A stretch of 39,353 nt of DNA, taken from Desulfobacteraceae bacterium. Its GTDB lineage: Bacteria; Desulfobacterota; Desulfobacteria; Desulfobacterales; UBA2174. The translations under genes were made by a program, and so were the position numbers. The stretch is taken from positions 1-39,353 of the forward strand of contig DQXI01000009.1 of NCBI GenBank assembly GCA_011042305.1, in the 5' to 3' direction. A model generated the notes under the pieces. That model was not told where the DNA came from. It saw only the letters and a list, made by a program, of their open reading frames with translations, and did not search any database. This document shows positions 1 through 39,353 of the stretch, piece after piece (position 1 is the stretch's first letter; each line of letters begins with the position of its first letter).

Positions 1-515
1 ACGGCCAGGGGATCGATGCCGGCAAACGGTTCGTCCAACAGCATGAAGGACGGGTCGGTGGCCAGTGCCCGGGAGATTTCCAGCCGGCGCCGCTCTCCTC
101 CGGACAGGTCCCCGGCGCGGCTGCGGGCCAGGCGCTGGATCCCCAGCTCGGCCAGCAGCCCGGCGGTGCGCGCCTGGCGCTCCGGCCGTTTGACCCCCAG
201 CAGTTCGAGGATCGCCAAGACGTTTTGCTCCACCGTCAGCTTGCGGAAGACGCTCGTCTCCTGGGGCAGATACCCGAGGCCGCGGCGGGCGCGAAGGTGC
301 ATCGGCGCCTCGGTGATCGCCTCGTCGTCGAGCAACACCCGGCCGCCGTCGGCCGGGATCATGCCCACGGTCATGTAGAAGGTCGTGGTCTTGCCCGCGC
401 CGTTGGGGCCGAGCAGCCCCACCACCTCTCCGCGGTCCAGGGCCAGGTTGACATCCTTGACGACGCGCCGGTCCCCGTAGCGTTTGGACAAATTTTCCAG
501 CCTCAAGGTCGTCAT
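1..515 (-). CDS. lptB: LPS export ABC transporter ATP-binding protein LptB (partial, 3' end beyond window)
   Basis: Cytoplasmic ATPase that, with LptF/LptG, powers extraction of LPS from the inner membrane and its transfer to LptC/LptA. About 171 codons are present, reading leftwards from ATG at 513-515. Visible motifs are Walker A (GPNGAGKTT), a Q-loop (YLPQETSVFR), the ABC signature LSGGERRR and Walker B (LLDEPFAGIDP). The window ends just after Walker B, so the H-loop and C-terminal helices (roughly 70 residues in the E. coli protein) are missing because of the window edge, not truncation in the genome. It follows lptA by 23 bases. No clear Shine-Dalgarno precedes the ATG, so it may rely on coupling to lptA. 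Identity is secure from the SGGERRR plus DEPFAG combination and the operon. Confidence 0.95.
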   Translation of the reverse strand, partial: MTTLRLENLSKRYGDRRVVKDVNLALDRGEVVGLLGPNGAGKTTTFYMTVGMIPADGGRVLLDDEAITEAPMHLRARRGLGYLPQETSVFRKLTVEQNVLAILELLGVKRPERQARTAGLLAELGIQRLARSRAGDLSGGERRRLEISRALATDPSFMLLDEPFAGIDPLA

Positions 516-538
516 GGCAGCGCCGGAGGGTTCACGGT

Positions 539-1087
539 TTACTGCAATCCCTGGTCCCGGGTGTAAAAGACCGCTTCCACGCTGCCGCTCTCCGGCTTTT
601 CCACGCTGATACGGTTCTCGTCGCGGTCCATGATGATGCGTCCGCCGGTGACGGTGTTTTCCCCTTCGGTGACCCGGGCCGGGGCGCCGACGAGCACCAG
701 GACGCGGTCGGCGACAGCGTAGCGGGCCTCGTCGGCCTCGGCCACCCGCTGGTCGAACCGGATCACCACCTCGCCGCTGGCCTCGAGGCGCTGGATCCGG
801 CCGATGTTTGGCGCGCCCTCGGCAGCGGCCGCCGATGGCGCGTAAAACACCTTGAGCCGCTGGGCGGTGATCACCGTGGTGCCCTGCTCGGCGCACACCT
901 TGCCGCTGAACTCGGCCCAGCGCCCGGCGGTATCGGCCGTGAGGTGCTCGGCGGTAATGTACACCCGATCCGCCGGTTTGTCACCGTCGTCGGCAAAGGC
1001 CGGCGCTGCCGTCATCATTGCAAAGACGAGCAGGCAGGCGGCCGCCGCAAGCATCGTGGCCCTTTTTTCAGGGCAGGATCGATCCAC
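539..1087 (-). CDS. lptA: Periplasmic LPS transport protein LptA
   Basis: Periplasmic OstA/LptA-domain protein that forms the LPS bridge between LptC and the outer-membrane LptD complex. I place the start at GTG 1085-1087 because AAGGAG lies seven bases upstream; a longer in-frame ATG start at 1123 has no such site. The product is 182 residues. A signal peptide is visible at about residues 12-32 (hydrophobic core, ending APAFA before DDGDK). The rest is a run of beta-jellyroll repeats (VYITAEHL, VITAQRLKVFY, IRRLEASG-like, NTVTGGRIIMD) typical of the family, and the length fits. Its 5' end overlaps the 3' end of lptC by 20 bases, implying translational coupling. Confidence 0.88.
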   Translation of the reverse strand: MDRSCPEKRATMLAAAACLLVFAMMTAAPAFADDGDKPADRVYITAEHLTADTAGRWAEFSGKVCAEQGTTVITAQRLKVFYAPSAAAAEGAPNIGRIQRLEASGEVVIRFDQRVAEADEARYAVADRVLVLVGAPARVTEGENTVTGGRIIMDRDENRISVEKPESGSVEAVFYTRDQGLQ

Positions 1088-1643
1088 TGAACACTCCTTG
1101 GACCGCGCCGTCCAGCTCGGCACGGTGGTCGTCGATGAAAATTGTCATGGCCGCGGCGCTGATCCGGTCACGGCGGCCGCGGATGACCACCGGCGCCGGG
1201 ATGCGGATTTGCCGCCGGCCGTGATCATAGGCCAGCCTCTCCGTTTCCAGCCGGTATGCCTCGTTTTGTACCACAACCCGGTCTTGCACTTCAATGTCAC
1301 TGGAGACGACGTGCAGGCGGCCGTTGCGGGCACTGAGGGTGATCTGGCCGCCCTCCACCGGAAAAAAGCGTACCGTCAGGTCGGCAAGGTGCACCACGGC
1401 CCCTTCCGGGTCGGTCCGCGCCTGGCGGGCATCGAGAACCCACTCGGTGCGCCCGTCGCGGGTGGCGGTATGGTGGACCCGTTCCATGCTCATGAGGGCC
1501 TGCCGGTCGACGGTGCTGGTCCAGACCGGTGCCTGGCGGCGCAAGTGCCGGTAACCGATGTAAACCGCCGCCACCGCCAGGCAGATCATGACCATGGCAG
1601 CGATGAGAAGGCGCCGAAGCAGGCGGATGCGCCGGACGCTCAT
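1068..1643 (-). CDS. lptC: LPS export system protein LptC
   Basis: Bitopic inner-membrane protein that passes LPS from LptBFG to LptA. The 191-residue product has a basic N-terminus followed by a single membrane helix at about residues 10-30 (LLIAAMVMICLAVAAVYIGY). The periplasmic part has the repeated beta-strand pattern of the LptC/DUF1239 family (LADLTVRFFP, ITLSARNGRLHVVSSDIEVQDRVVV, YRLETERLAYD). The start ATG overlaps the kdsC stop (ATGA). Sequence conservation in LptC is low, so the call rests on topology, strand pattern and the kdsC-lptC-lptA-lptB order, which is the classical arrangement. Confidence 0.88.
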   Translation of the reverse strand: MSVRRIRLLRRLLIAAMVMICLAVAAVYIGYRHLRRQAPVWTSTVDRQALMSMERVHHTATRDGRTEWVLDARQARTDPEGAVVHLADLTVRFFPVEGGQITLSARNGRLHVVSSDIEVQDRVVVQNEAYRLETERLAYDHGRRQIRIPAPVVIRGRRDRISAAAMTIFIDDHRAELDGAVQGVFSGSILP

Positions 1644-2185
1644 CGGGGGCTCCGCATCTGGTCAACGATTCCATCCCAGCGGCCCTGCGCCACCAGCAGA
1701 CGCTGGCAGACCTCGCGCACCGCGCCGTGGCCGCCCCGGGCCTCGGTGACCCAGTGGGCGGCGCGGCGCACCGCCGGGTCGGCGTCGGCCACCGCCACTG
1801 CCAGGCCCACGGCTCCCATCAGGGCCAGATCGACCAGGTCGTCGGCCACGAAGGCCGTTTCTTCGGCCGGGACTCCGGTGCGGGCGGAAATGGTCGGCAG
1901 CAGGGCCAGCTTGTCCCGGACCCCGGAAAAAACCAGCTCAATGCCCAGGTCTCGGCAGCGGGCCGCCAGGGCCGGCCCCTTTCGGCCGGTGACGATGCCC
2001 AGCTGGATGCCGGCGTTCTGGACCAGGCGCAGCCCCAGGCCGTCGCGGACGTTGAACGCCTTGAGGCATTCGCCTTCGGGGCCGTAGTAGAGGCGCCCGT
2101 CGGTGAGAACGCCGTCGACATCAAGCAGCAGCAGGCGGATGCGGGCAAGGCGCGCGTCCAGGGTCAGGGAAGGCGACAGGTTCAT
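1640..2185 (-). CDS. kdsC: 3-deoxy-D-manno-octulosonate 8-phosphate phosphatase KdsC
   Basis: HAD-superfamily phosphatase that converts Kdo-8-phosphate to Kdo, the step after KdsA. The 181-residue product carries HAD motif I (LLLLDVDGVLTDG, nucleophile Asp at about 22 and acid Asp at 24), motif II/III residues (IVTGRKG; a Lys in GVRDK) and motif IV (FVADDLVDLALM). It has no cap-domain insertion, as expected for the C0-type tetrameric KdsC. I chose the ATG at 2183-2185, which overlaps the kdsA stop by ATGA; the open frame extends further upstream but only as a shadow inside kdsA. It also ends in an ATGA overlap with lptC, so kdsA-kdsC-lptC are tightly coupled. Confidence 0.93.
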   Translation of the reverse strand: MNLSPSLTLDARLARIRLLLLDVDGVLTDGRLYYGPEGECLKAFNVRDGLGLRLVQNAGIQLGIVTGRKGPALAARCRDLGIELVFSGVRDKLALLPTISARTGVPAEETAFVADDLVDLALMGAVGLAVAVADADPAVRRAAHWVTEARGGHGAVREVCQRLLVAQGRWDGIVDQMRSPR

Positions 2186-3057
2186 GAGGTTGGGGTGGAG
2201 GTGTCGGGGGGCCGGACGGCCCGCTGGATGGATTTCAGTTGCCTTAGAAGGGGGGGCACCGCTTCCAGCGGCAGGGAGTTGGCACCATCGCACAGGGCGC
2301 GGTCCGGCTCGGGGTGCACTTCCATGAAGACGGCATCGGCCCCGGCCGCCACCGCGGCGCGGGCCAGAAGCGGGGCAAACTGCCGCTGGCCGCCGCTGTG
2401 GTCGCCGGCGGCGCCGGGCAGCTGGACGCTGTGGGTGGCATCGAAGACCACCGGGTAGCCGATGGACTGCATGATGGCAATGCCGCGGAAGTCGACCACG
2501 AGGTTGTTGTAGCCGAAGCTGGCGCCGCGCTCGGTGAACAGGATCTGGCGGTTGCCGACGGCCTCCACCTTGGCCGCCGCCTGGCCCATGTCCCAGGGGG
2601 CCAGGAACTGGCCCTTCTTGATATTCAAAGGGCGCCCGGTGCGGGCCGCAGCTTGAAGCAGGTCGGTCTGGCGGCAGAGGAAAGCCGGAATCTGAAGAAT
2701 GTCGAGCACCTCGGCGGCCGGCTGAACCTCTTCGACGCTGTGGACGTCGGAGATGACGGGAATGTCCAGCTCCCGCCGGATCCGTTCCAGCACCGCCAGG
2801 CCGTCCACCAGCCCCGGACCGCGGAAGCTGGCTGCCGAGCTGCGGTTGGCCTTGTCGTAGGAGGATTTGAAAATCAGAGGGATGTCGAGCTGCCGGCAGC
2901 AGTCCTTGAGATAGGACGCCACGCTGAAGGCGAGTTCGGCGCTTTCAATCACGCAGGGACCGGCGATGAGCGCCAGCGGCGCGCCGCCGCCCACCGTCAC
3001 CGGCCCGATGTGCACCTGTCGGCAGCATCCGGCATCTGTCATTTGGGCCGCTTGCAT
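2182..3057 (-). CDS. kdsA: 3-deoxy-8-phosphooctulonate synthase KdsA
   Basis: Condenses phosphoenolpyruvate with arabinose-5-phosphate to give Kdo-8-phosphate, the first committed step of Kdo synthesis. The 291-residue DAHP-synthase-fold protein shows the family signatures: LIAGPCVIES near residue 30, FKSSYDKANRSS, PVISDVHS, LQIPAFLCRQTDLL, NIKKGQF, ERGASFGYNNLVVDF, VFDATHSVQ and FMEVHPEPDRALCDG. The cysteine of the AGPC motif and the CDG near the C-terminus suggest a metal-type KdsA, but that is inference. It is the first gene of the leftward operon; a weak AGGGAC lies upstream of the ATG. No convincing promoter was seen in the 167-base gap to the divergent M23 gene. Confidence 0.95.
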   Translation of the reverse strand: MQAAQMTDAGCCRQVHIGPVTVGGGAPLALIAGPCVIESAELAFSVASYLKDCCRQLDIPLIFKSSYDKANRSSAASFRGPGLVDGLAVLERIRRELDIPVISDVHSVEEVQPAAEVLDILQIPAFLCRQTDLLQAAARTGRPLNIKKGQFLAPWDMGQAAAKVEAVGNRQILFTERGASFGYNNLVVDFRGIAIMQSIGYPVVFDATHSVQLPGAAGDHSGGQRQFAPLLARAAVAAGADAVFMEVHPEPDRALCDGANSLPLEAVPPLLRQLKSIQRAVRPPDTSTPTS

Positions 3058-3224
3058 GATGTCCGTCCCTTATCCTGCAGCCGTTCAAAAGTCAACCCGC
3101 CGCCCTCGGCAAGGCCGGCAGCACGGGGCGGGCAACGGTTTAGGCCTTGATTCAAGCGGCGCTCCTTGTTAATGTAACTTTTTGTTTCGCCAACGTCAAA
3201 GAACCGGGGAAGAGGTCGAATTCA

Positions 3225-4598
3225 TTGAAAAAGGGTAAAAGCCAGGCCAAGTGGATCCTCGTGCTGGCGGCCGTGGTGACGCTGGCGGGCGCCGGCGGCT
3301 GGACATTTATGACCCGCTTGGAGGGGGCGGCGCCGGTGGTGCGCATCGATCCGCCGTTTTCCGCCGTGGGCGCCGAGCGCGCCTTTACCGTGGAAGCCGA
3401 GGACACCGGCAGCGGGCTGCGGTCGTTGAGTGTTTCGCTGCTCCAGGGGGAAAAGACGGTGGTACTGCTCGGCCGGCGCCTCGATGCCGCCGCGGGTGAG
3501 GGGCGGGTGCGGGAGACCCTGCGCCTGGCGGCCGGCGAGCACGGCCTCAGCGACGGACCGGCCCTACTGCGGGTCGAGGCCCGGGACCGGTCCTGGCGCC
3601 ACTGGGGCAAGGGCAACCCGGTGCGCATGGAGCGGCAGGTCCGCATCGACCTCCGGCCGCCGGTGCTCCAGGTTCTCTCGGGGACGCTCAATATCAACCA
3701 GGGCGGCTGCGGCTTGGTCATCTACCGCAGCTCCGAGCCGTGCCCGGTCAGCGGCGTGACGGTGGGCGACAGCTTCTACCCGGCCCAGGGCGGGCTCTTC
3801 GAAGATCCGCTGATAATGGCCACTTTCGTGGCCTTGGCCTACGATCAGGGCAAGGGGACCCCCATCACGGTGTCGGCCGAGGACGAGGCCGGCAACCAGG
3901 CCCGCATCGGCCTGAACCACTTCATCCGGCCCAGGCGATGGCGCCAGGACACCCTCGAGATCACCGATGGGTTTCTGACGGCGATTCTGCCTGGATTCAC
4001 GGCGTCGATCCCCGATGCCGCCGCCCGCCCGCCCCTCGATCAGTTCCTCTGGGTTAACCGCGAGCTGAGGAAAGCCAACTACGAGAAGATCGTCGAGCTG
4101 ACCCGCACCTCGGACAATCGGCTTCACTGGCATGACGCCTTCGTGCGCCTGCCGGCGGCGGCCAGCCGGGCCATGTTCGCCGACCAGCGGGTTTACCGCT
4201 ACCGGGGACAGGAAATCGACCGCCAGGTGCACATGGGCGTGGACCTGGCCTCGCTGGCGGCCAGTCCGGTGCCGGCGGGAAACCGCGGACGGGTTGTTTT
4301 TGCCGATGATTTGGGTATTTATGGAAAGACGGTGATCCTGGATCACGGGTTCGGCCTCTTCAGCATGTACAGCCACCTGAGCCAGATCGGCGTGCACGCC
4401 GGGCAGCCGGTGCAACGCAGCGCCGTCATCGGGCGCACCGGCAGCACCGGCCTGGCTGGCGGTGACCACCTGCACTACGCCATGATGGTGGGGGCGACCT
4501 TCATCAACCCCATCGAGTGGTGGGATGACCACTGGATCAAGGACAACGTGACCGACAAGATCGCCGCGGCCGGGGCAACGGCAAAAACGGGGGACTGA
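3225..4598 (+). CDS. Membrane-anchored M23 family metallopeptidase
   Basis: Probable zinc peptidoglycan endopeptidase acting on the cell wall from the inner membrane. I place the start at TTG 3225, nine bases after an AGAGGT; the same frame is open back to another TTG at 3147 but without a clear site. The 457-residue product has an N-terminal membrane helix (WILVLAAVVTLAGAGGWTF), about 290 residues of beta-rich extracytoplasmic region, then a LytM/M23 domain. HMGVD (about 336-340) and HLHY (His 415 and 417) supply the zinc ligands and catalytic His, with YSHL between them, so the site looks active. It may belong to the sulfate-reducer M23 group with a long N-terminal domain. It is divergent from kdsA and 86 bases ahead of the DUF39 gene. 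Cell-wall remodelling is inferred from the family. Confidence 0.85.
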   Translation: MKKGKSQAKWILVLAAVVTLAGAGGWTFMTRLEGAAPVVRIDPPFSAVGAERAFTVEAEDTGSGLRSLSVSLLQGEKTVVLLGRRLDAAAGEGRVRETLRLAAGEHGLSDGPALLRVEARDRSWRHWGKGNPVRMERQVRIDLRPPVLQVLSGTLNINQGGCGLVIYRSSEPCPVSGVTVGDSFYPAQGGLFEDPLIMATFVALAYDQGKGTPITVSAEDEAGNQARIGLNHFIRPRRWRQDTLEITDGFLTAILPGFTASIPDAAARPPLDQFLWVNRELRKANYEKIVELTRTSDNRLHWHDAFVRLPAAASRAMFADQRVYRYRGQEIDRQVHMGVDLASLAASPVPAGNRGRVVFADDLGIYGKTVILDHGFGLFSMYSHLSQIGVHAGQPVQRSAVIGRTGSTGLAGGDHLHYAMMVGATFINPIEWWDDHWIKDNVTDKIAAAGATAKTGD

Positions 4599-4684
4599 AT
4601 CGGATCGCCCCGTTGTTTGGGCCCCTTTTCCGCCGACTTGCCGCAGCGCCGGGTCAAAACCAGTCGCCTTTCAGGAAGCCAAAA

Positions 4685-5851
4685 ATGAAAACCCATCGTG
4701 TCACCAAGACCTACGCCGAGATCAACGAAAGGATCCGCCGCGGCGACGCCGTGGTGGTCACCGCCGAGGAGATTATCGACATCGTGCGCAGCGAGGGCCC
4801 GGAAGAGGCGGCCCGGCGGGTGGACGTGGTCACCACCGGCACCTTTGCGCCCATGTGCTCTTCGGGAGCCTTTATCAATTTCGGCCACAGCAGCCCGGGC
4901 ATCAAGGCCTCCCATGTCTGGCTGAACAACGTGCCGGCCTACGGTGGGGTGGCGGCGGTGGACTGTTACCTCGGCGCCACCGAGCCCTGCGCCGACGATC
5001 CGCTCAACAAGGTATATCCGGGCGAATTCCGTTACGGCGGCGGGCACGTGATCGAGGACCTGGTGGCCGGGCGCAAGGTGTTCTTGCGGGCCGCCGGCTA
5101 TGGCACCGACTGTTATCCGCGCACCGAGCTGGAAAAAGAGATCAGCCTCAAAACGCTTCCCTACGCGGTGCTGTGCAATCCGCGCAACGGCTACCAGAAC
5201 TACAACTGCGCGGTGAACCTGTCCAACAAGACCATCTACACTTACATGGGAACCCTCAAGCCGCGGGCCGGCAACGCCAACTACTGCTCCGCCGGTCAGC
5301 TCAGCCCGTTGTTCAACGATCCGCACTACCGGACCATCGGCATCGGCACGCGGATCTTTCTCGGCGGCGGTGAAGGCTACGTGGTCTTCCCCGGCACCCA
5401 GCACAACCCCAGGGTGCCGCGCACCGCCAAGGGGGTGCCCCTGCGGGGCGCCGGGACCCTGTTCGTCATGGGGGACCTGAAGCAGATGAGCCCCCGGTTC
5501 CTGCGCGGGGTGAGCATCCAGGGCTACGGCTGCAGCCTCGCGGTGGGCCTCGGGATTCCCATTCCGCTGCTCAACGAGGAGATCGCCGCGGCCACCGGGA
5601 TCAGCGACGAGGAGATCTTCACCCAGGTGGTGGACTACGGCAACGACTATCCCCAGGGCAAGGCCAAGCGGCTGGCCAAGGTGAGCTACGCCGAGCTCAA
5701 GAGCGGCACCCTGCGCTTCCAGGGGCGCGAGATCAACACCGTGCCCCTGTCGAGCGTGGTGAAGGCCCGGGAGATCGCCGAAGCCCTCAAGCAGCGTATC
5801 GCCAAAGGAAAATTCGTCCTCGCAGAGCCCCAGGCCCTGCTGCCTTCATGA
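4685..5851 (+). CDS. DUF39 / HcyBio-family homocysteine biosynthesis protein
   Basis: Member of the DUF39 family implicated in direct sulfur transfer to aspartate-semialdehyde to make homocysteine in methanogens and sulfate reducers, bypassing homoserine activation. The 388-residue product starts at ATG 4685 behind AGGAAG. Recognisable family stretches are [48 protein letters not shown]-like, [33 protein letters not shown] and [12 protein letters not shown]. Many cysteines are present. There is no CBS or ferredoxin domain at the C-terminus, and the usual NIL/ferredoxin partner gene is not in the window. It ends in an ATGA overlap with thpR, so it is co-translated with thpR and recA. Function is by family knowledge; substrate is not provable from sequence. 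Confidence 0.88.
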
Positions 5852-6456
5852 GCGATGCCGTGTTGCGCACCTTCGTGGCCGTGCCGTTGCCCGCCCCGGT
5901 GAGGGCGGCGCTGGGGGATCTGTCCGCCCGGATCCGGACCGGAGGACTGCGGGGGCGGTGGGTGCCGCCGGAGAACCTCCACCTGACCCTCGCCTTCCTG
6001 GGGGACACCGAAGCCAGGGCGGTGGCGCCGATCCGCGCCGCGTTGACCCGAGCGGCGGCCGGCTGCCAAGCCTTCGATTTGACACCGGCCGGCCTGGGCG
6101 TTTTCCCGGGGCCCAGGCGTCCCCGGGTGCTGTGGGTCGGCCTCCAGGGCGGTCTGGAGGCGCTGGGTGCCCTGGCCGAGGCCGTCGGAAGCGCCTTGGC
6201 GGCGATAGGGTTTCCGCTGCCCCGGCGCGGCGCCGTGGGCCACCTGACCCTGGCCCGGGCCAAAGAAGTCTTCGATCCAGAAGCGCTGGCCGCCGTGTTC
6301 CAGCGGCACGGCGGGTTTGCCGGCCCGCCTTTTCACGTTCACCGCATCGTCTTGTACCGCAGCCAGCTGGGCGCGGGCCCGGCCCGCTACAGCCCGCTGG
6401 CCGAAGCTGCCCTCGGCGCGGCCGGGGCGCCATTCACCACAGGAGGAGAACCATGA
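5848..6456 (+). CDS. thpR: RNA 2',3'-cyclic phosphodiesterase (2H phosphoesterase)
   Basis: Member of the 2H (LigT/ThpR) family that hydrolyses 2',3'-cyclic phosphate ends of RNA and can join tRNA halves. The 202-residue product has both signature motifs, HLTL at about 45-48 and HLTL at 132-135, in a duplicated fold; FVAVPLP at the N-terminus and LYRSQL near the C-terminus are also typical. It is sandwiched by ATGA overlaps with the DUF39 gene upstream and recA downstream, a frequent recA neighbour in this group as far as I recall. The C-terminal 20 residues are Ala/Gly/Pro-rich and probably not part of the domain; they also encode the recA ribosome-binding site. Confidence 0.93.
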
Positions 6457-7478
6457 GTCAGGCCGCCGAAAAGGACCGCGCCGTCCAGAGCGCCATCAGT
6501 CAAATTGAACGCCAGTTCGGCAAGGGGGCCATCATGAAGCTCGGCAGCCAGCCGGTGGTCCAGGTGCCGGTGATCCGCACCGGGTCCCTGGCTCTGGACA
6601 AGGCCCTGGGCATCGGCGGCCTGCCGCGGGGGCGGGTCATCGAGATCTACGGCCCGGAATCCTCGGGCAAGACCACCCTGGCCCTGCATGCCGTGGCCGA
6701 GGCCCAGCGCCAGGGGGGCATCGCCGCCTTCATCGACGCCGAGCATGCCCTGGACACCGTCTATGCCCGCAAGCTGGGGGTCGATTGCGACGAACTGCTC
6801 GTCAGCCAGCCGGACACCGGCGAGCAGGCCCTGGAGATCGCCGACATGCTGGTGCGCAGCGGGGCGGTGGACATCGTGGTCATCGACTCGGTGGCCGCCC
6901 TGACGCCACGGGCCGAGATCGAAGGGGAGATGGGCGACGCCCACATGGGGCTCCAGGCCCGGCTGATGAGCCAGGCCCTGCGCAAGCTGACCGCCACCAT
7001 CAGCAAGACGCGCACCACGCTGATCTTCATCAACCAGATCCGCATGAAGATCGGGGTGATGTTCGGCAACCCCGAGACCACCACCGGGGGCAACGCACTC
7101 AAGTTCTACGCCTCGGTGCGCCTGGACATCCGGCGCATCGGCGCCATCAAGGAAGGCCAGGACGTGGTGGGCAACCGCACCCGGGTCAAGGTGGTCAAGA
7201 ACAAGCTGGCCCCGCCGTTCCAGGAGGCCGAGTTCGACATCATGTACGGCGAGGGGGTGTCGGCTGCCGGCGACCTGCTCGACAACGGCGTGGCGATGGG
7301 GGTGATCGAAAAGAGCGGCAGCTGGTACGCCTACGACGGGGAGCGCATCGGCCAGGGGCGCGAGAACGTCAAGCGCTTCTTCAGGGACAACCCCGATGTG
7401 TTCGAGGCGATTCTGGTCAAGGTGCGCCGGAAGATGAACCTGGAGCCGGTCGAGGTGTCCGAGACCGAAAAAAAATGA
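6453..7478 (+). CDS. recA: Recombinase RecA
   Basis: DNA-dependent ATPase that forms filaments on single-stranded DNA for homologous recombination and triggers LexA self-cleavage. The 341-residue product starts at ATG 6453 behind a strong AGGAGGAG and overlaps the thpR stop by ATGA. Walker A GPESSGKT lies at about 67-74, Walker [10 protein letters not shown], the L1/L2 DNA-binding loops ([31 protein letters not shown]) and the NQIR motif are intact. The C-terminal tail is short and mixed-charge ([11 protein letters not shown]) rather than the long acidic tail of E. coli. No LexA-like palindrome or promoter is visible directly upstream because that DNA is coding. recX is absent; alaS follows after 13 bases. 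Confidence 0.97.
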
Positions 7479-7491
7479 TCAGGGAGCGTTT

Positions 7492-10128
<2,637 letters not shown>

Positions 10129-10214
10129 AGAGGGAGATGGAAAATTCGTCGCTGGAAAACCGGATGCCAGGCCGGTCCGACAGGCCTGACGGCTTCGAAA
10201 ACTGAAAGGCGCCC

Positions 10215-11468
10215 ATGATCCAGCGCCTTCTCTATCGCTGCCCCCTTTGCGGGACCGAGCCGTGGCTGGAAGGGGGACGCTGTCAGGGGTGCGGGGCTTC
10301 GGTACGGGTGGGCCGGGATCGATCCACGGTGACCATTGCCGGCAGAACCGATACCGTGGCCGGCTGGTATGCGGCGGTGCGGCGGCTGGACCGGCTGCCG
10401 GAGGGCGGATTGACCAGCGCGCTGGTCCAGGTGTCCGGCGAAAGCCGGGAGGGCCGGCGGCCCCTGGCCGGCGGCCTGGCGGCGGTGTTCTACGGCCGGC
10501 GGCCCATGGGGCAGGCCAGGCTGCGGCTTCGGGCGGACCGGCTCGAAGTCGATGGGCCGGGAAAAGGGACCGTCGCCATCGGGCTGGATGACCTGCGGGC
10601 CGTGACCATCGAATCGCACACCGTGATTTTGGACAGCCGCTCCCGCGGGGTGTGTTTCTTCGATTTTCCCCGCGGGGCAGGCAAGCGCTGGGAGGATGCG
10701 CTGGACCAGGCCCTGGCGCGGTTTCACGCGCCGCGGGAGATCCAGGAGTTCTGCCCCAGGCTGCGCTTTACCGCCGACAGGCGGCTGGCGGGGAACGAAC
10801 AAGGCGGCAACGGCCGCCGGTCCGCCGGATCCCTGCCTTGCCGGCGGGAGGCGCCCGGTTCAGGCTTTGGCGCGGTACGCTTCCTGGCGGGTCAAATGCT
10901 TCGTGCCGCCCTGCCCCTCCAGGTCGAGGGCCGCGCCCACGTGCCCGCCAAGGGGCCGGTGATCCTGGCGGCCAACCACAGCTCGTTTCTCGACGCCATT
11001 CTCCTGGCGGCCCTGGCCCCGCGGCCCGTGGCCTTCATGACCAAGAATTCCCAGTTCGCCCACCCGGCGCTTTTCCGGATCCTGCGCTGGGCCGGAGCCT
11101 TCCCGGTGCGCCGCTACACCACCGACGCGGTGGCGGTGCGCAACGCCCTGCGGATCCTTCGCCAGGGGCGGGTGCTGGGGCTGTTTCCCGAAGGCGAACG
11201 CTGCTGGGACGACCGGATGCAGCCGTTCAAGCGAACCACGGTCCGGCTGATGCTGGCGGCCGGCGCTCCCGTTGTGCCGGTGGGCATCAGCGGGGCCTAC
11301 GGCCTGATGCCCCGCTGGAGCACGCGCATCCGGCGGGTGCCGGTGGCGATCCGTTTCGGCGCGCCGCTGCGCCTGCCCGTCGTCGCTCCCGGTGGCCAGA
11401 GCGAGCGCCTCATCCAAGCCTGGCGTCTTCGTTTGCAGGATGCCGTGGCGGCGCTCAAAGGCCCTTGA
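10215..11468 (+). CDS. Zinc-ribbon / PlsC-type acyltransferase fusion protein
   Basis: C-terminal half (about 230-417) is a lysophospholipid acyltransferase domain: NHSSFLDA with the HX4D pair His255/Asp260, FPVRR, and FPEG at 324-327, the block pattern of 1-acylglycerol-3-phosphate acyltransferases. The N-terminus is a four-cysteine zinc ribbon (Cys9, Cys12, Cys23, Cys26). Between them, about residues 95-175 alternate strands (LRLRADRLEV, IGLDDLRAVTIE, TVILDSRSRGVCFFDFP) and end in a helix, which looks GRAM/PH-like; that is my inference. Ordinary PlsC is about 240 residues, so this is an enlarged form and its acyl acceptor is uncertain. It lies 86 bases after alaS, and its last 14 bases overlap the end of convergent dapB. 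Confidence 0.82.
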   Translation: MIQRLLYRCPLCGTEPWLEGGRCQGCGASVRVGRDRSTVTIAGRTDTVAGWYAAVRRLDRLPEGGLTSALVQVSGESREGRRPLAGGLAAVFYGRRPMGQARLRLRADRLEVDGPGKGTVAIGLDDLRAVTIESHTVILDSRSRGVCFFDFPRGAGKRWEDALDQALARFHAPREIQEFCPRLRFTADRRLAGNEQGGNGRRSAGSLPCRREAPGSGFGAVRFLAGQMLRAALPLQVEGRAHVPAKGPVILAANHSSFLDAILLAALAPRPVAFMTKNSQFAHPALFRILRWAGAFPVRRYTTDAVAVRNALRILRQGRVLGLFPEGERCWDDRMQPFKRTTVRLMLAAGAPVVPVGISGAYGLMPRWSTRIRRVPVAIRFGAPLRLPVVAPGGQSERLIQAWRLRLQDAVAALKGP

Positions 11469-12285
11469 GCACGTCGATCATGGTAAACACCCGGCCGCCG
11501 GCGCCCTCGGCCACCTTGCATGCCAGATAGGCCACGGCGTCCAGGGTCCCCTTGGCGTACACGTCCCGGCCGTTGACGTTGTGGGTGAATTCGAAGTGCA
11601 CCGTGCCGTCGGCCGAGTCGAGGGTGTAGGTATGCCACCCGTGGCCGGAGAGGTATTGTTCCGGAACGCCCCAACCCTCCCTTTGGATGCCGGGATCGCG
11701 CACCATTTCAATCTGCTGCGTATTGAAATCCACCCCGAGTCGCTGGAAGGCCTGGACCACGGCCTTGGCCGTGCCGCTGGTGTCCGCCTTGCCCCGCTGG
11801 TGGCTTTCGCGCACCTGCAGGCGGTAGCCGGCGAACAGGCCGGGGAAGGTGGCGGCGGCATATTCGAGCATGGCCTGAAAACCCACGATCTGCTTGGCCA
11901 TGTTGGGGGCGATCACCGCCGCGATGGACGAGGCTTGCACCTCGGCGTGGAGCGCGGCCCGGTCCCCGCCGGTAGTGCCCATGACAAAGGGCAGGTTGTG
12001 GCGGCAGTAGAAGGCGGCGTTGTCGTTAACCGCCGAGGGGTGGGTGAAATCGACGGCGATGGGCCGGCCGTAAGCCTCGAGGATGCCGGGCATCCGCCCG
12101 TCGCGGTCCTCGGGCCGCACCAGGGCGGCGGTGAAGCCGTCGATCTCCACCTGCTTGGCCTGGATCTCGGGGCCGGTGAGGGAAAAAGGGACGACGGCGA
12201 AGCGGGCGTCGGCCAGCGCATGGCGTGCGAGCACCTGGGCCACGTTGCCGGGCAGACCGTTGATCATGACGGGGATGGGTGCCAT
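11455..12285 (-). CDS. dapB: 4-hydroxy-tetrahydrodipicolinate reductase, plant-type DapB
   Basis: NAD(P)H-dependent reductase of the lysine/meso-diaminopimelate pathway. The 276-residue product starts at ATG 12283-12285 behind AAAGGAGG; the frame is open far upstream but that is a shadow inside the preceding gene. Motifs match the plant-type subfamily rather than the E. coli one: a nucleotide-binding loop at NGLPGNVA, VDFTHPSAVNDNAAFYC, FVMGTTGGDR, VIAPNMAKQ and ESHQRGKADTSGTA in place of the E. coli HHRHK motif. It is the last gene of a leftward plsB/MurU-AmgK/dapB set, 73 bases after its neighbour. It ends convergently inside the end of the acyltransferase gene with no terminator between. 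Confidence 0.9.
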   Translation of the reverse strand: MAPIPVMINGLPGNVAQVLARHALADARFAVVPFSLTGPEIQAKQVEIDGFTAALVRPEDRDGRMPGILEAYGRPIAVDFTHPSAVNDNAAFYCRHNLPFVMGTTGGDRAALHAEVQASSIAAVIAPNMAKQIVGFQAMLEYAAATFPGLFAGYRLQVRESHQRGKADTSGTAKAVVQAFQRLGVDFNTQQIEMVRDPGIQREGWGVPEQYLSGHGWHTYTLDSADGTVHFEFTHNVNGRDVYAKGTLDAVAYLACKVAEGAGGRVFTMIDVLKGL

Positions 12286-12358
12286 TGGGGGGCCTCCTTT
12301 ACTACTTCTGGGTGAAGTCCGCTTGTTGTCGGACCTTGGTTTGTGGGTTTGCCGCGAT

Positions 12359-14032
12359 CTATAGCCGCTGGGCAAGAGCCTGCAATGGCGCCAGTTGCGG
12401 ATCGGCCATCCCGGCCAGCCGGCGCTTGAGGCCGGCGAGGGCCGCGGGGATGTAGTCGGCGAAGCGGGTTTTCCCCTTGACCCGAGACAGGAAGCCGAAG
12501 GCGCCCAGGATTTGCAGGTTGCGCGCCAGGGCGCAGTACCGGTAGCCGGTGACGAAATCTTGCACCCTTCGGCCGGAAAGGCCGAGGCCGGCCACGGCAT
12601 CGGCCAGCAGGGCCTCCTGGAGGCGCGGCGGCAGATCCACGTAGGGATCGATGAGCAGGCTGGCCAAATCGTAGGCCAGGGGACCGATGCGCCCTCCCTG
12701 GTAGTCGATGATGCCGATGCGGCCCCCGGCGAGCATGATGTTGCGCGACTGGAAGTCCCGGTGCATGAAGCCGACGGTCTCGATGCGGCCGATGCAGTCG
12801 GCCAGGTGCTCGAAGGCCGGCACGAGCTTGTCGTCACTGACGGCGGCACCGGCCACGGCCCGGACATAGCCATCGAGGAAGTAGCGGCCTTCCCGTTCCA
12901 CGATGGTCTGCCGGTCGTAGCGCGCCCCCTGGTGGCACCAGGCGGGGTCGAAGCATTGCGCCCCGGCATGGGACATCTGTCGCAACACCTCGATGACGCG
13001 GCGGTACAAGTCGCGCAGGGCCAGCGGGTCGCCCTGGCGGACGGCAACGGATTGGAGGTTTGTGTCGCCAAGATCCTCCATCAGCACCTGGCCGGCGAAC
13101 GGTTCTGCCGCCAGGATGGCCGGCACCGGGACCTGCTGTCGATGCAGATGGCGGCCGATGGCGACGAGCGCCCTCGCTTCGCTGGGGCGCTCGTCGCCTG
13201 AAATGCCGTGGTCGGCCAACACCGCGGTGGTGTCGCCGGCCCGGAGGCGATACCAGCGTCGGTCCGAACCGTCGCCGGCCAGGGGTTCCCAGGTCACCGC
13301 GGCCGGGTCCACGCCGGGGGAGAAGGCCCGAGGGATGATGGCCTCGGCAGCGGCGCGCCGGTATCGCTCCGGGGTGCCGGCATCGGTCCAGGCGGCGGTG
13401 GTCGGCAGCGCCCGCAGCCGGTACCCGTCCTGCTGGAGGGCCTCGTAGGCGGCAATGCTGTCGGCGAAGCCGGATCCGGGCAGAAAGTCGAGCACCAGCG
13501 GGTCGAGGACCTGGATGCCGGTAAAGGTGCGCAGCCGCCCGGCGGCCCGGGCGGCGGACGCCTCCCGGGGGCTCGGGCGCAGCCGCAGGATGGAACCGTC
13601 CGGGCCGACGACGATGGAGTTGAGCGCCGGGTGGTCGGTTACCACCAGGGTGGCCGGATCGCCGTGGCCGGCGTGGTAGCGGTAAACGGCGGCAAAATCC
13701 ACCGCCGTGACGATGTCGCCGTTGACCACCAGGAAGGGGCGCCGATCCCAGAAATCCCGCAGGTTGGCGATGGCGCCGCCGGTGCCCAAAAGCCGAGGTT
13801 CGTGGCGAACGATCAGTGGGATGCCCCAGCGCCCGGCGGCCAAGGCGGCGGTGACCGCCGGCGCCAGGTGATGGGTGTTGACCGCTATCGCCTCGCAGCC
13901 GGCGTCCGCCAGTTGACGGATCAGGCGCTCCAGCATCGAGATTCCCCCTACCGGGAAGAGCGGTTTGGGCAGGCGCTCTGTCCAGGGCCGCAGCCGGGTT
14001 CCCAGGCCGGCGGCCAGTACCAGCGCCTTCAT
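12359..14032 (-). CDS. Fused MurU-like nucleotidyltransferase and AmgK-like sugar kinase
   Basis: Two-domain enzyme of 557 residues. Residues 1-235 form a sugar-phosphate nucleotidyltransferase: LAAGLGTRLRPWTE at about 6-19, PKPLFPV at 22-28, LGTGGAI and NGDIV (metal site) at 82-108. Residues 245-557 form an aminoglycoside-phosphotransferase-fold kinase: HRDFQSRN at 424-431 with catalytic Asp426, IIDYQ (metal Asp443) and GPLAYDLASLLIDPY. In Pseudomonas, AmgK phosphorylates MurNAc/GlcNAc at C1 and MurU makes UDP-MurNAc, from two adjacent genes; here they are one chain in the order MurU-AmgK. Peptidoglycan recycling is inferred; a heptose or other sugar substrate is possible. The start overlaps the plsB stop (ATGA), so the two are co-translated. 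Confidence 0.82.
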   Translation of the reverse strand: MKALVLAAGLGTRLRPWTERLPKPLFPVGGISMLERLIRQLADAGCEAIAVNTHHLAPAVTAALAAGRWGIPLIVRHEPRLLGTGGAIANLRDFWDRRPFLVVNGDIVTAVDFAAVYRYHAGHGDPATLVVTDHPALNSIVVGPDGSILRLRPSPREASAARAAGRLRTFTGIQVLDPLVLDFLPGSGFADSIAAYEALQQDGYRLRALPTTAAWTDAGTPERYRRAAAEAIIPRAFSPGVDPAAVTWEPLAGDGSDRRWYRLRAGDTTAVLADHGISGDERPSEARALVAIGRHLHRQQVPVPAILAAEPFAGQVLMEDLGDTNLQSVAVRQGDPLALRDLYRRVIEVLRQMSHAGAQCFDPAWCHQGARYDRQTIVEREGRYFLDGYVRAVAGAAVSDDKLVPAFEHLADCIGRIETVGFMHRDFQSRNIMLAGGRIGIIDYQGGRIGPLAYDLASLLIDPYVDLPPRLQEALLADAVAGLGLSGRRVQDFVTGYRYCALARNLQILGAFGFLSRVKGKTRFADYIPAALAGLKRRLAGMADPQLAPLQALAQRL

Positions 14033-16650
14033 CGGCCGGCCAACACGTCCAGGTAGCGGCGGATCTTGTCGGCGTAGGCGGCCGCGATGGGCGCGTCGCC
14101 GCTCTGGCCGATGCCGCGGCTGATGAAAAAGTCCACCGCGTTCTTGTAGTTGATCCGCGAGAGGGCCTCCTTGCGCTCGATTTCTTCGGTCTTGAACATG
14201 CGCGTGCCGAGGGCCTCGATCTTCTTGAGCCGCTCCTTGACCTCCATCGGTTGGCCGCCGGCGGCGCGAAAATGGTTCACGGCGATCCAGTACGATTCGA
14301 GGTAGGTCTGGAGGAAGGCACTGAAGAGTTTGAGCCTCTTGTAGCCGGCACTGGTGAGGTTGTACGTGTCGGGCAGGGTGGAATGGGGCATGAGGACGGC
14401 GTCGTCGATGAAGGCCTTGAGGGTCTTGCGCACGTAGTACTCCGGCGGGCGCTCGATGTCGTAGGCGAACTCGTTTTTGAACAGCTGCTGGAGCTCGCGG
14501 TAGGTGCCGTGGAGGTCGGCCGAGGCGAACTGGAAGGCATCACGGTCCAGGATGGCCAGGGCCGTGGCCGCCGCCGGCACGAAGAAATGGATCGCGTTGT
14601 TTTTGTAGTACTCGAGATTGGGGCGCTTGTTTTCGTTGACCGTGTAGACGACGTCCCGGTCTGCGGCCTGCTTGCCCAGGTCGAGGGATTCGATGAACCG
14701 TCGCTGCTGGTAGGCCTCGAAGGCCTGCTCGATGGCCCGGGTCTGGTCCAGCAGCAGGGTGTCGGCCAGCGGTGCCTGCTGGGCCTCGAGGTAGGCCAGG
14801 TATCCCTGGATGGCGTCCATGAGGTCCTCGCGGGCGAAGCGCCGCCGCGGGAGGTTGAGGGCGGCGGACGCCACCAGGGCATGGGGGGTGATGATGGTCA
14901 CGGCGTTGATGGCATTGATCACCCGGAAGGCCACGTTGCGGCTCAAGGCCGCCTGCTCGGCGCGGCTCAGCGTGTCGTAGGCGATGGCGTTGCGTTCCAG
15001 CAGGGCCTTGAAGGAAAACGGCTCCTGAAAGCGGACGTAGACCCGGCCGTAGCGTTTTTTCAGAAAGCGGCGGGCCCGGATCACCTGGCTGAGGTTTTCC
15101 GGCTCCTTGGCGCTGCCCTCCATTTCCTTCAGGTAGGCGCTTTCTTCCAGCACCCGGTCGTAGCCGATGAAGATGGGCACGAAGACCAGGTCTTCGCAGG
15201 CCTTTTCGTGGTAGCTGCGGATCAGGGTCGACAGGAGCCCCAGCTTGGGCAGGATCATCTTGCCGGTACGGCTGCGGCCCCCTTCGATGAAAAACTCGAT
15301 GTTGAACCCCTCCTGGAGAATCTTGTAAACGTACTCGGCGAACACCCTCGCGTAGAGCCTTTTGCCCTTGAAGGTGCGGCGGATGAAGAAAGCGCCGGCG
15401 TTTCGGAACACTGGCCCCAGGGGGAAGAAGGAGAGGTTTTTGCCGGCGGCCACCAGGGGGCAGGGCATGTTGTTGTGAAAAAGCAGGTAGCTGAGCAGCA
15501 GGTAGTCGATGTGACTCTTGTGGCACGGGATAAGGATCAGCGGCCCTCCCCGGGCGGCCTCCTTGACGCGGCGCAGCTCGTCGGCGTTGACGCTGATGCC
15601 GTCGAACATGGTGTTGAGCAGAAAGCGCACGGTCACCGAGAGGATGTTGAGCAGCGTGATGCTGTAGCCGGCGGCGATTTCATCAAGGTAGCCGGCGGCC
15701 TTGCGGCGCACCTGGAGCAAGGGGAGATTCTCCTCGGCGGCATAGGCGTTGAGAAAGGCCGCCATGCGATCGCCGGTGAGGATGCTTTCCTTGAGCTCCT
15801 GGCGCGACTTGAGCACCGGGCCGGTGATCGTCTGCCGGTGGCGGTTGATCTGCCGCAGCAGCTCGCGGCGCAAGGCCAGGGCCTGGTAGGCGGCGTCGCG
15901 GGCCGCAAGATCCGGCCGGGCGAGGAAATCGCGCAAATTCAGCGGTTCGGAGATCTCCACGAAGATCCGTCCCGGATGCTTGAACATGGTGACCAGCCGG
16001 CGCAGCCGGCCGGGACACAGTTCGCTGCCAAAGAGCATGTCGAGGAGCTTCGGCTCGGTGGAAACCGGGTTGCGGCCGAAGAACATCAGCTGGGGGACGA
16101 TGAATATCGGCCGGTCGAGGCGCTGTTGCAGTTCCACCAGAGTATGCAGCGGATCGAGCTGCGCCTTGACGAAGCGCTTGTAAAATCCGCCGCGCCGCAC
16201 CAGGGCCAGGTGGGCCGCGGTGCCGGATGCCAGGCAGCGGGCCGCATAGCCGCTTTCAACCGGCTTGGGCAATGAAAGATGGCGCAACAGATGCTCGCAG
16301 CCGGCGGCCAGGATCTGCACCAGACGTGAGAGCGGCTGCAGCAGTAGAATGTGATGGTCGAAGCTCAGCTCCGGCACCGGAAGCCCGAGCTGGCCGTAGC
16401 GGCTGTGGTAGAACAGGTACTCGAAGCGGCTCTTGTACTTGGAGACGTACACAATGATGCTTCCGGCGGGCAGGGAGCGGATCTTTTCGCTTTCTGCCGG
16501 CTGGAGCGTGATGCCCGAGTAAAAGAGCCGCAACAGCCAGGAAATCAGGGCGCCGGGGCGCCGGGGGAGATAAACGCTGTAGTGGTCGAGGGTACCTTTG
16601 AGCAGTCGATCGCGCCAGTGGGCCAAGGTTTTCATCGGTTTTGGGTTCAT
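14029..16650 (-). CDS. plsB: Glycerol-3-phosphate 1-O-acyltransferase PlsB
   Basis: Membrane-associated enzyme that acylates glycerol-3-phosphate from acyl-ACP/acyl-CoA, the first step of phospholipid synthesis. The 873-residue length is close to the E. coli enzyme (807). The acyltransferase core shows CHKSHIDYLLLSY (HX4D at about residue 375), FIRRTF, FFIEGGRSRTGK and FVPIFIGYD, the four PlsB blocks. N- and C-terminal helical extensions are also typical. I use the ATG at 16648-16650, with AGGAAAA eight bases upstream; a second Met five codons in is possible. It heads the leftward unit; a candidate promoter lies about 100 bases upstream. It is unusual to find a PlsB-type rather than PlsX/PlsY system outside gamma-proteobacteria, but it occurs in Desulfobacterota. 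Confidence 0.94.
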   Translation of the reverse strand: MNPKPMKTLAHWRDRLLKGTLDHYSVYLPRRPGALISWLLRLFYSGITLQPAESEKIRSLPAGSIIVYVSKYKSRFEYLFYHSRYGQLGLPVPELSFDHHILLLQPLSRLVQILAAGCEHLLRHLSLPKPVESGYAARCLASGTAAHLALVRRGGFYKRFVKAQLDPLHTLVELQQRLDRPIFIVPQLMFFGRNPVSTEPKLLDMLFGSELCPGRLRRLVTMFKHPGRIFVEISEPLNLRDFLARPDLAARDAAYQALALRRELLRQINRHRQTITGPVLKSRQELKESILTGDRMAAFLNAYAAEENLPLLQVRRKAAGYLDEIAAGYSITLLNILSVTVRFLLNTMFDGISVNADELRRVKEAARGGPLILIPCHKSHIDYLLLSYLLFHNNMPCPLVAAGKNLSFFPLGPVFRNAGAFFIRRTFKGKRLYARVFAEYVYKILQEGFNIEFFIEGGRSRTGKMILPKLGLLSTLIRSYHEKACEDLVFVPIFIGYDRVLEESAYLKEMEGSAKEPENLSQVIRARRFLKKRYGRVYVRFQEPFSFKALLERNAIAYDTLSRAEQAALSRNVAFRVINAINAVTIITPHALVASAALNLPRRRFAREDLMDAIQGYLAYLEAQQAPLADTLLLDQTRAIEQAFEAYQQRRFIESLDLGKQAADRDVVYTVNENKRPNLEYYKNNAIHFFVPAAATALAILDRDAFQFASADLHGTYRELQQLFKNEFAYDIERPPEYYVRKTLKAFIDDAVLMPHSTLPDTYNLTSAGYKRLKLFSAFLQTYLESYWIAVNHFRAAGGQPMEVKERLKKIEALGTRMFKTEEIERKEALSRINYKNAVDFFISRGIGQSGDAPIAAAYADKIRRYLDVLAGR

Positions 16651-16748
16651 GTGATTTTCCTGCCCGCAGGGCGCACGCCTCCAGGCAAAGCAACCGGGCG
16701 GCGGCGCCGGCCGATGGTTGAAAAAGGCAAGCTTGGAACAAGTTTGAA

Positions 16749-16777
16749 AAAATAACAGATCCGGTGGTTGAAGGCAA
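16749..16777 (-). promoter_or_regulatory. Candidate sigma-70 promoter for plsB
   Basis: On the minus strand TTGCCT (16772-16777) and TATTTT (16749-16754) are separated by exactly 17 bases, each matching four of six consensus positions. It sits about 100 bases upstream of the plsB start in an AT-rich patch. By-eye call only. Confidence 0.4.
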
Positions 16778-16883
16778 TTTTTTGTTGATGGCCGACCCGG
16801 GGCGGCTACCAGGGGGCGTTTCGGGAAAAAGGGGCTTGTGTTCCAGGCGGGGTTATGGTAGGTCGATTCCAGCCTGACGCGGC

Positions 16884-16912
16884 TTGGTTTAATCTGATTT
16901 TACTGATATCAT
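16884..16912 (+). promoter_or_regulatory. Candidate sigma-70 promoter for the small membrane protein
   Basis: TTGGTT (16884-16889), a 17-base spacer and TATCAT (16907-16912), in the most AT-rich part of the gap. It would give a 5' leader of about 80 bases before the strong AAGGAGGGG site of the gene at 17003. Together with the downstream terminator it makes a self-contained transcription unit. Confidence 0.5.
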
Positions 16913-17002
16913 TCTAAAATAGCTGCCGGTGAAGTCGACGCCGGCACGCCTCGAACATCAGTCCGCACTTTAATTTCAAACCAGCAAGGAGGGGTAGGGT
17001 TT

Positions 17003-17290
17003 ATGAAAACGTTAATCGGTGGCGCGGTTGCAGCGGTTCTGGGCCTGATCGGCCTTTCCGTGTGGTTCGAAGAATTTTTGCAGATCCTGGCCGGCGCACT
17101 TCCCATCATGCTGCTGCTCGGTGGGGGCTTGGCCCTGTACCTGGGTTTTGACGAGCTCAAGGACACCTGGAAGAAGGAAGAACCGGTGGAGCCGGCGGCT
17201 GCGGACGCAGGCGACGACGTAGAGAAGTACAAGAAGGAAGTCGAAGCGCTGAAAAAGGAAATCGAGACGCTCAAGGGCGAAAAAGCCTGA
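17003..17290 (+). CDS. Small two-helix membrane protein with C-terminal coiled coil
   Basis: 95-residue protein that I do not recognise. Residues 3-22 (TLIGGAVAAVLGLIGLSVW) and about 28-48 (ILAGALPIMLLLGGGLALYLG) are two membrane segments with a short acidic loop (FEEF). A linker rich in Glu/Pro/Ala follows, then a heptad-patterned Lys/Glu helix at 72-93 (VEKYKKEVEALKKEIETLKG) that should form a coiled coil in the cytoplasm. The ribosome site AAGGAGGGG is excellent and codon use matches neighbours, so it is a real gene. It has its own candidate promoter and a strong terminator, i.e. a monocistronic unit. A scaffold or envelope-stress role is possible but unsupported. Confidence 0.78.
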   Translation: MKTLIGGAVAAVLGLIGLSVWFEEFLQILAGALPIMLLLGGGLALYLGFDELKDTWKKEEPVEPAAADAGDDVEKYKKEVEALKKEIETLKGEKA

Positions 17291-17329
17291 TCGCCCCTCG
17301 GTTGACTTTCCCCAACGTTCCGCCAGATG

Positions 17330-17370
17330 AAGAGCCCGTACCGCCGCGGTACCGGGCTCTTGTCTTTTTC
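17330..17370 (+). terminator. Rho-independent terminator after the small membrane protein
   Basis: A 14-15 bp stem (AAGAGCCCGTACCG pairing with CGGTACCGGGCTCTT, one bulged G), a three-base CCG loop at 17344-17346, then TGTCTTTTT. It lies 40 bases after the stop at 17290. The other strand has no T-run after the stem, so it should act rightwards only and does not serve convergent namZ. Confidence 0.88.
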
Positions 17371-17393
17371 ACGGGCCTTGCCGGCCCTCCCCC

Positions 17394-18566
17394 TTAATCG
17401 TAGAGCAGCCAGCGTCGGCAGCGGCGTTTGAAGCGTTCCGCGTCGGCCCGCCACTGGGCCGCCAGGGCGCCGATGTCGGCCATGGACGCCAGGCGTTCGG
17501 CCAGTCGCCCGTCGCCGAGAATCAGGTCGATGGGTCGCCGCTGGAACTCGTACTCGTAGGGCGGGGCCTTCCATGCGAAAGCCTCGCCGCTGGTGCGGAT
17601 AACGGCTTGCAGCAGGCGCAGGCTCGTCTCGTAGGGGCGAAAGCGGTCGGGGCGGGTCACGTGCAGTTGAAACCCTCGGCAAAGCCGGCCCTGCCATTTT
17701 TGGGCGGTGGGCTCGAAGGCGCAAGGCCGAAGCACCGTTCCCGCCGGTGGGGCGCCCAGCGCCTCGAGCACGGCGCGGACGTCAATGAACGGGGCCCCGA
17801 ACAGCTCGAAGGGCTGGGTTGTGCCGCGGCCCTCGGAAACGTTGGTCCCCTCCCAGATCACCTGGCCGGGATAAACCAGGGCGGTGGTCGCAGTGGGCAT
17901 GTTGGGCGATGGCGCGACCCAGGGCAGGCCGGTGTCGGCAAAGTACATGCGACGGTGCCAGCCGCGCATGGGCACCACCCTGAGGTCGCAGTCGATCCTT
18001 CTTTCCGCCTTCATCAGGCGGGCCAGTTCGCCGATGGTCAGGCCGTGGCGCATGGGCAGCGGGTGACGGCCGACGAACGAGGCCCAATCCGGATCAAGGA
18101 GGTTGCCCTCGACCCGGCGGCCGCCGAGGGGATTGGGCCGGTCGAGGACCACCACCGTTTTGCCGTGGGTCGCCGCGGCTTCCAGGCAGTAGCTCAAGGT
18201 CCAGATAAAGGTGTAGACGCGGCAGCCGACGTCCTGCAGGTCCACCAGCAACACGTCGATGGGGGCAAGCATGGCGGCATCGGGAATGCGCGTGCGGCCG
18301 TAGAGGCTGAAAACCGGCAGCCCCGACAACGGATCCCGGCAATCGGCCGATTCGATCATGTTGTCCTGCTTTTCGGCGAAGAAGCCGTGCTGGGGGCTGT
18401 AGAGGGCCGTGAGCCAGCCGGGCCAGCGCGCAGCGATGCGCCGGGCGGCATGCTGCAGGCGGGCGTCCACCGAGGCCGGGTTGCACAGCAAGCCGAGCCG
18501 CCGCCGGCGCAGATCGCGGGGCGGCGAGGCGAGGAAGATCTCCAGGCCGGTCTGAACACGAGGCAT
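17394..18566 (-). CDS. namZ: DUF1343 / NamZ-type exo-beta-N-acetylmuramidase
   Basis: Family characterised in Bacillus subtilis NamZ, which removes terminal MurNAc from peptidoglycan fragments. The 390-residue product shows the family landmarks: GLLCNPASVD, SPQHGFF, LYGRTRIP, LLVDLQDVGCRVYTFIWTL, LDRPNPLGGRRVEGN, MRHGLTIGELA, PSPNMPTATTALVYPG, GTNVSEGRGTTQPFELFGAPF. I start at ATG 18564-18566 with GGAG about ten bases upstream; an in-frame TTG at 18638 is less likely. The first 20 residues show no clear signal peptide, unlike secreted NamZ, so the protein may act in the cytoplasm or the start may be longer. Single-gene unit, convergent with the small membrane protein and near a MurU/AmgK fusion that could use released MurNAc. 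Confidence 0.85.
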   Translation of the reverse strand: MPRVQTGLEIFLASPPRDLRRRRLGLLCNPASVDARLQHAARRIAARWPGWLTALYSPQHGFFAEKQDNMIESADCRDPLSGLPVFSLYGRTRIPDAAMLAPIDVLLVDLQDVGCRVYTFIWTLSYCLEAAATHGKTVVVLDRPNPLGGRRVEGNLLDPDWASFVGRHPLPMRHGLTIGELARLMKAERRIDCDLRVVPMRGWHRRMYFADTGLPWVAPSPNMPTATTALVYPGQVIWEGTNVSEGRGTTQPFELFGAPFIDVRAVLEALGAPPAGTVLRPCAFEPTAQKWQGRLCRGFQLHVTRPDRFRPYETSLRLLQAVIRTSGEAFAWKAPPYEYEFQRRPIDLILGDGRLAERLASMADIGALAAQWRADAERFKRRCRRWLLYD

Positions 18567-18813
18567 GGGGCGTTCTCCAGCTGGGGTTTGAAGCAACGGA
18601 TTTCTCGCCCTTTTAGCATATTCCGGCGCCTGGTCCAATCGGCTCGGGACTCGCTGAAGGATCGCCTCGCGGCGAGCCGGATTTACGGGGGCTGAATTCT
18701 TCTTGGACTGCGCAGGCGCAATAAAGCCTTGACAGGCCCCCGGCGCGACAATAGAAATACAGGTTTATGCGATAGGTGCCGCGCCGCTTCGGGGTGGCTG
18801 GAGGAGCAACACA
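18567..18813. other. Divergent intergenic region between namZ and the kor operon
   Basis: 247 bases without a gene. It carries a good rightward promoter candidate (18729-18757) and a weaker leftward one (18610-18638, TTGGAC, 17 bases, TAAAAG on the minus strand) for namZ. Nothing else recognisable. Confidence 0.5.
18729..18757 (+). promoter_or_regulatory. Candidate sigma-70 promoter for the P-loop/kor operon
   Basis: Perfect -35 TTGACA (18729-18734), 17-base spacer, then TAGAAA (18752-18757, four of six). The start of transcription would be about 50 bases upstream of the GTG start at 18814, whose ribosome site is GGAGGAG. Confidence 0.5.
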
Positions 18814-19539
18814 GTGCAGATAGCGCTCAAGGGCCTGGTCATCATCGTCGGCAACTACGGCAGCGGCAAGACCGAGGTGGCCATCAATCTTGCGGTCCAC
18901 CGACGCCGGGCGGGCGTCTCGGTGCGCCTGGCCGACCTTGACTTGGTCAATCCGTACTTTCGCACCCGCGAGGCCCGTGGCGTGTTGGGGCGGCTGGGCA
19001 TCGAGGTGGTGCTGCCCCCGGCGCGCTACCTCAACGCCGATTTGCCGATTCTCGATCCGGCCGTGGCCGGATTGATCCGTCAGCCGAGCGAATTGACGAT
19101 TCTGGACGCCGGGGGGGACGACGTGGGGGCCACGGTGCTCTCGGCCCTGCATCACGTGTTGGCCGAGGCAGGGGGCCAGGTGCTACAAGTGGTTAACCCC
19201 TTGCGCCCCTTTACCGATACCCATGCCGGCTGCCGGCGTATCCGCCGCGAGATCGAGGCGGCCGCCCGGCTGAAAGTCACCGGCCTGGTGGGCAACGCCA
19301 ACCTCATCGACGACACCGAGCCGGCCCAAGTGATCGAGGGGTACCGGTTCGTCAAGGCCCTGGCGGAGGAAAGCGGCCTGCCGCTGGTTTTCGTCACCGT
19401 TCCGCACCATCTGGCCGCCGCCTGCGGCGTCGAGGACTGGGTTTGTCCGGCGCTGCCGATCCGGCGGCAGCTCGTGCCGCCCTGGATCCGTCCTGCCGAC
19501 CTTGGGCCGGATTCCTCAAACGGTCTGAAGACATCCTAA
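18814..19539 (+). CDS. P-loop ATPase (CobQ/MinD-like) at the head of the kor operon
   Basis: 241-residue soluble protein starting at GTG 18814 behind GGAGGAG. Residues 13-20 (GNYGSGKT) form a Walker A loop; LADLDLVNPYFRTREA and TILDAGGDDVGATVLS resemble the switch regions of MinD/SIMIBI-class NTPases, though the deviant-Walker lysine is absent. No Cys cluster is seen that would make it an iron-sulfur scaffold. The precise role is unknown. It lies 12 bases before the ferredoxin subunit korD and shares the promoter, which suggests a job in assembly, maturation or regulation of the oxidoreductase; that is inference from position only. Confidence 0.75.
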   Translation: MQIALKGLVIIVGNYGSGKTEVAINLAVHRRRAGVSVRLADLDLVNPYFRTREARGVLGRLGIEVVLPPARYLNADLPILDPAVAGLIRQPSELTILDAGGDDVGATVLSALHHVLAEAGGQVLQVVNPLRPFTDTHAGCRRIRREIEAAARLKVTGLVGNANLIDDTEPAQVIEGYRFVKALAEESGLPLVFVTVPHHLAAACGVEDWVCPALPIRRQLVPPWIRPADLGPDSSNGLKTS

Positions 19540-19551
19540 GGAGTATACCTG

Positions 19552-19782
19552 ATGGCCTACCACCACCAAATCGATGCTGAACGCTGCAAGGGCTGCGGTC
19601 TCTGTGTGGCCGTGTGTCCCAAGAAGGTGCTCGAGATAGCTACCGCCGTCAACACCCGGGGGTATTTCCCGGCCTACCAGGCCCGGCCTGAAGATTGCGT
19701 GTTTTGTGCCATTTGCGCCACCATGTGCCCGGATGTGGCCATCACCATCACCGAGGTCGAAGAAATCCGGGCGGCGGGCTGA
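19552..19782 (+). CDS. korD: 2-oxoacid:ferredoxin oxidoreductase, ferredoxin-like (delta) subunit
   Basis: 76-residue protein with two [4Fe-4S] motifs: CKGCGLCVAVCP at about 12-23 and CVFCAICATMCP at about 49-60. It passes electrons from the TPP site to free ferredoxin. ATG 19552 follows AAGGAG. First of four subunit genes (order delta, alpha, beta, gamma), 12 bases before the alpha subunit. A free-standing polyferredoxin is excluded by the operon. Confidence 0.9.
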   Translation: MAYHHQIDAERCKGCGLCVAVCPKKVLEIATAVNTRGYFPAYQARPEDCVFCAICATMCPDVAITITEVEEIRAAG

Positions 19783-19794
19783 AGCGGAGGAGAC

Positions 19795-20874
19795 ATGGGC
19801 AAGATTCTGATGAAGGGCAACGAGGCCATCGGCGAGGCGGCGATTCGCGCCGGTTGCCTCAACTATTTCGCCTACCCCATCACCCCCCAGAGCGAGGTGG
19901 CCGAGTACCTGGCCAAACGCATGCCGGAGGTGGGCGGCGTCTTTCTGCAGGGAGAAAGCGAGGTGGCCGTCGGCTACATGCTCTTCGGGGCCGCCGGGGC
20001 CGGGGAACGGGTGTTTACCACCTCGTCCAGCCCGGGCATCAGCCTGATGAGCGAGGCGATCAGTTACATCGCCGCCGCCCAGTTGCCGGTGGTGTTCGTC
20101 AACATCATCCGCGGCGGCCCGGGCCTGGGGGGGATTCTGCCCAGCCAGGGCGACTACTTCCAGGCCACCAAGGGCGGTGGTCACGGCGACTACCGCCTGC
20201 TGGTGCTGGCCCCGGCCAGCGTCCAGGAGACCGCCGAGATGGTGATGATGGCCTTTCCCCTGGCGGAAAAGTACCGCAACCCGGTGATGATCCTCGGCGA
20301 CGGGCTCATCGGCCAGATGATGGAGCCGGTGGAATTTCCCGACCACCTGCGCACCGCCCCCAGCGACAAGAACGCCTGGGCCTCCAACGGGATGGCCACC
20401 CGGGGCAGCCGGCAGCGCAACCTGGTCAAGTCGCTCTTTCTCGACCCGGAGGCCCTCAACAACCAGAACCTGCTGCTCAAGAGCAAGTACGACCGGATGC
20501 GGCGCGAGGAGGTGCGCTACGAGACCTACAACCTCGACGGCGACTACCGGGTGCTCATTGTCAGCTACGGAACGATGAGCCGGGTATGCCGCACGGCGGT
20601 AGACAACCTCAAGGCCGCCGGGGTGGAGGTGGGGCTGCTGCGGCCCCAGACCCTCTTCCCCTTCCCGCTGGAAGCGGTGCGGGAGGCCGCCGGCCGGCCC
20701 GCCTGCCAGGCGGTGATCAGCATCGAGATGAGTATGGGGCAAATGGTCGAAGACGTGGAGCGGGCCGTTTGCGGGATTCGCCCGGTGCACTGGTACGGCA
20801 AGTGCGGCGGCGATGTGCCCACCCCTGAAGAGGTGATGGACGTGGTCCGCGGTCTGATGGCCGGCGGCCGCTGA
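19795..20874 (+). CDS. korA: 2-oxoacid:ferredoxin oxidoreductase, alpha subunit (VorB/KorA type)
   Basis: 359-residue subunit carrying the pyrimidine-binding (domain I) and transketolase C-terminal-like (domain II) parts of a CoA-dependent, oxidative 2-oxoacid decarboxylase. Recognisable: KGNEAIGEAAIRAGC at the N-terminus, YFAYPITPQSEVAEYL (the YPITP motif), GESEVAVGYMLFGAAGAG, TTSSSPGISLMSEAISY, and in the C-terminal domain VLIVSYGTMSR. The sequence resembles proteins annotated VorB (branched-chain 2-oxoacids), but substrate (2-oxoglutarate, 2-oxoisovalerate or other) cannot be decided by eye. Ribosome site GGAGG precedes ATG 19795. Confidence 0.88.
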   Translation: MGKILMKGNEAIGEAAIRAGCLNYFAYPITPQSEVAEYLAKRMPEVGGVFLQGESEVAVGYMLFGAAGAGERVFTTSSSPGISLMSEAISYIAAAQLPVVFVNIIRGGPGLGGILPSQGDYFQATKGGGHGDYRLLVLAPASVQETAEMVMMAFPLAEKYRNPVMILGDGLIGQMMEPVEFPDHLRTAPSDKNAWASNGMATRGSRQRNLVKSLFLDPEALNNQNLLLKSKYDRMRREEVRYETYNLDGDYRVLIVSYGTMSRVCRTAVDNLKAAGVEVGLLRPQTLFPFPLEAVREAAGRPACQAVISIEMSMGQMVEDVERAVCGIRPVHWYGKCGGDVPTPEEVMDVVRGLMAGGR

Positions 20875-20912
20875 ACGGGCGCGCCAGGCGTCCGGCAAGG
20901 AGTCGACAACCT

Positions 20913-21650
20913 ATGGGCAAGACATTTAGCAAACCCCGGTCCCTGACCGACCAGCCCACTCACTACTGCCCCGGGTGCACCCACGGGGTGATTCATCGGT
21001 TGGTGGCCGAGACGATCGACGAACTGGACATCATGGAGCGCACTGTCGGCATTGCGCCGGTGGGCTGTGCCGTGCTGGCCTACAACTATTTCAACTGCGA
21101 TTTCCAGGAGGCGGCCCACGGACGGGCGCCGGCCATGGCCACCGGCATCAAGCGGGTGCGGCCGGACCTGGTGGTGTTCACCTACCAGGGCGACGGGGAC
21201 CTGGCCAGCATCGGCATGGGCGAAATCGTGCACGCGGCCAACCGCGGGGAAAAGTTTACCGTGATCTTCGTCAACAACGCTGTTTATGGCATGACCGGCG
21301 GCCAGATGGCGCCGACGACCATGCCGGGGCAGCGCACCACCACGTCTCCCCGTGGGCGCAACGTGGAAGAGGTGGGCATGCCCATCAAGGTGGCCGAACT
21401 GCTGGCCGCCTTGGAGACGCCGGCCTACATCACGCGCCAGACAGTGATCGACCCCAAGGGGATCCGCAAGGCCAAAAAGGCGATCCGCAAGGCCTTCGAA
21501 TACCAGCTCGCCGGCCGCTGCTTTTCCCTGGTGGAGGTGGTGAGCACCTGCCCCACCAACTGGGGGATGACCCCGGTGGAAGCGGTGGCCTGGGCGCGGG
21601 AGACCCTGCTGCCTTACTACCAACTCGGTGAATTCAAGGTTCCGGAATGA
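20913..21650 (+). CDS. korB: 2-oxoacid:ferredoxin oxidoreductase, beta (TPP-binding) subunit
   Basis: 245-residue TPP-binding subunit. Visible are HYCPGCTHGVIHRL near residue 18, a cysteine-containing TPP-site loop (IAPVGCAVLAY), HGRAPAMATGIK, the TPP motif GDGDLASIG...N (about 91-120; metal-binding GDGD and NNAVYGMTGGQMAPTT) and VEVVSTCPTNWGM. It works with the alpha, gamma and delta subunits to make acyl-CoA and reduced ferredoxin. Starts at ATG 20913 with AAGGAG ten bases upstream; 38 bases after korA and just before korC. Confidence 0.9.
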   Translation: MGKTFSKPRSLTDQPTHYCPGCTHGVIHRLVAETIDELDIMERTVGIAPVGCAVLAYNYFNCDFQEAAHGRAPAMATGIKRVRPDLVVFTYQGDGDLASIGMGEIVHAANRGEKFTVIFVNNAVYGMTGGQMAPTTMPGQRTTTSPRGRNVEEVGMPIKVAELLAALETPAYITRQTVIDPKGIRKAKKAIRKAFEYQLAGRCFSLVEVVSTCPTNWGMTPVEAVAWARETLLPYYQLGEFKVPE

Positions 21651-21682
21651 CGGGCCTGGGGCCCGCGGCAAAGGACGCATTC

Positions 21683-22219
<537 letters not shown>

Positions 22220-22235
22220 TCCGAAGGATCCTGCC

Positions 22236-22916
22236 ATGATCCCGCAGACCCGGCCGCCGCTCTTGGTGACCATCGACGGCCCGGCCGGGGCCGGCAAGAC
22301 CACCGTCAGCCGGCTTTTGGCCCAGCGGCTCGGCTACCGCTACGTGGATACCGGCGCCCTTTACCGGGCAGTCGCCCTGGCCGCCATGGCCCAGTCGGTG
22401 CCCCCGGACGATGATGAGGGCCTGGAACGGCTCTGCCGGAGGAGCCGGGTGGAAATGACCGCCACGGCTCGGGGATTGCGGTTGATCCTTGATGGGGCGG
22501 ATGTCACCGACCGGCTGCGCAGCCGGGAAGTGACCCGCATGGCATCGGCCGTCTCGGCCCGTTTGCCGGTGCGCCGATTCCTGCTGACGCTGCAACGGGC
22601 CCTGGGACGGGGCGGCGGAGCGGTCTTCGAAGGCCGCGACATGGGGACAGTGGTTTTCCCGGAGGCGGATGTGAAGTTTTTTCTCGATGCCGCCGTGGAG
22701 GAGCGGGCCCGGCGGCGCCACGCCGAACTGGCCGAGGCGGACCGACCGCCGCTGGCCACGGTGGTCGAGGAGATCCGGCGCCGGGATCACGACGACAGCG
22801 CCAGGCAGTTGGCCCCCTTGAAGCCGGCCCCGGACGCCGTGCGCATCGATGCCACCGACTTGTCGCCCCGGGAGGTCGTGGAGCGGATGCTGGCCCACAT
22901 CGAGGCCTTGCCTTGA
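22236..22916 (+). CDS. cmk: Cytidylate kinase
   Basis: Phosphorylates CMP/dCMP for nucleotide recycling. The 226-residue product has Walker A GPAGAGKTT near residue 16, YVDTGALYRAVAL (substrate site), EGRDMGTVVFPEADVKFFLDA (the RDxGTVVFP motif) and RRHAEL followed by RRDHDDSARQLAPLKPA, all Cmk landmarks. AAGGAT precedes ATG 22236. cmk directly before rpsA is a widely conserved pairing. It lies in the same direction as kor and 16 bases downstream, so it may be read from the kor promoter too. Confidence 0.94.
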   Translation: MIPQTRPPLLVTIDGPAGAGKTTVSRLLAQRLGYRYVDTGALYRAVALAAMAQSVPPDDDEGLERLCRRSRVEMTATARGLRLILDGADVTDRLRSREVTRMASAVSARLPVRRFLLTLQRALGRGGGAVFEGRDMGTVVFPEADVKFFLDAAVEERARRRHAELAEADRPPLATVVEEIRRRDHDDSARQLAPLKPAPDAVRIDATDLSPREVVERMLAHIEALP

Positions 22917-22949
22917 GCGCAACGGCTCGCCGACGTGGGAAATTTATCA

Positions 22950-22978
22950 TTGTTTTTTAACCTGGGCTTTGGTATGGA
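22950..22978 (+). promoter_or_regulatory. Candidate promoter upstream of rpsA
   Basis: TTGTTT (22950-22955), 17 bases, TATGGA (22973-22978) preceded by TGG, an extended -10-like element. It would give a leader of about 60 bases for rpsA, in the 131-base cmk-rpsA gap. No S1 autoregulatory structure could be resolved by eye. Confidence 0.35.
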
Positions 22979-23047
22979 TCGCGGTTGTAGTAAAGGGCGG
23001 TGCATGACGGCACCCGTCAAAATTCGGCGTAGGGGGAGCTTCTGTTA

Positions 23048-24847
23048 ATGGAAAACACTCAATCAATGGATTCGGAAGACATCAAGAAAAACGAAAACGA
23101 AGACATCGGCGATGCGATGCCGGGTGAACCGGTGCCGGCCGAAGGCGAAACCATGGAGAATCTCATGGAGATGTACGAAGAGAGCTTCAAGCGTTTCGCC
23201 GAGGGCGAGGTGGTCAACGGACGCATCATCTCGGTGGACAAGGATCATGTGCTGGTGGATATCGGCTACAAGAGCGAGGGACAGATCCGGATCCACGAGT
23301 TCAGGGACGAAAACGGGGAAATCAAGGCCGAGGTGGGCGACACCGTCGAAGTGATGGTCGAATGGTGGGACGACGAGAACGAGGTGGTGGTCCTTTCCAA
23401 GGAAAAGGCCGAAAAGGTCAAGGTCTGGGAGGAGATCAAGGAGACCTACGACAATGACGGCACCATCAGCGGCACCATCACCTCGCGGGTCAAGGGCGGC
23501 TTCTCGGTGGATATCGGTGTCCAGGCCTTTTTGCCCGGTAGCCAGGCGGACCTGAGACCGATCCGCAACCTGGACGAGATGGTGGGCCAGAGCTTTGATT
23601 TCAAGATCCTCAAGTACAACCGCAAGCGCAGCAACATCGTGCTCTCCCGGCGCGTGATCCTCGAGGCTGAGCGTGAAGCCAAGCGCAGCGCCACCCTCGC
23701 CTCGATCTACGAGGGCAAGGTGGTCGACGGCGTGGTCAAGAACATCACCGAATACGGCGTCTTCGTCGATCTTGGCGGCGTGGACGGGCTGCTGCACATC
23801 ACCGACATCTCCTGGGGCCGGGTCAAGCATCCCTCGGATCTGTTCGCCATCGGCGACGAGATTCAGGTCAAGATCCTCAACCTCGACCTGGAGAGGGAGC
23901 GCGTTTCCCTGGGTATGAAGCAGCTCACGCCGGATCCGTGGACCACGGCGGCGGAAAAGTACCCCGTGGGCTCGCGGGTCACCGGGCGGGTGGTCAGCCT
24001 GACGGACTACGGGGCTTTCGTGGAGCTGGAGGAGGGCATCGAGGGGCTGATCCACGTCTCGGAGATGAGCTGGACACGCAAGATCCGGCATCCTTCCAAG
24101 GTGGTGGCCGTGGGCGACGAGGTGGAGGCGGTGGTCCTGGATATCAAGCCGGATGCCCGGCGCATCTCCCTCGGCATGAAGCAGGCCAAGCCCAACCCCT
24201 GGGACGTGATCAGCGAGAAATACCCGGTGGGCACCACCATCGAGGGGCGCATCAAGAACATCACCGATTTCGGCCTGTTCATCGGCATCGACGAGGGCAT
24301 CGACGGCCTGGTGCACATCAGCGATCTCTCCTGGACCAAGCGCATCAAGCACCCGGGCGACCTGTACAAGAAAGGCGACCTAGTGCAGGCGGTGGTCCTG
24401 GACATCGACAAGAAGTCCGAGCGCTTCTCCCTGGGTATCAAGCAGCTCCAGTCCGACCCGTGGGAAACGGTCAACGAACGCTACGAGGTGGGCAAGGAGA
24501 TCACCGGTACCGTCACCAACCTCACCGATTTCGGCGTCTTCGTTGAGCTGGAGGAGGGCATCGAGGGGCTGGTGCACGTGTCGGAAATCAGCAAGGAGAA
24601 GATCAAGACCCCGGTGGGGATGTTCAACGTTGGAGACCTGATCACCGCCCGGGTGATGAACATCAACAGCGAGGAGCGGCGCATCGGCCTGTCCATCAAG
24701 CGGCTGGACATGCCCGATGACCAGGCCCTGCTCAGCGAGTATGTCAGCAGCATGCGTCAGCCCACCTCTGCCTTTGGTGAGATCCTGCGGGAGAACCTCC
24801 AGGAGAAGCTCAACAGCCAGAACAACGGACAAGACCAAGAGACTTGA
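23048..24847 (+). CDS. rpsA: 30S ribosomal protein S1
   Basis: RNA-binding ribosomal protein that recruits mRNA to the 30S subunit. The 599-residue chain begins with a long acidic N-terminal segment (about 1-50, a 30S-anchoring region), then six S1 domains at about 52-120, 137-202, 222-292, 308-378, 394-466 and 481-552. The four C-terminal ones show the repeated YGxFVxLxxGxxGLxHxSxxSW pattern. This is the full six-domain Gram-negative form (E. coli 557). Start ATG 23048 has GGGGAG ten bases upstream. A very stable hairpin follows the gene. Confidence 0.97.
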   Translation: MENTQSMDSEDIKKNENEDIGDAMPGEPVPAEGETMENLMEMYEESFKRFAEGEVVNGRIISVDKDHVLVDIGYKSEGQIRIHEFRDENGEIKAEVGDTVEVMVEWWDDENEVVVLSKEKAEKVKVWEEIKETYDNDGTISGTITSRVKGGFSVDIGVQAFLPGSQADLRPIRNLDEMVGQSFDFKILKYNRKRSNIVLSRRVILEAEREAKRSATLASIYEGKVVDGVVKNITEYGVFVDLGGVDGLLHITDISWGRVKHPSDLFAIGDEIQVKILNLDLERERVSLGMKQLTPDPWTTAAEKYPVGSRVTGRVVSLTDYGAFVELEEGIEGLIHVSEMSWTRKIRHPSKVVAVGDEVEAVVLDIKPDARRISLGMKQAKPNPWDVISEKYPVGTTIEGRIKNITDFGLFIGIDEGIDGLVHISDLSWTKRIKHPGDLYKKGDLVQAVVLDIDKKSERFSLGIKQLQSDPWETVNERYEVGKEITGTVTNLTDFGVFVELEEGIEGLVHVSEISKEKIKTPVGMFNVGDLITARVMNINSEERRIGLSIKRLDMPDDQALLSEYVSSMRQPTSAFGEILRENLQEKLNSQNNGQDQET

Positions 24848-24894
24848 TTCCTTTGCGGCCCGCCCGGGCGGCATTTTTCCTGCGCCTTGTTGTG

Positions 24895-24933
24895 ACGACC
24901 GGCGCCGGGCTCTGGCAGCCCGGCGCCGGTCGT
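24895..24933 (+). terminator. Strong hairpin after rpsA, likely terminator or 3' stabiliser
   Basis: A perfect 17-bp stem (24895-24911 with 24917-24933) closed by a five-base CTGGC loop, GC-rich, followed by TGTATCTGTATCTG rather than a clean T-run. A weaker GC hairpin at 24858-24871 is followed by ATTTTT. Either could end rpsA transcription; the long one may also partly read through into sppA, whose start is 86 bases further on. Confidence 0.6.
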
Positions 24934-25019
24934 TGTATCTGTATCTGAAACCACCCGACGCCCATTTCTGAACCGCCGGCCATTAGCGCCGCCGGGGCGG
25001 TCGGCTCCCGGAGCAAGCC

Positions 25020-25919
25020 ATGTTCTCCCGTCGCCATCCCTTCCTGTTTTTCATCCTGGTGCTGGCCGGCCTCGGCACTTTTTCCACCCTCTTTGTCAGC
25101 GCGATGGTGGCATACACGGTCCACCGCAGCGGCCTGGGCAAGGCGGACAGCGACCTGCCCCGGGTGGGGATCGTCGAGGTGTCCGGGGTCCTCTCTGACG
25201 CCAAGGACGTTTTGGCGGATCTGAAAAAGATGCGCGAGGACGAATCCATTGAGGCCATCGTGTTGCGCGTCGATTCGCCCGGCGGCGCCGTAGCGCCATC
25301 GCAGGAGGTGTATCGGGCGGTGCAGCAAACCACCGAAACCAAAAAAATCGTCGCCTCTCTGGGTGCCGTGGCCGCTTCCGGTGGCTATTACGCCGTTGCG
25401 GCCAGCGACGGGATCGTGGCCAGCCCCGGCACCATCACCGGCAGCATCGGGGTGATCATGGGGTTTACCAATTTTCGCGAGCTGCTGGAGAAGATCGGAT
25501 TGACGCCGGTGGTGATCAAGAGCGGAGAGTTCAAGGACCTGGGGTCTCCGGTGCGTGAGATGCAGCCAGCGGAGCGGGAGGTGCTGCAGCGGCTCAGCGA
25601 CCAGATCCATCACCAGTTCATCCGTGACATCGCCGAGGGACGCGCCATGGACCTGTCCCGGGTGGAAGCCCTGGCCGACGGTCGCATCTATACCGGGGAA
25701 GAAGCCCGGGCGCTGGGACTGGTGGATCGGCTGGGCAACCTGGAGGACGCGGCGGCCTGGGCCGGTGAGCTGGCCGGGGTGCAGGGGCCGGTGGAAATGG
25801 TCTACGCCCGCGAAAAACGTTTGTCGCTCATCAAGACGATCATGGAGAGCCGGTGGGGCGAGATCTTCGGCCTCCTGTTCCGGGGGCGGCCGGCGGCCTT
25901 GATGGACGGGGCCTACTAG
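25020..25919 (+). CDS. sppA: Signal peptide peptidase SppA (short, bacillus-like form)
   Basis: Membrane-anchored serine protease that degrades signal-peptide remnants. The 299-residue product has one N-terminal membrane helix (about 8-32) and a single protease domain, so it is the short SppA form, not the 67-kDa E. coli type. The catalytic Ser is Ser120 (AVAASGGYY) and the general-base Lys is Lys172 (SGEFKDLGSP); their spacing of 52 equals that of B. subtilis Ser147/Lys199. DSPGGAV and TGSIGVIMG are the other S49 signatures. GGAGC precedes ATG 25020. It ends 24 bases before convergent yciO, with no terminator. Confidence 0.93.
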   Translation: MFSRRHPFLFFILVLAGLGTFSTLFVSAMVAYTVHRSGLGKADSDLPRVGIVEVSGVLSDAKDVLADLKKMREDESIEAIVLRVDSPGGAVAPSQEVYRAVQQTTETKKIVASLGAVAASGGYYAVAASDGIVASPGTITGSIGVIMGFTNFRELLEKIGLTPVVIKSGEFKDLGSPVREMQPAEREVLQRLSDQIHHQFIRDIAEGRAMDLSRVEALADGRIYTGEEARALGLVDRLGNLEDAAAWAGELAGVQGPVEMVYAREKRLSLIKTIMESRWGEIFGLLFRGRPAALMDGAY

Positions 25920-25943
25920 TCATTGGCCATTGGAAGCGCCGGG

Positions 25944-26549
25944 CTAGAGACTGCTGACGTCGCCGAGGCCTTCGCGCACGATTTCCGGTCGATCGTCGAT
26001 GAGGGAGATGACGCTGGAGGGGCGGCCGGGGACCGTCCCGCCGTCGATCACCAGGTCGATGCGGTTGCCGAAGTAGTCGTGCAGCAGGGAGGGGTCCTCG
26101 AAGATGTTGCCGTCGGGATCCTTGGCGCTGGTGGAGATGATGGGGTTGCCCAGGGTTTTGACCAGGGCGATGCAGATGGCGTGGTCCGGCACCCGGATGC
26201 CGGCGGTGCGGCGCTTGGTGAGCATGATCCGGGGAACGAGCTTGGAGCCTTCAAGGATGAAGGTGTACGGGCCGGGCAGCAGGCGTCGCATCGTCTTGTA
26301 GGCGTAGTTTGACACCTTGGCGTAGTTGCTGATGTGCTTCAGGTCGCTGCAGATGAAACTGAAGGGTTTCTTCTTGTCGCGTTGGCGCAGTTGATAGATC
26401 TTCTCAATGGCCCGCTTGTTGAAGATGTCACAGCCGATGCCGTAGTGGGTATCGGTGGGGTAAGCGATGACGCCGCCCTGCCGGAGCACATCCACGGCCA
26501 TGGCCACCAGCCGTTGGGGCGGATTTTGCGCGTTCATCTGGATCAACAT
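25944..26549 (-). CDS. yciO: YciO-type YrdC/Sua5-domain protein
   Basis: 202-residue YrdC-domain protein that resembles E. coli YciO along its whole length (NPPQRLVAMAVDVLRQGGVIAYPTDTHYGIGCDI; RRLLPGPYTFIL; RTAGIRVPDH; LVIDGGTVPGRPSSVISL; VREGLGDV). The family binds ATP, bicarbonate and threonine, and TsaC/Sua5 members make threonylcarbamoyl-AMP for tRNA t6A. In the position of the TsaC Ser-Ala-Asn element this protein has STSAK, as in the YciO branch, whose own activity is weak and role debated. Thus it may not be the cell's t6A enzyme. I start at ATG 26547-26549 with GAGGA upstream. Single gene, divergent from guaB. Confidence 0.85.
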   Translation of the reverse strand: MLIQMNAQNPPQRLVAMAVDVLRQGGVIAYPTDTHYGIGCDIFNKRAIEKIYQLRQRDKKKPFSFICSDLKHISNYAKVSNYAYKTMRRLLPGPYTFILEGSKLVPRIMLTKRRTAGIRVPDHAICIALVKTLGNPIISTSAKDPDGNIFEDPSLLHDYFGNRIDLVIDGGTVPGRPSSVISLIDDRPEIVREGLGDVSSL

Positions 26550-26620
26550 CTTGGTTTTCCTCGCACGGACGGCTCGGCGCCGCAGCAAAACGTGGTGATT
26601 CAATAGCGCATTTGTTCCCC

Positions 26621-26658
26621 GCTGGCAAGGCGCCCCGGCGCCGGGGCGCCTTGCCGGC
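26621..26658. repeat. Long GC-rich palindrome in the yciO-guaB divergent gap
   Basis: Bases 26624-26655 form a perfect 32-base palindrome (left arm GGCAAGGCGCCCCGGC); a T.G pair and two more pairs extend it to 38 bases. It contains three GGCGCC units. No T-run follows on either strand. It lies just upstream of the guaB promoter candidate (its -35 starts at 26673), so an operator-like or DNA-structure role is possible, as is a dispersed repeat. Confidence 0.75.
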
Positions 26659-26672
26659 AGGCGTCTTATGGA

Positions 26673-26701
26673 TTGCCATTGCGCCGGTCATCTGGTATGC
26701 G
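26673..26701 (+). promoter_or_regulatory. Candidate sigma-70 promoter for guaB
   Basis: TTGCCA (26673-26678, five of six), 17-base spacer, TATGCG (26696-26701, three of six). Transcription would start about 26708, giving a leader of nearly 80 bases containing a small GCCGGC hairpin but no recognisable riboswitch. Confidence 0.4.
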
Positions 26702-26784
26702 AGGGCAACCGCCGGCACGGCCGCCGGCTTTCGGCATTGTCCTGAAAAAAATCCTATCTCATTGAATTTCGGAGGAAATTATCT

Positions 26785-28248
26785 ATGGTGACCCTGCCCC
26801 CCGAGGAGGCTTATTCCTTTGACGACGTACTGCTGGTGCCCTGTTATTCAGACGTCCTGCCCAAGGACGTGGACACCCGTACCCGGCTGACCCGCAACAT
26901 CAGTCTCAACATTCCCATCGTCAGCGCCGCCATGGATACGGTTACCGAGGCGCGCACTGCCATCAGCATGGCGCGCGAAGGGGGATTGGGATTCATTCAT
27001 CGCAACATGGACATTGCCGGCCAGGCGCTCGAAGTCAGCAAGGTGAAGAAGAGTGAAAGCGGAATGATCATCGATCCGGTGACCATCCATCCCGATCAGC
27101 CGATCCACGAGGTGCTCAAGCTGATGGAAGAATACCGCATCAGCGGTGTGCCGGTGATCCGGGACGAGCAGCTGGTGGGCATCGTCACCAACCGCGATCT
27201 GCGTTTCGAGACGGCCCTGGACAAACCGGTGGCCGAGGTGATGACCAAGGAGAACCTCGTGACGGTGTCCGAGGGGATTGACCTTGAGGAGTCCAAGCGC
27301 CTCCTGCACCAGCACCGCATCGAGAAGCTGTTGGTGGTGGACAAGGCCGGACGCCTCACCGGCATGATCACCATCAAGGACATCGAGAAGATCAAGAAAT
27401 ACCCCAACGCGTGCAAGGATCGCCTCGGTCGGCTGCGGGCGGGCGCCGCCGTGGGGGTGGGGCCGGACATGCTCGAGCGCACCGAAGCCCTGTTGGGCGC
27501 CGGGGCTGACGTCATCTGCATCGACACTTCCCACGGCCACACCCACAACGTGATCCAGGCCGTCCGAACCCTCAAGGCGACCTTTGCCGACATCGAACTG
27601 ATCGCCGGCAACGTGGCTACCGTCAAGGGGGCCGAAGACCTCATCGCCGCCGGCGTCGACGGGGTGAAGGTCGGCATCGGCCCCGGTTCCATCTGTACCA
27701 CGCGCATCGTGGCCGGGGTGGGGATTCCCCAGGTTACGGCCATCATGAACTGCCGTTCGGTATCGGCCAAGACCGGCGTGCCCATCATCGCCGACGGCGG
27801 GATCAAGTATTCGGGCGATTTGACCAAGGCCATCGGTGCCGGAGCCCACGCGGTGATGATCGGCGGTTTGCTGGCCGGCACGGAGGAGAGCCCCGGGGAG
27901 CTGATTCTCTTCCAGGGGCGCACCTACAAAGTCTACCGTGGCATGGGGTCCTTGGAAGCGATGCGCCAGGGGAGCAAGGACCGCTACTACCAGGGAGAAA
28001 ACGAGGCCCCGGACAAGCTCGTGCCCGAGGGGATAGTCGGTCGGGTGCCCTACCGGGGGCCTGTTTCCGAAACGATCCTTCAACTGGTGGGCGGGCTGAA
28101 GGCCGGCATGGGCTACGTGGGTTGCCGGAACATCGAAGAGCTGCGTGAAAAGGCCCGTTTTCGCAAGATCTCGGCCGCCGGCATGCGCGAAAGCCATGTG
28201 CACGACGTGATCATCACCAAGGAGGCCCCCAACTACCGTATCGAGTAA
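26785..28248 (+). CDS. guaB: Inosine-5'-monophosphate dehydrogenase
   Basis: Oxidises IMP to XMP, the committed step of GMP synthesis. The 487-residue product has the TIM-barrel core ([37 protein letters not shown]), two CBS domains inserted at about residues 94-207 and the catalytic loop [13 protein letters not shown] with Cys304. Flap residues [10 protein letters not shown] and [11 protein letters not shown] are present. ATG 26785 follows GGAGGAAA. It lies 43 bases before dnaE. No gene for GuaA is in the window. Length and motifs are all normal. Confidence 0.97.
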
Positions 28249-28291
28249 GCGCCGTCGAATCTGCCTTTCATTCCTGATATTCCGATGTAAA

Positions 28292-31200
28292 ATGGACGCC
28301 ATGACCGCCGATCCAGCTCCCTTCGTTCATCTGCACCTGCACACCCAGTACAGCCTTCTGGACGGTGCCGTCCGGCTCGACGCCCTCATGGATCGGGCAC
28401 GCCAGTTCGGCATGTCGGCGGTGGCCATCACCGACCACGGGACGATGTTCGGAACGGTGGAATTTTTCCGGAAGGCGACCGCCGCCGGCATCAAGCCGAT
28501 CATCGGGTGTGAATGCTACGTGGCTCCCCGGCGCCTGACGGACAAATCACCGCTGGACGCCAAGGGGATGACCCACCTGGTATTGCTGGCCCGCGACAAC
28601 CAGGGCTACCGCAACCTGTGCAAGCTGGCCACCGTGGCCCAGCTGGAGGGGTTCTATTACAAGCCGCGCATCGACAAGACGCTGCTGGAAGACCACTGCC
28701 AGGGGTTGATCTGCCTGTCGGCCTGCCTGCACGGCGAGATACCCCGCCACATCCTGGACGGCCGCATCGACTTGGCCGAGAAAGCGGCCCGCTACTACCG
28801 CCGGCTTTTCGGCGAGGAGAACTTCTTCCTGGAGGTGCAGCACAACGGCATCGCCGACCAGGAGCGGGTCAACGCCGTGCTCAAGGACATGAGCCAGCGG
28901 CTGTCCATCGGGCTGGTGGCCACCAACGACTGCCATTACCTCGACCCGGCCGACGTGCGCGCCCACGAAGTGTTGCTGTGCATCCAGACCGGCAAGACGG
29001 TGCGCGACCCCGGTCGTTTTCGCTTCGATACCGACCAGCTCTACTTCAAGTCGCCCCGGGAGATGACCGACTATTTCGCCGACTATCCCGGCGCCATCGC
29101 CAACACCGCCGCCATCGCCGAGCGCTGTGACGTCACGTTCGATTTCAAGACCCATCATTTCCCCCGCTTTTCCAGCGACACGAACCAGGACGTGGCGGCG
29201 CTGTTCGAAAAACGCGCCCGGGAGGGATTCCAGCGGCGCATGGCCCGCATCCGGGCCAAGGACCCCAATGTGGACGAGACCCTCTACCGGCGGCGCCTGG
29301 AGTACGAGATCCGTACCATCATCGAGATGGGGTTTCCCGGCTACTTTCTCATCGTGGCCGACTTCATCGCCTACAGTCGCCGCGAGGGCATCCCGGTGGG
29401 GCCCGGGCGCGGCTCGGCCGCCGGCAGCATCGTGGCCTACAGTCTGGGGATCACCGAGCTGGACCCCATTGTCCATGGGCTCATCTTCGAGCGCTTTCTC
29501 AATCCGGCGCGCAAGTCGATGCCGGATATCGACGTGGATTTCTGCATCCTGGGCCGCGAGCGGGTGTTCCGCTACGTGGTCGAGCGCTACGGGGGCTACG
29601 ACCGGGTGGCCCAGATCATCACCTTCGGCAAGCTCAAGACCCGGGCGGTGATCCGCGACGTGGGCCGCGCCCTGGACATTCCCCTGCCCCAGGTGGACGC
29701 CCTGGCCAAGATGGTGCCCGACGTGCTCAACATCACCCTCGACGAGGCCCTGGCCCAGACGCCGCGCATTGCCCAACTGGCCGAGGAAGATTCCCAGATC
29801 GCCGAGCTGATCCGCATCAGCCGGGTGCTGGAGGGGCTGCCGCGCCATGCCTCGACCCATGCCGCCGGCGTGGTGATCGGCGATCGGCCGCTGGTGGAGT
29901 ACCTGCCCTTGTGCCGCGGCAAAAAGGGTGAGGTGATGACCCAGTTCGACATGCGCTGCGTGGAGCAGATCGGACTGGTGAAGTTCGACTTTCTCGGACT
30001 GCGCAACCTGACGGTGATCGCCGAGACGCTGCGACTGATTGAGGAAGCGGGGCATACCCCCCCGGACTTGTCCGAATTGCCCCTGGACGACCCGGCCACC
30101 TATGCCCTGCTGGGCGAGGGAGACACCACCGGCGTTTTCCAGTTGGAAAGCAGCGGCATGAAGGACCTGCTCGTGCGCATGAAGCCCGAGACCTTTGCCG
30201 ACATCACCGCCCTGGTGGCGCTCTACCGGCCCGGACCCCTGGACAGCGGGATGGTCGAGGAGTTCGTCGAGCGGCGCCACGGTCGCAAGCCGGTGACCTA
30301 CCTGCTGCCCGAGCTGGCGCCCATTCTCGAGGAGACCTACGGGGTCATCGTCTACCAGGAGCAGGTGATGCGCATCGCCGCCGTGCTGGCCGGCTATACC
30401 ATGGCCGACGCCGACGACCTGCGCAAGGCCATGGGCAAGAAGATCGCCGAGAAGATGGCCCGGCACCGCGACAAGTTTCTTGCCGGGGCGGTGGCCAACG
30501 GCCACGATCCGGCGACGGCCAACCAGATCTTCGACCTGATGGAAAAGTTCGGCCGCTATGGGTTCAACAAGGCCCACAGCGCCGCCTATGCGCTGGTCAC
30601 CTACCAGACCGCTTATCTCAAGGCCCATTTCCCGGTGGCCTTCATGGCCTCGCTGCTCACCAGCGAGATGCATTCCATCGACGGGGTGGTCAAGTTCATC
30701 GGCGAATGCCGCAGTCACCAGATCGAGGTGCTGCCGCCGGACATCAACTTCAGCGAGACATCTTTTACCGTTGATGACGGCAAGATCCGCTTCGGGCTGG
30801 TGGCGGTTAAGAACGTGGGCGAAGGGGCCATCGAAACCATCCTGGCGGCGCGGCGGGCCGGGGGGCCTTTCGAGTCCCTGTTCGATTTCTGCGAGCGGGT
30901 GGACCTGCGCAAGGTGAACAAGCGGGTGATTGAGAGCCTGGTCAAGTGCGGCGCCTTCGACAGCACGGGCGACACGCGCCCGGCGATGCTGGCGGTGCTG
31001 GAAGAGGCCCTGGAGCACGGCCAGCGGGTGCAAAAGAAGCGTTGCGACCCCCAGATGGGGCTCTTTGACGCCGGCGCCAGCGATACGGCCTCCCTGGATC
31101 GCCCCGCCATGCCCACCGGCGGGGCGGTGGACGCCCATGAACTGCTGGCCATGGAAAAGGAATCGCTCGGTTTTTACATCAGCGGCCATCCCCTGGGGCG

Positions 31201-31840
31201 CTACGAGCGGATCATCGAGCAATACGCCACCTGCGACGCTGCCGGGCTAAAAGAAGTGGCCGACGGGGCCACTGTGCGCATCGGCGCCCTGGTCAAGCAC
31301 ATCAAGACCATCCGCACGCGCAAGAACGAGCCCATGGGATTCGTCAACCTGGAGGACACGTCCGGCAGTGTCGAGGCGGTGCTGTTTCCCGGCGTTTTCG
31401 CCGAGGCGGAGAATTGGCTGGCCGAAGACCTGCCGGTATTGGTGCAAGGAGAGGTGCAAAAGGAGGAAAAAGCCGTCAAGATCCTCGCGGACACCGTCAT
31501 CCAGATGGACCAGGCCGAAGCCACCTGGACCGCCCGGGTCCAGGTCAACCTTGACCTGGATCGCAGCGGCCGCGAGGAGCTGGCCGAACTGTCCCGGATT
31601 TTCAACGGTCACCCGGGCGACTGCGCGGTGCACCTGGTTTTGCGCCAGCCCGGCAAGGCCGAGACGATCCTGGCACTGCCCGATTCGGTGCGGGTACGCC
31701 CGGGGCGCAGGCTGGCCCGGGCGGTGAACGGCCTGCTGGGCTACCGGGCCTTGGAGACGGTGTGCAGCCCGGTTTCAGCGGTGCGGATGCGCCATTCGCC
31801 CAACGGGCATCACGGCCGGGGCAACGGCCGTCGAACATAA
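28292..31840 (+). CDS. dnaE: DNA polymerase III alpha subunit
   Basis: Replicative polymerase catalytic subunit. The 1182-residue length is normal for DnaE1. Order: PHP domain (HLHLHTQYSLLDGA at about 10-23; DHGTMFG; CHYLDP), polymerase core (GPGRGSAAGS, PDIDVDFC near 411-418 with the catalytic aspartates, HASTHAAGVV, the fingers FNKAHSAAYALVTYQTAYLK), helix-hairpin-helix and an OB fold near 995-1070 (VRIGALVKHI ... VNLEDTSGSVEAVLFP). The start ATG 28292 has no good Shine-Dalgarno; a second ATG three codons later is similar. The last residues are Arg/Gly/His-rich. 18 bases ahead of the aminotransferase gene. Confidence 0.97.
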   Translation: MDAMTADPAPFVHLHLHTQYSLLDGAVRLDALMDRARQFGMSAVAITDHGTMFGTVEFFRKATAAGIKPIIGCECYVAPRRLTDKSPLDAKGMTHLVLLARDNQGYRNLCKLATVAQLEGFYYKPRIDKTLLEDHCQGLICLSACLHGEIPRHILDGRIDLAEKAARYYRRLFGEENFFLEVQHNGIADQERVNAVLKDMSQRLSIGLVATNDCHYLDPADVRAHEVLLCIQTGKTVRDPGRFRFDTDQLYFKSPREMTDYFADYPGAIANTAAIAERCDVTFDFKTHHFPRFSSDTNQDVAALFEKRAREGFQRRMARIRAKDPNVDETLYRRRLEYEIRTIIEMGFPGYFLIVADFIAYSRREGIPVGPGRGSAAGSIVAYSLGITELDPIVHGLIFERFLNPARKSMPDIDVDFCILGRERVFRYVVERYGGYDRVAQIITFGKLKTRAVIRDVGRALDIPLPQVDALAKMVPDVLNITLDEALAQTPRIAQLAEEDSQIAELIRISRVLEGLPRHASTHAAGVVIGDRPLVEYLPLCRGKKGEVMTQFDMRCVEQIGLVKFDFLGLRNLTVIAETLRLIEEAGHTPPDLSELPLDDPATYALLGEGDTTGVFQLESSGMKDLLVRMKPETFADITALVALYRPGPLDSGMVEEFVERRHGRKPVTYLLPELAPILEETYGVIVYQEQVMRIAAVLAGYTMADADDLRKAMGKKIAEKMARHRDKFLAGAVANGHDPATANQIFDLMEKFGRYGFNKAHSAAYALVTYQTAYLKAHFPVAFMASLLTSEMHSIDGVVKFIGECRSHQIEVLPPDINFSETSFTVDDGKIRFGLVAVKNVGEGAIETILAARRAGGPFESLFDFCERVDLRKVNKRVIESLVKCGAFDSTGDTRPAMLAVLEEALEHGQRVQKKRCDPQMGLFDAGASDTASLDRPAMPTGGAVDAHELLAMEKESLGFYISGHPLGRYERIIEQYATCDAAGLKEVADGATVRIGALVKHIKTIRTRKNEPMGFVNLEDTSGSVEAVLFPGVFAEAENWLAEDLPVLVQGEVQKEEKAVKILADTVIQMDQAEATWTARVQVNLDLDRSGREELAELSRIFNGHPGDCAVHLVLRQPGKAETILALPDSVRVRPGRRLARAVNGLLGYRALETVCSPVSAVRMRHSPNGHHGRGNGRRT

Positions 31841-31858
31841 TCGCGGAAAGGCGACAAG

Positions 31859-33007
31859 ATGACACAGATGATCGTTCCGTTGTTGGACCTTAAGCCCCAG
31901 TACCGCCAGATCCGGGAAGAGGTCCGGCGCGTCACCGATGAAATCTATGAAAGCCAGCAGTTCATTCTCGGCCCCCGGGTCAGCGGGCTGGAAGCCGAGG
32001 TTGCCGCCTACTGCCGGACGAACCATGCGGTGGGGGTGTCCTCGGGCACCGATGCTCTCCTGTTGGCCCTCATGGCGCTGGATGTCGGCCAGGGAGACCT
32101 CGTGTTGACGACTCCGTACAGCTTTTTCGCTACGGCCGGCGCCATCGTGCGCCTCGGCGCCAGGCCGGTGTTCGCCGACATCGATGCCGACTCCTACAAC
32201 CTGGCGCCCGGGGCGGCCGCGGCCGCCCTGGAGGCCTTGTCACCGGCGTCCCGGCGCCGCGTCAAGGCGATGATTCCGGTCCATCTCTACGGCCAGATGG
32301 CGCCGCTGGAGGCGCTCGGCGCCCTGGCCGAGACCTGGAACCTGGCCGTGGTGGAAGACGCGGCCCAGGCCATCGGGGCCGAGGATGACCGGGGGCGCCG
32401 GGCGGGCAGCATCGGCACGGCGGGGTGTTTTTCCTTTTTCCCCTCCAAGAACCTGGGCGGTTTCGGCGACGGCGGCATGGTGACCTGCAATGATGCCGAG
32501 TTGGCCGAAAGGATGCGGATCCTGCGCGTGCACGGAAGCCATCCCAAGTATCACCACCACTTGGTGGGGGGCAACTTCCGCCTCGACGCCCTGCAGGCGG
32601 CCATCGTCAGCGTTAAGCTGCGCTACCTCGACCAGTGGACCGCCGGCCGCCAGGCCAACGCCGCCACCTACCGACGGCTGTTTGCCGAGGCCGGGCTTGA
32701 AGATCGCATCGGCCTTCCCGCCGAGGGGCCCGGGCGCCACATCTACAACCAGTTCGTCATCCGGGTACCCAGGCGCCGCGACGCCCTGCGCGACCATCTG
32801 GTAAGCCGCGGGGTCGGCTGCGAGATCTACTATCCCGTACCCCTTCACCTGCAGCCGTGTTTCGCCGACCTGGGCTATGAAGAAGGCGACTTTCCCGAAA
32901 GCGAGCGCGCCGCTGCCGAGACCCTGGCCCTGCCCATCTACCCCGAGCTGAGCGACGACCAACAGCACTACGTGGTGGATCAGATCCGGACCTTTTTCGA
33001 AGCTTGA
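31859..33007 (+). CDS. DegT/DnrJ/EryC1/StrS-family aminotransferase
   Basis: PLP-dependent sugar aminotransferase of the type that makes amino-sugars for O-antigen or other surface glycans. The 382-residue product has the family hallmarks: [16 protein letters not shown] at the N-terminus, [27 protein letters not shown] (PLP-phosphate site), [23 protein letters not shown] and [16 protein letters not shown] with the PLP lysine at about Lys197. Related to WbpE/DesV-like enzymes. GAAAGG lies upstream of ATG 31859. No neighbouring sugar dehydrogenase or glycosyltransferase helps to fix the substrate. Last gene before a 450-base gap. Confidence 0.9.
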
Positions 33008-33459
33008 TCGGCCCCCGGACCTCATCTGTCGCGGGTAACGTATCAAGAAGCCTTGAGGACTGTATCTCGCGGCGGCGCCCCGGGGCGTCCTGTTCCCGCC
33101 GGCAAAAGGCAACTTCCTGGCCGCCCCGAGTGGTTGCAGGTGGCTGAAAGACAGCAGAAAAATCGTCGAAGGCCATCGCGCCGGCGACGAGCAGACAGCT
33201 CTTGGCTGACAACCTTCATCAGACGGCCGCATGAGGAAACTTTCCAGGCGATGTGACCGGCGCTCCTGCGGAGATTCAGGCGGTTTCCGGCCCATGCCGC
33301 AGAACTGCGAATCCGGATCTGTGCCGTATGCCGCGCAAAGGCTTGTCAGCCGCAGCGCCGGCGCTTGACACGGATTCGCCTCCGAGGCTATGGTGCCTTT
33401 GGGAATTTGGCCGACAAAAACGGCGCGCCCGTGCCCAGGGAACGCTGCATGGAGGGAAG
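33008..33459. other. Intergenic region between the aminotransferase and yqgE
   Basis: About 450 bases. I see no supportable gene, RNA or terminator. Several short frames cross it but lack ribosome sites and recognisable content. GC-rich near-palindromes (for example around 33078-33092) are probably chance in such DNA. The only useful signal is a promoter candidate at 33365-33394. Confidence 0.5.
33365..33394 (+). promoter_or_regulatory. Candidate sigma-70 promoter for yqgE
   Basis: Perfect TTGACA (33365-33370), an 18-base spacer and TATGGT (33389-33394, four of six). The leader to the ATG at 33460 would be about 60 bases, with GGAGGGA as ribosome site. Confidence 0.5.
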
Positions 33460-34029
33460 ATGCAAAATTCGCTGTCTGGGACGTTTCAAGGACAGTTCCT
33501 CATCGCCATGCCCAGCCTGCTGGATCCCAATTTCAACCACACCGTCACCTGCCTGGGGGCCCACAACGACCAGGGCGCCATGGGGGTGATCATCAACCGC
33601 CTTCACCATGACATCCACCTGCGGGATGTGTTTGCCGAGCTCAAGCTCGCCTGCCGGGACGAGATCGCCGACCTGCCCCTGTACAGCGGCGGCCCGGTGC
33701 ATTCCAACGAAATCTTCATTCTTCACGGCCCCCCCTTGAAATGGCAGGGAAGCTTCGACGTCAGCCCGCAGCTGGCCTTGAGCAACAGCATCGACCTGCT
33801 CGCCGCCATCGGCGAGGGCCGGGGCCCCCGGGACTTTCTCGTCACCCTTGGCTGCGCCGGTTGGGGCCCTGGCCAGCTGGAGGCCGAAATCCGTCAAAAC
33901 GCTTGGCTCACGTGTCCCGTCTCTGAGGACATCCTTTTCGAGATGCCGGTTGCCGACCGCTGGGAGGCGGCGGTCAAGCGCCTGGGCATAGATCCGGCCC
34001 TGCTGTCGGCCAAGGCCGGCAACGCCTGA
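33460..34029 (+). CDS. YqgE/AlgH family protein (UPF0301)
   Basis: 189-residue soluble protein of the widespread YqgE/AlgH family. Hallmarks: LIAMPSLLDPNFNHTVTCLG at the N-terminus, GAMGVIINR, LYSGGPVH and LGCAGWGPGQLEAEI, then NAWL. The molecular function is not established for the family; in Pseudomonas AlgH affects alginate production. I start at ATG 33460 with GGAGGGA seven bases upstream; the frame is open upstream but that part is not family-like. Gene preceded by its own promoter candidate. Confidence 0.92.
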   Translation: MQNSLSGTFQGQFLIAMPSLLDPNFNHTVTCLGAHNDQGAMGVIINRLHHDIHLRDVFAELKLACRDEIADLPLYSGGPVHSNEIFILHGPPLKWQGSFDVSPQLALSNSIDLLAAIGEGRGPRDFLVTLGCAGWGPGQLEAEIRQNAWLTCPVSEDILFEMPVADRWEAAVKRLGIDPALLSAKAGNA

Positions 34030-34182
34030 GTACACGCAGCTGGAAAAGGGAGGACGTTTTCTCCCGTGGAAAATGAACCCTGGCCTGAAATCATCACGGC
34101 CCTTTTCGAGTTTTTCATGGACCGAATGCCGCTGTGGCGGGGGGCCGGTTTGACGTGCGGACAAAGCCGAGGCTGGTAGGCA

Positions 34183-34692
34183 GTGGGGCTCAACTACAAA
34201 CTGAACCGGGCCGTGGGGGTCCTGCAGCGCCTGACGGCCTCCGAGGCCGAGCGCCTGGATCGGATCTGCGCCGGGATCCAGGCAGCCGAGACGCGGCTTT
34301 CGGCTCAAAGTGCGCCCCTGGTGGAAAAATGCCTATTGCACTGCCAGGGGATGTGCTGCCGCAACGCGGCCTTCGACGACATCATCGGGCTGGCTGATTT
34401 CGTCTACATTCTCCGCGTCGCCCCGCATCTGGAGGAACCGATGCGGGCCTGCCTGTCCGACGAAAAGCCTTTTTTTACGGCCGATTGTCCGTTTCTCGCC
34501 CAGGGCCGGGGGCCATGCATCTTCGCCGATGACCTGCGACCCGAGGTGTGCATCACTACCTTTTGTGCGGACACGACAGGCTTTGGCGGCGAGATCCGGG
34601 CCGTGCAACGTGGGTTTGCCTCTCTCGGGCGTTTTCTGGTGCGCCATCGGCTCAAAACGGTGGGATCTAACTGCCTGTCTTTTTGGCGCTGA
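34183..34692 (+). CDS. YkgJ-like cysteine-cluster protein
   Basis: 169 residues, starting at GTG 34183 (ribosome site weak, only an AGG). The Cys arrangement C-x3-C-x3-CC (Cys50, 54, 58, 59), followed by DCPFL, GPCIF and PEVCITTFC, is the YkgJ/CxxCxxCC pattern presumed to bind zinc or an iron-sulfur cluster. The function is unknown. The Phe/Arg-rich C-terminus has no membrane segment. It lies 92 bases before the beta-CASP gene in the same direction. Codon use fits the neighbours. Confidence 0.7.
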   Translation: MGLNYKLNRAVGVLQRLTASEAERLDRICAGIQAAETRLSAQSAPLVEKCLLHCQGMCCRNAAFDDIIGLADFVYILRVAPHLEEPMRACLSDEKPFFTADCPFLAQGRGPCIFADDLRPEVCITTFCADTTGFGGEIRAVQRGFASLGRFLVRHRLKTVGSNCLSFWR

Positions 34693-34784
34693 TGGCCACG
34701 ATGGGGCCTTCCGAATTCATCTGTTCCAAACCCCTGGGGACCCGATAGTTGGACCTTTAACCTGATACCGGAAGAGGAGAGTGC

Positions 34785-36365
34785 ATGGAAGTCACATTTC
34801 ACGGCGCGGTCAGGGAAGTGACCGGCTCGCTCCACCTCCTTGTCCACGGAAGGGATCGCATCCTGCTCGACTGCGGCCTGTTTCAAGGTCGGCGCAAGGA
34901 GACCAATGCCAAGAACCGCCACCTGCCGCTGCCGGCCGATAAGATCACCAACGTCATTCTTTCCCACGCCCACATCGACCATTCCGGCCGGATTCCCCTG
35001 CTGACGCGCAACGGCTTCGGCGGCCGCGTGATCTGCACCCGGCCGACCCTGGATGCTTGCACTTACCTGCTGCCCGATTGCGGGCATATCCAGGCCTCGG
35101 ACGCTGAGTATCTCAACTACAAGGCCCTGCGCGGATGGTTGACCCAAAAACAGCGCAGCCGAAACGGCAAGGCGCACCCGTCATACACCCGTGATCAGGT
35201 GCACCGGTTGCTCAAGAAGCCAGGCCAGCGCCTTGACGGCGAACGTATTGCGGCGCTGATGGCCGAAAACGACCTGGAACCCATCGCGCCCCTGTACACT
35301 CAGCAGGACGCCGAGGCCGCCCTGGAGTGGTTCGATGGCTATCCCTACGGCTTCCCGCTCACCGTGGGCCGGGATATGACCTGTACCTTCTACGATGCCG
35401 GCCACATTCTGGGATCGGCGGTGAGTATCATCCAGGCCCGGCACCAGGGGCGTCCCGTCACTGTGGGCTACACCGGCGATATCGGCCGATACAACACCAG
35501 CATTCTCAGGGACCCGGCCCGGGAGTTCGATCCGGCCCATAGGCGCATCGACCTGCTGCTAATGGAAAGCACCTATGGCGATCGGCAGCACGAACCGGTT
35601 GAAGGGCTGGGCGACCGGCTGGCGGAAGTGATCAACGATACCCACGCCCGGGGTGGTACCATCTTGATTCCCAGTTTCGCCTTCGGCCGCGCCCAGGAGC
35701 TGCTCTACACCCTGCACGATCTATACGACCAGAAAAAAGTGCCCCGGTTGCCCATTTACGTCGACAGTCCGCTGGCGATCCGAATGACCAAGGTCTACGG
35801 CGAGCATCCCGAGGTCTACGATCACGACACCCATCGCACCTTTTTGCGCCATGGCAAAAACCCGTTCGACTTCAAGCAGGTGCACTTCGTCTCGGAGGTT
35901 GCCGACTCCATGGCCCTCATGCGCGAGGATACACCGCACATCGTCATCGCTTCCTCGGGGATGTGCGAGGCCGGGCGCATCCTGCACCACCTGCGCCACA
36001 AGATTCACAACGCCAAGAACACCATCCTCATCGTGGGGTTCATGGCCCGCAACACGCTGGGACGGCGGATTCTCGAGGAAGGAGAGGCCTATGCGGCCGA
36101 AGGCCGGAAGGGCCCGGCGCCGATCATGCGCTTTCTGAACAAGAGTTATCCGCTGCGTGCCCGCGTGGCGCGCCTCGGCGGATTCAGCGCCCACGCCGAC
36201 CGCGATGAGCTGGTGCGCTTCTTGCGCGAATCCAACCTTGACATCCGCCGCATCGCGCTGGTCCACGGCGAAGAGGATCAGAGTCTGGCCCTGGCAGGCC
36301 GTTTGCGAAGCATGGGGTTCCGGGCCGAGGTGCCTGAACTGGGGCAGACCATCACGCTGCCTTGA
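34785..36365 (+). CDS. Beta-CASP metallo-beta-lactamase-fold hydrolase (RNA-processing type)
   Basis: 526-residue YSH1/CPSF-like protein. The MBL zinc motif HAHIDH is at about 61-66, further ligands at DAGHILGSA and GYTGDIG, the beta-CASP motifs follow (ESTYGDRQH, IPSFAFGRAQELLY, YVDSPLA, ASSGMCEAGRILHHL), and the C-terminal GGFSAHAD provides the last His. Such proteins are endo- or exoribonucleases, but bacterial members of this branch are not well characterised. GAGGAGAG precedes ATG 34785. It is followed by the AT-rich intergenic region that holds the mobile elements. Confidence 0.9.
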   Translation: MEVTFHGAVREVTGSLHLLVHGRDRILLDCGLFQGRRKETNAKNRHLPLPADKITNVILSHAHIDHSGRIPLLTRNGFGGRVICTRPTLDACTYLLPDCGHIQASDAEYLNYKALRGWLTQKQRSRNGKAHPSYTRDQVHRLLKKPGQRLDGERIAALMAENDLEPIAPLYTQQDAEAALEWFDGYPYGFPLTVGRDMTCTFYDAGHILGSAVSIIQARHQGRPVTVGYTGDIGRYNTSILRDPAREFDPAHRRIDLLLMESTYGDRQHEPVEGLGDRLAEVINDTHARGGTILIPSFAFGRAQELLYTLHDLYDQKKVPRLPIYVDSPLAIRMTKVYGEHPEVYDHDTHRTFLRHGKNPFDFKQVHFVSEVADSMALMREDTPHIVIASSGMCEAGRILHHLRHKIHNAKNTILIVGFMARNTLGRRILEEGEAYAAEGRKGPAPIMRFLNKSYPLRARVARLGGFSAHADRDELVRFLRESNLDIRRIALVHGEEDQSLALAGRLRSMGFRAEVPELGQTITLP

Positions 36366-36866
36366 ACAGGCGCCCGTCACCTTGTCACCGCCGCACGCCG
36401 CTTCCTGGATGCCGTATTCTTTGAATGCGGCGGTAAAGATGGTTGGCCCCGCCCCGGCGGACGAAGCATTGAAACTGTACTGTGTCGCGAGACACAACTG
36501 TCCGTGATTCGTACGGGATATCGCCCCCGCCCCGGTTCGGCCGTCATTTATCGCTAGTGTCCATCCAGAAATGAGAATTTTTGTTCAAGATCAAGGCATG
36601 CGAAAAAATAACTGCAGGCATATGGTTGATATTCCGAGGATTATTTTTTGAGCAGAACGCAGAGATTGGACAAAAAGGCCATTTATGGACGGACACTCGC
36701 TATAAATTTCAATTGCTTTCTTGGGAACAAAAGCGAAGATGATGCCGTTGGCATGCAACTTGAAGGAGTTTGTGAAGAAGATGTTTTGAAACCGCGTCTT
36801 TCCATAAAACCGACTGTGTTGCCGCTCACCCGGGGCACGAGAACCCCTAGGGCCGGGAGTTATTTT
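36366..36866. other. AT-rich intergenic stretch holding a MITE-like element
   Basis: About 500 bases without a supportable gene, more AT-rich than the rest of the window, consistent with inserted DNA. A small stem with a GCGA tetraloop lies at 36481-36496 (TGTGTC/GACACA). The 140-bp element is at 36557-36696. The segment after it (36703-36866) has no recognised feature except the GGGAG site used by the next gene. Confidence 0.55.
36551..36702. mobile_element. MITE-like element, 140 bp, with terminal inverted repeats and 6-bp target duplication
   Basis: The element runs 36557-36696. Its ends are inverted repeats of about 31 bases: left begins GTGTCCATCCAGAAATG and right ends CATTTATGGACGGACAC; the arms also share TTTTTGT.CAA further in, with a few mismatches and one indel. 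It is flanked on both sides by a perfect direct repeat TCGCTA (36551-36556 and 36697-36702), as expected from target duplication. There is no room for a transposase, so it must have been moved by one encoded elsewhere. A 5-6 bp duplication is known for several IS families; I cannot assign one. Confidence 0.82.
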
Positions 36867-37100
36867 TTGAAACCGTGTGACCTCCACCTGCAAGAGAGCC
36901 TCGAGCTGGCCGAACGCATGATCGCGCTTTCCTTCCAGGGCGACCAGGACCGGGAGGACAACGGATGCGGCATTATCTACGGGATGATGCGCGACGCCGG
37001 CTTCCGTCTGAAGCACTTGGTGACCCGGGAAATCGAGAGTCACCGCCTGAAGTCGAGCCGCTCATCGGGTGCGGCCGACGGGGGGCGGCCGGCAACCTAA
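36867..37100 (+). CDS. Small hypothetical protein (77 residues)
   Basis: Starts at TTG 36867 with GGGAG about seven bases upstream; an earlier in-frame start at 36648 lies inside the MITE and is rejected. Content: MKPCDLHLQESLELAERMI, then a charged DREDNGCGIIYGMMRDAGFRL and a basic, low-complexity tail (RSSGAADGGRPAT). The helical core (about 5-60) looks like a short conserved helical family that I recall from Desulfobacterota, with no assigned function. The last 15 or so residues may be non-conserved. It precedes rubrerythrin by 173 bases, with an inverted-repeat element between. Confidence 0.55.
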   Translation: MKPCDLHLQESLELAERMIALSFQGDQDREDNGCGIIYGMMRDAGFRLKHLVTREIESHRLKSSRSSGAADGGRPAT

Positions 37101-37121
37101 CTTTTCTGAATAACCACAATT

Positions 37122-37235
37122 TTGACAAGCTCGTAAAAAGTCCGAAAAACGCCATTTTCCCGATTTCGGACTGGATGATTTCAATGAGTTACAGTAGTGA
37201 AAATTTCAAAATCCGACTTTTTACGAATGAGTCAA
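37122..37235. repeat. Second inverted-repeat element, just upstream of rubrerythrin
   Basis: Arms 37122-37145 (TTGACAAGCTCGTAAAAAGT...) and 37212-37235 are inverted copies over 24 bases with five mismatches, including a 12-base exact TCGTAAAAAGTC core. Total length 114. A nested hairpin (GTCCGAAA 37140-37147 with TTTCGGAC 37164-37171) would compete with the outer pairing. No clear target duplication beyond AATT-rich flanks. It ends 38 bases before the rubrerythrin ATG, so it is likely transcribed in its leader. Confidence 0.7.
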
Positions 37236-37273
37236 TTTTAATCCAACCCAACCATCTCAACGAGGATGATCAC

Positions 37274-37849
37274 ATGCCAAACATCAAGGGAACCCGCACC
37301 GAAAAGAACCTGCTGGCCGCTTTCGCCGGTGAATCCCAGGCCCGCAACCGTTACACCTACTTTGCCGGTGTCGCCCGCAAGGAAGGCTACGTGCAAATCG
37401 CCGACATCTTCGAGGAGACCGCCAACCAGGAAAAGGAGCACGCCAAGCGGTTTTTCAAATTCCTGGAGGGGGGGATGGTGGAAATCACCGCCTCCTACCC
37501 GGCCGGTGCCATCGGCACCACCCTCGAAAATTTGAAGGCGGCTGCCGCCGGCGAGCACGAAGAGCACGCCGACTTGTACCCGGCTTTTGCCAAGGTGGCC
37601 CGCGAGGAGGGCTTCGAGGCCGTCGCCATGGTGTTCGATGCGATCTGCGTGGCCGAGCGGCAGCACGAGAAGCGTTACAACGACCTGGCGGCCAACATTG
37701 CCGCCGGCCGCGTCTTCAAGCGGGATACACCCGTGGTGTGGCGCTGCCGCAACTGCGGGTACCTGCACCAGGGTGTCAGCGCGCCGGAAATGTGCCCGGC
37801 CTGTGCCCATCCCCAGGCCTACTTTGAACTGCTCGGTGAAAACTGGTAG
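37274..37849 (+). CDS. rbr: Rubrerythrin
   Basis: NADH/rubredoxin-linked peroxidase of anaerobes that reduces H2O2 with a diiron site. 191 residues, equal to the D. vulgaris protein length. Diiron ligands are in place: Glu20, Glu53, His56, Glu94, Glu97, Glu128 and His131. The C-terminal rubredoxin-like domain binds Fe through Cys158, Cys161, Cys174 and Cys177 (CRNCGY ... CPAC). ATG 37274 follows GAGGA nine bases upstream; the open frame further upstream is a shadow. First gene of an oxygen-defence row. Regulation by the repeat element in its leader is only possible. Confidence 0.97.
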   Translation: MPNIKGTRTEKNLLAAFAGESQARNRYTYFAGVARKEGYVQIADIFEETANQEKEHAKRFFKFLEGGMVEITASYPAGAIGTTLENLKAAAAGEHEEHADLYPAFAKVAREEGFEAVAMVFDAICVAERQHEKRYNDLAANIAAGRVFKRDTPVVWRCRNCGYLHQGVSAPEMCPACAHPQAYFELLGENW

Positions 37850-37870
37850 CTCTGGAAGCGCAAATGCGGG

Positions 37871-37888
37871 GACAAACTTTCGTTTGTC
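37871..37888 (+). promoter_or_regulatory. Short hairpin between rubrerythrin and desulfoferrodoxin
   Basis: A perfect seven-base stem, GACAAAC/GTTTGTC, with a TTTC loop, 22 bases after the rubrerythrin stop and 28 before the next start. There is no T-run, so it looks more like an mRNA-processing or stability element than a terminator. Confidence 0.35.
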
Positions 37889-37915
37889 ATTTCCCGACCC
37901 AACAAGGAGGATGAA

Positions 37916-38290
37916 ATGGCCCAAAAGCTTGAGATCTACAAGTGTGAAGTCTGCGGGAATATTGTCGAAGTCGTCCACGGCGGGGCCGGGGAACTGGTCT
38001 GCTGCGGGCAGCCCATGGTCCTGATGACCGAGAACACGGTGGATGCCGCCAGGGAGAAGCACGTGCCGGTGATCGAGAAGATCGAAGGCGACTACAAGGT
38101 CAAGGTCGGCGACGTGGCTCATCCGATGGAAGAAAAGCACTACATCGAGTGGATCGAGCTCATTGCCGACGGCAAAGCCTACCGGCAGTTCCTGGAGCCC
38201 GGCCAGGTTCCCGAAGCGGTGTTCAAGATCGAGGCGGCCAGTGTGACGGCGCGCGAGTACTGCAACATTCATGGCTTGTGGAAGGCCTGA
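37916..38290 (+). CDS. dfx: Desulfoferrodoxin (two-iron superoxide reductase)
   Basis: Reduces superoxide to peroxide without releasing O2. The 124-residue product has both iron sites: desulforedoxin centre I with Cys10, Cys13, Cys29 and Cys30, and SOR centre II with His49, His69, His75, His119 and Cys116. Lys48 and Glu47 of the active-site loop (EKHVP) are present. These equal the known Desulfovibrio positions plus one. Starts at ATG 37916 behind AAGGAGG. Followed by a rubredoxin-like protein, the likely electron donor, as in the classical rbo-rub operon. Confidence 0.97.
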
Positions 38291-38356
38291 TCCGGACGCC
38301 CTGGTTCGAGTCGGCCCGCCCCCTTGTCCAGGTGCGGGCCGGGCAAGGAGGATCCC

Positions 38357-38512
38357 ATGACCAGTTGGAAATGCCAGAATTGCAGCTATACCTTAGAGGC
38401 GGACGCGCCGCCGGAAAAGTGTCCGTCGTGCAAGCAGACCTGCGAATTCGTGGATAACACCTGCTACACGCCCGACTGCCAGTCCCAGGGCATGGATCCC
38501 AGGATCAAGTAG
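38357..38512 (+). CDS. Rubredoxin-like small zinc/iron-ribbon protein
   Basis: 51 residues from ATG 38357 (AAGGAGG upstream). Cys6/Cys9 and Cys22/Cys25 form a CxxC-x12-CxxC ribbon closer to the rubrerythrin tail than to a standard rubredoxin, whose two pairs are about 29 apart. Three more cysteines (Cys29, Cys36, Cys41, in CYTPDC) follow, which may bind a second metal. Position right after desulfoferrodoxin suggests it takes part in electron delivery to superoxide reductase, but the spacing makes a genuine rubredoxin unlikely. Confidence 0.78.
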   Translation: MTSWKCQNCSYTLEADAPPEKCPSCKQTCEFVDNTCYTPDCQSQGMDPRIK

Positions 38513-38631
38513 AGGCCCCGGGAGATTGAAGCCGACGCCCGGTGCAGGGCGCGGATCCATTCAAATCGAGACCCAGGTTTCCACGGCACCGGCACCGCCT
38601 GGCCAAAGGCCGAAACAAAGGAGACACTTTC

Positions 38632-39068
38632 ATGGCCAACGTTTTGATCGTCTACGCCACGCGCACGGGTGAAACCGCGCGCATCGCCGAGCTGATCGCC
38701 GAAGGGTGCGTTTCGGCGGTGGCCAGGCCAAGGTCGTCAACGTCAACGAGATCAAGTCCGAGTCGGCCTTGGCCGGCTACGATGCCCTGGTCTTCGGCGC
38801 TCCGACCTACCACGGCGACATGATCCAGAGCATGAAAACGTTTCTCTTTCTGGCCGAGAAGGCCCAGCTGGCCGGCAAGGTGGGCGGGGCTTTCGGGGCT
38901 TTCGGCTGGAGCGGCGAGGTGCCGGAGCGCATCTATGACACGATGAAGCACATTTTTCAGATGGAGATGGTCAGTGGCCCGCTGCGGCTTAAGTCGAGCA
39001 AGCTGGGCGGCGGACTGCAAATGGCTCAGGATTACGGGCGGCAAATCGTAAAAAAACTCGAGGCGTGA
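38632..39068 (+). pseudogene. Flavodoxin with a one-base frameshift
   Basis: ATG 38632 (AGGAG upstream) opens MANVLIVYATRTGETARIAELIAEG, with the FMN-phosphate loop TRTGET. The frame is then lost. From about 38706 another frame continues as VRFGGGQAKVVNVNEIKSE ... FGAPTYHGDM ... GGAFGAFGWSGEVPERIYDTMKHIF ... to TGA 39066-39068. A -1 shift at GAAGGGTGCG (38701-38710), equal to one missing G, restores a 145-residue flavodoxin. No slippery heptamer is seen, so a deletion or sequencing error in a G-run is likelier than programmed frameshifting. Part of the oxygen-defence set. If the base is simply missing from the read, the gene is intact. Confidence 0.85.
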
Positions 39069-39143
39069 CCCGCGAATCCAGCGGCGGCTCTTGCACCGCA
39101 GGGCCTGCACCGTTCGAGCGCGAGGTTTACCATGGAGGATGCC

Positions 39144-39329
39144 ATGACGACACCGCAACACTGCCCCGGTTTCGAGCAGCACAAATCGTTGAAGTCCTTC
39201 ATTTGCAAGTGCCCCAACTGTGGCCAGAGCGTCGAGATCTTCTCCGACGAATTCGACCGCGAACACACCTGCAAGGGATGCGGCCAACCCATCGATTTTA
39301 CCCAGTGCACCCTTGACGGGGTCGCTTGA
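39144..39329 (+). CDS. Small zinc-ribbon protein (61 residues)
   Basis: ATG 39144 with GGAGG six bases upstream; an ATG four codons earlier (39132) has no site. Cysteines at 7, 21, 23, 26, 43, 46 and 55: CPNC ... CKGC makes a four-Cys zinc ribbon, with CPGFEQHKSLKSFICK before and PIDFTQC after. Resembles a short conserved family in sulfate reducers, next to flavodoxin or rubrerythrin; function unknown. Only 24 bases of the window follow, so its downstream neighbour is not visible. Confidence 0.72.
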   Translation: MTTPQHCPGFEQHKSLKSFICKCPNCGQSVEIFSDEFDREHTCKGCGQPIDFTQCTLDGVA

Positions 39330-39353
39330 CAAGCGGACCTGGTGCAAGGGGGG

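Follow-up and report, generated by a model that had tools for sequence, protein, structure and literature searches.

ERIC/IRU elements of enterobacteria and Correia elements of Neisseria are imperfect palindromes of about 100-150 bp, which occur in many copies in several related genera and are mostly intergenic; to our knowledge, each has one kind of end. REP/BIME sequences and REPINs are moved by RAYT transposases, and REPs, which are 20-40 bp long, insert without exact duplications of 4-6 bp. TIMEs are miniature elements derived from Tn3, with Tn3-type ends and 5-bp duplications throughout. Prokaryotic type II MITEs include Chunjie of Geobacter uraniireducens and QMITE2 of Coxiella (PMC10969869).

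The element described here is like the type II MITEs in being shorter than 500 bp, multicopy, intergenic and AT-rich, in having short terminal inverted repeats (TIRs) and flanking direct repeats, in lacking genes and in forming a stem-loop. It resembles ERIC/IRU and Correia elements in size, imperfect palindrome and copy number but differs from them in having several kinds of ends. Like REP, BIME and REPIN sequences, it is small, palindromic, abundant and conserved in structure; unlike them, it is flanked by exact duplications of 4-6 bp, and no GTAG-type tag, a REP/RAYT feature, was seen in its core. With TIMEs it shares inverted repeats, the lack of autonomy and apparent movement in trans, but several end types are found on one core. 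In ordinary MITEs the ends carry the kinship to an insertion sequence (IS) and to each other, whereas in these elements it is the middle that has been conserved, with variable ends and variable duplication lengths. No description of this core, or of end exchange around a fixed core, was found in the literature consulted, most of which can be read without subscription.

The window, the whole stretch of 39,353 nucleotides that was analysed, is contig 4 of a genome of 2.83 Mb in 266 contigs. TCGCTA, a perfect 6-bp direct repeat, is located at 36551-36556 and again at 36697-36702, as the initial annotation had claimed. Between these duplications, the element (36557-36696, GTGTCC...GGACAC) is exactly 140 bp long and forms an imperfect inverted repeat. 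The TIR proper, read from the sequence, measures about 18 bp: GTGTCCATCCAGAAATGA at 36557-36574 on the plus strand and GTGTCCGTCCATAAATGG at 36679-36696 on the minus strand, identical at 15/18 positions and both of the type recovered by genome end scans. The inverted ends proposed earlier were therefore confirmed at a shorter length than the suggested 31 bp or so, an estimate that arose because complementarity runs on, with bubbles, through the whole element; an inverted-repeat search, with the duplications counted in, gave an arm of 28 nt at 86%. The element has the size of a MITE (below 500 bp) and contains no transposase gene and no coding capacity of its own. The RNA fold of a single strand reaches -49.3 kcal/mol (z -7.1) and the DNA fold -25.5 (z -5.9), and in both cases 0/200 shuffles equalled the value. 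The window element is a non-autonomous MITE, called type A here, and this copy taken alone is an ordinary-looking MITE of type II.

In the window's own genome, a BLAST search with the 152-bp stretch gave 25 matches at E<=0.001, some of which belong to the same copy. Read with their flanks, they correspond to about 20 copies or fragments at unrelated sites, several of which are 97-99% identical. Many are truncated where a contig stops, a pattern expected of a repeat at which assembly fails. Type A ends with up to 3 mismatches were found at about 41 sites, versus 4 for a reversed control. Full copies are flanked by the exact 6-bp duplications TCGCTA, TGGCTA, TGCCTA, TACCTG and TCGGTA, three more show one mismatch, and a TCTCTA duplication is readable across two contig ends; the consensus for the type A family is TNNNTA. 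Duplications are also carried by derivatives of 36-73 bp that consist almost entirely of two facing ends. Of the two outcomes foreseen in the initial annotation, a single copy or many near-identical copies with different flanking 6-mers, the second was thus found, and the multiple copies with exact duplications establish mobility as far as sequence can.

Some type A loci deserve separate mention. At L091:1501-1536 (36 bp) and L025:1505-1543 (39 bp), nearly nothing remains but two facing ends, with TATTTA repeated exactly at L091 and a direct repeat with one mismatch at L025; both seem to have arisen by deletion and to be, or to have been, mobile. In a genome of the same order (G038, 3.6 Mb), sites of type A ends with no more than 2 mismatches number 328, equivalent to more than 150 TIR pairs. 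Most of these sites stem from the recent expansion of a single variant (GTGTCCGTCCAGAAACGA), and only two PF01609 matches were found in that genome. At L160:5114-7693, engB and an aminotransferase gene lie between two type A elements, with TAGTTA at each outer edge. This arrangement resembles a composite element; TAGTTA is a common target, and its repetition may be due to chance.

The window element is flanked by a beta-CASP RNase gene (34785-36365) on one side and, on the other, by a small ORF (36867-37100, KPCDLHLQESLELAERMIALSFQGDQDREDNGCGIIYG...), which has no Pfam match, is kept in two congeners and heads an oxygen-defence gene row of rubrerythrin, desulfoferrodoxin and a rubredoxin-like protein on its 3' side. 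A sigma54-like box (TTGGCATGCAACTTGAA, 36748-36764), located downstream of the element and upstream of the small ORF, is also kept in these congeners (G001 and G002). In both, the orthologous position is without the element, and the intergenic DNA there is too diverged for one clean TCGCTA to be read. No sigma-70-like promoter and no terminator were found at 36300-37300; with the sigma54-like box downstream, the earlier proposal that the element may supply sequence to transcripts stays unproven. Just upstream of rubrerythrin, a second imperfect inverted repeat of about 114 bp is located at 37122-37235 (arms TTGACAAGCTCGTAAAAAGTCCGA, 24 nt, 79%). Ends similar to those of this repeat (GAACTCGTAAAAAGTCCGA) were seen at loci L161, L374 and L381 of Desulfobacteraceae Eth-SRB2, and the L374 element with GAACTCGTAAAAAGTCCGA-type ends holds a variant of the same hairpin core.

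Comparison with relatives places the conserved part of the element in its middle. In the relatives' loci the outer parts differ and the inner 100 bp or so, a conserved hairpin, is shared; in the same order, 28/58 genomes of relatives gave matches, many of them solely over query positions 29-128. In the window, the hairpin core occupies 36577-36680 on the plus strand, and covariance model R1 matches 36578-36677 with 101.3 bits. Its outer helix pairs 36578-36588 with 36666-36676 (TTGGACAAAAA), as indicated by the inverted repeat, fold and covariation, and is followed by an outer internal loop with the strands GATCAAGGC (36589-36597) and AACGCAGAGA (36656-36665). The middle helix pairs AAAAAATAA (36603-36611) with TTATTTTTT (36641-36649), the letters of which vary among copies with complementarity kept. 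The alignment places the inner internal loop together with the apical stem at 36612-36622 (CTGCAGGCATA, consensus CCGCAGGMATA) and 36630-36640 (TATTCCGAGGA). All of these strands are given on the plus strand.

An alignment of 33 core sequences yields a single long hairpin of 33 pairs, in 22 of which compensatory changes have altered both sides. Paired cells amount to 94.3%; shuffles reach 80.3%, sliding the partners by one column leaves no more than 50%, and the covariation score is 0.415 against 0.164 for shuffles. The two internal loops stay imperfect, with letters near-invariant across the 33 cores (GATCAAGGC/AACGCAGAGA and CCGCAGGMATA/TATTYCGAGGA). Read from the consensus, they would be alike with their strands exchanged.

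A stem-loop of this quality could be a functional structured RNA, or an RNA-like single-strand hairpin, that hitch-hikes in MITEs and is selected as a transcript. Covarying stems and conserved purine-rich internal loops would fit such a role. The strand that was modelled has 339 G-U pairs against 39 A-C mismatches, or about 87 against 38 once five wobble-dominated columns are subtracted by hand, and this excess is a mild hint at single-strand function. However, the constraint on a DNA hairpin or cruciform would yield covariation as well, the window copy has no sigma-70-like promoter, and in Rfam 15 neither the window stretch nor 12 relatives gave a relevant match that reached the gathering score of a family. 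Of the cores, 147/158 lie outside long ORFs; relative to the core, neighbouring genes are on the same strand in 46 cases and on the opposite strand in 38. The absence of strand preference means that nothing supports a host-level RNA role, and selection on propagation of the element therefore seems likelier than a host function; an RNA origin of the conservation is considered rather doubtful. The stems might also be kept by mutation bias, that is, by quasipalindrome correction during replication, with loops too mismatched to be corrected and no selection needed. Template switching perfects imperfect palindromes and would also transfer ends between arms. The loops, however, keep the same letters across phyla, so mutation bias alone is not a sufficient explanation, and it is unlikely to account for the core.

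The core is widespread. The covariance model detected it in 33/148 genomes sampled across Desulfobacterota, with hundreds of copies over the phylum and more than 100 in each of several genomes, where at most 150 candidates per genome were scored. Desulfogranum marinum DSM 2058, an isolate, gave 39 core hits. An exact-pattern scan of GTDB contigs yielded at least 115 stretches, almost all from Desulfobacterota by title among the matches listed. In a second phylum, that of a MAG titled Nitrospiraceae, weak matches (40-53 bits) occurred in 5/68 genomes; by eye, these retain either both loops, the middle stem being shortened, or, in type E elements, the inner loop alone, and they bear other ends again. 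Most of the genomes are MAGs, in which contamination is possible for single cases. Viral contigs and plasmids gave no core match at the sensitivity of exact patterns and blastn.

Information on how the core has moved is contained in its ends. A total of 169 distinct cores were sorted by their ends, and exact direct repeats of 2-10 bp were counted at the boundaries. Among 62 elements of type A (GTGTCCRTCCRKAAAYG, GTGTCC..), an exact 6-bp duplication was found in 32 and one with at most one mismatch in 46, with no exact duplication at 3-5 or 7-10 bp. Type A2 (GTGCCCGAACGAAAAC) showed a 6-bp duplication in 3/7, type B (GAGACCTTTGAAAAA, also written GAGACCTTTG..) a 5-bp duplication in 19/37 and type B2 (GAGCCAGTTTCAAAA) a 4-bp duplication in 9/15. 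Duplications of 4 bp go with the ends GAGCCAGTTTC.. and TGAGTCTGTTGATT, the latter defining type C, in which they were present in 4/4. The 11 elements of type E (GGGCTCGCGCAA.., GGGACGGGGCC.., also GGGCTCGCG..) are about 182 bp long and flanked by TWA, a 3-bp duplication read by eye rather than counted by script; in every other type most copies are 141-146 bp long. Across the types, exact matches were hardly ever seen at longer lengths and rarely or never at other informative lengths. Copies with the ends AGGAGGCTGTCCGAGAATG, GACAGGCTGTTAC and others were too few for duplication counts. The core is thus carried by elements whose ends are of no fewer than five unrelated kinds, with duplications of 3, 4, 5 or 6 bp. 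Clustered cores, some in short tandem arrays, with yet other ends, were observed at L158:1-430, L164:600-1000, L426:401-870 and L207, and some of the ends in L207 and L426 are, by eye, reminiscent of attC sites.

The duplication length differs by end type; therefore, different transposases have probably moved the core. In a competing account, an internal deletion in one IS gave rise to an ordinary single MITE family, whose ends have merely diverged and whose core is a remnant of the IS. The anatomy of the element is that of a MITE, the copies in the window's genome are close to each other, and the A2 ends (GTGCCCGAACGAAAAC, 6 bp) may have arisen from A ends by divergence. Against this account, each end type has a fixed duplication length, which differs among types (6, 5 and 4 bp), and no alignable similarity exists among A, B, C and E ends, while the cores that they flank reach 96% identity. 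The fetched loci yielded no IS with the core inside, and a pair of elements from a single genome, described below, contradicts this account. A single diverged family is thus very improbable.

The coexistence of end types was surveyed in 80 further loci from nine genomes. In one genome (G207), 13 type B elements with 5-bp duplications and 7 type B2 elements with 4-bp duplications occur side by side. Desulfobacteraceae Eth-SRB2 (G211) contains 11 type A and 3 type A2 elements of the 6-bp kind, together with 7 type C elements with 4-bp duplications (7/7 exact). Over the inner part that was compared, two of its elements, L372 (type A, 6-bp type) and L374 (type C, 4-bp type), have 96% identity, and the similarity stops abruptly at the outermost 14-15 bp of each side; slight left/right differences just inside the switch are preserved in both. 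Cores with different end types have a mean identity of 0.858 within a genome versus 0.772 between genomes, and those with the same end type are closer still (0.947 and 0.893, respectively). These identities imply that ends and core are linked and that the link has been repeatedly broken. Structured MITEs with repeated end exchange, hence moved by unrelated transposases, are strongly supported. The whole explanation, a type II MITE whose ends have been exchanged repeatedly and whose core superfamily has been moved by different transposases, is given a probability of roughly 0.85. The superfamily is accordingly defined by its middle, an imperfect hairpin of about 100 bp with two conserved internal loops, and not by its ends.

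For type A elements, insertion would proceed by a transposase acting in trans on the GTGTCC ends, with a 6-bp staggered cut and a preference for TNNNTA; elements with other ends would be transposed by unrelated transposases. That several such enzymes act on the core is suggested by the ends and the duplication lengths. End exchange may take place by fold-back copying: a nascent 3' end in the stem would jump to the opposite arm, after which a newly acquired end would be copied outward, with the inner left/right differences left intact. Such copying would explain why the new ends are inverted copies and why the inner asymmetry is kept. The ends may instead have been swapped by separate recombination at each end. 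The core itself may be retained because the hairpin aids propagation, for example by bringing both ends together. A more far-reaching possibility, put forward tentatively, is that the core, rather than the ends, is the unit that replicates, persisting across phyla by repeatedly gaining the terminal repeats of unrelated transposons. It would then be a structured module with two copies of one asymmetric internal loop facing opposite ways; the folded core might join any pair of ends, or a host protein might recognise it.

Many described MITEs have no known partner IS, and the present search gave a similar picture. In 1.15 Mb of fetched loci, no transposase gene was found between facing ends 250-4000 bp apart; such pairs proved to belong to two distinct elements with host genes in between. 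End scans of four genomes (G205, G207, G209, G210) gave no autonomous IS with the same ends. The reach of this search was set by end matches within 1-4 mismatches in mostly draft genomes, and within it the full IS sharing the ends, as anticipated by the initial annotation, was not found. PF01609 and PF05598 transposases, as expected for an IS4/IS5-type MITE, were searched for in four genomes, and none was present in that of the window. Several candidates were rejected. An abundant IS of G050 has ends (CAGTAGTGTCCGG) that differ from those of the MITE; it also contains the letters GTGTCCGG, yet CAGTA is part of its own ends and there is no matching 6-bp duplication. Pieces at contig ends in G038 proved to be the MITE itself, and the L091 transposase of G050, beside the 36-bp double end, is a neighbour that is not bounded by type A ends.

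The classification of MITEs relies on their ends, which also link them to the IS with the same ends; here, one folded core is associated with several apparently unrelated transposition systems. This core spans a whole phylum, often with more than 100 copies per genome, and repeat annotation by ends alone would divide one superfamily into many. How non-autonomous elements swap their transposase becomes testable in this system, which also raises the question of what the core does to be kept.
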